Origin: Mycoplasmatota bacterium
GTDB taxonomy: Bacteria; Bacillota_I; Bacilli_A; Haloplasmatales; Haloplasmataceae
Assembly (NCBI GenBank): GCA_018394295.1
Contig: CP074573.1
Location: forward strand, 2,239,156 to 2,303,155
DNA: 64,000 nt
Reading direction: 5' to 3'
Part shown: positions 1 to 64,000 of the stretch, piece after piece
Numbering within the stretch: the stretch's first letter is position 1
Layout of the letters: each line of letters begins with the position of its first letter
Notes under the pieces: generated by a model
What the model was told of the DNA's origin: nothing
The model's database searches: none
Seen by the model: the letters and a program-made list of their open reading frames with translations, nothing else
Translations under genes and position numbers: made by a program

Positions 1-1546
<1,546 letters not shown>

Positions 1547-1567
1547 TACTCACAATTACGCCATATT

Positions 1568-1596
1568 ATCATATCACTTATGCGCAATTTTGTCAA
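1568..1596 (-). promoter_or_regulatory. rrn promoter P1 (nearest to 16S)
   Basis: On the minus strand: -35 TTGACA (1591-1596), a 17-bp spacer, and -10 TATGAT (1568-1573) preceded by TGA, an extended -10. It is the innermost of five evenly spaced promoters. Confidence 0.85.
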
Positions 1597-1643
1597 CTTT
1601 TTTGTTTAATTTTATTTTATCGTTTTACCGACGACAATATAAG

Positions 1644-1672
1644 ATTTTATCACTTGTTTCCCTCATTGTCAA
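1644..1672 (-). promoter_or_regulatory. rrn promoter P2
   Basis: Minus strand: -35 TTGACA (1667-1672), 17-bp spacer, -10 TAAAAT (1644-1649), with TGA just before the -10. It lies 76 bp upstream of P1. It forms one half of a 158-bp duplicated two-promoter module (P2+P3 match P4+P5). Confidence 0.85.
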
Positions 1673-1720
1673 CAACTTTATTCATTTATTTTTTATGTTG
1701 TTTTAACATCGGGATTTAAG

Positions 1721-1749
1721 ATTCTATCACTGTTTTATTATTTAGTCAA
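1721..1749 (-). promoter_or_regulatory. rrn promoter P3
   Basis: Minus strand: -35 TTGACT (1744-1749), 17-bp spacer, -10 TAGAAT (1721-1726), extended -10 TGA. It lies 77 bp upstream of P2. Confidence 0.8.
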
Positions 1750-1801
1750 CCACTTGTTTTTTCCAATTTCATTGATTTAAATTTTTGAAATAGCGAGATA
1801 G

Positions 1802-1830
1802 ATTGTATCACTTATATCCTATCCTGTCAA
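1802..1830 (-). promoter_or_regulatory. rrn promoter P4
   Basis: Minus strand: -35 TTGACA (1825-1830), 17-bp spacer, -10 TACAAT (1802-1807), extended -10 TGA. It is the counterpart of P2, displaced by exactly 158 bp. Confidence 0.82.
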
Positions 1831-1878
1831 CAACTTTACTCATTTATTTTCTTTGTTGTTTCAGTATCAGGATTTAAG

Positions 1879-1907
1879 ATTCTATCACTGTTTAATTACT
1901 TAGTCTA
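1879..1907 (-). promoter_or_regulatory. rrn promoter P5 (outermost)
   Basis: Minus strand: -35 TAGACT (1902-1907), 17-bp spacer, -10 TAGAAT (1879-1884), extended -10 TGA. It is the counterpart of P3 at 158 bp. Its weaker -35 makes it the least certain of the five. Confidence 0.65.
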
Positions 1908-1945
1908 CCACTTGTTTTTTCCAATTTAGTCGTCTAGTTTTTAGA

Positions 1946-1977
1946 ATCTTAACAGGTAATTATCTAGCTGTTAAGAT
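1946..1977. repeat. Perfect 10-bp inverted repeat upstream of the rrn promoters
   Basis: ATCTTAACAG (1946-1955) and CTGTTAAGAT (1968-1977) are separated by 12 nt. It lies between the tRNA-Leu terminator and P5. It could be an RNA hairpin or a protein-binding site; no poly-U tract follows on either strand. Confidence 0.6.
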
Positions 1978-2041
1978 GAAATTGTTTATAATAGACCCTC
2001 TTATCAATTTAGAAAAGTGTCTATTTATGATAAAATCCACA

Positions 2042-2066
2042 AAATAAAAAACTCCACTTGGAGTTA
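2042..2066 (-). terminator. Intrinsic terminator after the tRNA cluster
   Basis: Minus strand: stem AACTCC / GGAGTT with a 4-nt loop followed by TTTTTTATTTT. It closes the 23S-5S-tRNA transcript just after tRNA-Leu, so the downstream 16S depends on its own promoters. Confidence 0.88.
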
Positions 2067-2071
2067 TATAG

Positions 2072-2160
2072 TGGTGCCTAGGACCGGGGTCGAACCGGTA
2101 CGGGATTTAACTCCCGCAGGATTTTAAGTCCTGTGCGTCTACCTATTCCGCCACCCAGGC
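2072..2160 (-). tRNA. tRNA-Leu (UAA)
   Basis: Minus strand, 89 nt with encoded CCA. Anticodon loop CTTAAAA gives anticodon UAA. The long variable arm (class II) fits Leu. It is last in the post-5S tRNA cluster. Confidence 0.96.
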
Positions 2161-2176
2161 AAATTAAATATATTAG

Positions 2177-2250
2177 TGGAGGCGCCAATCGGATTTGAAC
2201 CGATGATAAGGGAGTTGCAGTCCCGTGCCTTACCACTTGGCTATGGCGCC
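2177..2250 (-). tRNA. tRNA-Cys (GCA)
   Basis: Minus strand, acceptor GGCGCCA/TGGCGCC, discriminator U and encoded CCA. Anticodon loop CTGCAAC gives GCA. U73 is the known Cys identity base. Confidence 0.96.
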
Positions 2251-2308
2251 ATAATTATCACTAATTATTATATGCTTTTCTGATTAAATTGTCAAAAAAG
2301 ATTAAAAA

Positions 2309-2383
2309 TGGAGCCGGCGAAGGGAATCGAACCCTCATCCCCTGCATGGCAAGCAGGTATAATAGCCATTATACGACGCCGAC
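2309..2383 (-). tRNA. tRNA-Gly (GCC)
   Basis: Minus strand; anticodon loop TTGCCAT gives GCC; discriminator U; encoded CCA. A second Gly tRNA (UCC) lies at 8153-8226. Confidence 0.95.
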
Positions 2384-2388
2384 AATAC

Positions 2389-2465
2389 TGGTCGGGAAGA
2401 CAGGATTCGAACCTGCGACCTCTTGGTCCCAAACCAAGCGCTCTACCAAGCTAAGCTACTTCCCG
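2389..2465 (-). tRNA. tRNA-Pro (UGG)
   Basis: Minus strand; acceptor CGGGAAG/CTTCCCG; anticodon loop TTTGGGA gives UGG; CCA encoded. Confidence 0.96.
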
Positions 2466-2487
2466 ATTTTTATTTATTTAATTTTTA

Positions 2488-2564
2488 TGGCGCGCCCAGC
2501 AGGAGTCGAACCCACAACCTTTTGATCCGTAGTCAAACGCTCTATCCAGTTGAGCTATGGGCGC
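2488..2564 (-). tRNA. tRNA-Arg (ACG)
   Basis: Minus strand; acceptor GCGCCCA/TGGGCGC; anticodon loop CTACGGA gives ACG, expected to be edited to ICG by TadA; discriminator G; CCA encoded. Confidence 0.96.
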
Positions 2565-2570
2565 ATAAAA

Positions 2571-2646
2571 TGGCGGTCTCGACGGGAATTGAACCCGCGA
2601 TCTCCTGCGTGACAGGCAGGCATGTTAACCGCTACACCACGAGACC
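2571..2646 (-). tRNA. tRNA-Asp (GUC)
   Basis: Minus strand; acceptor GGTCTCG/CGAGACC; anticodon loop CTGTCAC gives GUC; discriminator G; CCA encoded. Confidence 0.96.
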
Positions 2647-2652
2647 ATTTTA

Positions 2653-2729
2653 TGGTGACCTGTACGGGATTTGAACCCGTGAATGCATGCGTGAAAGGCA
2701 TGTGTGTTAAACCGCTTCACCAACAGGCC
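2653..2729 (-). tRNA. tRNA-Glu (UUC)
   Basis: Minus strand; acceptor GGCCTGT/ACAGGTC; anticodon loop CTTTCAC gives UUC; CCA encoded. Confidence 0.96.
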
Positions 2730-2738
2730 GTTATTTAG

Positions 2739-2815
2739 TGGCGCCCCAACTAGGACTTGAACCTAGGACCCCATGATTAACAGTCATGTGCTCTAACCAA
2801 CTGAGCTATTGAGGC
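2739..2815 (-). tRNA. tRNA-Asn (GUU)
   Basis: Minus strand; acceptor GCCTCAA/TTGGGGC; anticodon loop CTGTTAA gives GUU; discriminator G; CCA encoded. It is first tRNA after 5S. Confidence 0.96.
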
Positions 2816-2822
2816 ACTTTTT

Positions 2823-2930
2823 AGCCTAGCAGCGACCTACTTTCGCGTGAACTATCATCGGCGCTATAGAGCTTAACTTCTGTGTTCGGGATGAGAACAG
2901 GTGTTTCCTCTATGCTATTACCACTAGACT
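2823..2930 (-). rRNA. rrf: 5S rRNA
   Basis: Minus strand, about 108 nt. Helix I pairs AGTCTAG at the 5' end with CTAGGCT at the 3' end. The loop containing CCCGAACACAGAAGTTAAG is typical of bacterial 5S. It lies between 23S and the tRNA-Asn cluster. Ends are estimated from pairing. Confidence 0.93.
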
Positions 2931-3017
2931 ATGTTTTTTTCTTTGAGATTGATCTCTCAAAACTAGATAATGTAAGTAATTATATCATACTTGTATGATA
3001 ATATTCGTATTTATTTA

Positions 3018-5907
<2,890 letters not shown>

Positions 5908-6019
5908 TAATAATTCTAAATAAATTTCTTTATTTAGTTACGCGCTTGTTCTTTGCTTAAGCTTTGTTTTTTGGTTGGTTTTACCCAACCTTTGTAAACA
6001 CTGCTGTTGTGTTTACTTT

Positions 6020-6037
6020 CTTACATTATCCAGTTTT
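6020..6037 (-). other. 23S processing stalk, 5' arm (pairs with 2959-2976)
   Basis: The sequence here is complementary to 2959-2976 beyond the 3' end of 23S with one mismatch in 18. The two arms bracket 23S and would form the long stem usually cut by RNase III-type enzymes during maturation. Confidence 0.75.
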
Positions 6038-6154
6038 CAAAGATCAATTTCTTTTTAGCTTATCGATTATATCATTTCCTAATTCATTGTCAACCAATAA
6101 ATTTTTCCATATTGGAATTTAGGAAATGTCTTTGACATTTTATTAAAAAGTCTT

Positions 6155-6229
6155 TGGTGGAGCCTAGGGATTCGAACCCCTGACCTCCTGCGTGCAAGGC
6201 AGGCGCTCTCCCAGCTAAGCTAAGGCCCC
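6155..6229 (-). tRNA. tRNA-Ala (UGC), 16S-23S spacer
   Basis: Minus strand; acceptor GGGGCCT/AGGCTCC containing the G3-U70 pair that identifies Ala; anticodon loop CTTGCAC gives UGC; CCA encoded. Confidence 0.97.
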
Positions 6230-6255
6230 ACTTTTTTTATCTACACGCTTTTTTA

Positions 6256-6332
<77 letters not shown>

Positions 6333-6435
6333 ATCCTATTAGGGCTTCTTTTGAGAGTTTCATCTCTCAAAACTAAACAGAACTTTTGATTCAAGTTAAA
6401 CCTTTGTGTGCTTTTTCTTTTTATTCTTTCTCCTT

Positions 6436-8068
<1,633 letters not shown>

Positions 8069-8090
8069 AAAATCACATAGAACATGAAAA

Positions 8091-8118
8091 ATTATACCAC
8101 GTAAAAAAATTATGTCAA
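8091..8118 (-). promoter_or_regulatory. Promoter between tRNA cluster and 16S copy 2
   Basis: Minus strand: -35 TTGACA (8113-8118), 16-bp spacer, -10 TATAAT (8091-8096) with TGG before it (extended -10). Both hexamers match consensus. Unlike the other 16S copy, only one such promoter is seen here. Confidence 0.85.
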
Positions 8119-8152
8119 TAAGTTTCTCCAAAATTTTCCATGGTATTATTTT

Positions 8153-8226
8153 TGGAGCGAGCGAAGGGAATCGAACCCTCACAGTCAGCTTGGAAGGCTG
8201 AGGTTCTACCATTAAACTACGCTCGC
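8153..8226 (-). tRNA. tRNA-Gly (UCC)
   Basis: Minus strand; acceptor GCGAGCG/CGCTCGC; anticodon loop CTTCCAA gives UCC; CCA encoded. It is last in the cluster leading into the rRNA operon. Confidence 0.96.
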
Positions 8227-8230
8227 AAAA

Positions 8231-8305
8231 TGGCTGGGCTAGCTGGATTCGAACCAGCGAGTGACGGAGTCAAAGTCCGTTGCCTTACCGCTTGGCTATA
8301 GCCCA
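8231..8305 (-). tRNA. tRNA-Gln (UUG)
   Basis: Minus strand; starts with U (TGGGCTA), typical of Gln; anticodon loop CTTTGAC gives UUG; CCA encoded. Confidence 0.96.
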
Positions 8306-8309
8306 ATAA

Positions 8310-8394
8310 TGGTGGAGAGGGACGGTTTCGAACCGCCGAACCCGTTGGGAGCAGATTTACAGTCTGCCGCGTTTAGCCACTTCGCTACCTCTCC
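8310..8394 (-). tRNA. tRNA-Tyr (GUA)
   Basis: Minus strand; class II long variable arm; anticodon loop CTGTAAA gives GUA; CCA encoded. Confidence 0.96.
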
Positions 8395-8401
8395 AAAAAA
8401 A

Positions 8402-8477
<76 letters not shown>

Positions 8478-8492
8478 ATGTAAAAAATAAAA

Positions 8493-8583
8493 TGGCGGAG
8501 TAAGAGGGATTTGAACCCTCGCGCCGGTTGCCCGACCTATACCCTTAGCAGGGGCACCTCTTCAGCCACTTGAGTATTACTCC
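8493..8583 (-). tRNA. tRNA-Ser (GCU)
   Basis: Minus strand; long variable arm; anticodon loop CTGCTAA gives GCU; discriminator G; CCA encoded. It is the first gene of the leftward tRNA/rRNA transcript. Confidence 0.96.
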
Positions 8584-8604
8584 ACTACTTCAAAACGCCA
8601 TTTT

Positions 8605-8633
8605 ATAATACACCATCCATTAATTCTTGTCAA
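8605..8633 (-). promoter_or_regulatory. Promoter of the Ser-Thr-Tyr-Gln-Gly tRNA cluster
   Basis: Minus strand: -35 TTGACA (8628-8633), 17-bp spacer, -10 TATTAT (8605-8610), just upstream of tRNA-Ser. Confidence 0.85.
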
Positions 8634-8670
8634 GAAGTAATCATCAATTTTTATAATTTTACAAATACTT

Positions 8671-10863
8671 CTATTCTGGTTTAATCATTGTTAATGCTAA
8701 ACGTCTACGAAGTAAATCAATATTTTCTACATACACAGTAACAATATCCCCAACATTCACTACATCCATAGGATGTTTAACAAATGCATTACTCATTTTT
8801 GATATATGGACTAATCCACCTTCTTTAACTCCGCAATCAACAAACGCACCAAAATCAACTACGTTTCGAACAGTTCCTTGTAACTCCATACCGATTTGTA
8901 AATCCTCTAATTTTTTAATTCCTTTTCTTAATAAAGGTTTAGCCAATTCATCACGAGGATCACGATTAGGTGCAATAAAGGCATCTAATATATCATTTAA
9001 AGTATGCTCACCTAAATTAGTAATATGCATGATTTGAGCCTTATCCGCTTGATTAATCGCATCAACTAACTTGTCAGTTCCTAAATCAGTTAACTCACAC
9101 CCTAAATGTTTTAAAATTAATAACGCATTATCATAATTTTCTGGATGAATTCCAGTTTTATCTAGAGGTTGATTTCCATCAACAATTCTTAAAAACCCAA
9201 TCGCTTGTTCATAAGATTTAGCACCAAAACGAGGCACTTTAATTAATTCTTTACGGTTTGTAAACTTACCACTATCATCGCGATACTTTACAATATTTTT
9301 CGCTACAGTTGCATTACAACCTGAAACATGTTTTAACAATGCTTCTGATGCAGTATTTACATTAACACCAACATGGTTAACCGTTGTTTCAACCACAAAG
9401 TTTAATGAATCTTTTAATTTACTTTGTGTAACATCATGTTGATATTGTCCTACACCAATCGATTTAGTATCAATTTTAACAAGTTCTGATAACGGATCTT
9501 GCAATCTTCTAGCAATTGATATAGCTGAGCGTTCTTCTACATTTAAATCTGGAAACTCTTTTCTAGCTAACTCTGAAGCAGAATAAACTGATGCTCCCGC
9601 TTCACTAACTATAATATATGAAACATCACGCTTAAGGTTACTTAAAACATTCACAATAAACTCCTCAGTTTCTCGTGAAGCTGTCCCATTCCCAATAGCA
9701 ACGATTTCAATCTGATAATCATTTATACATTTACTAATTAAATCCTGCGCTTCTTTAACACGATTATCATGAATTTTTTCACCTTTATATTTTTCATGTG
9801 GATAAATGACCCCTTTAGTTAACATCTTTCCTGTTTCATCCACAACTGCAAATTTACAACCCGTACGATACGCTGGGTCAACACCTAATACCATCTTCCC
9901 TTTCATCGGTGGTTGTAACAATAGATTCCTTAAATTTTCTGAAAATATATTAATCGCTTGTCCTTCTGCTTTTTCTTTTAATTCAGATCTGATTTCACGT
10001 TCAATCGAAGGTTTAATTAGTCGTTTATAACCATCATCACAAGCTGCCAATACATATGATGTAGTTACAGATTGATCATTAACAATCATCCGGTTGTAGA
10101 TAAAATTCATTATTTTATCTTTTGGTTCATCAATTGAGACACGAATGATTTTTTCATTATCACCACGATTAACTGCTAATATCCTATGTGAAACAATTTT
10201 ATTAATTGGTTCATGATAATCATAATACATTTCATAAACTTTTCTTTCATCTAATGATTCATCTTTAACTTTGGTTGTTAATTGTCCTTCTTTAACAAAG
10301 ACACCTTTAGTAAACTTTCTAATATCAGCATTGTCAGAAACCATTTCAGCGATAATATCTTGTGCACCTTGTAATGCTTGTGAAGTTTCATTTACTCCTT
10401 TTTCTTCATCTAAATATTTACTCGCTTCTTCTAATACATCAGCATCTTTTGGAAAGCTCAATAAAAACTGTGCTAATGGTTCTAACCCTTTCGCAATAGC
10501 ATCTGTTGCTCTAGTCTTTTTCTTTTCTTTATATGGTCTATATAAATCTTCAATATCTGATAATTTATCACATACTAAAATTTTATTTTTAAGTTCATCT
10601 GTTAATTTCCCTTTTTCAGAAATTAAACGAATGACATCATCTTTTCTTTTTAATAAATTTTGTTGATATTCATATTCTTTACTAATTTCACGAATTTGTT
10701 CTTCATTTAAAGCCCCTGTTACTTCTTTACGATATCGAGCAATAAAAGGCACCGTATTATTATCAGACAATAATTCTAATACCTTTGTTACTTGATCTAT
10801 TTTAATCTTTAAATCATTTGCGATTCTTATGATTAATTCATGAATAAAATTTAACTCTGTCAT
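8671..10863 (-). CDS. tex: Tex-family RNA-binding transcription accessory protein
   Basis: A 730-residue Tex/YdcI family protein, close to the usual 720. The N-terminal helical region carries the family motif VPFIARYRKEVTG (38-50). A YqgF/RNase H-like fold starts at about 324 (LGVDPAYRTGCK), a helix-hairpin-helix region lies at about 490-560, and a C-terminal S1 RNA-binding domain at about 645-718 contains GTVRNVVDFGAFVD. Tex proteins bind nucleic acid and are linked to transcription and RNA turnover; the exact substrate is not settled. A strong AGGAGG site precedes the ATG. The gene stands alone, ending about 40 bp before the tRNA promoter; I see no strong terminator in the gap. Confidence 0.95.
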   Translation of the reverse strand: MTELNFIHELIIRIANDLKIKIDQVTKVLELLSDNNTVPFIARYRKEVTGALNEEQIREISKEYEYQQNLLKRKDDVIRLISEKGKLTDELKNKILVCDKLSDIEDLYRPYKEKKKTRATDAIAKGLEPLAQFLLSFPKDADVLEEASKYLDEEKGVNETSQALQGAQDIIAEMVSDNADIRKFTKGVFVKEGQLTTKVKDESLDERKVYEMYYDYHEPINKIVSHRILAVNRGDNEKIIRVSIDEPKDKIMNFIYNRMIVNDQSVTTSYVLAACDDGYKRLIKPSIEREIRSELKEKAEGQAINIFSENLRNLLLQPPMKGKMVLGVDPAYRTGCKFAVVDETGKMLTKGVIYPHEKYKGEKIHDNRVKEAQDLISKCINDYQIEIVAIGNGTASRETEEFIVNVLSNLKRDVSYIIVSEAGASVYSASELARKEFPDLNVEERSAISIARRLQDPLSELVKIDTKSIGVGQYQHDVTQSKLKDSLNFVVETTVNHVGVNVNTASEALLKHVSGCNATVAKNIVKYRDDSGKFTNRKELIKVPRFGAKSYEQAIGFLRIVDGNQPLDKTGIHPENYDNALLILKHLGCELTDLGTDKLVDAINQADKAQIMHITNLGEHTLNDILDAFIAPNRDPRDELAKPLLRKGIKKLEDLQIGMELQGTVRNVVDFGAFVDCGVKEGGLVHISKMSNAFVKHPMDVVNVGDIVTVYVENIDLLRRRLALTMIKPE

Positions 10864-10922
10864 GATGACCTCCTAAATTAATATATGTAAATATTTTAAC
10901 ATATTTTTACAAATTTTAAAAT

Positions 10923-10944
10923 AAAAAAAAGTTGGCATCCAACT
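10923..10944 (-). terminator. Terminator of the candidate small RNA
   Basis: Minus strand: AGTTGG, loop ATG, CCAACT, then a run of eight T. It lies about 170 bp past the aminotransferase, behind a separate promoter. Confidence 0.8.
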
Positions 10945-11110
10945 GATTGATATCCAACTAAGAGTTACATTATAAAATTTTACTTATCTTAAAACCCAAT
11001 TTAATGGGGGGTCGTAGTCTCCCACGACCCATATTAGGGGTTATTATGAAAAGGGTATATGGGGGTGCAAAATAATATTTTTGCTGTAATACTACTTCTC
11101 GTAATATTAC
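10923..11110 (-). ncRNA. Candidate C-rich small RNA (about 190 nt)
   Basis: A gene-free unit with its own promoter and terminator on the minus strand. The promoter is TTAACA (11140-11145), 17 bp, TATAAT (11117-11122), so transcription would begin near 11110. The terminator is the stem AGTTGG/CCAACT (10930-10944) followed by eight U. Between them lie hairpins at 11086-11110, 11067-11084 (GCAAAA/TTTTGC) and 11009-11030 (GGGTCGT/ACGACCC). An apparently unpaired C-rich stretch at 11031-11066 carries CACCCCC, ACCCTTTT and AACCCCTAAT. Such C-rich loops are how several Bacillota regulatory RNAs pair with Shine-Dalgarno sites. No protein frame of note is present on either strand. I recognise no known RNA family; 6S and tmRNA features are not evident. 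Confidence 0.62.
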
Positions 11111-11116
11111 AAAGTA

Positions 11117-11145
11117 ATTATAGCATATAATTTATCTTTTGTTAA
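11117..11145 (-). promoter_or_regulatory. Promoter of the candidate small RNA
   Basis: Minus strand: -35 TTAACA (5/6 match), 17-bp spacer, perfect -10 TATAAT. It points away from the aminotransferase gene into a gene-free stretch that ends in a terminator. Confidence 0.75.
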
Positions 11146-11152
11146 GTGATTT

Positions 11153-11180
11153 GATAAAAAAAATAATGATTTTAATTATT
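11153..11180 (-). terminator. Weak A/T-only terminator after the aminotransferase
   Basis: Minus strand: AATAAT, 7-nt loop, ATTATT, then TTTTTT directly after the stop codon region. The stem has only A-T pairs, so some read-through is likely. Confidence 0.45.
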
Positions 11181-11189
11181 CAGTTATAT

Positions 11190-12335
11190 TTAAACTTTCT
11201 TGTTCGATTCAACAAACTCAGTTAGGCAGTTAATAAATCTTATAATATCTTTTATATCCTTACAACAAGAAACTCGAATATAATTTCCATAAGAATCTCC
11301 AAATAATATCCCTGGGACTAAAGCCACATGATAATTTTTAATAAAATATTGACAAAATTCCACTCCCGTCACCTGATAAGGACTAACATCAATAAAAACA
11401 TAATAACCACATGTGGCTTCAACATACTTTATCTTCAAAAATTTTAAAGAATCAAGTAATGTATTTAAATTATTTAAATAATATTTTCTAACAAACTGTA
11501 CAAAACATTCTTCTTCTAATGCCCCAAGCGCTGCTTTTTGCATGATAGTTGAAATACAACTTACAGATAAATAATTGATTTTTCTTAGTTCACGATTCAT
11601 TAATTCATCACATACTACATATCCAATACGATATCCTGTCATCATATGCGATTTAGATAATCCATTAATAAAGAAAAATCTTTTTTTCAAATCATCGTTA
11701 TTTATAAGTTCTGAAAAGGAAACAAAATCTTTAGTTGTATATTGTTTATAAATTTCATCAACAATAATATAGTAACTCTTAGATTTAAATAATGTTAAAA
11801 GCGAATCTTTTTCTGCTTTTGTATACGTCACACCCGTTGGATTATTAGGTTCATTAATAATGATTGCTTTTGTTTTTTCAGTAATCACTTCTTCTAATAC
11901 TTCAGGATTAACTTTAAATTGGTACTTACCACTATCAATAATAATTGCTTTCCCACCAAGTAAATCAATTAATTTAAGATAAGCTGGATAATAAGGGGCA
12001 ATTATAATAATTTCATCCTCACTTGATGTAATGATTGATAATAATACACTAAACAATGCCTGTGTACAACCATTAGTAATAATAATTTCTTTATCTGCCT
12101 GATACGTTGGATAATACTTTTCAATTAGGGTTTTTCGTAGTTTTTCATCACCTTCAATAGGACCATATTTAGTATCATTTGTTAATAAAGCTTCATATGC
12201 TTTTAACTTAGCATTAAAAGGACTATCAAAATGTCCTTCACCCATCGTTAAATCAATCCCTTTGGGGTCATCTTTAATTAATCGACTATAATAACGAACA
12301 GGATTCAATTTTATTTTCTTTAATCTTTTATTCAT
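11190..12335 (-). CDS. PLP-dependent aminotransferase, class I/II (fold type I)
   Basis: A 381-residue aspartate-aminotransferase-like enzyme. Diagnostic motifs are NEPNNPTG (161-168), VDEIY with the PLP-contacting Asp (192-196) and GLSKSH with the PLP lysine at K228; an Arg in TGYRIGY follows. The family exchanges amino groups between amino acids and 2-oxo acids, but the substrate cannot be read from sequence; aspartate, aromatic or branched-chain amino acids are all possible. The ATG is preceded by GTGGTGAT. The gene is monocistronic with no pathway partner beside it, so context does not help. Confidence 0.85.
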   Translation of the reverse strand: MNKRLKKIKLNPVRYYSRLIKDDPKGIDLTMGEGHFDSPFNAKLKAYEALLTNDTKYGPIEGDEKLRKTLIEKYYPTYQADKEIIITNGCTQALFSVLLSIITSSEDEIIIIAPYYPAYLKLIDLLGGKAIIIDSGKYQFKVNPEVLEEVITEKTKAIIINEPNNPTGVTYTKAEKDSLLTLFKSKSYYIIVDEIYKQYTTKDFVSFSELINNDDLKKRFFFINGLSKSHMMTGYRIGYVVCDELMNRELRKINYLSVSCISTIMQKAALGALEEECFVQFVRKYYLNNLNTLLDSLKFLKIKYVEATCGYYVFIDVSPYQVTGVEFCQYFIKNYHVALVPGILFGDSYGNYIRVSCCKDIKDIIRFINCLTEFVESNKKV

Positions 12336-12403
12336 AGTATCACCACTTCATTTTATGCACATGGATATTTAAAAAGTAGTAAATTAAATAAATATATGAA
12401 TAT

Positions 12404-12433
12404 AAATAAAAAGCTCCACTATTTGTGGAACTT
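12404..12433 (-). terminator. Terminator after the ydcC-like lipoprotein gene
   Basis: Minus strand: AGTTCCAC, loop, GTGGAGCT, then TTTTTATTT. One G-U pair in an 8-bp stem. Confidence 0.85.
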
Positions 12434-12447
12434 AATATTCACTACTA

Positions 12448-13455
12448 CTATTTTTTGGCATCTGCCATAAAAGAATTTGCTACACTATACATTTGATCAG
12501 GGTCTAAATGTTCAGATATAATCAGAAACTCAATACCATTATCATGCCATAGTAATGTAGTATCTGTTTGGAATGCGATACCGCTACAAATTAATACAGG
12601 ATCACCATAAATGATTTCTGAAGCACCTAACTCTTCATCAGTTGTTAAATATTCTTCAACAACTGTAAATGGAGCAGTTCCTTCAAATGTCATGATTGCT
12701 CTTTTACCTGTAATAATTTCTTTAACTGTTTCTTGTTTTAATGTTGTGCCATCAATTAAACCAGTTGGATACATGATTGTTCTTTCATCAAAAGTTGGTA
12801 AATCATCTTTGTAAGTACTAATCGCTTGATTCATACTATAATCTACTTTAAATTCATCTTCATTAAATTTAGGTTTATAATTGACATCTTCAAATAAAAC
12901 ATTTATTTTTTCATTATTGCTTGAATCAAATACAATAACTTCTTTAGGGAATAAAGTTTTTCCATCAATAACTATTTTTTGACTTGTTAATTCACTTGAT
13001 CGACGATACTTAACTTTCGTTTCAAATACATAATCTCCATTTTGTTCAGCGACAACAACGTTCTCATCATTTATTATATCTTTTACTAATGATTGGAATA
13101 AATATGGTTGAGAACTATTAAGTGGCCAATCACTTTGAAATTTAAAACTTTTATTTAAAGCTGGTGTTAATACAAATACGCCCTTTTCATTTTTTAAGAC
13201 AATTTGCACATTATTACTATCACGGTTTTTTAATGTCACTTTAAAGAAACTAGGTTCTTTATATTTTATATTGACATCAAATAAATGAGATTTGTTCATC
13301 TCTTTTATTTCCATGACAGCATCCACTTCAAATTTATCAATTTTTTCCATTTTTTCTCCGAGAGATTTGACAATATCTCCTTGAGATTTCTCACCACATG
13401 ACCCAAGTATAAAAACTATTACTATAATTAAAATAACTGATATAATTTTTTTCAT
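12448..13455 (-). CDS. YdcC-like outer-membrane-lipoprotein-sorting (LolA-fold) lipoprotein
   Basis: A 335-residue exported lipoprotein. The signal peptide ends in the lipobox LGSC, so the mature protein would be lipid-anchored at its first Cys. The rest is an extended beta-rich domain (MEIKEMNKSHLFDVNIKYKE and following) of the kind annotated as LolA/YdcC-like. In Bacillus subtilis ydcC lies next to acpS, as here (acpS is 390 bp away, same strand), which supports the assignment. I chose the ATG at 13455 rather than a GTG three codons earlier because AGGTGG sits at the right distance. YdcC/GerS-type proteins are linked to spores in some Bacillota; whether this organism sporulates is not shown here. 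Confidence 0.78.
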   Translation of the reverse strand: MKKIISVILIIVIVFILGSCGEKSQGDIVKSLGEKMEKIDKFEVDAVMEIKEMNKSHLFDVNIKYKEPSFFKVTLKNRDSNNVQIVLKNEKGVFVLTPALNKSFKFQSDWPLNSSQPYLFQSLVKDIINDENVVVAEQNGDYVFETKVKYRRSSELTSQKIVIDGKTLFPKEVIVFDSSNNEKINVLFEDVNYKPKFNEDEFKVDYSMNQAISTYKDDLPTFDERTIMYPTGLIDGTTLKQETVKEIITGKRAIMTFEGTAPFTVVEEYLTTDEELGASEIIYGDPVLICSGIAFQTDTTLLWHDNGIEFLIISEHLDPDQMYSVANSFMADAKK

Positions 13456-13578
13456 ATAATCCACCTCGCAAAACTTTTCAATTAATATTATGTCAAAAAA
13501 TACACAATTATTCTATAATGTATAAAATTATTACGAAAACAGATAATATTACTGAAAAATATATTTAGGAGGCGCTAT

Positions 13579-13785
13579 ATGAGTGTAACAATCCTACAAA
13601 AAATAGCACTTATTGTTACGATCATCGGAGCAATCAATTGGGGTTTAATTGGTTTATTCGAATTTGATTTAGTAGCATGGCTATTCAATGGACAAGGTTC
13701 TATATTATCACGTACAATATATACTCTTGTAGGAATTACAGGCTTAATTAATCTTGGTTTACTATTTGCTCCTACAGAGGACTAA
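13579..13785 (+). CDS. DUF378 (YuzA-like) small membrane protein
   Basis: A 68-residue protein with two hydrophobic segments (about 8-28 and 41-63) and the family signature GAINWGL near residue 17. DUF378 proteins such as B. subtilis YuzA have no firm function. AGGAGG lies just upstream of the ATG. It is transcribed alone, divergent from the ydcC-like gene and convergent with acpS. Confidence 0.9.
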   Translation: MSVTILQKIALIVTIIGAINWGLIGLFEFDLVAWLFNGQGSILSRTIYTLVGITGLINLGLLFAPTED

Positions 13786-13789
13786 ATTA

Positions 13790-13828
13790 AAGAGGCTTTG
13801 ATTAACATCAAAAGCCTCCTTTTTTTAT
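13790..13828 (+). terminator. Terminator after the DUF378 gene
   Basis: GAGGCTTTGAT / ATCAAAAGCCTC hairpin followed by seven T. It may also act weakly on acpS from the other side. Confidence 0.88.
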
Positions 13829-13844
13829 ATTAAGTTAAATAATA

Positions 13845-14192
13845 TCATTTATTTTCTAACACAACAAAAGCCTGTGCATAATTATCTGTATGGGTAATCG
13901 ATAAATGAATCCTTGTATCATTCTCTATTTGAATATAAGGTTTTCCACAAGCGTCATTTAAAACCTCAATATCTTTAAAAGTTATTAGACCAATACCAGT
14001 ACCTAATGCTTTTGAATAGGCTTCTTTAGCAGCGAAACGTCCTGCTAGAAACTGTATTTTACGTTTTTCATTTTTATAACCATCATAAATTTCTATTTCT
14101 TTATCGGTTAATATGCGTTTAACAAGGTTCTTATGAGAACCTTTTTTTAGTCTTTCTATCTCTAATAAGTCAGTACCAATCCCAATAATCAT
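13845..14192 (-). CDS. acpS: Holo-[acyl-carrier-protein] synthase
   Basis: A 115-residue AcpS that moves 4'-phosphopantetheine from CoA to acyl carrier protein, activating fatty-acid synthesis in the cytoplasm. The start IGIGTDLLEIERL holds the Mg-binding Asp (D8), and FAAKEAYSKALGTG holds Glu57, the second metal ligand. Length is typical (about 120). Its closeness to the ydcC-like gene is conserved with B. subtilis. Confidence 0.96.
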   Translation of the reverse strand: MIIGIGTDLLEIERLKKGSHKNLVKRILTDKEIEIYDGYKNEKRKIQFLAGRFAAKEAYSKALGTGIGLITFKDIEVLNDACGKPYIQIENDTRIHLSITHTDNYAQAFVVLENK

Positions 14193-14328
14193 TTTTTATC
14201 ACCTATATTATTATAAGTCCTTAATCCATTTACTACAAGTAAAAATTATATACTTTAAAGGAAATGCTACTTATAGTCTGTAGAAAATCCAATTGATAAA
14301 TAGTATTTTTATGTCAAATGGTGGTGAT

Positions 14329-14586
14329 ATGATGAAAAAAGATACGGAAATTAATGAACTATTTGGTAAAAAATTAAGACTACTTCGAATGGGAAAGGGA
14401 TTATCACAAGAAGAATTAGGTTTACAAAGTGGACTACATAGAACCTATATCGGACAAATTGAAAGAGCAGAAAAAAATATATCTATCCGGAAAGCCTATC
14501 GAATTGCTAAAACACTTGAATTAGATATACGTGAACTATTTGATTTTAGTGATATCTATAAAGAAAACATAAATAAAAATAAATAA
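14329..14586 (+). CDS. XRE-family helix-turn-helix regulator
   Basis: A small DNA-binding protein of about 85 residues dominated by one HTH_3 domain (FGKKLRLLRMGKGLSQEELG ... YIGQIERAEKNISI). The Ser-Gln-Glu-Glu-Leu turn and the GQIERAEKN second helix are typical of the XRE family. A longer frame from an upstream TTG exists, but GGTGGTGAT fits the tandem ATG codons at 14329/14332. It has no effector domain, and its target is unknown; the neighbouring nucleotidyltransferase gene is convergent. It could be a phage-type or restriction-type controller remnant. Confidence 0.85.
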   Translation: MMKKDTEINELFGKKLRLLRMGKGLSQEELGLQSGLHRTYIGQIERAEKNISIRKAYRIAKTLELDIRELFDFSDIYKENINKNK

Positions 14587-14595
14587 ATTGCTTGT

Positions 14596-14621
14596 TAAAA
14601 CGCAGATTTGCGTTTTTTTAT
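14596..14621 (+). terminator. Terminator between the XRE gene and the nucleotidyltransferase
   Basis: AAAACGCA, loop GATT, TGCGTTTTTTT. It lies at the meeting point of two convergent genes and overlaps the end of the opposite one. Confidence 0.85.
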
Positions 14622-15463
14622 TTATATTTTTTTACTTTATCCATTTCTCTTACCTGATATAAATACTCTACTGTATTTTTATCATCATTTATTGGATAAT
14701 CATAATTTAAAGCTTCAGCTACAGGATTCCCTACTTTTCTCATCAGTTCACAGGCTTTAAATATTGATTCCCAAATTTCATTATAATCATTCCCTGAATA
14801 AGTGTCTTTTAATAAAAGATACATATCTTCAGGTAAATATTTTTTTACCCATTTTCCAAATTTACCAGGATTAACTTTAAAACCATACTCAAGACCAATA
14901 TACCAAGAAATCATTTTTATAAGTGGTTTTTTAACAACCCACTCATACATAAATTTAACATATACTAATTCCTCACGATATATACCTTTAGCCACATTGT
15001 TTAAACACCAAAAAAACTCATTAATTGTTTCATCAAATTCAGCTTTAGTTGGTTTTTTTACGAAATAAGATGAATCATTTGGTGGTAAAAATTTAAGCAA
15101 AGTATTGTCCTTATCTAATAATACTAGACTTAAACTATCCTCTTCTAATTCATCTAAAAAATCAACTTGATAAAATGTCATATCTATACGTACTAAATCT
15201 TTAAACAACATTAAATAAATATGTGAATAATCTGTATTAATATTATGTTGAATGATTGCGGTTTCACCAAACGGCTTCATCCAATCTTGATTATCCAGAT
15301 AATAGGAACTATCATTTGTGACCATAATGACATCATAATCCTGAAAAACATCAACAGGTGCATTCTTATTAACACGGGATCCATTCATAATAACCCCTCT
15401 TATCCTATCCTCTGTTTTGGCAAAATTTATAATTTGATTTAAAACAACCGCTTCATTTCTCAT
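14618..15463 (-). CDS. ANT(6)/AadK-like nucleotidyltransferase
   Basis: A 281-residue member of the streptomycin 6-adenylyltransferase family (AadK is 284). The nucleotidyltransferase signature is visible: MNGSR (26-30) followed by DYDVI (42-46), giving the GS...D.D metal-binding set. AadK-type enzymes transfer AMP from ATP to the 6-hydroxyl of streptomycin; many chromosomal relatives have no demonstrated drug activity, so resistance is only a possibility. GGAGG precedes the ATG. The promoter is a perfect TTGACA-17-TATAAT at 15496-15524. There is no linked mobile element or other resistance gene. Confidence 0.85.
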   Translation of the reverse strand: MRNEAVVLNQIINFAKTEDRIRGVIMNGSRVNKNAPVDVFQDYDVIMVTNDSSYYLDNQDWMKPFGETAIIQHNINTDYSHIYLMLFKDLVRIDMTFYQVDFLDELEEDSLSLVLLDKDNTLLKFLPPNDSSYFVKKPTKAEFDETINEFFWCLNNVAKGIYREELVYVKFMYEWVVKKPLIKMISWYIGLEYGFKVNPGKFGKWVKKYLPEDMYLLLKDTYSGNDYNEIWESIFKACELMRKVGNPVAEALNYDYPINDDKNTVEYLYQVREMDKVKKYK

Positions 15464-15495
15464 CCCATTCCTCCAAACATTATTGTATTTAATTT

Positions 15496-15524
15496 AATTA
15501 TATTAATTGTTTATATCTATGTCA
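15496..15524 (-). promoter_or_regulatory. Perfect-consensus promoter of the ANT(6)-like gene
   Basis: Minus strand: TTGACA (15519-15524), 17 bp, TATAAT (15496-15501), placing transcription start about 25 nt before the ATG. Confidence 0.88.
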
Positions 15525-15632
15525 ATTAATGTGTTTTATTAACTATATACTTATTTCTGAAGGTTTTATCATAGAATTTTCATTTTTTTAAAAAAAATGT
15601 CTAAATCTTATTTATATATTCAAATTTTATAG

Positions 15633-15658
15633 TATAATAGTGTTGAAAGCGTTTTCTA
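15633..15658 (+). promoter_or_regulatory. ptb operon -10 and cre-like site
   Basis: A -10 TATAAT lies at 15633-15638 (no good -35). The CcpA-site-like TTGAAAGCGTTTTCTA at 15643-15658 matches TGWAANCGNTNWCA at 13 of 14 positions and covers the expected start point, a position where CcpA normally represses. Confidence 0.75.
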
Positions 15659-15674
15659 AGGGGAGGTGTTAAGT

Positions 15675-16574
15675 ATGAAAACATTAAAAGAAATCATTAT
15701 GGTCGCTCAAAATAGACCTAATAAAACGATTGCATTAGCTTGTCCAGAAGATCATGAAGTTTTACATGCTGTAGAGGAAGCAGTTAATTTAAACTTATGT
15801 GATTTTATTTTGTTTGGTGATGAGTTAAAAATTCATTCAATCGCAGAAGAAATAAACTTTTCACTGAATCAATGTCAAATAATTAATATCACTGATAAAG
15901 AACAAGCTTGTTTAGAAGCTGTAAAAGCTGTTTCTTCAGGACAAGCTGATGTCGTTATGAAAGGTTTAGTAGACACTGCAATCATTATGAAAAAAGTGCT
16001 TGATAAAGAAGTAGGTCTACGAACTGATAATATTATCAGCCATGTAATGGTCATGCAACTACCTAAATTTGATCGGTTACTCTTCTTAAGTGATGGAGCG
16101 ATGAATATTGATCCAAGTGTTGATCAATTAAAGAAAATTACGATTAATGCCGTAAATTTAGCAAGAGCACTTAGTATTAGCCGACCTAAAGTAGCTTGTA
16201 TTAGCGCCATTGAAAAAGTGAATCCAAAAATGCCTTCTTCTGTAAAATGTCATGAAATTGAACAAATGCAGGAAAAATTAGAAATTGTTCATTGTGACAT
16301 ATGTGGACCTTTAGCAATTGATTTAGCTTTAGATAAGGAATCTGCAAAAACGAAGAACATTAAAAATCCTGTTGCAGGTAATGCAGATATTTTAATCGTT
16401 CCATATATTGAAGTTGCAAATGCTTTATATAAGGGTTGGATGTTCGGTTGTGAAAATGTAAAAAGCGCAGGAATTATTATGGGTGCCAAAGCACCAATAG
16501 TCTTAACATCACGTGCTGACAGTCATGAAACTAAATTAAATTCAATCGCATTAAGTGTACTTATGCAAAATTAA
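15675..16574 (+). CDS. ptb: Phosphate butyryltransferase
   Basis: A 299-residue phosphotransacylase of the PTA_PTB family. It exchanges CoA for phosphate on butyryl-CoA (or isobutyryl-, isovaleryl-CoA), feeding the next gene, butyrate kinase. Family features are VMKGLVDTAIIMKKVLDKE (around 96-114) and the C-terminal GIIMGAKAPIVLTSRAD. I chose the ATG at 15675 with GGGGAGG upstream rather than an in-frame GTG inside that site. It heads a ptb-buk-leucine dehydrogenase operon with 12- and 30-bp gaps. A cre-like site at the promoter suggests glucose repression. Confidence 0.94.
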   Translation: MKTLKEIIMVAQNRPNKTIALACPEDHEVLHAVEEAVNLNLCDFILFGDELKIHSIAEEINFSLNQCQIINITDKEQACLEAVKAVSSGQADVVMKGLVDTAIIMKKVLDKEVGLRTDNIISHVMVMQLPKFDRLLFLSDGAMNIDPSVDQLKKITINAVNLARALSISRPKVACISAIEKVNPKMPSSVKCHEIEQMQEKLEIVHCDICGPLAIDLALDKESAKTKNIKNPVAGNADILIVPYIEVANALYKGWMFGCENVKSAGIIMGAKAPIVLTSRADSHETKLNSIALSVLMQN

Positions 16575-16586
16575 GGGGGAATTATT

Positions 16587-17654
16587 TTGGGTAAATATGT
16601 ACTAGTCATTAATCCTGGTTCAACCTCAACCAAAATAGCATTGTTTAATGATGAAACAACTGTTTTTGAAAGTAAAATCAGTCACTCAACAGAAGAAATT
16701 CAACAATTTGAGAATGTGGCTAGTCAATTTGAGTTTCGTAAAAATTTAATTGTAAAAGAGTTAAATAACCATAATTACCAAATTTCTGATTTAGATGCAG
16801 TTTGTGGACGAGGGGGATTATTAAAACCAATAAAAGGTGGAACTTATTTAGTAAATGATGAAATGATAAAAGATTTAACAGAGGCTAAACGTGGTGAACA
16901 TGCTTCTAACCTTGGAGCACTAATCGCAAAAGATATCGCAGATGATGCTTTAATCCCTGCTTTTATTGTTGACCCAGTATCTGTTGATGAGATGGAAGAC
17001 ATTGCGCGTATATCTGGAATGCCATGCATTGAAAGACCAAGTCTATTTCATGCCTTAAATCAAAAAGCAATCGCTAGAGAAGTAGCGAAAGATAAGAATA
17101 AAAAATACGAGTCATTAAACTTAATTGTCGCTCATTTAGGCGGCGGAATTAGTGTTGGTGCACATAAAAAAGGACATATTGTTGATGTTAACAATGCTTT
17201 GGATGGCGATGGACCTATGAGTCCAGAAAGAAGTGGAACGGTTCCTTTAGGACCTCTATATAAAATGTGTTTTTCAAATAAATACACATTAAAGGAAATT
17301 AAATCAATGAATTATGGTAAGGGTGGTTTAGTTGCTTATTTAGGTACTAATAATGCAGTTGAAGTGGTTAAGCAAATCAAACAAGGTGATGAGAAAGCCA
17401 AATTAATTTATGAAGCAATGGCTTATCAAATTTCCAAAGAAATTGGAGCATGTTGTACTGTATTAAAAGGTGATATCGATTATATTGTCTTAACTGGTGG
17501 ATTAGCTAATGAAAAATATTTAGTTAATAAAATATTAGAACGTATTTCATTCTTGTCTGAAGTTTTAGTATATCCTGGAGAGAATGAATTACTATCATTA
17601 GCTCAAGGTGCACTAAGAGTATTATATAAAGAAGAAGAACCAAAAACCTATTAA
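16587..17654 (+). CDS. buk: Butyrate kinase
   Basis: A 355-residue acetokinase-family enzyme converting butyryl-phosphate plus ADP to butyrate plus ATP, the energy-saving step. Motifs: NPGSTSTKIALF near the N-terminus, AHLGGGISVGAHKKG (phosphate binding) and a late TGGLANEKYLV. The start is TTG at 16587, supported by AAGGGGGA seven bases upstream. Its Shine-Dalgarno TTAAGGG (16571-16577) is perfectly complementary to CCCTTAA in the candidate small RNA at 54764-54770; this may be chance. Confidence 0.95.
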   Translation: MGKYVLVINPGSTSTKIALFNDETTVFESKISHSTEEIQQFENVASQFEFRKNLIVKELNNHNYQISDLDAVCGRGGLLKPIKGGTYLVNDEMIKDLTEAKRGEHASNLGALIAKDIADDALIPAFIVDPVSVDEMEDIARISGMPCIERPSLFHALNQKAIAREVAKDKNKKYESLNLIVAHLGGGISVGAHKKGHIVDVNNALDGDGPMSPERSGTVPLGPLYKMCFSNKYTLKEIKSMNYGKGGLVAYLGTNNAVEVVKQIKQGDEKAKLIYEAMAYQISKEIGACCTVLKGDIDYIVLTGGLANEKYLVNKILERISFLSEVLVYPGENELLSLAQGALRVLYKEEEPKTY

Positions 17655-17684
17655 TATAATAATAATTTAATCGGAGGGATAAAA

Positions 17685-18764
17685 ATGGGAGTTTTTGATT
17701 ACATGGAAAAATACGGTCATGAACAAATTATCTTTTTTCATGACAAAAAAACTGGTTTAAAAGGAATTACTGGAATTCATGACACAACAATTGGTCCAGC
17801 AATTGGGGGAACAAGATTATGGAATTATGAAAATGAAGAAGCAGCATTATTTGATGTTACTAGACTTTCTCGCGGTATGACTTACAAATGTGCAGCTGCA
17901 GAATGTAATTGTGGTGGTGGAAAGACTGTTCTATTAGGTGACCCTAATAAAGTAAAATCAGAGGGATATTTACGCGCTTATGGTCGTTATGTTCAATCTC
18001 TTAACGGAAGATTTTATACTGGTGAAGACATGAACATTAATGAACATGACTGTGACTACATGGTTATGGAATCAGATTACATTAATGGACGTGCTGATAT
18101 GTCTGGTAACCCTTCTCCTGTAACTGCTTATGGTGTTTACTGGGGCGTTAAAGCAGCTGCTTATGAAAAATGGGGATCTAACAGTTTAAAAGATAAAGTT
18201 ATAGCTGTTCAAGGTTTAGGTGCTGTAGGTTATAATTTATGTAAACATCTACATGATGAAGGGGCAAAATTAATTGTCACTGATATTTCACAAGAAAAAA
18301 TCAATAAAGTTGTCACTGAATTTGGTGCACAAGCTGTTGGAATAAATGAAATTTATTCAGTTGATTGCGATATTTTCTCACCTAACTCAATTGGTGCTAT
18401 ATTAAATGATGATACTATTCCACAATTAAAATGTGAAGTGGTTGCAGGTGGCGCTAATAATGTTTTACTTGATGAAAATATACATGGTGATATGTTAATG
18501 AATCGTGATATTGTTTACGCTCCTGATTTTGTAATTAATGGCGCTGGATTAATTAATGTTTATCAAGAATTTTTCCCACCATATAATCGAGAAGAAGCAT
18601 TATTAAAAGTTGAAAAAATCTATGATCGTTTATTAAGAATCTTTACTTATGCTAAAAAAAATAAAATCAATACACAAGAGGCAGCAACTAAGTTAGCTGA
18701 AGAAAGAATTGAAATGCTAAAAGATATTCATGCAAATTATGTCCCAGGAAGTAAGAGCCTATAA
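17685..18764 (+). CDS. bcd: Leucine dehydrogenase (Glu/Leu/Phe/Val dehydrogenase family)
   Basis: A 359-residue NAD-dependent amino acid dehydrogenase deaminating branched-chain amino acids to their 2-oxo acids. The N-terminal catalytic part has GGGKTVLLGDP, containing an active-site Lys, and GEDMNINEHD; the Rossmann nucleotide fold begins at GLGAVGYNL. Length and motifs fit leucine/valine dehydrogenases better than the longer glutamate dehydrogenases. In B. subtilis the ptb-bcd-buk-lpdV-bkd operon degrades branched-chain amino acids; here the oxo-acid dehydrogenase genes are missing and the operon ends after this gene. Confidence 0.93.
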   Translation: MGVFDYMEKYGHEQIIFFHDKKTGLKGITGIHDTTIGPAIGGTRLWNYENEEAALFDVTRLSRGMTYKCAAAECNCGGGKTVLLGDPNKVKSEGYLRAYGRYVQSLNGRFYTGEDMNINEHDCDYMVMESDYINGRADMSGNPSPVTAYGVYWGVKAAAYEKWGSNSLKDKVIAVQGLGAVGYNLCKHLHDEGAKLIVTDISQEKINKVVTEFGAQAVGINEIYSVDCDIFSPNSIGAILNDDTIPQLKCEVVAGGANNVLLDENIHGDMLMNRDIVYAPDFVINGAGLINVYQEFFPPYNREEALLKVEKIYDRLLRIFTYAKKNKINTQEAATKLAEERIEMLKDIHANYVPGSKSL

Positions 18765-18771
18765 ATATACT

Positions 18772-18799
18772 AAAATACCCATTTTGGGTATTTTTTTAC
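18772..18799 (+). terminator. Terminator of the ptb-buk-bcd operon
   Basis: AAATACCC, loop, TGGGTATTTTTTT. Confidence 0.88.
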
Positions 18800-18840
18800 T
18801 CTTATGTGAATTAATTTATTTCATTCAATTATTGTAAATA

Positions 18841-18872
18841 AAAATCCTCATATACCCTGTATATGAGGATTC
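18841..18872 (-). terminator. Terminator after the HepT-like gene
   Basis: A 13-bp perfect stem, AATCCTCATATAC / GTATATGAGGATT, followed on the minus strand by TTTTATTTA. Confidence 0.8.
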
Positions 18873-18876
18873 TTAT

Positions 18877-19200
18877 TTAATTTACAGCATTTTTTAAATC
18901 AGGTTTTATTTCTATTAACTTCACAGTTGCAATATTCCAAACAAGGTCTATATGTTCTGGATTATTTAAAATATTCCTTAAATCAAGTAAAGTTGCCCAT
19001 GGAATTTCGTTATATTCTACTTTAATTTCCTCTGGAATATGCTTGCTCGCCTCACCAATAATATTTAAATACCGAATGACATCATCTACTAAATGATAAT
19101 TACTTTTAAAATCAGCAAATGTTTTTCCATCTAATAATTTTTTTATTTTCTTTATCGTGGTGAGAATTTCTTCAATAAATATGTTGTGAATTTTCGTCAT
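18877..19200 (-). CDS. HepT-like (DUF86) protein with degenerate active-site motif
   Basis: A 107-residue all-helical protein of the HEPN/HepT (DUF86) family: VDDVIRYLNIIGEASKHIPEE and IPWATLLDLRN are typical. HepT toxins carry R-X4-H-X-Y; here the aligned residues are R75, N80 and E82, so the catalytic His and the Tyr modified by the MntA antitoxin are both replaced, and about three residues are missing before the IDLVW segment. No MntA nucleotidyltransferase is adjacent in the 349-bp gap upstream or downstream. The protein probably lacks RNase activity and may be a domesticated or decaying toxin. GGAGGG precedes the ATG. Confidence 0.82.
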   Translation of the reverse strand: MTKIHNIFIEEILTTIKKIKKLLDGKTFADFKSNYHLVDDVIRYLNIIGEASKHIPEEIKVEYNEIPWATLLDLRNILNNPEHIDLVWNIATVKLIEIKPDLKNAVN

Positions 19201-19549
19201 AAAATCCCTCCTTTAACTTAAGAAAGATGGTTCTCTATTTATATACATCATTAAACACAATTTTTTTATTCACTAATAATATATTATAATTATTTTAACA
19301 CAAAAATGATAATTTTCAAGTTATATGTTTTTATTTTAGTGTCTTTGATGATTAAAAAAGCATCAAATCTGTATTTTTATTATTCAATTTTTTGATAATT
19401 ATTCATTTGAGATAACTAAAAATAAAATAAATATAACTACTAAAACTTTACTTTTATCATCTTATTTTCCACTACCTATACATTAATTATACCAATCTTA
19501 TCACATCTAAATAAAAAAACTGTTAAGAAACACTTAACAGTCTATAATA
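19201..19549. other. Gene-free A/T-rich stretch with one hairpin
   Basis: No frame of interest on either strand. A hairpin TTTGATG (19344-19350) / CATCAAA (19361-19367) is followed by a T-rich run on the plus strand, and the citF terminator lies at the right end. I see no MntA-like antitoxin remnant. The HepT-like promoter must lie here but no convincing -35/-10 pair is seen. Confidence 0.6.
19511..19542 (-). terminator. Terminator of the nine-gene citC-citF operon
   Basis: Minus strand: ACTGTTAAG, 5-nt loop, CTTAACAGT, then TTTTTTTATTT. Confidence 0.88.
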
Positions 19550-21046
19550 TTATTGTTTTTGATAAAGAAAATCAATTACACTACCATCTCGATATTCTAC
19601 AACTCCCACAACTTTATCAGTAAAATGAATCTGATTTGGGATACCTACTAGTGAGTCAGATATAGCTTTTAACTCTTCAATCGTTTTAAGTGGTAGATTA
19701 GTTTTTTTGAATCTTTCAATTAAGTCTTTTCGTCTCGGGTTAACCGCAATTCCTCTCTCAGTAACTAATACATCAATCGTTTCTCCTGGAGTGGTTTTAC
19801 AGATAACCTTATCCTTTATAACTGGAATTCTAGAATTAAATAATTGGGATACGATAATGGCTACTTTAGCACCATTTGCTGTATCACTATGACCTCCAGA
19901 CCCACCCATAATCTCTCCAGTAGATGAAGTTGTTACATTTACGTTAAAGTTCAAATCGATTTCAGTTGCCCCTAGTATTACAAAATCTAAATCATTTACG
20001 ATACAATCATCATTGATATTTGCATATTTTGAAGCACTAATAGGTATATGATTTTCATTTTCACGGATTGAACGGATTGCTTCTAAATCAAAACATTGTA
20101 CATCATATAATTTATCAAATAATCTCGCTTCAAGCATATCAACAATATAACCAGTGATTCCACCAGAAGCAAAACTACCTTTTATATTTTCTTTTATCAT
20201 TAGTTGCTTTAAATAATAGGAAACAGCTAAACTTGTCCCTCCAGCGCCTGTCTGAAAAGAAAAGCCATTTTTAAAATATCCTGAATGATGAATCACATCA
20301 GTCGTTAATCGAGCTATTTTTAATCCAATTGGATTTTTTGTAATTTGAGTTGTTCCAGATACAATCCCTTTACAATCTCCAATTGAATCAACTTTTACTA
20401 TATAATCAATATATTTTCCCTCTACCTCTATATCATCTAATTTATCAATTAAATTATCAGTAATTACAACAGTTGTTTTAGCAAAATGCGCATCAGTTAC
20501 AGCATATCCCATCGATCCACAAGCACTTATCCCATCATTTCCTGTCAAATTCCCGATTTCATCACAGGTTGGGGCAGCTATAAATGCGATATCAATAGAT
20601 ACATCACCACTTTCAACTAGACGAACGCGTCCACCATGGGTATGCATAATCGCTACTTTCTTCATTTTACCTTGACTTATCGCTTCTGCTACAGGTCCAG
20701 AAATAAACGCAGCGATAATCTGTGTAACAATTCCTTTTTCAATATAATCAACTAATGGAGAATGACAAGGAAAAATAGAACTCGCAAAAATCGTTATATC
20801 TTTAACACCACGTTTTACAATTTCTTCCATCACCATGTTTAAAACATAATCGCCATTACGTAAGTGATGATGAAATGATAAGGTCATCCCATCTTTAATC
20901 TCTAATTCATCTAATAATCCTTGTAAGTTTCTGCGGTATTTTTCTTTCGATTGATTATTTTTTGATGGTTTCAATACTTCTTCATTTTTTTCTTTTCTAA
21001 CTTCTTTATACATTTGATAATCATCTTTATAACCTAAAATATTCAT
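19550..21046 (-). CDS. citF: Citrate lyase-type alpha subunit (inferred citramalate lyase, CoA-transferase subunit)
   Basis: A 498-residue CitF-family protein that swaps the acetyl group on the acyl carrier subunit for the incoming substrate (citrate or citramalate). Family landmarks: LSFHHHLRNGDYVLN, MHTHGGRVRL and GGSGGHSDTANGAKVA. It is the last gene of the operon and overlaps citE by ATGA. Because glutamate mutase and methylaspartate ammonia-lyase are in the same operon, and no citrate transporter or oxaloacetate decarboxylase is present, I infer that it acts on citramalate, giving acetate and pyruvate, as in Clostridium tetanomorphum. Sequence alone cannot separate citrate from citramalate lyase. 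Confidence 0.92.
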   Translation of the reverse strand: MNILGYKDDYQMYKEVRKEKNEEVLKPSKNNQSKEKYRRNLQGLLDELEIKDGMTLSFHHHLRNGDYVLNMVMEEIVKRGVKDITIFASSIFPCHSPLVDYIEKGIVTQIIAAFISGPVAEAISQGKMKKVAIMHTHGGRVRLVESGDVSIDIAFIAAPTCDEIGNLTGNDGISACGSMGYAVTDAHFAKTTVVITDNLIDKLDDIEVEGKYIDYIVKVDSIGDCKGIVSGTTQITKNPIGLKIARLTTDVIHHSGYFKNGFSFQTGAGGTSLAVSYYLKQLMIKENIKGSFASGGITGYIVDMLEARLFDKLYDVQCFDLEAIRSIRENENHIPISASKYANINDDCIVNDLDFVILGATEIDLNFNVNVTTSSTGEIMGGSGGHSDTANGAKVAIIVSQLFNSRIPVIKDKVICKTTPGETIDVLVTERGIAVNPRRKDLIERFKKTNLPLKTIEELKAISDSLVGIPNQIHFTDKVVGVVEYRDGSVIDFLYQKQ

Positions 21047-21900
21047 AATAACACTCCTTTTATTAATCCTATTTTCGAAGCCATTTCAATGATTTTTTCA
21101 GCTCGCTTGATGATTGGTAAATCAACCATTTTTCCATCAAGTGAAAAAACACCTTTTCCTTCTTTTAAAGCACGATCTTTTGCTTCTATAATCCTTTTTG
21201 CATGATTAATTTCATCAATCGTTGGATTAAAAACTTGGTTAATTGATACGATTTGGCGTGGATTGATAGATGCCTTCCCATCAAAACCAAGACTTTTAGC
21301 GAACAAAGTATCTTTTTCTAGACCACTTTCATCATATATATCTGTAAATGGTGTATCAATCACAAATTTATTTAAAGCATGGGCAGCGTTAACAACCCGA
21401 CCTCTTGCATAAAATAATTCTTGACCCAATTTAGTACGTTTACAATTTAAATCAACACATAAATCTTCTCCACCAAGCATTAAACCATAGCAACGATTGC
21501 TAGCGTCTAAAATATTATAAACTTGCTCAACACCCATAGCGGTTTCAATTAGAACCATAATTCCAATCTCTGTACCTTCTAATCGTTTACTTAAATCAAT
21601 AACACTTTCAACAGTTGCCTTCGGTAATAAAATCAAATCGATATTTGATTGCTTTATTTCCTCAACATCTAATGCATAGTATGGTGTATCAAATGGATTA
21701 ACTCTAACAATAATTTCACTTTTAAAATGAATCGTTTTTAAAACCTCTTTAACAAGTATTCTTGCTGAATCTTTTTCATCGAGCGCTACACTATCTTCTA
21801 AATCAAAGATGATACTATCAGCATCAAATACATCTGAGCTGATTAACATCCCTGAATTATTTCCTGGTATAAACAACATACTTCTTCTGATATTAGCCAT
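21043..21900 (-). CDS. citE: Citrate lyase-type beta subunit (inferred citramalate lyase)
   Basis: A 285-residue HpcH/HpaI-type TIM barrel that cleaves the acyl-carrier-bound citryl or citramalyl group. The start RRSMLFIPGNNSGM, the DSIIFDLEDSVALDEKD segment and GLMLGGEDLCVDL are typical CitE signatures, including acidic metal ligands. RBS AGAGGTGTG precedes the ATG, which overlaps citD by 8 bp, so the subunits are translationally coupled. Confidence 0.94.
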   Translation of the reverse strand: MANIRRSMLFIPGNNSGMLISSDVFDADSIIFDLEDSVALDEKDSARILVKEVLKTIHFKSEIIVRVNPFDTPYYALDVEEIKQSNIDLILLPKATVESVIDLSKRLEGTEIGIMVLIETAMGVEQVYNILDASNRCYGLMLGGEDLCVDLNCKRTKLGQELFYARGRVVNAAHALNKFVIDTPFTDIYDESGLEKDTLFAKSLGFDGKASINPRQIVSINQVFNPTIDEINHAKRIIEAKDRALKEGKGVFSLDGKMVDLPIIKRAEKIIEMASKIGLIKGVLL

Positions 21901-22162
21901 TATTCACACCTCTTTTAATAGCGGTAATTAGCCTAGCACGAATGGTAACATCTAATGCCCCTTTATCAATTGCCTTCACTAATGTATGTTCAACACCAAA
22001 CTCTTTAAGGGTGTCTAATATCACTTTTTTAATTTGTGAACCAAATGTTTCATAAACAATACTTTCTAATTCTATTGTATTTTCTTCGTATCCAGGAAAT
22101 AACATAATATATATATCATTCGATTCATATGTTCCTGCTTTAGATGGTTTTAGAAGTTCCAT
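21893..22162 (-). CDS. citD: Citrate lyase-type acyl carrier subunit (gamma)
   Basis: An 89-residue acyl carrier. The start ELLKPSKAGTYESND contains Ser14, the residue that carries the phosphoribosyl-dephospho-CoA group in citrate lyases. I chose the ATG at 22162 over one at 22171, since the shorter form aligns with known CitD N-termini and has AAAGGA at better spacing. It is modified by the CitXG protein and acetylated by CitC, both encoded at the start of this operon. Confidence 0.94.
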   Translation of the reverse strand: MELLKPSKAGTYESNDIYIMLFPGYEENTIELESIVYETFGSQIKKVILDTLKEFGVEHTLVKAIDKGALDVTIRARLITAIKRGVNNG

Positions 22163-22167
22163 ATTAA

Positions 22168-23424
22168 TCATCCTTTTTTAATTCGATTATGATATTCAAC
22201 AATTTTTATGACACGATTCATTTCATTAGTAACAATCATGAATCCTTCATCAAATCCCATTCCTGGTTTTGCTAAGACTTGATCAGCACAACAAGCAAGT
22301 GCAACATTAGTAGTTACCTCAGCTGAGCGATTTGTTTCATTACAAGTTCCACCAACATAAGCCCCTATATTTTTTTCATTACAGTATAAAATGGCTTCAA
22401 CAATATTATTAACACCGCCTAAATCAGGGGTTTTAATCTGTAACATATGTCCAGCTTTTTTATCTGCAAATAATTTTATATCTTCTAAGGTATTGCACCA
22501 TTCATCTGCAACTAATTCAACGGGAATATTTCTTGAATCAATTTCTTCTCTTAAATCATGTAATGCTTCGATTTGTAATTCTCTATTTTCAACATCCATT
22601 GGCCCTTCTATTCTTAACTTGAATGGACGTGCTGCATTCGCTAAGGTTTCGATATAATCAGCCATTTTTTTTGTATCATTATCAAAAATAGTACCAATTG
22701 TACCGTATACATCAATATGTAATACTGGGTTATAATCTTCATCTGCTCGTTTTGTCATAATTCGGTCTCTTAACCATGTCACATAGTTTAATAATAATTC
22801 ACCTTTATAACCTAATTTCTTTTCAATATTATTGATTAAAGCATGTGGCATCACATCAACCTTTTTAGTTATCATTTTATCAACATTTGTATAACGTTCA
22901 TCCCCACATTGTCCAAAAACAGGGATTTTTCTAATTGATGAATCTATATGGTATTCTTTTTGAACAACTTCAGCCATAGTGATATGTTGTGCCTTAGCAA
23001 CAGCATCTAGTAGTGCTTGAGATAATCCATAGCGAATGGCAGTATGTACTCGTTTACCTTCTACTACTAATTGGTCAACCGTTTCTACTAATTGTTTAAA
23101 AGAAGTTAACTCTTGATTGATTAAAAGTGGATAAATGTGTTCTTTTATAAATGGGATAAAATCTTCAGCTAAAAATAAAGGATCTCTTCCTCCAGCGCCA
23201 GAATATTGCACAGCAGCACAATCACCAAAAGCTATTTCACCATTTTCTAAAACAAGCATCACAGAGATAGATTCTCCTGCTTGTCGAATTGTAGAAAATC
23301 CAGGTGTAACAACATCCCCTTCATAAATAAACAAGTCTTGTTTTGCTCCTTTTTTTATGGCACGTTGATCGTCAAAATAAAATCCAGTTCTTCCTTCACT
23401 TAGTAATACATCAACTATTTTCAT
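22168..23424 (-). CDS. mal: Methylaspartate ammonia-lyase
   Basis: A 418-residue enolase-superfamily enzyme removing ammonia from (2S,3S)-3-methylaspartate to give mesaconate. Seen: an N-terminal capping domain, the FDDQRAIKKGAKQD start, metal-ligand stretches HIDVYG and ELVADEWCN, and MLQIKTPDLGG with the catalytic Lys. Length matches the Clostridium enzyme (413). It sits between glutamate mutase and the lyase genes. The next enzyme, mesaconate hydratase, is not encoded here. Confidence 0.96.
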   Translation of the reverse strand: MKIVDVLLSEGRTGFYFDDQRAIKKGAKQDLFIYEGDVVTPGFSTIRQAGESISVMLVLENGEIAFGDCAAVQYSGAGGRDPLFLAEDFIPFIKEHIYPLLINQELTSFKQLVETVDQLVVEGKRVHTAIRYGLSQALLDAVAKAQHITMAEVVQKEYHIDSSIRKIPVFGQCGDERYTNVDKMITKKVDVMPHALINNIEKKLGYKGELLLNYVTWLRDRIMTKRADEDYNPVLHIDVYGTIGTIFDNDTKKMADYIETLANAARPFKLRIEGPMDVENRELQIEALHDLREEIDSRNIPVELVADEWCNTLEDIKLFADKKAGHMLQIKTPDLGGVNNIVEAILYCNEKNIGAYVGGTCNETNRSAEVTTNVALACCADQVLAKPGMGFDEGFMIVTNEMNRVIKIVEYHNRIKKG

Positions 23425-23436
23425 TTACATACTCTC

Positions 23437-24903
23437 CTACTTTTTAGTATCCTCGGGGGTTCCCACGAGTCTTCCTTCACTGATAGCAAAAATATCATCA
23501 ACTGTCATTTGGAAATCAACCGGTCGTTTTTGGGTAATTCCACGTTTTTCTAACATATAGCGGTTATAACTTTTTAATTCATCAGTTAGAGGTACATTTC
23601 CAAAATCTAAATAACGAACAGCTCCATATGAATCACGAGCTGGAAGTATTTTATTGTTAGTATGTCTGCTTGGGGCAAATGGAATATCTAAAATACCTCT
23701 TTTAAATGCCTCTACAACACCTTTGGCTAGATCGCCTTTCCCTGCTTCAAATACAGCTTCTAATATACAATTAGTTTCTGCTTTTATCACATTAATTTGT
23801 TCTTTTAATTTTTTAGACATATAAATTTTTTGATCTGCTAATAAATTTAGCACCATTTTCGTACATTTTAATCCATTAGCATTTGCTTCTTTAGTAGGGA
23901 TACCAAATGCCTCATGTGGTGTCTTTACAATTACTTTAGTGACTCTAGCAAACGCAGCGGTTACAGATGCATTAGAAATCGCAGCATAGGCTTTTGCTTC
24001 ATCTTTTGGAAATCCACCCATCCATTGATGGAAAACGGTTGTAACTACTCGATTATAATAACCAAATTTTTTCAAATAACTATCAGTTAACTGTTCTAAA
24101 GCTTTAATGGCAGCGATATCTTGAATTTGATTACCACATTGTCCATAACCTACTGTAATATGTACAACGCCCTGTTCAGCAGCAAGTAATGCTTCTATTA
24201 TCGCAACAGCATTTGACATTGATGGTGGTACTAAAGTCCCAGTAAGTGGTCCAAATGGTTCACGATTTATTGGAACTCCATTTTCTTGATAGATAGCAGC
24301 TAAACGATCACAATACTGCCAATCTTTAATTGTTTTTTCTAATGGGACATCTTTTGAATACGGGATATTATAAGATATCCCTCCACCTTCATTTGATGTC
24401 CAACCAGAGGCATGAATAATTTCAGACAATAAACGAGCATCAGGCGTTCCATGTCTTGCTTGCAGCGGTTTATCTAAACTCTCTAATACTCTTCGTGCAC
24501 CTGCTACCCCATGATTAACAACAGGAAATCCATTTAACATCGAACGTCCTAATCGTCTTGATTCCTCAATCCCTAATTCACAATTTTCATAACGATTTAA
24601 ACGTGTATATGAATCAATGGTTGATGGTAAAAAATCAGCTTCCCCTTCTTCTGATAGATACTTTAATAAATCAATATGTGCCCCTACTAAGGCAACACCA
24701 GCACGTGGTTGAGTTAAAGTTTTTTGATTATGTTTAGCCTTTTTTAATTTTAAAGCGAAATTTTTATGTTTTGGAATACTTCGAGCATATTCGATGTTAC
24801 TATCTAAATCTCGTGCTTGTTCCCCGGTACTCCATGTTTTCAACACTTCTTCTCTAGTTTTAAGAAACTCATCCATTGAGAGTTTTTTATTCTCTAGTTC
24901 CAA
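23437..24903 (-). CDS. glmE: Glutamate mutase catalytic (epsilon) subunit
   Basis: A 488-residue MutE/GlmE protein (Clostridium tetanomorphum form 485). With GlmS it performs the adenosylcobalamin-dependent rearrangement of L-glutamate to 3-methylaspartate. The TIM barrel includes [51 protein letters not shown] and [10 protein letters not shown]. The start is TTG at 24903: AGGAGG lies 9 bp upstream and inside the preceding reading frame, so the longer frame starting at 24927 cannot be real. Confidence 0.95.
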
Positions 24904-24916
24904 TTTTCGAATCCTC

Positions 24917-26302
24917 CTATTTATCAATTATATATTTTTTCATTATTCGAAAAGCACAATCTGGTAAATCGTATGCTAATAATCCCATTGCTGATAAAAT
25001 ATAACTTTCATCAACTTTTATAACAGGATTTTTGGGTTTTAATAAGGTAGGCTCTTGTTTTGAAAACATCCCCAATTCTAATATCTCTAATGGATGGTGA
25101 CTATGAACAATAACCCCACCGGTTCCTATGATATAGTTAACTTCTAATAAATCTTTACCATATTGATTAAATACTTCACCTAAAGGTGTATAAGCAATTT
25201 CAATATATCCTACATGCCTGTTAAGTGCTAGTTTAGTGGCAACCTTCGCCAATGCCTCATCAAAATCAATGTCTTCTTTATTTTGAGGTACGAATTCAAT
25301 ATTATCATGTCGGTAACGACATTTCTTCAAGATATCTTCTGTTGATGTAAATTCTTTTATCATTTTCTCACCACCTGCTTCTAATAAAGCAAGTGCAGAA
25401 TATCTCATCCCTAAATCTCCTTCAACTGTTCTTTTCGCAAACGGTTCTTGTAACCCCTTTAAATTAATTCCTGATTTAGATGGATAACCTTCTGCTAAAG
25501 AATGAACATCGGTTGTAGCACCTCCGATATCAACGACTATTAAATCACCAATTCCTGATAATCGATTGGTTCCTTTAGAAAGTATCTCGCTAGCTTTTAA
25601 TACTGCAGCAGGTGTTGGTGTTAATATACCATCGATAAAAGCTTCTGCGCCATCCATTCCTTTTGATTTAATAATATTTTTCATGAAGACTTCTCTAATT
25701 TTCTCACGTACAGGGATTACATTAATTTCATTTAATTTAGGCATGACATTTTCAGTAGTTATATAATGAATATTATGTTCATCAAAGATTGTTCTTACTT
25801 CATCTAAAGCACATTTATTACCTGCAACAATAATAGGAATGTGTTTTAAATTAACGGCAATTTTCTTCGCATTTTCAATAATTATTTTTTTATTTCCACC
25901 ATCAGTTCCACCTGATAGTAAAATAATATCCACTTTCATGTTTTTAATTTCATTAACTTCATCATTAGTTATTTCATAACTATAAGTCTTTAAGACACGT
26001 GCACCTGCACCTAATGCGGCTCTTTTACCTGCTTCTACAGTCAATTCTGGAACAAGACCAATCGTCACCATTTTAAGACCACCAGCTGCAGAAGAACAAG
26101 CTAGTTTTTTGATAATTTTTATTTTATTCTCATCATACTTCTGTTTTAATAAATGAAAAGCTTTGTCAAAACCTTCCATGATATTTGTTTCAACAGTTGT
26201 TATTGATTTACTCGTTGCAATAATTTCTTCTTTTTCAATGTCCACTAATGTTAATTTTGTATAAGTACTGCCAAAATCAATTAATAGATAGGCATTATTC
26301 AT
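24917..26302 (-). CDS. glmL: MutL/GlmL, glutamate mutase reactivating ATPase
   Basis: A 461-residue actin/Hsp70-type ATPase found between glutamate mutase subunits. It carries [15 protein letters not shown] (phosphate 1), [13 protein letters not shown] (phosphate 2) and GTGGVIVH (adenosine). Proteins of this type are thought to reactivate the B12 enzyme by exchanging damaged cofactor. I placed the start at 26302 (ATG, RBS GAAGGTGA) rather than an in-frame GTG at 26311 inside the RBS. It ends 13 bp before glmE. Confidence 0.93.
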
Positions 26303-26314
26303 AAAAATCACCTT

Positions 26315-26731
26315 CTATTTAATATTTAAGTCTATTTTTAAATCTTCTATTCCAGTCTCAATTTTTACTCCAGGTGGATAAACGCGATCAAAACCTAATT
26401 TTTTAAATCGTTCTTCTACTTCTTTAAAATCTTGTTTACCAACAACAATATTCCCACCAATATATAATAGGATATTATCAAGACCTGCTTCATCACATTT
26501 TTCTCTCATTCCTTGACAATCAAGTTCTCCATGTCCATATAATGATGATACTAAAATTCCATCTGCATTTGTTTCTATCGCTGCATTAATAAAATCTTCT
26601 TGTGTAGATAAAACACCAACATTGATGACATTAAAATTAGCGTTTGTTAAGGCATATTCAATAATCTTATTTCCAACAGCATGCACATCAGACCCAATCA
26701 CACCGATTACTATTGTTTTTTTATCAGCCAT
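26315..26731 (-). CDS. glmS: Glutamate mutase B12-binding (sigma) subunit
   Basis: A 138-residue cobalamin-binding domain. The DxHxxG cobalt-ligating motif is DVHAVG (D15, H17, G20), and [11 protein letters not shown] and [10 protein letters not shown] are further family signatures. It pairs with GlmE to form the mutase. Its start lies 22 bp inside the end of citXG, implying coupled translation. Confidence 0.97.
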
Positions 26732-28017
26732 TTTTCTCTCCTCTTTATCATTTTATTTTTAATTAACGAAAGAAATATTGTCCCACATAGTAAGTCAGCT
26801 GAACCACCAGGGCTTATTCCTTCTTTTATAAACTGATCATTAATTTTTAACAATAACTTATTATCAAATCCTTCCTTCATTAAATGATTCATGGTCTTTT
26901 TAACATATTCTAAACCATCTAATCCTTTTCTATGTATGATCGTTGTATCCTCACATAAACTCATGATATAAATTAAGGTTTTTATTAGTGAATCTTTATT
27001 TTCTAAGTCCAAATATTTTAGCGCCTCTTGAATTATTGGGAATCCTAGACTAGCTTCTTTTCTAACTCCTTCCTTCTGATATTTTAAATATACTTTTTCA
27101 CCATTACTTAATTTATTATCATCAATTTGATTTAATTCATGTAATTTATTTTTTGTTATAATTCTGCAATTTTCAAATATCTTATCAAATGAATCATTAT
27201 GATAAAACATTTTTATAGAACTCATAACTAAGGTGCCTAAGACAAATATTAGTCCTTTATGAGTATTAACTCCCTTAGTTTTACAAAACATCTCCTTCTC
27301 ACAAACTTTTCCTATATTAATCGCCTCATCAAGCATTTTTTCAATCTGTTTCTCTTGATATGCTAAATAAGCAAATTGAAGCATATACTTATTTAATACT
27401 GAGATACTATCAATAAAAGTAAAATAGTCCATGTCTTGATGAGCACCACTTGAATAAGGTGATACCAGTCCAAATGATGGATATGTAAACAATTCATATA
27501 ACATCGCTTGATTGGTATACTCAATTATATCTATAGGTAGTTTTTCATATAAATCTACTGTTTGATGAAAGAAATGAATTAACGTTTCTAATGAATGCCT
27601 TTTGTGGACGATGCAATTAACTGCTTCTTCATCACAAAGGTAACACTTTCGTGAAGGGACTTGAAAATCATGACGTGATAAACTTTTTATCGTTTTATCA
27701 TAAACATCAATATCAACTAGACGACCTAATAGATGCTGATTTTCAATACCGATTGCACTTAATTTCACGCCTTTACTACGTGTATCAGTTAAAACATAAA
27801 GATAAACTGGTCCTTCACCTTCATCAATATATTGAGATTCACTGACATTAAATCTTTCTTTTATCACTTCATTCATATAATTGATGACTTTATCTGTATA
27901 TCTATTCTTTTTATTTTTACCGGGATAATTACATCTTAATGAAATCACAATTCCTTTTTTTAGTAATGATTCAATTAAACTGACGCGATTATCTCTTGCT
28001 TCTAATATCTTATTCAT
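26710..28017 (-). CDS. citXG: CitXG fusion: prosthetic-group synthesis and transfer for the lyase
   Basis: A 435-residue two-domain protein. Residues 1-170 resemble CitX, which attaches the phosphoribosyl-dephospho-CoA group to the acyl carrier subunit ([15 protein letters not shown] start, DIDVYD). Residues 171-435 resemble CitG, which makes the precursor from ATP and dephospho-CoA ([31 protein letters not shown]). CitXG fusions are known in several bacteria; in Klebsiella they are separate. A Cys-rich patch [11 protein letters not shown] lies near the junction. Confidence 0.9.
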
Positions 28018-28018
28018 T

Positions 28019-29053
28019 TTAATGTCTACCTTTACTCTGTTTTATCTGTGAAATAATAGGTAATGCTTCTTTTGAAGTCAAATAGTCATAAGTCGTTTTA
28101 GGGACTAATGATTTTGTCTGTGAAATATCACCGCTTTTAATTAATCTTCTTACCTTTGAAGCACTGATTGCATAACCTAAAGCTTTTTTTCTATTAATTT
28201 CAATTACATCAATCCCATTCTCAGGTAATATTTTTTTCATCATTTCATTATAAGTTCTCGTTACCTCACAATAAGGCTCTGTCCCTATATATCGTTTTGT
28301 AATATTAAATATTGATTTATAATATGTAACAAATAGTTCACAATCGATCTTGGTTTGTAAAGTTACAATGTCCGTATTCTTTTTTAAGAAATACGTTGGA
28401 AAAGTAGCGTTAGAAATTAAGTAAGGACCTGTTTCTAATACTACTACATTATTTATATGCTTAGTTCCTTCTTTGATTAATCTCATTCGAGTAGAAAAGG
28501 GAAAACTAGATTTATTTTCTGTTACTACAAATACTAATAAGCAATCATTTTCACGAGCTGTTTCTTCTATTAAGTAAAGATGCCCATTTGTAAATGGATT
28601 ACCATTCATAATGATACATGCTTTCTCGCAATCTGTAAGATTATTATTTTCTTTCAATTTACTTAAAAAGTTTTTAATATTCTGATTCCCATTTTCTAAT
28701 ATGGTAATACCATTTGATGTAATAATTTCTTGATAACCGAAATTAGTAAAAATGGTTTGATTATAACTCGGAGTGAAAATAAAAAAATGATATAAACCTT
28801 CCTTAAACATACGGTCTTCAATATTTTTAACAAGCGAGTTTGTTATCCCTAGCCCTTGATAGTTATCTAAAATCGCAAAACACTTTAAAACGTTTTTTGC
28901 TTTAGAAGCCGTGGCTATAATATTCCCGTTGTCATAAACCGCAATGGAATAATCTATATCATTTTCATATTCTAAGTTAAATTTATCTAGAAAATTTACG
29001 ACATCTGTTTTTTTCTCGATATTATCTAAATAAATCTCTTCAATTACAAACAT
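28019..29053 (-). CDS. citC: [Citrate (pro-3S)-lyase] ligase, acetylates the acyl carrier
   Basis: A 344-residue protein with an N-terminal GNAT-like domain (AILDNYQGLGITNSLVKN, about 80-100) and a C-terminal nucleotidyltransferase-type domain with NPFTNGHLYLIE, matching the HxGH-like motif of CitC. It charges the CitD prosthetic group with acetate using ATP, making the lyase active. It is the first gene of the operon; I chose the ATG at 29053 (RBS TTAGGTG) over a GTG at 29062. Promoter TTTACA-17-TATAAT lies at 29092-29120. Confidence 0.93.
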   Translation of the reverse strand: MFVIEEIYLDNIEKKTDVVNFLDKFNLEYENDIDYSIAVYDNGNIIATASKAKNVLKCFAILDNYQGLGITNSLVKNIEDRMFKEGLYHFFIFTPSYNQTIFTNFGYQEIITSNGITILENGNQNIKNFLSKLKENNNLTDCEKACIIMNGNPFTNGHLYLIEETARENDCLLVFVVTENKSSFPFSTRMRLIKEGTKHINNVVVLETGPYLISNATFPTYFLKKNTDIVTLQTKIDCELFVTYYKSIFNITKRYIGTEPYCEVTRTYNEMMKKILPENGIDVIEINRKKALGYAISASKVRRLIKSGDISQTKSLVPKTTYDYLTSKEALPIISQIKQSKGRH

Positions 29054-29091
29054 ATTATACACCTAATTTATATATTAGTTTCATCTCTTGC

Positions 29092-29120
29092 ATTATACTC
29101 CTATTAATAGGTAATGTAAA
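29092..29120 (-). promoter_or_regulatory. Promoter of the citC-citF operon, with palindrome in the spacer
   Basis: Minus strand: -35 TTTACA (29115-29120), 17 bp, -10 TATAAT (29092-29097). The spacer contains the perfect 12-bp palindrome CCTATTAATAGG (29100-29111), a likely operator. The leader to the ATG is about 30 nt, too short for a riboswitch. Confidence 0.8.
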
Positions 29121-29147
29121 CAACAATTTGCGAATTTATTTATTTTT

Positions 29148-29161
29148 TACAAACGCTTACA
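29148..29161. promoter_or_regulatory. cre-like site upstream of the citC promoter
   Basis: TACAAACGCTTACA matches TGWAANCGNTNWCA at 12 of 14 positions. It is centred near -70 relative to the citC start site, a place where CcpA more often activates than represses. Confidence 0.55.
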
Positions 29162-29282
29162 TTTTAGGGTGTGTTAAACCACTTTTCTATTTCTCACTCA
29201 TTTATTTTGATAAAGTAATCCATCAACTATTACTTAAGCATTAATCCTAAATTAATATTATTTCAAATTTATCTTTCTTTTA

Positions 29283-29302
29283 TGTAAGCGCTTTGTTATA
29301 AT
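29283..29302 (+). promoter_or_regulatory. Cysteine desulfidase-family gene: cre-like site over the -10 region
   Basis: TGTAAGCGCTTTGT (29283-29296, near-palindromic core AAGCGCTT) abuts the -10 TATAAT (29297-29302). No good -35 is seen. Binding here would block RNA polymerase. Confidence 0.6.
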
Positions 29303-29329
29303 TGTGTTAGTTACAAAGGTGGTGATTAT

Positions 29330-30622
29330 TTGAATCGAATTATTAAAGAAAACTATAAAAGCATTTTACAAGAAGAATTGGTCTTAGCTATCGGTTGTAC
29401 AGAACCAATTTCTATTGCCTATTGTGCAGCGATGGCAAGGCATATATTAGGTAAAAAACCTGATAAAATAAAGATTAACGTTAGTGGTAATATGTTAAAA
29501 AACGCGATGGGGGTAATTATACCACATACCACTTCTTTACGAGGTGTTTTAGCAGCAGGTGTATTAGGGACTGTGGGAGGTAATGCCTTAAAGAAATTAG
29601 CTGTTTTAGAAGATGTTACCGATGAACATATTGAGGAAACGTTAGCTTTATTAGAAACAAACTACGCTATTTTAGAAACTAAAGATACTACAATTAAATT
29701 ATATGTTGAAATAACTGCATATAAAGATAATGAATACGCAACGGTTGAAATAAAACATACACATACTAATATCGTAAAAATTGAGAAAAATGGACAAATC
29801 GATTCTTTTACGAAATGTGATGATGATGATTTCAACACGCCTTTAATAACGAGAGAATTATTAAATATTAAAGAAATCTATGAATTTGCTACTCAAATTG
29901 ATTTAGAACCACTAATTCCTATGTTAAAAATGCAAATGGACATGAATTATGCAATTGCCAATAAAGGATTAATGCATGATTATGGATTAAACGTTGGTTC
30001 TACCCTTTTAAAATACATGAAAGAAAATGATATTGTTAGAAAAGCAACTGCTTACACAGCGGCTGGAAGTGATGCAAGGATGAGTGGTTCTACTATGCCT
30101 GTTGTCACTAATTCAGGCTCTGGTAATCAAGGGATTACTACTTCTGTTCCTTTAGTTATTTATGCTGAATATAAAAAATCTAAAAATGAAGACTTGTATC
30201 GGGCTTTGATTTTGTCAGATTTAATCGCAATCCATATTAAAACAAAATTAGGAAGATTATCCGCTTTTTGTGGTGTGGTTGTTGCAGCTACAGGTGCAGC
30301 TTGTGGCATCAGTTACTTAGATGGCGCAAACGAGCGTCAAATTGAAGATACTATTAAAAATATTTTAGCTAATATTTCTGGTGTATTTTGTGATGGTGCT
30401 AAACCTTCCTGCGCAAGCAAAATTGCTTCAAGTGTTGATGCTGCTTTTCAAGCCTCAATGCTTGCAATGAATAACCATTCAATTGAATCTTGCTCTGGAA
30501 TAATCAGTGATGATATTGAGCAAACCATTAAAAATGTTGGAGAAATTGGATATAAAGCCATGAATGAAACTGATAAAAAAATAATTGAAATCATGTCAAA
30601 ATCATGTAATAAAAATTGTTAA
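29330..30622 (+). CDS. UPF0597 / L-cysteine desulfidase (CyuA/YhaM) family protein
   Basis: A 430-residue protein of the UPF0597 family, related to the iron-sulfur L-serine dehydratase alpha domain. Conserved Cys residues that would hold a 4Fe-4S cluster are in AIGCTEP (about 22-28), FCGVVVAATGAACG and FCDGAKPSCAS; GSGNQGITTSVP is the substrate-loop signature. Characterised members degrade L-cysteine to pyruvate, ammonia and sulfide; serine is an alternative substrate. The start is TTG with GGTGGTGAT upstream. It is divergent from the citC operon, sharing a 276-bp control region with two cre-like sites. Confidence 0.85.
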   Translation: MNRIIKENYKSILQEELVLAIGCTEPISIAYCAAMARHILGKKPDKIKINVSGNMLKNAMGVIIPHTTSLRGVLAAGVLGTVGGNALKKLAVLEDVTDEHIEETLALLETNYAILETKDTTIKLYVEITAYKDNEYATVEIKHTHTNIVKIEKNGQIDSFTKCDDDDFNTPLITRELLNIKEIYEFATQIDLEPLIPMLKMQMDMNYAIANKGLMHDYGLNVGSTLLKYMKENDIVRKATAYTAAGSDARMSGSTMPVVTNSGSGNQGITTSVPLVIYAEYKKSKNEDLYRALILSDLIAIHIKTKLGRLSAFCGVVVAATGAACGISYLDGANERQIEDTIKNILANISGVFCDGAKPSCASKIASSVDAAFQASMLAMNNHSIESCSGIISDDIEQTIKNVGEIGYKAMNETDKKIIEIMSKSCNKNC

Positions 30623-30645
30623 TTTGCATTTATAATGATATGATA

Positions 30646-30678
30646 ATATCTTCAATCAATAGGGATGATATTTTTTTC
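30646..30678 (+). terminator. Possible weak terminator after the desulfidase-family gene
   Basis: AATATC and GATATT can pair around a 16-nt loop, followed by seven T. The stem is short. Confidence 0.4.
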
Positions 30679-30709
30679 CTTATATTTATACATTTTGTAT
30701 ATAACATAT

Positions 30710-30738
30710 TTAAAAGGGACATCTTCTAGATGTCCCTA
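30710..30738 (-). terminator. Terminator after the Thr/Glu-repeat lipoprotein gene
   Basis: Perfect 10-bp stem AGGGACATCT / AGATGTCCCT, followed on the minus strand by TTTTAAAT. Confidence 0.82.
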
Positions 30739-30743
30739 ATAAT

Positions 30744-31892
30744 TTATAATGATGTATTCTTATGTTTTCCTTTATTTTTATTTTTTCCTTTACCTTTTTC
30801 TATATGCTTACTTTTACCACCTTCATTTATTTGATAGCGATAGACTATTTCTCCATTTTCATCAGTTGTCACAAATATCTTAATAACACCTTTAATATCA
30901 CCTAAATTATAATTTAACATATAAAGTGTCTTATCATCTTCAACAATCTTCTTAAATTGATAGAAACTAGTTTCTTCACCATCAAATAATCTAATATGTA
31001 CTTTAACATCATTATCTTCTTGAATTAATTTAACATTAGATCTTTTCTTAACATTATCTATAACTGAAACAAGATCAAACTTTTGCATACCTTCTTCATT
31101 TTTAATTTTTACTCTAACATAATTACTAGAATTCTCACGATCTACTGTTTCAAAAAATATTTTTTCTTCTCCATCCTCTAAAACACTGTATCCTTCTAAC
31201 TCATATTCAACCCCATCAATTACCATTAAACCAATAATATGAAAATGTTCAAAGGTTTCTTCCTCTGTTGTTGTAGTTTCTTCTTCTGTTGTTGTTTCTT
31301 CTTCTGTTGTTGTTTCCTCTGTTGTTGTAGTTTCTTCTTCTGTTGTCGTTGTTTCCTCTGTTGTTGTAGTTTCTTCTTCTGTTGTCGTTGTTTCTTCTAC
31401 ATCTTGATCTTCATCATTGATATATGAATAATAAAGCGTATAGATAACACCTTCGATAGTATAAGTTATTTGTTTATCATATGCTTCATTTGTTGATTCT
31501 TCTTCTTGAATACTTAAAGTTGAATCCACACCATTATCCATAAATACTTTTAATTTATCAAAATAGATATTAACTTCATCTAATTCAGATTCAACACCTA
31601 ACACATCATCTCCATTTGTTTCTGTATCCTCAGTTGTTGTTTCAGATAAAAATAAACTGTTGACTTTAGTATGATTAAACATTATATTACTAATAGAAGG
31701 TTCATCTGATATAGATGATAAAATACCGCTTGATAAATAAGCTGAGAAAGCTAACGATTGGTTGTCATTTAAAGTAATCGTATTCAACTCATCAACACTC
31801 TCTGTAGTAGTGCTTTTAGACGCACTATCATTACTACATCCTACTAAAACTAATAAAAACATGATCATAAACAATGAAATTATTTTTCTCAT
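30744..31892 (-). CDS. Surface lipoprotein with Thr/Glu repeat tract
   Basis: A 382-residue predicted lipoprotein: the signal peptide ends in LVLVGC (lipid Cys19). Residues 20-160 form an N-terminal domain, 166-213 are an almost pure run of TTTEEE/TTTTEE repeats, and 214-360 form a beta-rich C-terminal domain (HIIGLMVIDGVEYELEGYS). The tail is Lys/Gly-rich (GKGKNKNKGKHK). The repeat acts as a long acidic, potentially glycosylated stalk. The DNA beneath it contains two identical 39-bp units, so its length may vary between strains. No known family is recognised; the function is unknown. RBS AAAGGGGA. Confidence 0.85.
   Translation of the reverse strand: MRKIISLFMIMFLLVLVGCSNDSASKSTTTESVDELNTITLNDNQSLAFSAYLSSGILSSISDEPSISNIMFNHTKVNSLFLSETTTEDTETNGDDVLGVESELDEVNIYFDKLKVFMDNGVDSTLSIQEEESTNEAYDKQITYTIEGVIYTLYYSYINDEDQDVEETTTTEEETTTTEETTTTEEETTTTEETTTEEETTTEEETTTTEEETFEHFHIIGLMVIDGVEYELEGYSVLEDGEEKIFFETVDRENSSNYVRVKIKNEEGMQKFDLVSVIDNVKKRSNVKLIQEDNDVKVHIRLFDGEETSFYQFKKIVEDDKTLYMLNYNLGDIKGVIKIFVTTDENGEIVYRYQINEGGKSKHIEKGKGKNKNKGKHKNTSL
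31313..31390. repeat. Two identical 39-bp tandem units in the lipoprotein gene
   Basis: Units 31313-31351 and 31352-31390 are identical, each encoding 13 residues of the Thr/Glu tract. Less perfect copies extend left to about 31257. Being a multiple of three, a change in copy number keeps the frame. Confidence 0.9.
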
Positions 31893-32051
31893 TTATTTTA
31901 TGTCCCCTTTCTTTTTCTTCTATTACATTTTATTGTTTCAATGTGATAATTAAGTGAGGTATAATAATTATTAATAAAAAATATTTATTTTAAAAATATA
32001 GTATTTTATTTATGTGTATTGTATAAAAATAATTATATTGAGGTGAACTAT

Positions 32052-33044
32052 ATGAATTTAAAAGTTGCTATTATATTTACTGGTGGAACTATTTCTATGA
32101 AAATAGATGAAGAAATAAAAGCTGCGGTTCCTTCTCTAGATGGAAATGAAATCATTTCTTTTGTAAAAGACATTGATTCTGTTGCTGATGTTGAGATTGA
32201 TAATTATATTTCAATACCATCACCTTTTATTACCCCAAATACGATGTTAGAATTATCTCAACATGTTCAATCCTATATTGCTCGTGAAGATATTCATGGG
32301 ATTGTCATTACCCACGGAACTGATACATTAGAAGAAACAGCTTATTTTTTAGATTTGAACATCAAAACACCAAAACCTATTGTTTTAGTTGGGGCTATGC
32401 GCAGTGTTTCTGAACTTGGATATGATGGACCATCAAATCTCGTCGCTGCCATTAGAACAGCTATTTCAAACGAAGCTAGAAATAAAGGTGTTATGGTTGT
32501 AATGAATGGTGATATAAACGCAAGTAATGAAGTAATGAAAACACATACCATGGCTTTAGACACTTTTAAATCCCTAGAATTTGGACCTTTAGGTATCGTT
32601 GATAATGATAAAGTTGTTTTTTATCGAAACTCTACACAAATTACACTCCATATTCCTACTGATAAAATTGAAAATAATGTTCACTTAATCAAAGTAGTAG
32701 CAGGCATGGATGGTGATTTAGTTGAATATTGTATCTCTAAAGGCGCAAAAGGAATTGTCATTGAGGCATTAGGACGTGGAAATATTCCACCAATGATGGT
32801 TCCAAGTATTAAAAAGGCAATTGATTCAGATATTAAAGTTGTATTAGTTTCAAGATGCCCTAAAGGAAGAGTTGCTGATAGTTATGGATATATTGGTGGC
32901 AGTAAAAAGTTACGCCAACTAGGTGTGATATTTGGTTCTAATTTAAGTGGACCTAAAGCAAGAATAAAATTAATGTTAGCTCTAGGTTATAATAACGATT
33001 ATAACAATATTAAACAACTTTTTGAAAATAAATATTATGATTAA
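32052..33044 (+). CDS. ansA: L-asparaginase, type I-like
   Basis: A 330-residue asparaginase converting asparagine to aspartate and ammonia. Both catalytic threonine motifs are present: IIFTGGTISM (N-terminal) and ITHGTDTLEETAY. GAMRSVSELGYDGPSN is the usual intermediate motif. The ATG at 32052 with GAGGTG is a better start than an upstream in-frame codon. There is no signal peptide, so it is cytoplasmic. It adds aspartate to the amino acid fermentation set in this window. Confidence 0.93.
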   Translation: MNLKVAIIFTGGTISMKIDEEIKAAVPSLDGNEIISFVKDIDSVADVEIDNYISIPSPFITPNTMLELSQHVQSYIAREDIHGIVITHGTDTLEETAYFLDLNIKTPKPIVLVGAMRSVSELGYDGPSNLVAAIRTAISNEARNKGVMVVMNGDINASNEVMKTHTMALDTFKSLEFGPLGIVDNDKVVFYRNSTQITLHIPTDKIENNVHLIKVVAGMDGDLVEYCISKGAKGIVIEALGRGNIPPMMVPSIKKAIDSDIKVVLVSRCPKGRVADSYGYIGGSKKLRQLGVIFGSNLSGPKARIKLMLALGYNNDYNNIKQLFENKYYD

Positions 33045-33049
33045 ACGAT

Positions 33050-33079
33050 AAAAAAAGTTCAGCAATGAACTTTTTTTTA
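33050..33079 (+). terminator. Terminator after the asparaginase gene
   Basis: AAAAAAGTTCA, loop GCAA, TGAACTTTTTTTT. It is symmetrical, so it could work on both strands. Confidence 0.88.
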
Positions 33080-33122
33080 CTAGCTAAACATATCCCTAAG
33101 AATGTTTTTCATCCACATTTAA

Positions 33123-33151
33123 TAGACAAACGTATTAAATTATGGTATTTT
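33123..33151 (+). promoter_or_regulatory. Promoter of the DUF368 gene
   Basis: TAGACA (33123-33128), 17 bp, TATTTT (33146-33151), followed 38 bp later by the ATG. Confidence 0.6.
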
Positions 33152-33189
33152 ATGATTAAATACCTATAAAAATATACAGAGGTGATTAA

Positions 33190-34059
33190 ATGATTATGAT
33201 TAACTTTATTCGTGGATTTTTCATGGCATTAGCTGATAGTGTACCAGGTGTTTCAGGTGGAACTATTGCCTTCATTCTAGGATTCTATGATGATTTTATT
33301 AATTCAATAAACTCACTGATTTCAAAAACAACTAAGAAAATTGAAAGAAAAAAGGCAGCTTTATTTTTAGGAAAACTTGGTTTTGGATGGATATTTGGTA
33401 TGGGAATATCTGTATTAATCCTATCCTCAATATTTGACAAAGAAATTTATAAGATTAGTTCATTATTTGTTGGATTTATTTTGTTTTCCATCCCGCTTAT
33501 AATAAATGAAGAAAAAGCAACACTAAAAAATAAATATCAATATATTATATTTACCCTACTAGGAATCGTAATCGTTTCAGCCATTACTTATTTAAATCCT
33601 GTTTCAAATTCAATTGATGAGGTTCAATCTATTAATTACTTATATATATTTATTGCTGGAATGATCGCTATTTCTGCCATGGTACTACCTGGTATTTCAG
33701 GTTCAACCATCTTATTAATCCTTGGTCTATATGCACCTATTATTACTGCAATCAGAAGCCTAATGTCATTTGAATTCAATAGAGTTCCTATGTTACTTAC
33801 CTTTGGTATTGGCATTTTAGTAGGAATATTTTCTATCATCCGATTATTACGATATTTACTAACAAATTACCGTCCACAAATGATATATTTCATTCTTGGT
33901 CTCATGCTTGCTTCATTATATGCTGTATTTATGGGTCCAACGACATTAGATAATCCAAAAGAACCTATGACTATACATTCATTTAGCATCATCTTCTTTT
34001 TAATTGGTGGATTATTAATTTTCGGTTTAGATGAATTGAAAAAATATCTTAATAAATAG
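33190..34059 (+). CDS. DUF368 membrane protein (PopT-type undecaprenyl-phosphate transporter family)
   Basis: A 289-residue multi-pass membrane protein with about eight hydrophobic segments. It shows the family's paired motifs, one per half: DSVPGVSGGTIAFILGF (about 14-30) and MVLPGISGSTILLILGL (about 160-176), reflecting an internal duplication. Members named PopT are reported to flip undecaprenyl phosphate back across the membrane for cell-envelope synthesis; the substrate here is by family only. RBS GAGGTGAT. It is monocistronic. Confidence 0.88.
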   Translation: MIMINFIRGFFMALADSVPGVSGGTIAFILGFYDDFINSINSLISKTTKKIERKKAALFLGKLGFGWIFGMGISVLILSSIFDKEIYKISSLFVGFILFSIPLIINEEKATLKNKYQYIIFTLLGIVIVSAITYLNPVSNSIDEVQSINYLYIFIAGMIAISAMVLPGISGSTILLILGLYAPIITAIRSLMSFEFNRVPMLLTFGIGILVGIFSIIRLLRYLLTNYRPQMIYFILGLMLASLYAVFMGPTTLDNPKEPMTIHSFSIIFFLIGGLLIFGLDELKKYLNK

Positions 34060-34130
34060 AATATATAAGAATCTCATTAGTTAACTCTAGATTTTGAGAT
34101 AAAAATAGCCTACAACAAATATTTATAAAC

Positions 34131-34176
34131 AAAAACCCTAAGATATCAACTTATAATTTGGTATTTTAGGGTTTTA
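34131..34176 (+). terminator. Terminator after the DUF368 gene
   Basis: AAAACCCTAA pairs with TTTAGGGTTTT around a long A/T-rich loop. Confidence 0.65.
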
Positions 34177-34209
34177 TGCTCTTTCAAGTCCAAAACTTAG
34201 TCTAAGAAT

Positions 34210-34242
34210 TAAAAACTGTCAAATGATAAACACTTAACAGTT
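34210..34242 (-). terminator. Terminator of the hutU-fchA operon
   Basis: Minus strand: ACTGTTAA ... TTTGACAGT followed by TTTTTAATTC. The stem is imperfect. It resembles the citF terminator (ACTGTTAAG half). Confidence 0.6.
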
Positions 34243-34261
34243 CGCTAATATTTTAATGTTC

Positions 34262-34900
34262 TTACAATTTACTATGAACAAATTCAAGAATTTTTTCTTT
34301 CAGTTCTTTTCCTTCATGTAGTAAAGTTTCATATGAACTTTGATAAACCTTTACCATTTCAGCATCACTTAAACCACCTATATTAATTTTGACATTTAAT
34401 AAAGCACCTTCTAATCCAGCATACAATAATAAACATCCTACTCCTATATCACTTATCGCATTTTTATTTCCATAAGTCATCATTTTTTCCACAAGTTCTA
34501 ATGCTTTATAGGATAATCTTGCAACCTCATAGGGTACTTTAATCGCTTCAAGAGTTGCTTTTTCAATCGCTTCAATACGTTTTTGCTTATCTTCATCTGT
34601 TTCTTTTGACATTTTAAATGCATTCATGATTTGATTAAATGCATAGGTGTCTTTATCTATTAAAGGTATTAGTTCTTCTTTAATGTTGTTTAAGGTAATA
34701 AAATTATCTTCATATTGTGTACGAATTTTTTCATCTAGTTCTAAAAATTTCTTCTTATTAAATGTTAAATGTGAAACCATTCTTGATAATCCAACACCAA
34801 GCGATGCAGCTAGTGCTGATACACTTCCTCCTCCAGGAGCAGGACTATTTGAATCGACTTCATTAATAAATTCATTAACTTTTAAATCAATTAAATTCAT
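34262..34900 (-). CDS. fchA: Formimidoyltetrahydrofolate cyclodeaminase / methenyl-THF cyclohydrolase family
   Basis: A 212-residue, mostly helical FTCD_C-family protein with the folate-binding motif SPAPGGGSVSALAASLG near residue 18. In this operon it most likely removes ammonia from 5-formimino-THF, made by FtcD, to give 5,10-methenyl-THF; some homologues (FchA) hydrolyse methenyl-THF instead. In mammals the two activities are fused; here they are separate genes in one operon. RBS AGGAGG; last gene of the hut operon. Confidence 0.92.
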   Translation of the reverse strand: MNLIDLKVNEFINEVDSNSPAPGGGSVSALAASLGVGLSRMVSHLTFNKKKFLELDEKIRTQYEDNFITLNNIKEELIPLIDKDTYAFNQIMNAFKMSKETDEDKQKRIEAIEKATLEAIKVPYEVARLSYKALELVEKMMTYGNKNAISDIGVGCLLLYAGLEGALLNVKINIGGLSDAEMVKVYQSSYETLLHEGKELKEKILEFVHSKL

Positions 34901-34909
34901 ATTTTCCTC

Positions 34910-36172
34910 CTAGTAACATACTTTTTGATTATTTACAACCAATTTTCCATCTTTATAAACATCTTTAACATGATTAATCCCAAAATGATAAATAAGGTAT
35001 TCTAGATTTGGTACATCAAATAAAACAAAATCAGCTGCTTTACCAACTTCAATAGAACCTTTATATTTTTCTTCATTAATTGAACAAGCACCATTAATTG
35101 TAACTGCAGTCAAAACTTCTTGAGGTAACATTTTCATTTTTATACACCCAAGTTGCATGACAAACTGAAGATTTTCAGATGGACAACTCCCAGGATTATA
35201 ATCAGATGATAATGCCACACCACATCCTGTATCAATCATTTCTCTGGCCTTGGCATAATCTTTGTTTAAATTAAATGAGGTTGCTGGTAGTAAATTTGCG
35301 ATTACTCTACTTTTAGCAAGATTTTCATAATCTTTTTTCGTAGATGCCATTAAATGATCAGCTGATACGCATCCTAATTCGCAAGCTAGCGTAGCACCAC
35401 CTAAAGGAATAATTTCATCTGCATGAATCTTTAATTTATATCCTGTTTCTTTAGCTTTTTGTAATATAGTTCGACTTTCTTCAAGTGAAAATACACCCTC
35501 TTCACAAAATACATCACAATAATCCGCTAAATTCTTTTCCTTAATTACAGGAAGCATTTCAATTACTTTTTCGATATAACTAACTTTGTTATTTTTAAAC
35601 GCTAATGGAACTGCATGAGCCCCTAAAAAGGTATTTTTTATATCAATCGGATGATCCTCATTTAATCTTTTCGCAACTTCTAACTGCTTCATTTCTATTT
35701 CTAAGTTCAAACCATAACCACTTTTAGCTTCAATACTTGTAACCCCATAACATAGCATTGAATCTAAACTTTTTTTAGCTTTATTATATAAATCTTCAAA
35801 ACTGGCTTCCTTTGTATGTTTAACGGTACTTAATATACCTCCACCTGCTTCTAAAATATCAAGATAAGTTTTTCCTTGCAGTTTCATATTTAATTCATTT
35901 TCTCTAGAACCACCATGAACAAGATGCGTATGAGAATCAATAAGCCCTGGAGTCATTAAGTAACCTTTTGCATTAACTAATTTAGTATTCTCACTAATAT
36001 AATCTTGATAACTATCTCCACTAGAAACTTTGACGATGACACCATCTTTAACCACAACATAAGCATTTTTTATGGTCTCAACTTCTTTCATCTTGTTTCC
36101 ACATCTTATCCCATTTGATCCTTCCATCGTGATAAGGTTAGAAATATGATGAATGATTAAATCACTTTTCAT
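34910..36172 (-). CDS. hutI: Imidazolonepropionase
   Basis: A 420-residue amidohydrolase opening imidazolone propionate to N-formimino-L-glutamate (third step of histidine degradation). Metal motif HTHLVHGGSRENE, then KIHADEI and SADHLMAS supply further His/Asp ligands. Length equals the B. subtilis enzyme (421). It lies between ftcD and fchA with gaps of 9-12 bp. Confidence 0.97.
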   Translation of the reverse strand: MKSDLIIHHISNLITMEGSNGIRCGNKMKEVETIKNAYVVVKDGVIVKVSSGDSYQDYISENTKLVNAKGYLMTPGLIDSHTHLVHGGSRENELNMKLQGKTYLDILEAGGGILSTVKHTKEASFEDLYNKAKKSLDSMLCYGVTSIEAKSGYGLNLEIEMKQLEVAKRLNEDHPIDIKNTFLGAHAVPLAFKNNKVSYIEKVIEMLPVIKEKNLADYCDVFCEEGVFSLEESRTILQKAKETGYKLKIHADEIIPLGGATLACELGCVSADHLMASTKKDYENLAKSRVIANLLPATSFNLNKDYAKAREMIDTGCGVALSSDYNPGSCPSENLQFVMQLGCIKMKMLPQEVLTAVTINGACSINEEKYKGSIEVGKAADFVLFDVPNLEYLIYHFGINHVKDVYKDGKLVVNNQKVCY

Positions 36173-36184
36173 TTAAATCACAAC

Positions 36185-37078
36185 CTAATCAAATAGATTT
36201 GTTTCAAGGACCTTTTCCATATTGAATCCTTCTAAACCTAAATAATATTCAAGTGATTCAACTAATGCTTCCATTGGAACAAGTCCAATTATTTCACTAC
36301 CAATCACATTTACACCATATCTTTTTGCTTCCATTTTTACGGTTTCAAAGACACGATAAATTGATGTTTTTTTATAATTGGTGATATTCATTGTAACTTG
36401 AACAATCCCACGCTCTGTTATTTCAGCTGGTCCTGCTTTAATGAAACGGAATCCACCACTAGAATGACGAATCGATTTCGCAATTTTAGATGCAATTTCC
36501 ATATTTGTTGTATCTAAATTAATATTAAAAGCAACTAATGGTACACGAGCACCAACTGCAGTAGCACCAGCTGTTGGATGAATCTCAGGTTTTCCAAAAT
36601 CTGGATGCCATTCCTCTAATTTAATTTTATCTTTCATACCTTCGAATTGACCTTTTCTAATTTTCGCTAAGTTAACACGTGTTTCATTTGCTGCTGCTTC
36701 TTCATATAAAAAGATAGGAATTTGATAAGCTTCATTAATTTCTTTTGCTGTCATTTTCGCAATTTCCACACATTCTTCCATTGATATATCCTTAATTGGA
36801 ATATAAGGAATTACATCAGTTGCTCCCATTCTTGAATGTTCACCTGTCTGATGATTTAAATCGATTAATTTTGTTGTCATACCAACCATTTCAACGACAG
36901 CATCTTTTATCGCATATGGATCACCTAAGAGTGTCACAACGGTTCTATTATAACTTGGATCTGCCTCATAGCTTACTAATTTAAATTTATCTTTATTTTT
37001 TAAAACACTGACGATTTGTTCGATTTTTTCTTTATCTCTTCCTTCAGAAAAATTAGGAACACATTGTACAATTTTCAT
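36185..37078 (-). CDS. ftcD: Glutamate formimidoyltransferase
   Basis: A 297-residue enzyme moving the formimino group from formiminoglutamate to tetrahydrofolate and releasing glutamate. Motifs: VQCVPNFSEGRD at the start, NRTVVTLLG, GEHSRMGATDVIPYIP and HPTAGATAVGARVPL. It is the stand-alone form without the cyclodeaminase domain, which is fchA here. The ATG at 37078 follows the hutU stop directly and has AAAGGTGG upstream; an in-frame GTG four codons earlier is inside that RBS. Confidence 0.96.
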   Translation of the reverse strand: MKIVQCVPNFSEGRDKEKIEQIVSVLKNKDKFKLVSYEADPSYNRTVVTLLGDPYAIKDAVVEMVGMTTKLIDLNHQTGEHSRMGATDVIPYIPIKDISMEECVEIAKMTAKEINEAYQIPIFLYEEAAANETRVNLAKIRKGQFEGMKDKIKLEEWHPDFGKPEIHPTAGATAVGARVPLVAFNINLDTTNMEIASKIAKSIRHSSGGFRFIKAGPAEITERGIVQVTMNITNYKKTSIYRVFETVKMEAKRYGVNVIGSEIIGLVPMEALVESLEYYLGLEGFNMEKVLETNLFD

Positions 37079-37079
37079 G

Positions 37080-39122
37080 TTATTTTCCACCTTTCACGTA
37101 ATGTTTATTAACTAATTCTTTGATGTAATCTTCTTTTGTTAGATAAGGTAATGTAATATGATTTTCATCATTCATTTTATTATAATCAACTGAAGTGGAA
37201 ACTGCATTTTCATTACGCGCCCAAGCTCGTCTTGCAACTCCACCCATTACATCCCAAGGCATTGCTCTTTTCAATATTTCATCAACACGTTCACTACCGT
37301 CTAATACCATTCCAAATCCACCATTTATTGATTTACCAATACCAACACCACCGCCATTATGTAATGCCACTAGACTCATCCCTCTAGCTACATTTCCAGC
37401 GAATATGTGTGTTGCCATTTCTGCCATCACATTAGACCCATCTTTAATATTAGATGTTTCTCTAAATGGTGAATCAGTTCCACCAGTATCATGGTGGTCT
37501 CTACCTAGCATAATTGGACCAACCTCGCCATTTTTTACAAGTTCATTAAACTTAAGGGCGATTTCTAGTCTTCCTAAAGCATCTTGATATAAAATTCTTG
37601 CTTTCGTTCCAACGACTAATTTATTTTTCTTCGCATCTTTTATCCAATTATAATTATCTCTGTCTTGGAAACGACGATTTGGATCAATACAACTCATTGC
37701 TGCCGCATCAGTTTTATCTAAGTCACTTTCTTTACCACTTAAACAAACCCATCTAAACGGACCATACCCATAATCAAATAAAATTGGTCCCATGATATCC
37801 TCAACATAACTTGGCCAAATAAAACCATCTAATGGATTAATCCCATTCTTACAAATTTCTTTAACACCCGCATCATAAACAGCTTTCATAAAGCTATTAC
37901 CGTAGTCAAAGAAATATGTCCCTTGCTCTGTTAAAGATTTAATTGCTTTATAATGTCTTTGTAATCCTTCATCAACTAATTTTTTAAACTTGTCCTTGTT
38001 CTCTTTTAATAAATTAGTTCTTTCTTCAAAAGATAATCCAACAGGGCAATAACCACCATCATAAGCATTATGACATGACGTTTGATCACTTAATAAATCA
38101 ATTTTAATATTATGTTTATGTGCATACTCTAAAATTTCTACGATATTTCCATCATAAGCAATTGCGATAGGTTCTTTCTTTTCCTGATATTCTTGAGCTT
38201 TTTCAAAAGCTGTTTTTGGTGAGTCTGTCACAAAACTTACCCAACCTTGTTCATATCTTGTATCAATTCTTGATTTATCAACCTCAGCGATAATCGAAAC
38301 ACCACCAGCAATTTCACAAGCTTTTCCTTGTGCGCCGCTCATTCCACCAAGACCACTTGTGACATATAAATGACCAGCTAAATCTTTATCTTCCGGAATT
38401 TCTAATTTATCTCGACCAGCATTTAAGATGGTTGAATAAGTCCCATGAACAATTCCTTGTGGTCCGATATACATCCAACCACCAGCAGTCATTTGTCCAT
38501 AAGAAGCAACACCTAAACTCGCTGCACGATTCCAATTTTCTAAATCATCATATAACCCAATCATTAGACCATTCGTTAATATAACTCTAGACGCTGATTG
38601 ATATGATTTAAACAATCCTAATGGATGTCCTGATTGGACGACTAGTGTTTGTTCATCAGTCATCATTTCTAAATATTTTTTAACTAAATGATACTGCATC
38701 CAATTTTGCATAACACGGCCTGTTTCTCCATAGGTTACTAATTCATATGGATATAATGCTATTTCAAAATCAAGATTATTGTCAATCATCACTTGAATGG
38801 CTTTACCTTCAGTAGTTTTACCCTTATATTCATCAATAGATTTTCCATAAATTCTTCCTTGTGGACGGAATCTATATCCATAAATACGACCTTTAGTAAG
38901 CAATTCATCTAAAAACTCTGGCGCTAATTCTTCATGCCATTTTTCAGGAACATATCGAAGTGCATTTTTTAATGCTAATTCCGTTTCTTCCTGGGTGAGT
39001 TTAAATTCACGTTTTGGAGCTCTTCTGATTCCCTCAACAAATTCTGGATATTCAGGTAACTCTTTAAATATTGAATCTAACTTAATGGTCATTCCTTCTG
39101 TAATTTGTTCATTACTTAACAA
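37080..39122 (-). CDS. hutU: Urocanate hydratase
   Basis: A 680-residue urocanase converting urocanate to imidazolone propionate with tightly bound NAD+. Characteristic stretches: LVVQSGHPLGLF, TAGGWMYIGPQGIVHGTY, GLGGMSGAQGKA and LDGSERVDEIL. It belongs to the long form (about 670-680 residues, also in mammals) rather than the 550-residue Pseudomonas/Bacillus form. First gene of the hutU-ftcD-hutI-fchA operon. Confidence 0.96.
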   Translation of the reverse strand: MLSNEQITEGMTIKLDSIFKELPEYPEFVEGIRRAPKREFKLTQEETELALKNALRYVPEKWHEELAPEFLDELLTKGRIYGYRFRPQGRIYGKSIDEYKGKTTEGKAIQVMIDNNLDFEIALYPYELVTYGETGRVMQNWMQYHLVKKYLEMMTDEQTLVVQSGHPLGLFKSYQSASRVILTNGLMIGLYDDLENWNRAASLGVASYGQMTAGGWMYIGPQGIVHGTYSTILNAGRDKLEIPEDKDLAGHLYVTSGLGGMSGAQGKACEIAGGVSIIAEVDKSRIDTRYEQGWVSFVTDSPKTAFEKAQEYQEKKEPIAIAYDGNIVEILEYAHKHNIKIDLLSDQTSCHNAYDGGYCPVGLSFEERTNLLKENKDKFKKLVDEGLQRHYKAIKSLTEQGTYFFDYGNSFMKAVYDAGVKEICKNGINPLDGFIWPSYVEDIMGPILFDYGYGPFRWVCLSGKESDLDKTDAAAMSCIDPNRRFQDRDNYNWIKDAKKNKLVVGTKARILYQDALGRLEIALKFNELVKNGEVGPIMLGRDHHDTGGTDSPFRETSNIKDGSNVMAEMATHIFAGNVARGMSLVALHNGGGVGIGKSINGGFGMVLDGSERVDEILKRAMPWDVMGGVARRAWARNENAVSTSVDYNKMNDENHITLPYLTKEDYIKELVNKHYVKGGK

Positions 39123-39195
39123 AGTAATCCCTCCTGTTTATATATTAACAAACCTACTCCCATTTTTTATATTATTAGCGATCTACGCATAAAGA

Positions 39196-39244
39196 AGTAA
39201 GCGTTTTCAAATATCATTATAATATAAATGTTTTTCTTTTACAA
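39196..39244 (-). promoter_or_regulatory. hutU operon promoter with overlapping cre-like site
   Basis: Minus strand: -35 TTGTAA (39239-39244), 17 bp, -10 TATAAT (39216-39221). The cre-like TGAAAACGCTTACT (39196-39209) matches consensus at 13 of 14 and is centred near +7, a repressing position. Confidence 0.8.
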
Positions 39245-39315
39245 CATTTATAATCATTAAAACTATATAAGTTAATAATGACCCTTTCATACGTTTTAAA
39301 TTAATTCAATTCAAA

Positions 39316-39342
39316 GGTAAAAGCCTTGTGATACAAGGCTTA
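39316..39342 (-). terminator. Terminator after hutH
   Basis: AAGCCTTG / CAAGGCTT hairpin 20 bp beyond the stop; on the minus strand it is followed by TTTTA. It would limit read-through from hutH into hutU. Confidence 0.75.
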
Positions 39343-39360
39343 ATTTTTATATTTTTTATT

Positions 39361-40887
39361 TTATAATAAAGAACCAACAACTTTTTCTACTTGATTTAAA
39401 ATTAATTCATCCTTAACAAGTTGATGCATCTTAATGATATACGGATGCATAATAACATCTTCATCAATAAAATCTACATGTTTCCTAATAACAGCATAAG
39501 CTACCTGAGTGCCTAATCCTAACTTTTTCTTTTCACGAAAATCAATTGCTTGAGCACTCGCTAGTAATTCAATCGCTAAAACACTTTGAGCATTATATAA
39601 AATCTCTTTTGCACCTCTAGCAGCAATCGTTCCCATCGAAACATGATCTTCTTGATTAGCACTAGATGGAATTGAATCAACACTAGCTGGATGTGCTAGG
39701 ACTTTATTTTCACTCACTAATGAAGCTGCTGAATATTGAGTAATCATAAATCCTGAATTAACACCACTTTTTTTCACTAAAAAAGCAGGTAATCCTTCAC
39801 TCAAACTTGGATTAACTAATCGTTCGAGTCTTCTTTCAGAAATATTAGCTAATTCACTTATCGCAATCTTCAAAAAGTCAAAACTTAGCGCCATAGGTTG
39901 TCCATGAAAATTACCTCCTGAAATCACTGTATTTTCATCAAACACTAATGGGTTATCAGTGGCTGCATTCATTTCAATTTCAACTTTTTCTTTAATATAT
40001 TTTAAAGCATCTTTACTAGCTCCGTGAACTTGTGGCATACAACGAATCGAGTAAGCATCTTGAACCCTAATATCTCCTTGGGATGTGATATATTGACTAT
40101 TAGCAGTTAAAGATAATATATTTTTAGCTGAATTAATCTGACCAATTTGACCTCTTACTAAATGCACTTTTTCATTCATCGCATCTCTAATCCCAAATAA
40201 TGCTTCCATTGATAGACTTCCCGCAATATCAGCTAATTTGGATAATTGAATTGCATCATAAGTTGTTATTGCGCCAACTGATGTCATTGCTTGTGTCCCA
40301 TTAATTAATGACAGTCCTTCTTTAGCTAATAGTTTATCTAATGGCTTCATACCATATGTTTTTAGTACTTCTGATACTTCAACTTGTTTATCTTTACATA
40401 ATACTTTTCCTAATCCAATTAAACTTAAAGCCATATGTGATAGTGGTGCTAAATCCCCACTTGCTCCTAGCGAACCTTTTTCAGGAATTAAAGGAAGAAT
40501 ATCTTCATTTAAATAAAACATTAAACGTTCTAATGTTTCTAAACGAATACCAGAATATCCTTTAGCAAGCGCATTGACTCTTAGTAACATTATTCCTCGT
40601 GTTACTTCTTTATCAAAATAATTCCCAACACCACACGCATGACTTTTTAGTAAATTCTCTTGTAACTGACTAACCTCATCTTTACTAATAACCACATTCG
40701 CAAGTTTTCCAAACCCTGTATTCACACCATATACCACTTTTTCTTGATCAACTATTTTATCAATAATTGTACGACTTTTCTTAATCTTTCCTATCGCATC
40801 TTCGCTTAATTCAACACTTTTTTTAAATCTAACCACTTGTATAAACTCATCTAAGTTCAAGTGATTTCCATCTAACACTACTGTCAT
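39361..40887 (-). CDS. hutH: Histidine ammonia-lyase
   Basis: A 508-residue enzyme converting histidine to urocanate and ammonia. The self-made MIO cofactor comes from Ala142-Ser143-Gly144 in GSLGASGDLAPLSHM. VYGVNTGFGKLA and QDAYSIRC are other family signatures. I chose the ATG at 40887 with AGGAGG 12 bp upstream; a longer frame from 40953 adds unconserved residues. It has its own promoter and cre-like site and ends before the hutU operon promoter. No hutP regulator gene is nearby. Confidence 0.96.
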   Translation of the reverse strand: MTVVLDGNHLNLDEFIQVVRFKKSVELSEDAIGKIKKSRTIIDKIVDQEKVVYGVNTGFGKLANVVISKDEVSQLQENLLKSHACGVGNYFDKEVTRGIMLLRVNALAKGYSGIRLETLERLMFYLNEDILPLIPEKGSLGASGDLAPLSHMALSLIGLGKVLCKDKQVEVSEVLKTYGMKPLDKLLAKEGLSLINGTQAMTSVGAITTYDAIQLSKLADIAGSLSMEALFGIRDAMNEKVHLVRGQIGQINSAKNILSLTANSQYITSQGDIRVQDAYSIRCMPQVHGASKDALKYIKEKVEIEMNAATDNPLVFDENTVISGGNFHGQPMALSFDFLKIAISELANISERRLERLVNPSLSEGLPAFLVKKSGVNSGFMITQYSAASLVSENKVLAHPASVDSIPSSANQEDHVSMGTIAARGAKEILYNAQSVLAIELLASAQAIDFREKKKLGLGTQVAYAVIRKHVDFIDEDVIMHPYIIKMHQLVKDELILNQVEKVVGSLL

Positions 40888-40907
40888 AAAACTTCTTTCC
40901 CTCCTAA

Positions 40908-40921
40908 AGTAAGCGTTTACC
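40908..40921 (-). promoter_or_regulatory. cre-like site in the hutH leader
   Basis: GGTAAACGCTTACT on the minus strand matches consensus at 12 of 14. It lies about 45 nt after the predicted start and just before the RBS, a roadblock position. Confidence 0.65.
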
Positions 40922-40965
40922 CTTTTAAAATATAAGTTTATTCCATAATACACATTACTTATATT

Positions 40966-40994
40966 ATTATATAATAATACAGATTATATATCAA
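40966..40994 (-). promoter_or_regulatory. hutH promoter
   Basis: Minus strand: TTGATA (40989-40994), 17 bp, TATAAT (40966-40971). Confidence 0.72.
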
Positions 40995-41109
40995 TAAATG
41001 TAAGAAATAAAAACTATCCTCATCAATGATTTTTACCATATAATTTGTATTATCTTGAAAATAATTATCCCTATTAAAAATAAAGATTAAACTGAAGTTT
41101 TTTAGACCT

Positions 41110-41655
41110 TTAATCATTTATAAATTCTTTTAATATTTTTATTTGATTAATCACAAAGTCATCTTCTAATGGCTTATGCTTATCACAATTTGGGATAAAT
41201 AATTCTTTTGTTTCCTCAAAATTAAAAAGTAATTTAATAATTTTAAAAGTCTCTTTTACCCCAACAAACATACTTTCCCAATATCCTCCGGCTGTTACGA
41301 TAAATAATCCTTTTTTTATTTGTGGGTTCTCATCTTTTCTTATATATTTACCAGCAAAAAAGGTTTGAAAGCGACTTATTAAATTAACTAATTCACCTGT
41401 AAGTGTCGCAAAATAAAGAGGGGATGCGATAATTAAAGTATCTGCCCTCTCTAATAATCGATAAATATTTGACATCTCATCACTTACTTTACATCCTGAT
41501 TTATATGAACAAATTTTACAATCTGTACATGAAGAAATCTTAATATCATAAGCATTGTAATAAATTATCTCATCGGAAATATCATTTAATAATGTATTAA
41601 CAACACTATTTGTATTACCATATCTATTTGGAGAACCTGTAAGTACTAATATCAT
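41110..41655 (-). CDS. Flavodoxin-like FMN-dependent NAD(P)H oxidoreductase
   Basis: A 181-residue flavodoxin-fold protein. The FMN phosphate loop is TGSPNRYGNTNS (6-17); CTDCKICSYKSGC is a Cys-rich insert typical of the iron-sulfur-flavoprotein/FMN reductase group, and SPLYFATLTGELVNLISR is the second FMN-contacting loop. Substrate is unknown; it may reduce quinones or nitro compounds. The four Cys could bind a metal cluster. Monocistronic; RBS GATGGTGATT. Confidence 0.82.
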   Translation of the reverse strand: MILVLTGSPNRYGNTNSVVNTLLNDISDEIIYYNAYDIKISSCTDCKICSYKSGCKVSDEMSNIYRLLERADTLIIASPLYFATLTGELVNLISRFQTFFAGKYIRKDENPQIKKGLFIVTAGGYWESMFVGVKETFKIIKLLFNFEETKELFIPNCDKHKPLEDDFVINQIKILKEFIND

Positions 41656-41781
41656 TCAATCACCATCTCTTATATATTCCTAATTTATTTTATCATTCTT
41701 CCTATTAAATTAAAATAAAGGTTTTAAATATTATTTATTTTATATATAATATAATTAAAAAAGATATGTGAGAGGTGTTAT

Positions 41782-42279
41782 ATGGGATTCAAAAAAATAT
41801 TTATTGGTACAATATTAATTTTACTTGATTTTAGAATTCAAGGTTTAAATATTATACCAGATATTATCGGGTACATTCTTATCTTTATAGGACTATCAGA
41901 AATTATCCATTTAAATTCTAAATTCGCAGTTGCAAGAATAATGTCAATTATATTAATTCTTTTTTCAATACCTGATATTTATTCTATAAATACAGAATCT
42001 CCGTCAGGTTTATTTTATTTTATTAACATTATTACTTCAATTATCTATTTAATTTATTCATATTCTTTATACATAGGTATTAAAGAAAACGCAGAAGGTA
42101 TTAATAATGAAGATTTAGCCAATAAAGCGCAATTATCTTGTATCCTAGCAGTTGTATCATGTTTAAGTGGGATAATTGTTTTAATTAATCCATTCTTTAT
42201 GATACCGCTACTCATATTAGTGATTGTGACTCTTGTCATACAACTACTCACCTTATCTATGGCAAAAGATTTAGAGTAA
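41782..42279 (+). CDS. Hypothetical membrane protein, paralogue A
   Basis: A 165-residue protein with about five hydrophobic segments and the motif NIIPDIIGYILIFIGLSEIIHL in its first third (given only as a position range, 26-47). No family recognised with confidence. It is about 60% identical by eye to the next plus-strand gene (42496-42993), with the same length, RBS (AGAGGTGTTAT) and start MGFKKIFIGTILIL. The two arose by local duplication. Confidence 0.85.
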   Translation: MGFKKIFIGTILILLDFRIQGLNIIPDIIGYILIFIGLSEIIHLNSKFAVARIMSIILILFSIPDIYSINTESPSGLFYFINIITSIIYLIYSYSLYIGIKENAEGINNEDLANKAQLSCILAVVSCLSGIIVLINPFFMIPLLILVIVTLVIQLLTLSMAKDLE

Positions 42280-42289
42280 TAACATAAGT

Positions 42290-42322
42290 TAAAGCAAACG
42301 AAAGACTAGTTTGCTTTTTTTA
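42290..42322 (+). terminator. Terminator after paralogue A
   Basis: AAAGCAAAC / GTTTGCTTT hairpin followed by TTTT. A nearly identical hairpin follows paralogue B. Confidence 0.82.
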
Positions 42323-42390
42323 TTAATAATTAAAAACTAAAACAGTTATTAATTCAATTTCAACTTTTACACCTTTAGGAAGTCTTTATG
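42323..42390 (-). pseudogene. Truncated ridA 3' end (duplication remnant)
   Basis: Minus-strand translation gives [15 protein letters not shown], matching the last 15 residues of RidA at 43038-43418 ([15 protein letters not shown]). The match at DNA level spans about 45 bp; sequence to the right is unrelated. It lies after paralogue A exactly where ridA lies after paralogue B, so it was carried along when the segment was duplicated. Confidence 0.85.
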
Positions 42391-42495
42391 TTTTTTGTAA
42401 AAGATTTTATCATTTTTTATTAAAAATTAAAATAAAGGTTTAACATTTTTTCCATTTATTGTATAATGAAAAAAATGATATACGAGAGGTGTTAT

Positions 42496-42993
42496 ATGGG
42501 GTTTAAAAAAATATTTATTGGTACAATATTAATTTTACAAGATTTTAAAATTCTAGGTTTAAATATTCTACCAGATTTTATCGGTTACATTATTATATTT
42601 ATAGGACTGTCTGAAATTATCCATTTAAGTTCAAAATTCAAAATTGCTAAAATAATGTCGTTTATTTTAATTTTTCTCTCAATACCAGACATATATTTTA
42701 TACCAATACCCTTTATTCCATATTATTTTTTTAAACATACTATTATTTACACGGTTATTTACATAATTTTTTCCTATTTTTTATTTATAGGAATTAAAGA
42801 AACGGCTACATCTATCCATAATAGTAATTTAGCAAAAATGTCTCTGTTTTCTTGGTTACTAGCGGTTGTATCGGGTATAGGCAGTGTAATTATTATAATC
42901 AATCCATTCTTTATGATTCTCATACACACATTCATGATAGTTACATTAGTCATACAACTCTTCACCTTATCAATGGCAAAATATATAAAATAA
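42496..42993 (+). CDS. Hypothetical membrane protein, paralogue B
   Basis: A 165-residue membrane protein and sister of 41782-42279. I chose the ATG at 42496, giving the same start and length as the paralogue, over an upstream in-frame codon. It keeps the NILPDFIGYIIIFIGLSE region and the C-terminal INPFFM and LFTLSMAK segments. A -10 TATAAT lies at about 42462. Function unknown. Confidence 0.85.
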   Translation: MGFKKIFIGTILILQDFKILGLNILPDFIGYIIIFIGLSEIIHLSSKFKIAKIMSFILIFLSIPDIYFIPIPFIPYYFFKHTIIYTVIYIIFSYFLFIGIKETATSIHNSNLAKMSLFSWLLAVVSGIGSVIIIINPFFMILIHTFMIVTLVIQLFTLSMAKYIK

Positions 42994-43021
42994 AAGCAAA
43001 CGAATCATCGTTTGCTTTTTT
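42991..43021 (+). terminator. Terminator after paralogue B
   Basis: AAAAGCAAACGA, loop ATCA, TCGTTTGCTTTTTT. It lies just before the end of the convergent ridA gene. Confidence 0.85.
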
Positions 43022-43037
43022 CATCATTGCCCTAAAC

Positions 43038-43418
43038 TTATAAAACAGCAATTAATTCAATTTCAACTTTTACATCTTTAGGAAGTCTTGATACCTCAAC
43101 AGTTGCTCGTGCTGGTTTATGAGTATCAAAATACTGACCATACACCTCATTAATACGTCCAAAATCATTCATATCCTTAATAAATATTGATGTTTTAACG
43201 ACATCATTTAATTCAAAACCTGCTTCTTTTAGTATGGCTTTTATATTTTTTAATACTTGATGCGTTTGTGCTACCACATCATTTGAAACAAGTTCCATTG
43301 TTTCAGGGTCTAAGGCAATTTGACCTGAAACAAATAACATATTATTTACTTTAATAGCTTGTGAATAAGGTCCGATTGCTTTCGGTGCATTATTTGTAAA
43401 AATAACTTCTTTCTCCAT
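43038..43418 (-). CDS. ridA: RidA family enamine/imine deaminase
   Basis: A 126-residue RidA/YjgF protein that hydrolyses reactive enamine and imine intermediates made by PLP enzymes such as serine/threonine dehydratases. Seen: [27 protein letters not shown] and the C-terminal [19 protein letters not shown] with the conserved Arg and Glu. RBS GGGAGG. Monocistronic; a remnant of its 3' end lies at 42323-42390. Confidence 0.95.
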
Positions 43419-43501
43419 AATTTTCCTCCCTCAATTGATACTTATATTATAACAATTGATTTAAAAAAAATAAATAACTTTCCTAATTATTATCTAATAA
43501 C

Positions 43502-43531
43502 AAAAAGATGTATGAAAAAGTCATACACCTT
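43502..43531 (-). terminator. Terminator of the small-protein transcript
   Basis: Minus strand: GGTGTATGA, loop, TCATACATC, then TTTTTGTT. It lies about 135 nt after the stop codon of the 44-residue gene. Confidence 0.72.
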
Positions 43532-43666
43532 TATTTTAAGAGGGTTTTTTTCCATAAAATGATATTCTACCACTAAATATCAAATTATAGGGGGGGAAAT
43601 AGTTGAAAGAATTAGGGGTAACCAACAGATTGAAAGCTTTAAAGGAAATTTCACATCATTTAATTA
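43532..43666 (-). other. C-rich 3' untranslated region or small RNA
   Basis: Minus-strand stretch between the small gene and its terminator. It carries TTACCCCTAATTC, a run of seven C (near 43591-43597) and AACCCTC. ACCCCTAAT also occurs in the candidate small RNA at 10923-11110. No separate promoter is clear. Confidence 0.4.
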
Positions 43667-43801
43667 TCATTTATGATGTCCACCATAACTACAACAAGTA
43701 CAACCGATAATTACTAATAATATAAACAAGACTAATACAATTGCATAAGAATTACATCTATAACCATATCCATATCCATATCCGTATCCATATCCGTACA
43801 T
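43667..43801 (-). CDS. YjcZ-type small Tyr/Gly-repeat membrane protein
   Basis: A 44-residue protein: M(YG)6Y repeat at residues 1-14, a short polar patch RCNSY, one hydrophobic helix (AIVLVLFILLVIIG, 20-33), then CTCC and a SYGGHHK tail. This resembles the YjcZ family of small proteins, often annotated as sporulation proteins. AAAGGAGG sits at ideal spacing before the ATG, which strongly supports it as a real gene. CATAGGATA at about 43834-43842 fits the sigma-K -10 form, but the matching -35 is absent. The role here is unknown. Confidence 0.85.
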   Translation of the reverse strand: MYGYGYGYGYGYGYRCNSYAIVLVLFILLVIIGCTCCSYGGHHK

Positions 43802-43929
43802 AATAGCACCTCCTTTATTGGTTTCATTATTATCCTATGAAAGGCGGTAAAATATTAATATTACTAACGTATAGTATTGTTGATAAAGTGAAAAAATAGT
43901 TAAAATACATAGATATATTTTAACTAACG

Positions 43930-43958
43930 ACAAAAGTCTGTAGTTATTCTACAGACTT
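43930..43958 (-). terminator. Terminator of the rapZ-yvcK-whiA operon
   Basis: Perfect 10-bp stem AAGTCTGTAG / CTACAGACTT, with TTTTGTCG after it on the minus strand; it adjoins the whiA stop. Confidence 0.82.
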
Positions 43959-44926
43959 TAATTTTTTATTCCTAAATCATCAAGTGATTCACTATTTCTA
44001 ATTCTATTGGCAATCTCATTAATTTTACGCAAACGGTGATTCAATCCAGATTTACTAATCGATTTTTGATATTCATCTTTATATAACACACTCAGTTCTG
44101 AAAAAGTTGAGTCTGGATGTTTCATTCTAAGAATAGCTGTCTCTAATAATTTATCTGGTAAAATATCTAAGCCTAGTGTATCAGCAATTAAATTTATATT
44201 GTCAATTTGTTGATTACTAGCATCCCAAGATTTATTTAAGTTTGCTACCTCGCAATTTCTAATACGATTAACTGAGTTATTCATATCACGAAATATACGA
44301 ATATCCTCAAAGTCTAAAACTGCGTTAGTCGCATTAATTACCCGTAAAAAATCTGAAATTTTTTCTGATTCTTTAATATATATTATATAACCTTTTTTCC
44401 GTTTGATCGTTCGAGCATTAAGATCAAAAGTATTACAAAGGTCTTTAATGTCTTTTGATAACTCCTCATCTAAGACAAAAATCTCTAAATGATAAGAAGA
44501 CCTTTCGGGATTGTTTACAGAACCACTGGCTAAAAATGCACCTCTTAAATAAGCTCTTTTACAACAAGTTTGATGAATCAATTCTTCAGAGATTCCTAAA
44601 ATAAACCCATAACTATTCATTAACATTAAATCATTTATAATCATTTCAGCATAACTTGTTATTCTAATAATATAAACATTTGCTTTATTTAAACGCATTT
44701 GTTTTCTTGTTAAAAGATCAATATTAACATCATATAATTGTCTTAATAATTTAACATATCTTCTTGCAATCGTCGCATTTTGTGTCTGGAATTCGATTCT
44801 TAACCCTTCACGTGAGATGTTAATCACACCATTCATTCTTGTCAAGGCTGATAATTCTGCTTTTGCACAACAATCCGATACGATTAATGATACAAGTTCT
44901 TTTTTTGTTTCTGATGCAAAAGACAC
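43958..44926 (-). CDS. whiA: DNA-binding protein WhiA
   Basis: A 322-residue WhiA: N-terminal LAGLIDADG-like fold (SFASETKKELV start, RGAFLASGSVNNPERSSYHLEI) and a C-terminal helix-turn-helix (HPDSTFSELSVLYKDEYQKS). In Bacillus it influences cell division and chromosome handling; in Streptomyces it controls sporulation. The start codon is GTG with GAGGTGAAG upstream. Third gene of the conserved rapZ-yvcK-whiA unit; crh, which follows in B. subtilis, is absent. Confidence 0.96.
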   Translation of the reverse strand: MSFASETKKELVSLIVSDCCAKAELSALTRMNGVINISREGLRIEFQTQNATIARRYVKLLRQLYDVNIDLLTRKQMRLNKANVYIIRITSYAEMIINDLMLMNSYGFILGISEELIHQTCCKRAYLRGAFLASGSVNNPERSSYHLEIFVLDEELSKDIKDLCNTFDLNARTIKRKKGYIIYIKESEKISDFLRVINATNAVLDFEDIRIFRDMNNSVNRIRNCEVANLNKSWDASNQQIDNINLIADTLGLDILPDKLLETAILRMKHPDSTFSELSVLYKDEYQKSISKSGLNHRLRKINEIANRIRNSESLDDLGIKN

Positions 44927-44947
44927 TTATATCTTCACCTCACTTTC

Positions 44948-45916
44948 CTACTCGATTGTTTCAATCAACATCATTAAAAGATAAGCGGCAATTTTATTAC
45001 TTTTATGCCTAATGTGTTTTTTTTCATTGATATACACAAATTTGTCTGTTATTAATTCTTTATTTAGTTTTACAATTTCATCATAATCAATTACAACCAA
45101 TTCAGCATCTTTTTCTTTATAAATATTTAACACTTCTTGATCAATATCATGATCATCATTGGCTAATATGATATCTATTATATCTTTTCCTAAATAGTTT
45201 TCCAGTATTTTCACATGCTTACTGACAGTGAAATAATCCGTTTCCCCAGGTTCTGTCATAACATTAGAAATATAAACTTTCTTAGCGTTTGATTCAATAA
45301 TTGCTTCTTTTACTTTAGGAACTAATAAATTAGGTATAATACTTGTATATAAACTTCCAGGACCAAAAACAATCATATCTGCTTGTTTAATTGCTTTTTC
45401 AACATCGGGTGTTACTTGAACATCCTCTTCCTCTAAAAATAACTTTTTAATTGATTTCTTACTTGAAGTGATTTTTGATTCACCAGAAACAACGGTGTTA
45501 TCATCCATTAACGCACATAGCGTAACCGGCTTTTGTGCCACAGGTAAAATAGTTCCTTTGACATTTAAAACTTTACTTAATTGTCGAATCGCTAAAACAT
45601 AATCACCTGTAATCTGAAATAAAGCAGTTAATAATATATTTCCAACCGTATGATTAGCAAACAAAGAATCACTTGTAAACCTATGTGTCAAAAGTGTATT
45701 CATAAGTGGTTCAGCTTCGCTCATAGAAATCATAACTTTTCTAATATCACCAGGAGGAACAACATGAATAGAATTTCTTATATCACCACTACTACCACCA
45801 TCATCACCAACCGTAACAATCGCTGTAATATTTAAAGGGTACTTCTTAACCCCTTTCAGAACATAAGATAGTCCAGTTCCCCCACCTATAATAACAATAT
45901 TTGGGTCCCTATCCAT
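44948..45916 (-). CDS. yvcK: YvcK/CofD-like gluconeogenesis factor
   Basis: A 322-residue protein of the CofD-like family binding UDP-sugars; needed for growth on gluconeogenic carbon sources and for cell-wall balance in B. subtilis. Motifs: VIIGGGTGLSYVLKG, VGDDGGSSGDIR and FGPGSLYTSIIPNLL. It overlaps rapZ by 8 bp and precedes whiA by 21 bp. Confidence 0.96.
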   Translation of the reverse strand: MDRDPNIVIIGGGTGLSYVLKGVKKYPLNITAIVTVGDDGGSSGDIRNSIHVVPPGDIRKVMISMSEAEPLMNTLLTHRFTSDSLFANHTVGNILLTALFQITGDYVLAIRQLSKVLNVKGTILPVAQKPVTLCALMDDNTVVSGESKITSSKKSIKKLFLEEEDVQVTPDVEKAIKQADMIVFGPGSLYTSIIPNLLVPKVKEAIIESNAKKVYISNVMTEPGETDYFTVSKHVKILENYLGKDIIDIILANDDHDIDQEVLNIYKEKDAELVVIDYDEIVKLNKELITDKFVYINEKKHIRHKSNKIAAYLLMMLIETIE

Positions 45917-46802
45917 GCTTAGACTCCTTTCTTATTTTATCAATATCACGATGCCACACATAACAATTATATTGTTCAGCTAATGAAGCATATAAAGCTT
46001 CTGAAATTGCGACTGATCGATGTTGTCCACCCGAACAACCAATTCCAATTAGTACTTGATTTTTAGCGATATCTCCAAACTTGGGGATAACAAAATTTAA
46101 TAGTGATACCAATTTTTCTAAAAATATTGTTGTATCCTCACGTTTAATCACGTAATCATAAACTTCTTCATCAAGTCCCGTTTGATTTCTCATTTCATCG
46201 ATATAAAATGGATTAGGTAAAAATCTAACATCAAAAACATAATCACAATCTATAGGGGCTCCATGTTTAAATCCAAAAGACATGATATTAATATCAAATT
46301 GATTTTTTTTAAATGAAAAACGAGATGTTATTTCTTTTTTTAGTTTATTTGAACTTAAATAGGAGGTATCAATAATATAGTCTACTTGTTCACGTAAACT
46401 TTCTAATATTTGTCTTTCTAAAATAATACCTTCAATAATAGATCCTTGTTTTGATAAAGGATGCATTCTTCGTGTTTCTTTAAATCTTTTTACTAACACA
46501 TCATCATTAGCATCTAAAAATAAAATTTGCAGTTTTAAATGAACCGTTTCTCTTATTTCATCTATCACATGAAATAATGAGGAAAAATCTTGACTTCTAC
46601 TATCAACAACAACTGCAAAATTTTCTATATTATTATAATTCAAGTTGTTTTCGCTTGTTAATGAGGTAATATGATTTAATAAGACAACAGGCATATTATC
46701 AATACAATAATAACCTATATCTTCTAAACAATTAAGGGCAACAGACTTTCCTGCTCCACTCATCCCCGTAACCAAAAGCAAATTTTTAACTAATTTAGTC
46801 AT
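45909..46802 (-). CDS. rapZ: RapZ/YvcJ nucleotide-binding protein
   Basis: A 297-residue P-loop protein: Walker A GMSGAGKS (13-20), DVRFLPNPFY and the C-terminal IGIGCSGGQHRSV / YCYVWHRDI region. In E. coli RapZ guides RNase E to the sRNA GlmZ; in B. subtilis YvcJ hydrolyses GTP and affects competence. First gene of the operon; RBS GTGGTGATG. Confidence 0.95.
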   Translation of the reverse strand: MTKLVKNLLLVTGMSGAGKSVALNCLEDIGYYCIDNMPVVLLNHITSLTSENNLNYNNIENFAVVVDSRSQDFSSLFHVIDEIRETVHLKLQILFLDANDDVLVKRFKETRRMHPLSKQGSIIEGIILERQILESLREQVDYIIDTSYLSSNKLKKEITSRFSFKKNQFDINIMSFGFKHGAPIDCDYVFDVRFLPNPFYIDEMRNQTGLDEEVYDYVIKREDTTIFLEKLVSLLNFVIPKFGDIAKNQVLIGIGCSGGQHRSVAISEALYASLAEQYNCYVWHRDIDKIRKESKHG

Positions 46803-46900
46803 TTCATCACCACTTTTAGTATTTTCTATAACATTATATCACATTAAATAATAATTTATTATAGTATTGATTAAATCTAAAGAAAAAGACTTTTATTCCC

Positions 46901-46930
46901 ATAAAAAAAGCCACAAAAGTGGCATTTTTT
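46901..46930 (-). terminator. Terminator after trxB
   Basis: Minus strand: GCCAC, loop TTTT, GTGGC, then TTTTTTT. Confidence 0.88.
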
Positions 46931-47855
46931 AATGAAGCGTTTCAATATATTTTAATGCATTTTGACTAGCGATGGCTCCATCGTTAGTAGCTGTAATAAT
47001 TTGTCTTAATTCTTTATCACACACATCACCAGCAGCATAAATACCTTGAACGTTTGTTTCCATTTTATCATTGGTTATAATATAATCTTTTTCATTAAGT
47101 TTTATGATATCTCTAAACATTGAAGTAACTGGATCTTGACCAACATAGATAAAAGCACCGTCACAGGTGATGTCTTTTTTATCATTTGATTTAACATTTT
47201 TAACGGTAACACTACCTAATTTTCCATTTATTTCATTAAATGATTCAACAACTGATTCTAATTCAAATTCAATTTTATCATTATTTGAAGCTCTATTTTG
47301 AGCAAGTTTTTCCGCTCTAAATTCATTTCTTCGATGAATAATCGTTACTTTACGACAGATTCCTGATAAATATAATGCTTCTTCAACGGCAGAATTTCCT
47401 CCACCTACAACAACGACATCTTTATTACGGAAAAATGCACCATCACAAATAGCACACCACGAAATACCACGACCCGCTAATTTCTCTTCACCTTTTGCTC
47501 CTAATCGTCTATTAACTGTACCAGTTGCGATAATAACCGCTTTTCCTGTATAGTTTCCCTCTTCAGTTTCAACAATTTTAGTAGAACCATTGTCTTTTAT
47601 ACCTGTAACAATACCATAAGTATAGGTTACTCCTAATTTTTGGGTATGTTCAAACATCTTCATCGATAAATCAGTTCCACTAATTTTTTCAAAACCTGTA
47701 TAATTTTCTACTTCATAGGTATTAACCATTTGTCCACCTGGAGCACCTTTTTCTAACATTAATACTTTTAAACCAGCACGAGCACCATATACAGCTGCGG
47801 TCATTCCCGCTGGTCCTGCGCCAACAATAATTATATCAAACATTTTATTTTCCAT
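46929..47855 (-). CDS. trxB: Thioredoxin reductase
   Basis: A 308-residue NADPH-dependent flavoprotein reducing thioredoxin. FAD motif IIVGAGPAGM (9-18), redox pair Cys134-Ala-Ile-Cys137 (most homologues have CATC) and NADPH motif GGGNSAVEEA. The ATG overlaps the end of the preceding phosphatase gene by 11 bp; RBS GAGGTGAA. It is last in the hprK-lgt-ppaX-trxB run. Confidence 0.95.
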   Translation of the reverse strand: MENKMFDIIIVGAGPAGMTAAVYGARAGLKVLMLEKGAPGGQMVNTYEVENYTGFEKISGTDLSMKMFEHTQKLGVTYTYGIVTGIKDNGSTKIVETEEGNYTGKAVIIATGTVNRRLGAKGEEKLAGRGISWCAICDGAFFRNKDVVVVGGGNSAVEEALYLSGICRKVTIIHRRNEFRAEKLAQNRASNNDKIEFELESVVESFNEINGKLGSVTVKNVKSNDKKDITCDGAFIYVGQDPVTSMFRDIIKLNEKDYIITNDKMETNVQGIYAAGDVCDKELRQIITATNDGAIASQNALKYIETLH

Positions 47856-48501
47856 GAGTATTCACCTCTTCAATAATATTAATTAAATCTCTCATATCAT
47901 TTAGAATATAATCAGGATTGAATTGTTTTAAATATTCTACACCTCTATGTGCCCAACTTACACAACAAGTGATTACCTGACTATTTTTTCCTCCTTCTAT
48001 ATCATGTGAATTATCACCTACAAAAATTACTTCATCAATACAACAATTTAACATATCCATCGCTTTTAATATAGGTTCAGGATTAGGTTTAGGATTAATC
48101 ACATCATCTTCGCCAACAATAATTGAAAAGAAGTGATCCATATCAAAATGTTTTAAACCATGAATTACCATATCCCGTTTTTTTGATGAGACAATTCCTA
48201 ACATAATATTTTTTGCTTTTAATACCTTTAATCCTTCTTTTACTGTTGGATAAATTTTTACCATATCATCATGTAGTTCCTTATTGATCTTTCGATAATA
48301 GGTAATCATTTCATCTGTTTTTTCTTTATCCAATGAATCAAAAGTTTGTTTTAATGTTGGTCCAATAAATTCTAATAATTGTTCTTCTGTAAAAGATTGA
48401 TTCGGTAAAAAATGCTTCAATGTTATTTCAAATGTTTTAATAATTAAAGGATTCGTATTCACAAGTGTTCCATCAAAATCAAATAGTACTGCCTTTATCA
48501 T
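47845..48501 (-). CDS. ppaX: HAD-family phosphatase, PpaX-like
   Basis: A 218-residue HAD hydrolase with DFDGTLVNT (8-16, nucleophile Asp), SSKKRDMV (motif II) and VGDNSHDIEGGKN (motif IV). The order hprK-lgt-phosphatase matches B. subtilis, where PpaX breaks down pyrophosphate formed when HprK removes phosphate from Ser-HPr. That context favours PpaX over phosphoglycolate phosphatase. RBS GAGGAG overlaps the end of lgt. Confidence 0.88.
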   Translation of the reverse strand: MIKAVLFDFDGTLVNTNPLIIKTFEITLKHFLPNQSFTEEQLLEFIGPTLKQTFDSLDKEKTDEMITYYRKINKELHDDMVKIYPTVKEGLKVLKAKNIMLGIVSSKKRDMVIHGLKHFDMDHFFSIIVGEDDVINPKPNPEPILKAMDMLNCCIDEVIFVGDNSHDIEGGKNSQVITCCVSWAHRGVEYLKQFNPDYILNDMRDLINIIEEVNTHGK

Positions 48502-48505
48502 TCAC

Positions 48506-49354
48506 TTACTCCTCTATATTTTCTTCTATGATTTGATAATAATACTTTGGATACCATTTTTTAAAATGTCTTAAAGACAACACAATAGCTCCTAAAGCAA
48601 ATAATAGAATACTTATCAGTTGTGCAATTCTTATTCCTGTATCGCCTATATATAAACTATCCGTACGCATGCCTTCAATCAGACATCTACCAACAGAATA
48701 CCACATTAAGTAGACAAGTCCTAAATCACCAATATAAACATGTTTTGTTCTTCTTAACAACATTAAAAATGCCATTCCTAATATATTCCATGTTGACTCA
48801 TATAAAAAAGTAGGATGGTAATATGAGCCTTCAATATACATTTTATCGATAATAAAATTAGGTAATCCAATACCTTCTAGATAAGTTCTACTATTACCAG
48901 GAACAACCCCACCATGAGCTTCTTGATTCATAAAATTTCCCCAACGTCCGATTGCTTGTGCTACTAAAAATCCAACTGCACCTAAATCAACTGCTTTTAA
49001 GAAATTAACTTCTTTAACTTCACAATAGATTAATCCCCAAATTACTGCAGCAATCACTGCACCATGGATAGCTAGTCCACCTTGATCGATTCTAAAAACA
49101 TCAATTAGGTTATTAGCATATTGATCCCAAGAAAAGCTAACATAGTAAATTCTAGCACCAATAACAGAAATTGGGACACCATACAAGGCTAGGTCATAAA
49201 TAAAGTCTTTAGGTACACCAATTTTTTCTCCCTCTTTTACACCTAAAAAAACTGCAACCATCACACCAGATAAGATTAAAACCGCATACCACATAATCGT
49301 AAAAGGTCCAATTTCAATAAATATATTTCCTTCATTAAATTTAAATAACATCAT
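48506..49354 (-). CDS. lgt: Prolipoprotein diacylglyceryl transferase
   Basis: A 282-residue integral membrane enzyme with about seven helices. It attaches diacylglycerol to the lipobox Cys of lipoproteins, such as the two in this window (12448-13455 and 30744-31892). The signature GRWGNFMNQEAHGG and a late LIEGMRTDSLYIG are present. I chose ATG at 49354 (or 49351), eight bases after GGAGG; the apparent start at 49369 lies inside that RBS. Confidence 0.95.
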   Translation of the reverse strand: MMLFKFNEGNIFIEIGPFTIMWYAVLILSGVMVAVFLGVKEGEKIGVPKDFIYDLALYGVPISVIGARIYYVSFSWDQYANNLIDVFRIDQGGLAIHGAVIAAVIWGLIYCEVKEVNFLKAVDLGAVGFLVAQAIGRWGNFMNQEAHGGVVPGNSRTYLEGIGLPNFIIDKMYIEGSYYHPTFLYESTWNILGMAFLMLLRRTKHVYIGDLGLVYLMWYSVGRCLIEGMRTDSLYIGDTGIRIAQLISILLFALGAIVLSLRHFKKWYPKYYYQIIEENIEE

Positions 49355-49377
49355 TTTTATTACCTCCATTCTTTATA

Positions 49378-50310
49378 TTAGTCTTCTAAATCGTTTGTTT
49401 GAATCAATTGACTTAGATTATCAGAAAATTCTTGAGCAGCATTGAATCCCATATAACGAAGCCTTCTATTAATAGCTGCAACTTCAATTAATGAGGCCAT
49501 ATTACGCCCTGGTCTTATTGGGATTTTAATATAGGATACTTCAGTATTTAAAATTTTTATTTTCGCTTCTTCAACTCCAAGGCGATCATATTCTTGATTT
49601 TGTTCAGCAGTTTCTAAATCAATCACTAATGTAATTCCCTTTTTATGTCGATAGGAACTTGCACCAAACATTTGTACCACATTGATGATACCAATTCCTC
49701 TTATTTCCATAAATTTCTCTAATATTTTGGGTGGTTTTCCAACTAATTTTCCGACTTCTTTTTCATAGATTAAAACATTATCATCGGCTATTAATTTGTG
49801 TCCACGCTTAACAAGTTCTAAAGCTGCTTCACTTTTTCCAATACCACTTTTACCACGAATTAAAACGCCAACACCATGTACATCAACTAATACACCATGC
49901 ATATTGGTCGTTTCCGCTAATTCTTCAGCTAAATAACTAGTAACATCTGTCATAAGTGTTGTGGTATGTTTTGAGCTTCTTAAAATTGGAATTTTATATT
50001 TTTCTGCATTATTTATAAAGACTTGAGGAATATCAAAGCGATTAGAGAATATCAAACATGGTGTCTTTTCTTTAAATAAAAGTTCTACTCTTGTATTTTG
50101 GTCAATTTCATTTAACCAATAAAAAAATGTAACTTCTTTACTTCCAATGATTTGAATCCGTTCCTCTTCATAAAAATCAAATAATCCAGCGAGTTCTAAA
50201 CCAGGTCGTGATAACATCTTTGATTGTATTGGTCTTGTAACGCCCTCTTTACCTGCAATAACTTCTAATTGTAACTCTTTCACTAAATCTTTTACTTTAA
50301 TTTTATTCAT
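49378..50310 (-). CDS. hprK: HPr kinase/phosphorylase
   Basis: A 310-residue bifunctional enzyme, exactly the B. subtilis length. It phosphorylates Ser46 of HPr to form the CcpA corepressor, and reverses it. Walker A is GKSGIGKS (153-160), followed by DDNVLIYEKE and the HprK signature EIRGIGIINVVQMFG. The ATG at 50310 overlaps the previous gene by 8 bp; longer frames are excluded by that overlap. It links the cre-like sites in this window to a functional CcpA pathway. Confidence 0.96.
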   Translation of the reverse strand: MNKIKVKDLVKELQLEVIAGKEGVTRPIQSKMLSRPGLELAGLFDFYEEERIQIIGSKEVTFFYWLNEIDQNTRVELLFKEKTPCLIFSNRFDIPQVFINNAEKYKIPILRSSKHTTTLMTDVTSYLAEELAETTNMHGVLVDVHGVGVLIRGKSGIGKSEAALELVKRGHKLIADDNVLIYEKEVGKLVGKPPKILEKFMEIRGIGIINVVQMFGASSYRHKKGITLVIDLETAEQNQEYDRLGVEEAKIKILNTEVSYIKIPIRPGRNMASLIEVAAINRRLRYMGFNAAQEFSDNLSQLIQTNDLED

Positions 50311-50938
50311 CATCATCACTTCCAATATCATTAATATACTTTGTTTTAAACAGTGAATCACTTTTAAGATAATCAATCAAAGCAATACATAGTAAAACTA
50401 TTAAAACGATTATAATCGATCTTCCTATAGAAATTTTTTCATCTAAAAAATAACTCACAAAATAGAAAATTATCGCATAAATTGCGATGGTTATTAATCC
50501 AATTCTATGCATTGTAAATGAAACCAAATCCGCAACAAAGATAAATGGTTTAACAAATTTATCTATTATTGTAAAACCAAATGCGATAATAAAAACAGTC
50601 GGTTTATTTATAAATAGATTCGGATAAATAATTTCATTTATAATTAATAAAAACCCAATATAAAATAAATACGAAATTAAAAAGTTAACTATTGTTCGTG
50701 AATTAAATATTTTTAAACCCACTTCTTTTGATGTTACTAATAAACTTTTTTTTCTTGTATTACGCTTTTTTTGTTGGTAGTTTCCTAATACCTCTTTAAA
50801 GATATGTGCTTCTAAAATTTTTTCTACTTCACTTTTAGAAAACGTTGTTTCATTATCACTCTTTAGGAATGCTTCAAATAAATCTTCGTATTCTTTTTCT
50901 TTTTCATTAGATTTTTTTAATTCATTATTATCATTCAT
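50303..50938 (-). CDS. Hypothetical membrane protein upstream of hprK (YvlD position)
   Basis: A 211-residue protein. Residues 1-85 are charged and probably cytoplasmic; residues 85-195 hold four hydrophobic segments, and the tail is acidic (SDDDE). In B. subtilis the gene directly upstream of hprK is yvlD, a four-helix phage-holin-IV family membrane protein; the membrane part here could be a relative, but the long N-terminal extension is not usual. RBS GAAGGTGA. Confidence 0.75.
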   Translation of the reverse strand: MNDNNELKKSNEKEKEYEDLFEAFLKSDNETTFSKSEVEKILEAHIFKEVLGNYQQKKRNTRKKSLLVTSKEVGLKIFNSRTIVNFLISYLFYIGFLLIINEIIYPNLFINKPTVFIIAFGFTIIDKFVKPFIFVADLVSFTMHRIGLITIAIYAIIFYFVSYFLDEKISIGRSIIIVLIVLLCIALIDYLKSDSLFKTKYINDIGSDDDE

Positions 50939-51000
50939 TTTATCACCTTCTTAATACACTGCTTTCATTTTATCATAATTTATCAAAAATAAAAATAAAT

Positions 51001-51597
51001 TCACTGCGTAAATATTTTTTTATATAAATGCATTAACCCAATACCAAATAATCCACCAATTCCATTTAATAATAAATCATCAATATCAAAATAACCCAAA
51101 TTCGTTACACCTTGTAAAGTCTCAAAAAATAAAACCATTAGGATGAAATACAGTAAACTATAAATGAGATTTTTATAGTAACGTAAGAATACCCCAAAAG
51201 GAATATAGACGAGTATGTTCCCAATAATATAATAGCGTACTAAAGGATTATTTAAATTATGTATCCATAGTGGTAAAAACGAGTGAAAATTAAAATGATT
51301 ATCTAAATTATATTGAGACAGATTTGTGAACCGACCAAAAAGCAATCCGATTAACCAAATCATATAAACCAGGAATAACTTCATGGTGATATCTTTTAAC
51401 TGATATTTTCGTAAAATAAAAATCATTTCAAACGTAAAGTAGATGAATAATGCTAAAGAAACACGGTTTAATAAGAGAGCAATAAATGACATAATATGAA
51501 AAATATTCAATAAGGAATCAATAAAATAAACATTAATGAAATTAGATGTTAAAATCGCAATGACAAAAAGCAATATTCTAGCATAAATGTATTTCAT
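51001..51597 (-). CDS. VanZ-like family membrane protein
   Basis: A 198-residue membrane protein with five or six helices and the VanZ pattern: GNILVYIPFGVFLRYY, then FFETLQG and FDIDDLLLNGIGGLFG. VanZ contributes to teicoplanin resistance in enterococci, but most family members are uncharacterised, so no resistance is implied. I chose the ATG at 51597 preceded by GGGAGG. Confidence 0.85.
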   Translation of the reverse strand: MKYIYARILLFVIAILTSNFINVYFIDSLLNIFHIMSFIALLLNRVSLALFIYFTFEMIFILRKYQLKDITMKLFLVYMIWLIGLLFGRFTNLSQYNLDNHFNFHSFLPLWIHNLNNPLVRYYIIGNILVYIPFGVFLRYYKNLIYSLLYFILMVLFFETLQGVTNLGYFDIDDLLLNGIGGLFGIGLMHLYKKIFTQ

Positions 51598-51610
51598 AAT
51601 TCCTCCCATA

Positions 51611-51642
51611 AAAAAAGAATAGTAAAAACTATCCTTATTTTA
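51611..51642 (-). terminator. Terminator after uvrA
   Basis: Minus strand: GGATAGT, loop TTTT, ACTATTC, then TTTTTTT. It separates uvrA from the VanZ-like gene. Confidence 0.8.
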
Positions 51643-51652
51643 TTACTTTTAT

Positions 51653-54496
51653 TTAATTTATATTACGATTTTTATCTTTTTCCAAGACTTTTTTTATATA
51701 ATGCCCCGTGTAAGATACTGGTGATTCTGCGATTTCTTCAGGGGTACCAGAAGCGATAATTTCTCCTCCTTTATCGCCACCTTCAGGGCCTAAATCTATG
51801 ATGTAATCAGCACTTTTAATCACATCTAAATTATGTTCTATAACAATAACTGTTCCGTTTTGATCAACAATATTTTGTATAACCATTAGTAATCGTTTCA
51901 CATCATCAATATGAAGTCCTGTTGTCGGTTCATCAAGAATAAATAAGGTTTTATTGGTGATCCGTTTATGAAGTTCAGAGGCTAATTTAACCCGTTGTGC
52001 TTCTCCACCTGATAAAGTAGTCGCAGGTTGTCCTAATTTAATATATTCTAGTCCAACATCATAAATTGTTTGTAGTTTCCTTCTAATGACAGGTATATTT
52101 TCAAAAAATTCTAATGCATCTTCTACTGTCATATCTAAAATATCGGATATGGTTTTCGCCTTATACTTTACTTCAAGTGTTTCACGATTATACCTTTTCC
52201 CTTGACAAACTTCACAAGGTACATAAACATCCGGTAAAAAGTGCATTTCAATCTTAATTACACCATCCCCTCTACAGGCCTCACACCGTCCTCCTTTTAC
52301 ATTAAAAGAAAAACGTCCTTTTTGATATCCTCGTACTTTTGCTTCATTCGTTTCAGCAAACAAATCACGAATATGATCAAATACTCCAGTGTAAGTTGCA
52401 GGATTAGAACGTGGTGTTCTACCAATTGGGGATTGGTCAACATCAATAATCTTTTCGATATGCTCAAGTCCTTTTATTTTTTGATGACGACCTGGTTTCT
52501 TTCTTGATCTATAAATTGATTGAGCAATCCCTTTATATAAAATATCATTCACTAATGTTGATTTTCCACTACCAGATACACCTGTCACAACAATCAATTT
52601 CCCCAATGGAAATTTGACATTTATATTTTTTAAATTATTTTCACTGGCCTTCACAACTTCAAGGAATAATCCATTCCCAACTCTTCTTTTTTCTGGTAAT
52701 GAAATGTGTTTTTTACCTGAAAGATATTGACCGGTTAAGGAATGGTCATTTTGCATTAATTCCTTTGGAGAGCCTTGGGCAATCACATCTCCTCCATGAA
52801 TACCCGCTCCTGGTCCAATGTCAATTATACAATCAGCTTCTAGCATTGTGTCTTCATCATGTTCAACAACGATTAAGGTGTTCCCTAAATCTCTCATCGA
52901 TTTTAAAGTCCCAATCAATCGATAATTATCTCTTTGATGAAGCCCAATTGATGGCTCATCTAATACATATAAGACACCTGTTAAACGAGAACCAATTTGA
53001 GTTGCTAAACGGATTCGTTGTGCTTCTCCACCTGATAAGGTTCCAGCTTTTCTACTAAGGGTTAAATAATTTAATCCAACATTTACTAAAAAAGATAGGC
53101 GTTCTTTTATTTCTTTGATAATCATATCAGAAATCTTCATTTCTTTTGGTGACAATTTTAATGATTGAACATGCTTTAATGCTTGTTCAATAGACATTTC
53201 TGTGAATTCGTAAATATTTTTGTCACCTACAAACACAGAAAGTGCTTCTTCTGAAAGACGTTGTCCATTACACTTTGGACATGTCTCATCAGCCATCATA
53301 CTTTCAAACCAGTCACGAATATAGTTTGATGAAGTACTTTTATATCTTCTTTCATAACTATTTATGATACCTTCAAAATAATCTCTTTTTTCGTGATGAA
53401 TATTTCCTTCACTTACAAAAGAAAACTTTATTTCAGATTTAGAACCATACATGATGATATCTATTTCTTTTTTAGTCAATTCTTTAAAGGGTTTATTTAG
53501 ATTTATTCCATAATGATTACAAGTAATCGCTAATTGTTTATAAAAATATGTATCCGTATTTTCTAAACCTCTGATTGCTCCCTCAGCAATTGATTTTTCA
53601 TTATCAGGAACTAATAAATCAATACTAATTTTTCTTTTAAACCCTAATCCACTACATTCATCACAAGCACCAAATGGAGAATTGAAAGAAAACAGTCTTG
53701 GTTCTAACTCACCAACGGTAAAATCACACATTGGACAAGAAAACTTCTCACTGAAAATCATTTCTTCATGCCCTATAATATCAACCAAAACTTTTCCTTG
53801 ACCTAATTTCAGTGCTGTTTCTAAAGAGTCATATAATCGTGATGAAATACCTTCTTTAATAACAACTCTATCAATAATTACTTCAATATTATGTTTTTTA
53901 TTTTTATCTAATTCTATATTTTCTTCTAAATCATGCAAAGAACCATCCACTCGTACACGAACATAACCATCTTTTTTGAGTTTCTCAAAATCATTTTTAA
54001 AGGTTCCTTTTTTCAATGCAGCAATTGGTGCTAATATTTGCATTTTAGTTCGTTCTTCAAATTCTAATAATCTATCTACCATTTGTTCAATTGTTTGTGA
54101 TTGTATTTCTACATGATGTGTAGGACAAATTGGATGTCCGATACGAGCATATAAAAGTCGCATATAATCATAAATCTCAGTAACAGTCCCAACGGTAGAA
54201 CGAGGGTTACGACTCGTTGTTTTTTGGTCAATCGATATAGCTGGTGATAATCCTTCTATACTATCCACATCAGGCTTATCCATATTACCTAGAAATTGTC
54301 TAGCATAAGCAGATAAACTTTCAACATATCTTCTTTGACCTTCCGCATAGATTGTATCAAAAGCTAAGCTTGATTTTCCACTACCAGATAAACCTGTCAT
54401 TACCACAAGTTGTCCACGAGGTATACGAACATCAATATTTTTTAAATTATTTTCTCTAGCACCTTTTACGACAATATCGTTTTGTTCTTTTATCAT
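51653..54496 (-). CDS. uvrA: UvrABC excision nuclease subunit A
   Basis: A 947-residue DNA-damage sensor with two ABC ATPase modules. Walker A motifs [14 protein letters not shown] (N-terminal) and [15 protein letters not shown] (C-terminal), two LSGGEAQR signatures, and zinc sites CPMC...CDEC and CEAC...CEVC are all visible. It finds helix-distorting lesions together with UvrB, which is not encoded here. A LexA-box-like sequence lies upstream at 54546-54559. Confidence 0.98.
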
Positions 54497-54530
54497 TTTA
54501 TCACCATTCCGATCAAAAATTTACCTTATT

Positions 54531-54559
54531 ATTATAGCATATAAACAAACAAATTTTCG
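54531..54559 (-). promoter_or_regulatory. uvrA promoter region with LexA-box-like sequence
   Basis: Minus strand -10 TATAAT (54531-54536). Around the -35 position lies CGAAAATTTGTTTG (54546-54559), matching the Gram-positive SOS box CGAACRNRYGTTYC at 11 of 14. Known regulation of uvrA by LexA in Bacillus makes this plausible. Confidence 0.55.
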
Positions 54560-54631
54560 CTTTTTATGTAATTTTTTTTATTTTTTTACATTATAACTAT
54601 TATTTCAAAGGTGAAAACATTTTCATTTTTT

Positions 54632-54645
54632 ATAAAACGCTTTCA
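54632..54645. promoter_or_regulatory. cre-like site upstream of the second candidate small RNA
   Basis: Minus strand reads TTGAAAGCGTTTTAT, sharing TTGAAAGCGTTTT with the ptb site; 12 of 14 in the plus orientation. It is centred about -54 from the RNA's predicted start, the spacing of CcpA-activated promoters such as ackA. A perfect palindrome TGAAAACATTTTCA (54612-54625) lies just left of it. Confidence 0.5.
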
Positions 54646-54657
54646 ATTTATTTTTTA

Positions 54658-54686
54658 TTGACTTCATAATACCAAGGTGATAGAAT
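54658..54686 (+). promoter_or_regulatory. Promoter of the second candidate small RNA
   Basis: TTGACT (54658-54663), 17 bp, TAGAAT (54681-54686) with TGA before it. It is the same -35/-10 pair and spacing as rrn promoter P3. Confidence 0.75.
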
Positions 54687-54830
54687 ATATTTCGGTGTGA
54701 GAGCACACTATTTTTAAAATGTCGTTTCTCATAATCAAATCCCTCAAACAAACTCATACTTATCCCTTAAACTCTTTTTTTAAATATTTATCTCCCCCCG
54801 AAAAAAAACAGTGTACAACTGTTTTTTTTC
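54687..54830 (+). ncRNA. Candidate C-rich small RNA (about 140 nt)
   Basis: A rrn-like promoter (54658-54686) and a terminator (54801-54830) enclose a stretch without a reading frame, between the divergent uvrA promoter and a convergent gene. The 5' end forms the hairpin GTGTG-AGAG-CACAC (54695-54708). The middle is unstructured and has three C-rich motifs: ATCCCTC (54739-54745), ATCCCTTAAA (54762-54771) and CTCCCCCCG (54792-54800). TTTCGG near the 5' end can pair with CCGAAA near the 3' end. C-rich single-stranded motifs are typical of Bacillota RNAs that pair with ribosome-binding sites. A cre-like site upstream suggests carbon control. No known family is recognised. Confidence 0.6.
54801..54830 (+). 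terminator. Terminator of the second candidate small RNA
   Basis: ACAGT, loop GTACA, ACTGT, flanked by eight A and eight T. Confidence 0.82.
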
Positions 54831-54841
54831 TTTTTATATAA

Positions 54842-54880
54842 TAAAAAAAAACAGCAATTACTTGCTGCTTTTTTTTTATA
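54842..54880 (-). terminator. Terminator of the DUF4397 gene
   Basis: Minus strand: AGCAGCAA, loop, TTGCTGTT, then a long T run. It faces the small-RNA terminator. Confidence 0.85.
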
Positions 54881-55727
54881 ACATCATACTTTTATCATTA
54901 AATACAATCGCTTCTAAGCCAGGTGTTCCATTTACTAAACCAATTGCATATATTGAAAGCATATCATTTGGATTAATCACAACATTAGGAACAGTCAGAA
55001 CTACTTGATCCATACCAGCTGGTCTTACTTGTAAAGTATAAGTTCCAGGAGCAACATTAATGTAGTCAGTTACTGCTTTATAAGGAACATTTCTAAATAA
55101 TACGGTACCATCAGGTAATGTTATATCAACTGCTGGAGCATTTGGTGAGAAATGAATAAATCGAACACTTGCTTCTTCTGCTAAATGTGAATCACGTTTT
55201 TCTGGTATTTGATATGGTTTGGGTTGTTGATAACCATATTGACATGGATAACCCATTCCACATCCAGAAGCTGGTTGATTAAAAATACTTTGTTGTTCTG
55301 GCATTTGTTGTCCCATACCATATGGTTGCATCATTTGTGGTTGGGTATTTTGTGGCATTATCTGTGGCTGCATTTCATAAGGCATCTGTTGAGGTTGCGT
55401 ATATGGCATCATTTGATCATCATAGAACATTTTTTCATCTGTTACTTGTAAGATTAATATGTCTGATCCATCTTTTGTTGTTACTGCAACTAGTTTTTGA
55501 CCCTCTATATCTAAATTCTGATCTAATAATAATTTATTACCAGCTGTAGTAAAAACTTTAACATTATAATTACCCTTAGGAACTGGTATCATTGGTGTTG
55601 ATTGTCTATATGCTAATCCTCTTATAATTGGACGATCATTTAAAGTAATATTAATTGGTTCTGCCATTCTAACATCATGAACAAATCTTAAGCTTGTTGG
55701 CTGCTCAATTGGATTATAAATATTCAT
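54876..55727 (-). CDS. Protein with two DUF4397 domains and a Gln/Met/Pro-rich linker
   Basis: A 283-residue protein. Two DUF4397 beta-sandwich domains: residues about 8-105 (TSLRFVHDVRMAEPINITLND) and about 180-275 (ASVRFIHFSPNAPAVDITLPD). Between them lies a Gln/Met/Pro-rich linker (about 110-165) with a CGMGYPCQYG segment. There is no signal peptide, yet the domain is usually found on cell surfaces or in spore coats. I chose the ATG at 55727 with GGAGGG upstream. Function unknown; the two Cys in the linker could cross-link. Confidence 0.85.
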   Translation of the reverse strand: MNIYNPIEQPTSLRFVHDVRMAEPINITLNDRPIIRGLAYRQSTPMIPVPKGNYNVKVFTTAGNKLLLDQNLDIEGQKLVAVTTKDGSDILILQVTDEKMFYDDQMMPYTQPQQMPYEMQPQIMPQNTQPQMMQPYGMGQQMPEQQSIFNQPASGCGMGYPCQYGYQQPKPYQIPEKRDSHLAEEASVRFIHFSPNAPAVDITLPDGTVLFRNVPYKAVTDYINVAPGTYTLQVRPAGMDQVVLTVPNVVINPNDMLSIYAIGLVNGTPGLEAIVFNDKSMML

Positions 55728-55811
55728 TACATCTATCCCTCCTATAAACATCTAGTATATTATATGTATCCTAGTCAAAATGCACATGGGCTAACAAGCA
55801 TTTTTTAAAAA

Positions 55812-55840
55812 TTGAGTAAAATGTAATGGTATGATATAAT
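55812..55840 (+). promoter_or_regulatory. Promoter of the bPH membrane protein gene
   Basis: TTGAGT (55812-55817), 17 bp, TATAAT (55835-55840). Confidence 0.7.
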
Positions 55841-55869
55841 TGATGTGATTTAAACATAGGAGATTATTA

Positions 55870-56352
55870 ATGAAAAAAGTAACATTATTGAATGATGAAA
55901 AAATCATCTATAAAATTAAATTTTCAATTCGTATATTTTTTATCGATATTCTATTTATTATGGCTATTATGTCAATCACAGCTAAAATAGGTCAAAGTAA
56001 TAAAGGATCCATCTTTATATTTATCTTACTATTTGTTTTTATATTATTATTAATCAAAACACTTTTAGACTTTTACCGTATTTTTTTTCATCGAGTCTAT
56101 ATCTCAAACTTCCGTGTAATTTATGTAAAAGGATACTTTCTTAAACGAATAAAATTTTATCCATTAAATAAAATCACAGGTGTTTATTTCAGATCTAATT
56201 TTTTTGACCGGGCAAAGAACATGACTTCATTTAAGATTACATTAAATGACAATCAAGAATTTGTTTTGAAAAATATACACGATGGAACTAAAATCGCTGA
56301 TTTATTAAGTTTAGACTTAATTAAACAACATCAGGAAAATCAAAGAAAGTAA
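55870..56352 (+). CDS. Membrane protein with bacterial PH-like domain
   Basis: A 160-residue protein: two hydrophobic segments (about 22-41 and 47-66), then a PH-like domain (about 72-150) with YISNFRVIYVKGYFLKR and FYPLNKITGVYFRSNF, resembling the bPH (YdbS/YdbT, DUF304) family. Function is not known for this group. RBS AGGAGATT; monocistronic with its own terminator. Confidence 0.75.
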   Translation: MKKVTLLNDEKIIYKIKFSIRIFFIDILFIMAIMSITAKIGQSNKGSIFIFILLFVFILLLIKTLLDFYRIFFHRVYISNFRVIYVKGYFLKRIKFYPLNKITGVYFRSNFFDRAKNMTSFKITLNDNQEFVLKNIHDGTKIADLLSLDLIKQHQENQRK

Positions 56353-56354
56353 TG

Positions 56355-56400
56355 ATTATGGCATATAATAGAAAATCTATTACATGCCATTTTAATTTAT
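56355..56400 (+). terminator. Terminator after the bPH gene
   Basis: ATGGCATATAATAG pairs with CTATTACATGCCAT around a 5-nt loop, with one mismatch, then a T-rich tract. Confidence 0.75.
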
Positions 56401-56426
56401 TTTATTTCTTAATTAATTATTAGTTG

Positions 56427-56449
56427 CTTATGGAAATAAGTTCCATAAA
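56427..56449. repeat. Hairpin TTATGGAA / TTCCATAA
   Basis: Perfect 8-bp inverted repeat with a 5-nt loop between the bPH terminator and the IS; role unknown. Confidence 0.5.
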
Positions 56450-56522
56450 TTCATTATATTGCTAAAAAATATTTTCGTTTTATATATAAAAACATTTCAT
56501 TTTATGTTAAAATACGAGTATA

Positions 56523-56530
56523 AAAAATTA
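56523..56530. repeat. Left 8-bp target-site duplication of the IS
   Basis: AAAAATTA immediately before the IS left end; the same eight bases follow the right end at 58320-58327. Confidence 0.9.
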
Positions 56531-56588
56531 GGTAGTGTCAAATAAATTATGAAAACACATAAAAACTCTATAATCAAAAATAAAAAGA

Positions 56589-56632
56589 ACTGAATTTGTA
56601 GTGTGTTGGACTACAATACTCAGTTTAATCGT
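56589..56632. repeat. Large hairpin in the IS left arm
   Basis: AACTGA...TTGTAGT pairs with ACTACAA...TCAGTT. On the minus strand a T-rich tract follows, so it may be a second terminator for the transposase transcript. Confidence 0.7.
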
Positions 56633-56654
56633 ACTATGCATTTTATGTAAATAA

Positions 56655-56682
56655 AAAAAAGCATATTCAAATACGCTTAAAT
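56655..56682 (-). terminator. Terminator of the transposase gene
   Basis: Minus strand: AAGCGTATT, loop TG, AATATGCTT with one G-U pair, then six more T. Confidence 0.8.
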
Positions 56683-56684
56683 AG

Positions 56685-58147
56685 AGATACTCCTTAGTTA
56701 AGAATTAGTTTATATAAGAGTAACTCATATCTATTAGAGAAAGCCATTTGCTTGGCGTATGAGGTAAATCATCAAATTCTTCTAACTTAACAGGCGGATT
56801 ATAACCTAACGATTTATGTGGTCTTAGAAAGTTAAAAAACGTTGTAAACAAGACCATATAAGCATTAGCGCTCTTGATATTACCAAATCCGTTCATTTGG
56901 ATATAATCGTCTTTGAAAGTTCTATTTAAACGCTCAGTTACTTGTTTAAATGGACGGTAATCCTTGTCTGTTTTCGTGTTATTAGTGAGTCCTATAACTT
57001 GAAATAAATCGAAATTTATGTTCATGCTTTTAAAGTATGACCATGCAACGTTGTAAATAGGATTACCATCCACAACTACTTTCAAATTCTTAGGTAGTTC
57101 AGTGTATTTTTTGAATGTTTGATATAGTGAAACGACTGCTGAAAAAGTATCACGTTTACTAAAAACTTGATAAGAAGTAATAATCTTTTTAATTTTATCT
57201 GAGAAGAAGAAGATATAATGCTTCTTCCCCTTAACCCTAACATATGTTTCATCCCCACAAAGGTCAGATGATAAATCATATGGGTAATTTTCAAGTAAGG
57301 GACGAATCATTGTAGAAACACTATTTGCATAATTCATCACGGTTTGATGGGAAATCTTAACTTGGTGAATATCATACATGATAGCTGCAGTTTTCCTACT
57401 CGACAAACCGTAGTTAACGTAATACGTTAAGATTAAGCCTAGAGTATGCTTAGAATGTCTGATATTGGCTAAATCAACCTTCATATTTAAATTAGACATA
57501 GAGTCACGTTCTAGGGAATCAAAGTTAATATCGAAAGCACGATAGATATAATGAAGTTTAAATTTACCTGGTTTCTTTTTGAATTGTTTTAATTGATCTG
57601 GTGTTAATTTCTTTAATTTATCTAAATAAAAGGAACATTTCTTATGTCTACATTTATAAATAATATAACTATTACGGTCTTTAATTCTTTCAAGGTTCTT
57701 TGAACAATGAGGACATTTTAAAATAATCTTTTCAAGAAAATCATTATTCAAGGTAAATGTATGACTACATACCTTACAAAGTAACTGTTTTGATTTAATA
57801 TTATTTTCATAGATGTAATCATGAGGAGCACCACAAATAGGGCAATTTCCTTTGAAATCAAGTTTTGATGGCCTTCGTCTAGTAACTGGTTTGAGATGCT
57901 TATTGTACTTTAAAAAATACACATTAAGCAATTCTTGATAATCTAGCTTTTCAACCTTCTGAATAATAGGTTCACCATCAACAGTGAACTTCCTAAAAGG
58001 TTCATAATAAGTGCCAGATGACTTAGAACTAGGTGTAGAAATAATGTGTGAATCTAGAAAAAGAATAAATTTATAAAGTAGTTTGTTTAAATACTTTAAA
58101 AATACTGAAAGAACTGATATAATTTTAACCATGATAGATACTCCTTA
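56685..58147. repeat. 12-bp direct repeat flanking the transposase frame
   Basis: AGATACTCCTTA occurs at 56685-56696 and 58136-58147. The right copy contains the transposase Shine-Dalgarno on the minus strand (TAAGGAG). Both lie inside the IS, so they are not target duplications. Confidence 0.7.
56705..58132 (-). CDS. DDE transposase with N-terminal zinc ribbons
   Basis: A 475-residue transposase. The N-terminal part has two zinc-ribbon-like motifs (CPICGAPH ... CKVCSH and CPHCSKN ... CRHKKC, about 96-165). The catalytic DDE/RNase H domain (about 280-450) resembles the IS240/IS6 type, with Asp in GDETYVRVKGKKHY, Asp in VVDGNPIY and Glu in VTERLNRTFKDDY; FFNFLRPHKSLGY is the usual C-terminal signature. 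The frame is intact, so the element may be active. RBS AAGGAG precedes the ATG within a possible sequestering hairpin. Confidence 0.93.
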   Translation of the reverse strand: MVKIISVLSVFLKYLNKLLYKFILFLDSHIISTPSSKSSGTYYEPFRKFTVDGEPIIQKVEKLDYQELLNVYFLKYNKHLKPVTRRRPSKLDFKGNCPICGAPHDYIYENNIKSKQLLCKVCSHTFTLNNDFLEKIILKCPHCSKNLERIKDRNSYIIYKCRHKKCSFYLDKLKKLTPDQLKQFKKKPGKFKLHYIYRAFDINFDSLERDSMSNLNMKVDLANIRHSKHTLGLILTYYVNYGLSSRKTAAIMYDIHQVKISHQTVMNYANSVSTMIRPLLENYPYDLSSDLCGDETYVRVKGKKHYIFFFSDKIKKIITSYQVFSKRDTFSAVVSLYQTFKKYTELPKNLKVVVDGNPIYNVAWSYFKSMNINFDLFQVIGLTNNTKTDKDYRPFKQVTERLNRTFKDDYIQMNGFGNIKSANAYMVLFTTFFNFLRPHKSLGYNPPVKLEEFDDLPHTPSKWLSLIDMSYSYIN

Positions 58148-58189
58148 TAGTTTTTTTGTGGTGATTAAATTATATCAGGTGTATCTATC
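58133..58189 (-). promoter_or_regulatory. Transposase promoter and start-site hairpin
   Basis: Minus strand: -10 TATAAT at 58169-58174 (weak -35 TACAAA at 58192-58197). A perfect 9-bp inverted repeat, GATAGATAC (58133-58141) and GTATCTATC (58181-58189), has one arm beside the RBS and start codon and the other upstream of the -10. Only transcripts entering from outside would contain both arms. Confidence 0.6.
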
Positions 58190-58319
58190 TTTTTGTATTT
58201 ATATGATAAAAAAATATAACGAGCAACCTCCAAAATACAGGGGGGGATACTTATTATAGAATAAAAACAAAATATATATAAGGTTTTGTATTGGTTTTAA
58301 GAAAAACTTTTACACTACC

Positions 58320-58327
58320 AAAAATTA
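58320..58327. repeat. Right 8-bp target-site duplication of the IS
   Basis: AAAAATTA immediately after the IS right end, identical to 56523-56530. Confidence 0.9.
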
Positions 58328-58342
58328 TAAGGGTGGGGAAAT

Positions 58343-60934
58343 ATGAAAAAGCAAATCTGTTTTTTTACATTAATGTTTTTAACATTTTTAACTGTCAATC
58401 ACATAACAATCGCAAGTACAAATGAAGATATCTTGTATAAATATGGTACACAAGAACCTGTAACCTATTACAATACGACTAACCCTGTTTATCTTCCTAA
58501 AGGTACTTCTTATTCAAAACAAGAGTTTCGTGGCGTATGGGTTACAACCATCTGGAATCTAGATGTTCCTAAACACACAAGTGAAGAGCAATATAAAACG
58601 ATGTTTACAAAGATTCTAAATACATTAGACGCTTATAACATGAATGTATTAGTCTATCAAGTAAGACCTAAGAATGATGCAATGTATGAATCAGAACTTA
58701 ACCCATGGTCACGATATATGACTGGAATAGAGGGTGTAAGTCCTGGGTGGGATCCATTACCTTGGATGATTCAAGAAGCCCATAAACGGGGGATTGAATT
58801 TCATGCCTGGTTTAACCCCTATCGAGTATTCGTGGAGGGATTAAGCCCTGATAATTTCGCAGCAAAACATCCTGAATATGTTCTTAGACACAGTACTGGA
58901 AATGAGATTTTCAATCCAGGAATCCCTGATGTACAACAATTTATTATTGACACGGTAATGGAAGTCGCTAATAAATATGATATTGATGGCGTTCATTTTG
59001 ATGATTATTTTTATCCATATGGAGGACTAAATCCCAGATATGATGCTAATGAATATCAACAGCACAATAATCTTAATTTATCTCTAGAAGATTGGCGACG
59101 TGAAAATGTCAATACAGTCATCAGAGGCGTTAAAAATGGGTTAACCCAAATCAATAACGAACAGAATAAAGCAATTAAATTTGGTATAAGTCCATTTGGG
59201 ATATGGGCAAATAAATCTAGTCATCCACTTGGTTCAAATACTAAGGGTGGTGTTGAAAGTTACTCAGAACTATTTGCTGATTCATATAAATGGGTAAAGG
59301 AAGAATGGATTGATTATATCGTTCCCCAATCTTACTTTGAATTTACAACTTCAAGTGCACCTTATGCAGATGTCATAGATTGGTGGGCAGATCTTGTAGA
59401 TGGAACTGACGTTAATTTATATACTGGTCAGTCTATTTACCGATATAAAGAGAACGGTTGGAACACAGGTCCTTGGGCTGACCCTAAAGAATTAAGTAAC
59501 CACCTTTTATATGATTCTAAACATGAGGAAATCACTGGAAGTGTTTACTTTAGATACCAATATTTGAAATATACATCTCCATTTAATTTAACCTATGGTC
59601 AAAGTATGTTAAGAAATTATTTCTTTAAATATGAAGTATTACCACCTGCTTATAAAAACGTGGATACTACATTACCAGATGCTCCAGAACAATTAATGAT
59701 TCAAAAGGTAAATAATGGAAATAAACTAACATGGAAACATGATGATCAAGTTAAAGCTTACTATATCTATCGTTATACAGAAGATGAGCAACCAACCTTA
59801 GAATCAATCAAAAATGTCGTTGATATTGTCTGGCCAACAGAAGATGATACTATTTCATTTACTGATGAAACTGCCTTAGATGGTGTGTTTTATCAATATT
59901 TTGTGACTGCATTTGATAAAGCAAACAATGAAAGTCAAGCAACAGGAATAACGACTAATGATTTTGTAACCTATGAAGATTTAATTCTTGAGATTGAACA
60001 AAACATAGAAAATGCAAATGATTCACAAGAAGCATTTGATAACTTATTAAATGATATATCAGATAAGATATTACAGATTGAACAATTAAACACACTTGGA
60101 AGTAGTATAGATTCAAATCTAACAGATTTAAGAAAGGATATGGCATCTACTACTGAAGAAATTGAGAATCTACTTACAAATGAGCTACAAGCAATAAATC
60201 AGTTAATGACTGAATTAGAAACAGATATTCAAAATAATCAGTTAAATAAAGAAGAATTAGAACAAAAATTACAGACGATTGAAGAAAAAGAAGATGAATT
60301 TCTAACTAAAATCAATGATATTAAAATAAAATATGATACATTGGCAAATTTATTTTCCCTTATTTCAAATGATTTTATCACCTATAATAAGGACTATCAA
60401 CAAGCTCCAACCCTTAATGAATTGGAAACCGATTCATTAAATGATAAATTAGATGATATTAAACACTGGTTGGATATAATTAATGAAAAGAAAGATGTTA
60501 TTGATGAATCTGATCAAACATTAATTAATGAAATCACCTCATTAAATAATCGTTTTATAACTAATAAAGAACAATTAAATACCCTTAATGAATTAACTAA
60601 CGAAGCAGAAGTTATTATAAATTCCTTACCAGATGTTACAAATCAATTAGAAAGCAAAATTAATAATACTAATCCGTTATATAGTAATTTTGAACAATTA
60701 TATAACTCTGTAAACACTAAGAAAACTGAGGTTGACTCTAAAATCAAGCAACTAACAATAAAAATTAATGAATTAAAGGAAAATGATGAACAAGAACCCA
60801 ATGATATTGAAGAACAAGAACCTAATGAAATTGATGAAAAGGAAGATTACAATATTATAATCATCGGTGTCGCTGCATCATTTATCTTTATATATGGTAT
60901 CTTCAAATTAATAACAAAAGTGCAACATAAATAA
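58343..60934 (+). CDS. Surface-anchored glycoside hydrolase-like (GHL10) protein with long coiled coil
   Basis: An 863-residue secreted protein. A signal peptide (about 1-25) is followed by a GHL10/DUF187 TIM-barrel domain (about 58-400) with FRGVWVTT, YQVRPKNDAMY, FHAWFNPYR, DIDGVHFDDYFYP and ISPFGIW. A fibronectin-III-like domain follows (about 440-540). Residues about 545-820 are strongly helical, with repeated Glu/Leu/Asn patterns suggesting coiled coils, then EQEPNDIEEQEPNEIDE and a C-terminal membrane helix (about 838-857). GHL10 proteins are thought to act on glycans; the substrate is unknown. An IS lies 23 bp upstream of the start and probably separates it from its promoter. RBS GGGTGGGG. 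Confidence 0.88.
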   Translation: MKKQICFFTLMFLTFLTVNHITIASTNEDILYKYGTQEPVTYYNTTNPVYLPKGTSYSKQEFRGVWVTTIWNLDVPKHTSEEQYKTMFTKILNTLDAYNMNVLVYQVRPKNDAMYESELNPWSRYMTGIEGVSPGWDPLPWMIQEAHKRGIEFHAWFNPYRVFVEGLSPDNFAAKHPEYVLRHSTGNEIFNPGIPDVQQFIIDTVMEVANKYDIDGVHFDDYFYPYGGLNPRYDANEYQQHNNLNLSLEDWRRENVNTVIRGVKNGLTQINNEQNKAIKFGISPFGIWANKSSHPLGSNTKGGVESYSELFADSYKWVKEEWIDYIVPQSYFEFTTSSAPYADVIDWWADLVDGTDVNLYTGQSIYRYKENGWNTGPWADPKELSNHLLYDSKHEEITGSVYFRYQYLKYTSPFNLTYGQSMLRNYFFKYEVLPPAYKNVDTTLPDAPEQLMIQKVNNGNKLTWKHDDQVKAYYIYRYTEDEQPTLESIKNVVDIVWPTEDDTISFTDETALDGVFYQYFVTAFDKANNESQATGITTNDFVTYEDLILEIEQNIENANDSQEAFDNLLNDISDKILQIEQLNTLGSSIDSNLTDLRKDMASTTEEIENLLTNELQAINQLMTELETDIQNNQLNKEELEQKLQTIEEKEDEFLTKINDIKIKYDTLANLFSLISNDFITYNKDYQQAPTLNELETDSLNDKLDDIKHWLDIINEKKDVIDESDQTLINEITSLNNRFITNKEQLNTLNELTNEAEVIINSLPDVTNQLESKINNTNPLYSNFEQLYNSVNTKKTEVDSKIKQLTIKINELKENDEQEPNDIEEQEPNEIDEKEDYNIIIIGVAASFIFIYGIFKLITKVQHK

Positions 60935-60950
60935 TGTTGCACTTTTTGAT
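60915..60950 (+). terminator. Terminator of the GHL10 gene
   Basis: AAAGTGCAACAT, loop, ATGTTGCACTTTTT; the left arm overlaps the last codons. Confidence 0.88.
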
Positions 60951-61096
60951 TACGATATATGATAATTGACTAGTTTTAAAAATTATTTTTAATTAACACA
61001 GCACCATATTGTTTATATTTAGGGTGTAAAGCAATATTTTCTTCATATTTTTCAATGCAAAGGTCTTATTTCATCATCAATAGTAGTTTTTAATAG

Positions 61097-62023
61097 TTAC
61101 CCAATATCTGTGTTTTTCAATATTCGGTAACATAACCACATAAATAAACTTGATAACAATATCCAGAAAATAAAAACAAAGATTGGATTTATATAATTTA
61201 ATGCTTGAAAATGATCTGGTAAGAACCCTAAATCTCTATCCATATCATATCCATTAAAACCAGTACTAAAGATACCAACAAATTGTGCGATCTTTATTTG
61301 GGTAAACGGTGAAAAGCTAACTGTTGAAAATAAATTTATAATTGAATAATATATAATTCCAAAATGATAATTTAAGTCATATAAATAAACAAAATATTTT
61401 TCATAAACCCTAGATTGAATTAACAACGGTTTAAAAATCGGTAATATTAATTGGAAAATCATAATAAATATAACCAAAGTAATCACTGATCTTGTCCGAT
61501 GTTTAAAAAGAGCTGTAACAAACATCGAAAGAGAGGTCAACACAAAATTAATAAATAGAATATAAATAATTAAACTTGGAATGAGCGATATAAACATTAA
61601 TAAAATCATTGAGTCTATCTTAAATACAATAATATAAAGTGTTAGACTTAAAAAGATACTGAGTAATCCAATGATAGTTGATATCGCAAATGAAGCCAAC
61701 CATTTTTCTAAATAAATTCTCTTTCTATTGATTGGTTTAGAAACTAATAAAACTAGTGTATCATCATCTATCTCTTTTTGAATCAATGCACTCCCTCTAC
61801 TAGCTGTTGTAATAAGGAAAGGAAGTCCTAATGACCACATAAAAGTTACAATAAAGAAATTAGATAAATAATGATCTCTCATAATAATATAACTAGAAAC
61901 ATTTTTCATATCTATATTAAACAGAGCTGTAAAACCTAAAAATATTGGAATAAAGATAATAAAATATATTATTAAAAATTTTAACGTTAACATTCTTTTG
62001 AAAGTATGCTTAAAAATAATCAT
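61097..62023 (-). CDS. ABC-2 type transporter permease
   Basis: A 308-residue membrane protein with about six hydrophobic segments, similar to ABC-2 permeases. KEIDDDTLVLLVSKPINRKRIYLEKW (positions about 87-112) is the family-typical cytoplasmic segment with the PxxR element. It overlaps the ATPase gene by ATGA. With it and the upstream exported protein it forms an exporter; cargo unknown. Confidence 0.88.
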   Translation of the reverse strand: MIIFKHTFKRMLTLKFLIIYFIIFIPIFLGFTALFNIDMKNVSSYIIMRDHYLSNFFIVTFMWSLGLPFLITTASRGSALIQKEIDDDTLVLLVSKPINRKRIYLEKWLASFAISTIIGLLSIFLSLTLYIIVFKIDSMILLMFISLIPSLIIYILFINFVLTSLSMFVTALFKHRTRSVITLVIFIMIFQLILPIFKPLLIQSRVYEKYFVYLYDLNYHFGIIYYSIINLFSTVSFSPFTQIKIAQFVGIFSTGFNGYDMDRDLGFLPDHFQALNYINPIFVFIFWILLSSLFMWLCYRILKNTDIG

Positions 62024-62961
62024 AACTTATCATCTTCTTTCCCTTTTATAAATACATTTTGATAGATATTATCTAATGTTATTTTTTCTTCATTCAATGC
62101 ATGAATCATTAATCCTAGGTCATAAATAATTTTTCCTATTTCTTTTTTAAACAAATCTACTTCTTTCGTATATACCTTTAATTTTTTTTCATCAATTTTT
62201 GTTTCATCTATATAATTTAATTTATCTAAGGTCCTTTTTAATGAATGATTATTATCTGTTTCAATTTCAATAACCCCTTGATTAAATCGTCTTTTAATTT
62301 CATCAATTTTCCCAGTTAACACGATGTTTCCTTTATCAATCAGTGACACTTCATCGACTACGAGTTCTAGTTCTGTTAATATATGAGAACTAATAAATAC
62401 AGTCATGTTTTCTTCTTTTACTAATCTTTTTAAAATATTGATAATAAACATTCTTGTTTCAGGGTCTAAATTAGCGGTTGGTTCATCTAAAATTAGTATT
62501 TCAGGTTTATGCATTAACGATTGTGCAATCGTTAATTTCTTTTTCATTCCTGATGAAAAAGCAGTTGGTTTTTTATACATAAACGGAATTAATTCAAATA
62601 ATTTCAGTACATCATGTGCTCTTTTAATCGCATTCTCTAAGGTTAATCCTGATAATTGTCCCATATAAATTAGATACTCAATCGCATTTAAATCTTTATA
62701 AAAGGTTGCTTTTTCAGGTACATAACCTATCATTTGTCTTGATTGCATGGTTCCTATTTCATGATTTCCAATCAGACCAGTTCCACTTGTAGGAATCATT
62801 GCTCCTATTAACATTTTTATTGTCGTCGTTTTTCCCGCTCCATTTGGCCCAACAATCCCATGAATAGACCCCTTAGAAATCTTTAAATTTATTTGATCAA
62901 CAGCGGTAAACTTACCAAAATGTTTCGCTAAACCTTTCGTTGTAATCTCATATTTTACCAT
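62020..62961 (-). CDS. ABC transporter ATP-binding protein
   Basis: A 313-residue ABC ATPase. Walker A GPNGAGKTTTIK (38-49), signature FSSGMKKKLTIAQS (a variant of LSGGQ) and Walker B ILILDEPTANLDPETR are present, with a C-terminal extension of about 90 residues as in exporter ATPases of the NatA/CcmA type. It overlaps the previous gene by one base (TAATG) and the permease by four, so all three are coupled. Confidence 0.95.
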   Translation of the reverse strand: MVKYEITTKGLAKHFGKFTAVDQINLKISKGSIHGIVGPNGAGKTTTIKMLIGAMIPTSGTGLIGNHEIGTMQSRQMIGYVPEKATFYKDLNAIEYLIYMGQLSGLTLENAIKRAHDVLKLFELIPFMYKKPTAFSSGMKKKLTIAQSLMHKPEILILDEPTANLDPETRMFIINILKRLVKEENMTVFISSHILTELELVVDEVSLIDKGNIVLTGKIDEIKRRFNQGVIEIETDNNHSLKRTLDKLNYIDETKIDEKKLKVYTKEVDLFKKEIGKIIYDLGLMIHALNEEKITLDNIYQNVFIKGKEDDKL

Positions 62962-64000
62962 TATTTATCACTTCCTTCAAAATCCTTAGGTAAAGGATAT
63001 CTTTTTTTTCTACGTGGAAGGATAAACGCTGATGCAAATAGAGTAATCGTAATTACTATCACAACAATCATATAAACATAATTTTTTGTCACAACCACCT
63101 GAACTGTATCCATCGTTTCAATACCGTTCGGCAAAATTTGACTAATACTAATCGTATGTTTTCCTTCTAATAATTCTAAATTATAATGATCCTTATCTGT
63201 AAATCCTACTAGTTCATGATCAACATAAATATAAACATTACCTTCTTTTTTATTATTAAAAGAAAGTTTGATATTTTTATTAATTGTTTGATTTTCCTTT
63301 AGGTTCTTGAATTTAATAGAATCCATTAATTTTGTGTTTATCACTTGACCAAAAACATCACGTAATAATATCTTTTTACCCAGAATATCTAGTCGATTAA
63401 TTTCTGTATTTATATAATAAAAACTCATTTGTTTATCCGAATAATTATAGATAAAACTTTTTGTACGAGTATAATATCTATCTACACTATAATAATTATT
63501 AACCTGATAAAAATATATATCATCACCATCTTTAGAAACAGCGATACTGCCTAAAGCATATTGGTCCTCATAGTTTTTTTCTTTTGCTGTTTGTATTTGT
63601 ATTTCATCTAGTAGTGCACCATTAGAAAGGTCATAGATTGAAATATTTGATTGAGAAGAATACCTATCTGTATGAAGTGCAATAAAGAATTTATCTTGAT
63701 CCTTAAAAGTCACAGCTGGTCTATCAGTGTTGTAATTTGATGGACGATAAGAAGGAGAAGTAAAAAGGACGTGTGGTGTTTCTTGTGCTATATCATATAA
63801 TAGAACACTTTGTTCATACTTTTCCCAATTATATGTAACATGATACAATTCTTTAAGTTGATCGCCATTGATATCTTCATCACTTAAATAAAAATAATCT
63901 TCTCTTGTACAAGGAATACTTGTAACCACATCTCCCGTTTTTGATGAAATAATATAATAGGTACCATACGTTTCTGTTCTGTCATAGATTCTAAACGCTA
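62961..64000 (-). CDS. Exported/membrane protein of the ABC operon, 5' end beyond window
   Basis: The frame remains open to the window edge, so the first GTG at 63929 is not necessarily the start; at least 345 residues are seen. The visible part is beta-strand-rich with repeated short blades (FFIALHTDRYSSQSNISIYDLSNGA region), suggesting a propeller or sandwich outside the cell, then an Ig-like segment (LSFNNKKEGNVYIYVDHELVGFTD region) and one membrane helix near the C-terminus followed by the basic tail PRRKKRYPLP. No family recognised. It probably senses or handles the cargo of the coupled exporter. Confidence 0.7.
   Translation of the reverse strand, partial: AFRIYDRTETYGTYYIISSKTGDVVTSIPCTREDYFYLSDEDINGDQLKELYHVTYNWEKYEQSVLLYDIAQETPHVLFTSPSYRPSNYNTDRPAVTFKDQDKFFIALHTDRYSSQSNISIYDLSNGALLDEIQIQTAKEKNYEDQYALGSIAVSKDGDDIYFYQVNNYYSVDRYYTRTKSFIYNYSDKQMSFYYINTEINRLDILGKKILLRDVFGQVINTKLMDSIKFKNLKENQTINKNIKLSFNNKKEGNVYIYVDHELVGFTDKDHYNLELLEGKHTISISQILPNGIETMDTVQVVVTKNYVYMIVVIVITITLFASAFILPRRKKRYPLPKDFEGSDK

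Follow-up and report, generated by a model that had tools for sequence, protein, structure and literature searches.

Architecture of the intergenic locus

In the window (the whole stretch of 64,000 nucleotides that was analysed), the interval between a class I/II aminotransferase gene and tex contains a putative small RNA gene (hereafter sRNA) with a promoter-like site, several predicted hairpins and a terminator (Table 1). The promoter-like site has the highest score of 17 such sites within 2 kb, a number of sites that is itself at chance level; both its hexamers (-35 and -10) are invariant in the seven orthologs, and the spacer between them is only 61% identical. The terminator is one of two terminator-like sites detected, with 0.4 expected, and a hairpin followed by a T run closes all eight homologs (the seven orthologs, including the present one, and one paralog), the divergence of the terminator sequence notwithstanding. 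The predicted ends of the transcript were placed from the -10 box (start) and from the T run (end). Folding of the 190-nt sRNA gave -48.7 kcal/mol (z = -4.66), and none of 200 shuffled sequences reached an energy as low. When the orthologs were compared, no conserved reading frame with a ribosome-binding site was found on the RNA strand. The locus has the features predicted for a free-standing intergenic bacterial small RNA gene: its own promoter, its own terminator, a conserved RNA structure and no conserved open reading frame.

Table 1. Coordinates (positions in the window) of the predicted features of the sRNA locus and of its neighbours
Feature	Positions	Strand	Evidence and remarks
Class I/II aminotransferase gene	11190-12335	-	Neighbour on one side
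sRNA promoter (-35 TTAACA, 17-nt spacer, -10 TATAAT, TG before the -10)	11117-11145	-	Promoter scan; hexamers invariant in orthologs
Small RNA, about 187 nt	10924-11111	-	Promoter, terminator, fold; orthologs at 7 loci, the present one among them, and 1 paralog
H1, 5' hairpin of variable sequence, pairing kept	11085-11111	-	6 of 10 pairs changed on both sides
H2, hairpin GCAAAA-loop-UUUUGC	11067-11084	-	100% identity, invariant in 7 orthologs
Open C-rich stretch ACCCCCAUAUACCCUUUUCAUAAUAACCCCUAAU, with anti-start-codon CAU and anti-Shine-Dalgarno CCCC at native spacing	11032-11066	-	34 of 35 identical; register test
H3, G+C-rich hairpin GGGUCGUGG-loop-CUACGACCC	11007-11031	-	7 of 9 pairs changed on both sides
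H4, short hairpin CCCC-AUUAAAUU-GGG	10995-11008	-	Predicted for the majority of orthologs; paralog copy degenerate
Intrinsic terminator, core hairpin AGTTGGATGCCAACT-TTTTTTTATT, then T run	10930-10944	-	Terminator scan
tex promoter-like site (TTTAAA-16-TAAAAT with TG)	10893-10920	-	Beyond the sRNA terminator
tex	8671-10863	-	Neighbour on the other side

The original prediction, made from the sequence of this segment, had described a TTAACA-17-TATAAT promoter, an RNA of about 190 nt that carries no reading frame, and a canonical terminator. All of these were recovered, on the minus strand, which the prediction had left unstated. It had also described an open C-rich stretch and three hairpins: the C-rich pieces indeed lie together in one stretch (11066-11032), but the number of hairpins has to be corrected, as four precede the terminator (H1, H2, H3 and the short CCCCAUUAAAUUGGG). 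Elsewhere in the window, two adjacent and nearly identical proteins of 165 residues are encoded at 41782-42279 and 42496-42993; the protein encoded at 41782-42279 has no Pfam match.

Conserved structure and distribution of the sRNA

The eight homologs were aligned to a covariance model. Changes on both sides of a pair were observed for 14 of the 29 pairs, compared to 3.5 in shuffles (0 of 500 shuffles were as good), a count that leans toward structure as the alignment was fitted to the model. Standard pairs account for 98.7% of the 231 pair cells, and shifting the pair partners by 1-3 bases destroys the pairing. Despite the model-fitted alignment, the changes in the arms of H3 show the structure plainly: they read GGGUCGUGG/CUACGACCC in the window, GGACCGUG/CACGGUCC in one relative (G006) and UAGGGUGG/CCACCCUA in the paralog. 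Among the pair cells, 13 are G-U and one is A-C, which identifies the minus strand as the folded one. The predicted transcripts, of 138-187 nt, comprise H1, H2, the C-rich stretch, H3 and the terminator in all eight homologs. Conservation and covariation are, to us, the decisive evidence that the sRNA gene is more than a chance arrangement. Judged from its sequence, the locus is a real small RNA gene, presumably transcribed, and it founds a new family within a known kind of RNA. That the family was undescribed had been proposed before, and the Rfam check bears this out: throughout the window, no family reached the cut-off except rRNA and tRNA.

When the sRNA was compared with 60 relatives by blastn, six further genomes of its family matched strongly, with alignments confined to about the first 150 bases (83-93% identity). 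The covariance model located the sRNA in seven of eight Haloplasmataceae genomes, representing six genera (E ~1e-24 to 1e-29), in most of which it is present as a single copy. Neither the sRNA nor tex was detected in the eighth genome, an assembly of 310 contigs; the absence of the sRNA there says little because the assembly is fragmented and tex is missing too. The covariance model was also run on 392 genomes sampled from the phylum; with strict filters, under which weak matches can be missed, it gave no match at E<=0.001 outside Haloplasmataceae. When 84,980 species were scanned for the exact core, the matches were to Haloplasma contractile, Inordinaticella fortuita and Haloplasmataceae metagenome-assembled genomes, together with isolated ones without flanking structure. 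The latter, in Yersinia, one Oscillospiraceae bacterium and two viral contigs, occur in about the number expected by chance and were discarded, as were two 29-base matches in phage records, also judged to be chance. A search of plasmids gave no match to the sRNA.

Additional copies were noted in three relatives. The second copy of G001 (E = 2e-18 with the covariance model), the paralog included above, adjoins a serine-recombinase-like gene (L014 1677-3008, contig C61), and this neighbour suggests that the paralog moved with a mobile element. G006 has a weak second copy (contig C3, 319561-319682; L027 1501-1622; 27 bits, E = 0.014) that carries AUAACCCCUAAUUUGG and a hairpin resembling H3 and is flanked by genes that we take to resemble those for a sugar phosphorylase and a phosphoglucomutase. 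In G004, a copy of 22 of 23 bases of the open-stretch core is present at positions 4320-4374 of contig C93 (L028 1501-1555), where the scan recognised neither promoter nor terminator; it may be the remnant of a paralog, or else act on the sRNA as an antisense partner (sponge).

The open C-rich stretch and its proposed role

Sequence constraint is distributed unevenly along the RNA. Among the seven orthologs, identity is 100% in H2 and 99% in the open stretch (34 of 35 columns invariant), 70% in H1 and 78% in H3; the corresponding values are 28% for the linker and 19% for the terminator region. The C-rich stretch is thus among the most conserved parts of the RNA, the outcome for which the original prediction had proposed to look in relatives. 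In H1 and H3 the letters change and the pairing stays, whereas in the open stretch the letters stay, a signature of sequence recognition by the open stretch. By fold prediction, the mean probability of being unpaired in this stretch is 0.92-0.97 in six of the eight homologs and 0.63 in the window's genome; the CAU is partly paired in the predicted fold of the window's genome (0.50 unpaired) and of G005 (0.07).

The reverse complement of the open-stretch core, AUUAGGGGUUAUUAUGAAAAGGGU, reads as a Shine-Dalgarno sequence followed, after five bases, by a start codon and then an A-rich second codon. How well the core fits real start regions was measured on 586 ATG starts, all of genes that encode 100 aa or more; they lie in the window or in segments sampled at even intervals across roughly the first two thirds of its genome. 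With the CAU placed on the AUG, the mean number of pairs was 12.5 of 24, compared to at most 10.6 in the 36 other registers, for starts selected in part on their Shine-Dalgarno score, a selection from which any C run in the right place benefits. When the AUG was left out, the mean was 9.54, still the highest of the 37 registers; of 500 sequences in which the flanking letters were shuffled, 5 reached this value. The CAU register itself was picked after the sequence had been seen. These data support an anti-start design, without naming targets.

Individual targets were searched by complementarity. In the window's genome, a near-full complement of a 20-mer, with up to 3 mismatches, was found only at the sRNA gene itself, and an 18-mer from the other half of the open stretch likewise returned the sRNA gene alone. 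A shorter seed with AUG gave near-full anti-core sites at real gene starts, none of them before the same gene across genera. The search with TGGGGGT and AUG placed TGGGGGTG, the complement of CACCCCCA, before spoIIAB (identified by TIGR01925, E = 6e-52) in four genera. There, the start region (L191, L192, L193 and L194) reads TGGGGGTGGC(C/T)TAAATG or a variant two bases longer, of which eight bases are complementary to CACCCCCA of the sRNA; the site directly precedes the start, and in three genera out of four its TAA abuts the ATG. However, the site probably codes for the end of the upstream gene, and its conservation needs no sRNA because coding constraint explains it as well, so that spoIIAB is a weak lead as a target. 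Anti-sigma F is present in the Haloplasmataceae lineage, which NCBI places in the Mollicutes.

The explanation that we favour, and consider probable, is that the locus specifies a trans-acting anti-start small RNA that represses the translation of a set of mRNAs. In this model, the RNA would be the product of a free-standing gene of Haloplasmataceae, begun at its own promoter and ended at its own terminator; H1 to H3 would form a scaffold presenting the unpaired invariant stretch, whose CAU and CCCC would match the AUG and the Shine-Dalgarno sequence of an mRNA at their natural spacing. Pairing at the start region would block ribosome loading, and the sRNA would probably switch genes off by covering their start signals. 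We infer all four of its transcription, its action in trans, the repression and the identity of its targets. A more ambitious version, in which the RNA complements the average gene start and acts as a global anti-start-codon RNA that brakes many genes rather than a few targets, possibly touching sporulation through the spoIIAB start, strikes us as a long shot.

Alternatively, the sRNA might bind a protein, as a titrating RNA or a scaffold, or its C-rich stretch might pair with G-rich sites elsewhere than at start codons, such as at 5' ends, as in the RoxS/yflS pair. The nearly invariant block formed by H2 and the open stretch, 53 nt, is longer than is usual for short antisense seeds, and for 763 sampled start regions the best duplex energies were no lower than those of composition-matched shuffled cores, giving no enriched set of start-site targets; moreover, the C-rich region of RoxS is known to protect a 5' end (PMC5419742). 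The spacing of CAU and CCCC, like that of AUG and Shine-Dalgarno, and the position of this register as the best of 37 argue against it, and we consider this explanation unlikely. With respect to the anti-start reading, the pairing of the C-rich stretch with Shine-Dalgarno sites put forward in the original prediction is supported by the in-register signal, but pairing to the pool of start sites is overall no better than that of shuffles, and no individual target is established.

A second alternative makes the sRNA the 5' part of the tex mRNA, a cis-acting leader whose terminator would be a signal-sensing attenuator. Indeed, tex lies on the same strand, 66 bases beyond the terminator in the window's genome, and follows the sRNA on the same strand in G001, G002, G003, G005 and G006 as well (six genomes with the window's). 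However, the linkage is not constant: in G004, an intact sRNA follows the aminotransferase gene, with an amidohydrolase-like gene downstream in place of tex, and the G001 paralog lies without tex between its recombinase-like neighbour and a gene that we take to be a DUF1538-like membrane gene. In addition, (i) tex has its own promoter-like motif past the sRNA terminator, the core of which, ATGTTAAAATA, recurs before tex in four genomes (ATGTTAGAATA in a fifth), (ii) G006 has a second terminator-like hairpin, GCAAGGAG...CTCCTTGC with a T run, between the sRNA terminator and tex (L007), and (iii) the linker and terminator sequences are unconserved, and no conserved alternative (anti-terminator) pairing was seen. 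We rejected the leader, which we regard as improbable, on the replacement of tex in G004, the location of the paralog elsewhere and the separate promoter-like motif of tex; the same three observations support the independence of the sRNA from tex. Least credible of all, and judged a by-product, is a plus-strand micro-gene (AGGGG-TTATT-ATG AAA AGG GTA TAT GGG GGT GCA AAA TAA; window 11032-11066) for the nine-residue peptide MKRVYGGAK, whose start, stop and ribosome-binding site are invariant in the seven orthologs, but whose frame is invariant at synonymous positions too and is shifted, hence lost, in the paralog, and which lies opposite the strand to which the G-U excess, the promoter and the terminator all assign the folded RNA.

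Taken together, sequence comparison supports the predicted sRNA gene along with the strand and structure assigned to it, the invariance of the open stretch and the separation from tex. The original prediction proves right on observation and largely right on interpretation.

Comparison with known small RNAs

The closest likeness is to the streptococcal csRNAs, which are expressed from CiaR promoters and have, between their stem-loops, an unpaired region with anti-Shine-Dalgarno and anti-AUG sequences (PMC3091779), the region through which they repress comC by pairing (PMC4507080). The sRNA shares with the csRNA family (RF02379) an unpaired stretch between hairpins that combines an anti-Shine-Dalgarno sequence and an anti-AUG (CAU) at native spacing, and the csRNA model aligned to its core as UUUUCAUAAUAA-C-CCUAAU. 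In contrast, the score is 25.2 bits in the window and at most 26.1 in the orthologs, for a gathering threshold of 57, with none of the eight genomes above it, and scores as high occur in these genomes at chance sites, namely antisense of gene starts and terminators. The best matches to the CiaR box NTTAAG-N5-TTTAAG upstream of the -10 reach 7-9 of 12 letters, at scattered positions, in the eight homologs. The Haloplasmataceae sRNA also has extra hairpins and belongs to another taxon. Membership in the csRNA family was rejected on the sub-threshold score, the equal scores at chance antisense-of-start sites and the lack of a CiaR box in the homologs. To us, the likeness points to convergence towards a sequence complementary to a generic start region; should the anti-start reading hold, the sRNA would work like a csRNA, yet is no csRNA.

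RoxS/RsaE of Bacillus and Staphylococcus also has C-rich regions that pair with G-rich sites, often Shine-Dalgarno sequences (PMC5419742). A search of a 341-base stretch with its Rfam model gave no match up to E = 10, and FsrA gave no Rfam match either. To our knowledge, no anti-AUG and anti-Shine-Dalgarno unit at fixed spacing has been described for RoxS. FsrA of Bacillus has C-rich unpaired segments, as does the Haloplasmataceae sRNA, from which it differs in structure. The analogy to RoxS and FsrA is looser than that to the streptococcal csRNAs, whose layout of anti-Shine-Dalgarno and anti-AUG the sRNA shares.

Haloplasmataceae is a lineage between the walled Bacilli and the wall-less Mollicutes, and a literature search of partial coverage returned no described small or regulatory RNA for Haloplasma or Haloplasmataceae. 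The sRNA is well defined and lends itself readily to testing; should the anti-start reading be true, the csRNA layout would exist outside the streptococci, under a different promoter and on a different scaffold.

Follow-up and report, generated by a model that had tools for sequence, protein, structure and literature searches.

Within the 64,000-nt stretch analysed here (the window), a C-rich small RNA (sRNA) unit comprising cre-like sites, promoter, hairpin, body and terminator occupies positions 54612-54830 on the forward strand (Table 1). The gap that holds it lies between uvrA (51653-54496, minus strand) and another gene (54876-55751, minus strand), and no conserved open reading frame was found across it from uvrA to 54876. 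The first-pass annotation of this DNA had described a 5′ hairpin, three C-rich motifs and a strong terminator in a gene-free gap, and all of these are in place. Its likening of the TTGACT-17-TAGAAT promoter to an rrn promoter is likewise borne out, as the same hexamers and spacing recur upstream of a partial 16S gene (1749-1721, minus strand). Two such promoters in one window compare with a chance expectation of 0.03, a count of two was reached in none of the shuffles, and both promoters carry GTGA before the -10 element. The sRNA promoter hexamers of the relatives differ (TTGACG or TTGACA, TATAAT or TAAAAT), so that “rrn-like” should be read here as just “strong.” An hprK-like gene, named from its sequence, is found close to the sRNA locus (49378-50376).

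Table 1. Features of the C-rich sRNA locus, with positions counted from the first letter of the window.
Feature	Sequence	Position	Strand	Remarks
Distal cre-like site	TGAAAACATTTTCA	54612-54625		13/14; centre at -74.5
Proximal cre-like site	ATAAAACGCTTTCA (TGAAAGCGTTTTAT on the minus strand)	54632-54645		13/14; centre at -54.5
Sigma-A type promoter	TTGACT-17-TAGAAT	54658-54686	+	Comparable promoter at the equivalent position in all copies
Predicted sRNA, about 138 nt		54693-54830	+	Carried by 8/8 family genomes; start site placed by the -10 element
5′ hairpin	GGTGTGAGAGCACACT	within 54694-54709	+	-6.7 kcal/mol; z -3.0
Conserved block, start of body	GTCGTTTCTCATA	54721-54733	+	8/9 copies
Anti-initiation unit 1	CTCATAATCAAATCCC	54728-54743	+	Complement of GGG-N8-AUGAG
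Anti-initiation unit 2	CTCATACTTATCCC	54753-54766	+	Holds the C-run 54764-54766
Unit 3	ATTTATCTCCCCCC	54786-54799	+	TAT here; CAT in most relatives
Rho-independent terminator		54800-54830	+	-14.5 kcal/mol; z -5.7

The sRNA unit is present in all eight Haloplasmataceae genomes sampled. When 60 related genomes were searched with the DNA sequence, all seven family-mates were matched (E 1e-16 to 1e-24), and a covariance model derived from nine copies of the unit recovered the eight family genomes. In 288 further genomes of the class, the model gave a single weak match (G097, E 5e-4), which falls inside a surE-like coding sequence and was attributed to chance. Named carriers of a 19-base pattern include a Haloplasma contractile MAG and Inordinaticella fortuita; beyond Haloplasmataceae/Bacilli, the pattern gave single matches in unrelated phyla, which were also taken as chance. 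When flanks were read by eye, uvrA adjoined the unit upstream in seven of the eight genomes and was not seen on the contig of the remaining one (G005). Genome G005 carries a tandem duplication of the sRNA gene (L006:533-742 and L006:958-1120), in which each copy has its own proximal cre, promoter and terminator; the second copy has diverged, and its cre is the proximal one only. The sRNA had no Rfam match at gathering score, and sub-threshold matches, which fell mostly on the two terminators and were all far below the cut-off, were discarded. A literature search found no sRNA study on Haloplasmataceae. The locus is almost certainly a real RNA gene, very probably for a small regulatory RNA, which is without an Rfam match and known so far from this one bacterial family.

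Two side observations concern other repeated or conserved elements. A second conserved C-rich RNA with a terminator lies at 11160-10925 of the window (minus strand), between aminotransferase-like and tex-like genes, and is found in seven of the eight family genomes (its own included), with relatives 80-92% identical; it is probably the first of the two C-rich RNAs of the first-pass annotation. An identical 40-aa frame (MKIYRHIQPLDTILK...) occurs at four places in the genome (L189, L201, L214 and L220) and is probably part of a mobile element.

The 5′ hairpin is well supported by the alignment, with 92.6% of cells paired against 33-69% in slid controls, and two of its six pairs have changed in both partners; its covariation score was reached by one of 500 shuffles and by none of the slid controls. 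The terminator is kept in all copies, with a stem that differs among genera. The body between them has a folding energy of 0 kcal/mol and no consensus structure, and contains only 2-3 G in 91-164 nt. Equally G-poor, C-rich 90-nt stretches are found at 14 places in the 464 kb sampled, both strands counted and the sRNA body included. No conserved start codon or frame was found across the sRNA copies.

The C-rich motifs, on whose retention in related genomes the first-pass proposal had been staked, are kept throughout the family as 3-8 C-runs per copy, nearly all of them unpaired in the in silico ensemble. In the window copy, runs of three, three and six C lie at 54741-54743, 54764-54766 and 54794-54799. 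A recurring unit has the form CTCATA-N-CCC(C), the complement of which, GGG(G)-N-TATGAG, reads as a Shine-Dalgarno sequence, a spacer and a start codon. In most copies, CAT is found 5-10 nt upstream of most C-runs, and the unit thus complements the whole Shine-Dalgarno-spacer-AUG arrangement. This placement applies to 6/7 C-runs in both G007 and G006 (P 0 in each), 4/5 in G001 (P 0.001), 3/5 in G004 (P 0.015), 3/6 in G003 (P 0.05), 2/3 in the window copy (P 0.06) and 2/5 in the second G005 copy (P 0.18), where P was obtained by fixing the C-runs and shuffling the remaining letters 5000 times. The array arose in part from duplication of a 51-base unit, so the CAT placements are not independent of each other and these P values overstate their independence. 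The GGG-to-ATG spacing of sampled genes, mainly 5-12 nt, fits the geometry of the unit. The 21-nt sequence CTCATACTTATCCCTTAAACT at unit 2 is identical in seven of the eight genomes and has one mismatch in the eighth, and the window copy lacks some units that its relatives keep. The pattern AGGG-N-TATGAGA is not enriched in the window's own genome (six occurrences vs eight in the reversed control). The earlier description of a stand-alone sRNA with Shine-Dalgarno-complementary C-rich motifs is supported, and the sRNA is conserved.

The cre-like site that had been noted near -54 corresponds to the proximal site, but there are two such sites upstream of the promoter, not one. With the start site taken as 7 nt after the -10 element, the proximal site scores 12-13/14 at -54.5 or -55.5 in 9/9 copies, and the distal site 12-13/14 near -75 in 7/9; G006 and the second G005 copy showed no distal site. 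Sites scoring at least 13/14 occur approximately once per 50 kb in a 400-kb genome sample. The distance from the proximal cre to the -35 element is constant across copies, and the sequence between them varies. An orthologue of CcpA is encoded in all eight family genomes, with Bacillus CcpA as the best solved relatives over the full length, and with scores below NCBI's equivalog cut-off. A perfect 14/14 cre lies in the ptb-buk leader (window 15644-15657), between promoter and start codon, and across the family the ptb leader site scores 14/14 in six genomes and 13/14 in the other two. Its conservation in all eight indicates that the cre motif is in use here, and its location suggests CcpA repression of the operon. 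Further cre-like sites (13-14/14) are found in the window at 29148, 29283, 35123, 39196 and 40908, near genes resembling those of histidine degradation and the glutamate-mutase pathway; the window is far richer in such sites than the genome sample.

In B. subtilis, CcpA activates ackA, pta and ilvB from a cre upstream of the -35 element (PMC3463425), and a cre is found upstream of the -35 in 9/9 copies of the sRNA gene. A conserved cre at the CcpA-activating position makes the sRNA probably sugar-responsive, and CcpA probably activates its transcription, as judged from site position. The opposite sign, in which CcpA represses the gene and the product is a starvation RNA like RsaI, is unlikely. 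CcpA sites mostly repress, and lev is an exception among upstream sites in being repressed from one (PMC3463425); RsaI and RosA are also both under CcpA repression (PMC9266662; PMC8216469). However, the sites centred at -54.5 and -74.5 lie fully upstream of the -35 element instead of overlapping the promoter, as is typical for repression, and no other activator site was recognised.

Candidate targets were evaluated in samples of 464 kb from the window's own genome (G000) and 284 kb from G002. The duplex energy with the sRNA body was -14.0 kcal/mol at start regions vs -9.2 and -8.7 kcal/mol at control positions. In G000 and G007, shuffled bodies with their C-runs preserved paired with start regions roughly as strongly as the original, so the preference for start regions reflects a generic anti-Shine-Dalgarno affinity that stems from the C-runs alone. 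On balance, the sRNA more probably than not acts on start regions.

None of the three genes put forward in the first-pass annotation emerged as a convincing target. CCCTTAA at 54764-54770 is indeed complementary to TTAAGGG at 16571-16577, the proposed buk site. At 7 nt, this match is about as long as the longest match that a sampled start region has on average (6.9). The buk gene ranks 12th among 53 window genes, and TTAAGGG occurs in four of the 383 start regions sampled and is lost from the buk sites of relatives. The ptb gene has a 9-nt match (TAAGTATGA) in its own genome and ranks fifth, and its relatives lack the match. For the gene at 58343, which comes 15th among the 53, no match exceeds 6 nt. 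No target was common to both Haloplasma genomes at up to two mismatches of the best-conserved unit, or to all eight genomes at up to three.

Two individual pairings exceed these candidates in length or energy. The longest match in the G000 sample is a perfect 15-nt complement of the conserved unit (L143:9044, minus strand; G000:C1:2589041-2589055), which covers the Shine-Dalgarno sequence and start codon of a lipoprotein gene and is the best of 383 start regions at -28.4 kcal/mol, in a stretch that joined the sample only after a pattern search had found it. The gene encodes a binding-protein lipoprotein, is followed by a permease-like frame and looks to be of the iron-siderophore/cobalamin type; no counterpart was found in G001. 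The start region of alr (alanine racemase) reaches -37.4 kcal/mol in G002 (L064), where the best of 264 other genes reaches -27.4 kcal/mol, and -36.0 kcal/mol in G007 (L056), which belongs to the same genus. The predicted pairing in these two genomes extends over 45 nt, is nearly collinear and takes in the sRNA's entire conserved 3′ block; it was equalled by 33 (G002) and 13 (G007) of 1000 C-run-preserving shuffles. The alr gene of G001 is unremarkable (rank 202/383). As a candidate, alr in one genus is the strongest target lead, and a lead only.

Taken together, a CcpA-activated, trans-acting sRNA with redundant anti-Shine-Dalgarno units that block translation initiation is the moderately favoured reading. 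When a preferred sugar is present, CcpA would bind the cre sites upstream of the promoter and activate transcription of the sRNA, the inferred product consisting of the 5′ hairpin, an unstructured and almost G-free body with several C-rich units, and the terminator. Each unit would pair with the Shine-Dalgarno sequence of a target mRNA, and often with its start codon too, and the redundant units may stop ribosomes from loading on mRNAs that are not needed in sugar. The predicted translational repression would be independent of Hfq, which was detected in none of the eight Haloplasmataceae genomes at E 0.001, where positive controls were detected. If this reading is correct, Haloplasmataceae have an sRNA family of their own in which CcpA raises rather than lowers a C-rich, Shine-Dalgarno-blocking RNA and so ties sugar supply to translation. 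The 3 to 8 C-runs across species, set in a G-free body, would then form a natural series for relating multiplicity to sRNA strength.

A more speculative version, for which the chances appear fairly low, is that the sugar-induced RNA strings together generic anti-initiation elements in tandem, each complementary to a Shine-Dalgarno sequence, spacer and AUG, and silences translation broadly by virtue of how many units it has, not through one exact pairing. Such an array would give bacteria that lack Hfq an RNA branch of CcpA control.

It is rather improbable that the sRNA is half of a sponge pair, in which its C-runs either sequester a G-rich RNA or are themselves sequestered by one. There are precedents, as RoxS and FsrA are captured by the CcpA-repressed RosA, and C-rich sRNAs of Bacillus and Staphylococcus meet CcpA-controlled G-rich sponges (PMC8216469; PMC9266662); a repeated, unstructured body would also suit titration. 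Against this, complements of the two conserved units (up to three mismatches) turned up only at the sRNA locus of the family itself and at dispersed sites that the genomes do not share, and no partner RNA was seen. Slightly less credit still is due to titration of a protein, such as a cold-shock protein, by the C-rich units. Single-stranded, repeated C-runs of variable number (3-8) would be consistent with this, as would the failure to find a family-wide mRNA target, but the units are not identical, the feature they share, CAT-spacer-CCC, has the geometry of an initiation region, and there is no candidate protein. A conserved peptide gene or leader is scarcely credible: the window copy does have a short frame that starts at an ATG near 54719, but the G002 body has no start codon, a stop falls within 10 codons in G003, and indels are not in threes. 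The RNA ends at a terminator, and the gene that follows lies on the opposite strand.

The preferred reading, a CcpA-activated sRNA that blocks initiation, can be compared with several known regulators. RsaI of Staphylococcus aureus, which the first-pass annotation had offered as an analogue, is an sRNA under CcpA control that pairs with Shine-Dalgarno sequences and thereby represses translation; the analogy stands as far as CcpA control, but CcpA represses RsaI, whereas the cre positions here imply activation, and RsaI also binds other sRNAs (PMC9266662). The Rfam scan showed no relation between the two, as the RsaI (RsaOG) covariance model had no match to the sRNA at gathering score or among matches to E 1. 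RoxS/RsaE, FsrA and CsfG resemble the Haloplasmataceae sRNA in that their C-rich regions bind central-metabolism mRNAs (PMC8216469), but RoxS is controlled by Rex, FsrA by Fur and CsfG by sigma-F/G, whereas an upstream cre is found here. The RsaE/RoxS covariance model from Rfam did not match the sRNA. The csRNAs of streptococci are small, multicopy and act on start regions. They differ in being controlled by CiaR, and the sole weak csRNA match in the window (11005-11098, minus strand; 25 bits vs a cut-off of 57) is at a different locus.

A parallel in design is found in LhrC1-5 of Listeria monocytogenes, which are G-poor and multicopy and bind upstream of the target start codon through redundant UCCC or CU-rich sites, three UCCC sites in LhrC, with no need for Hfq in the interaction with lapB (PMC4132741). 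Redundant sites of this type in a G-poor RNA are also found in the Haloplasmataceae sRNA (3-8 C-runs, 2-3 G). The sRNA was not matched by the LhrC covariance model from Rfam, and the two differ in layout and control: LhrC sites are distributed over two loops and a linker under LisRK control, whereas the Haloplasmataceae sRNA presents up to 8 C-runs in one unstructured array, and its promoter carries cre sites. The likeness to LhrC is one of kind, not of descent.
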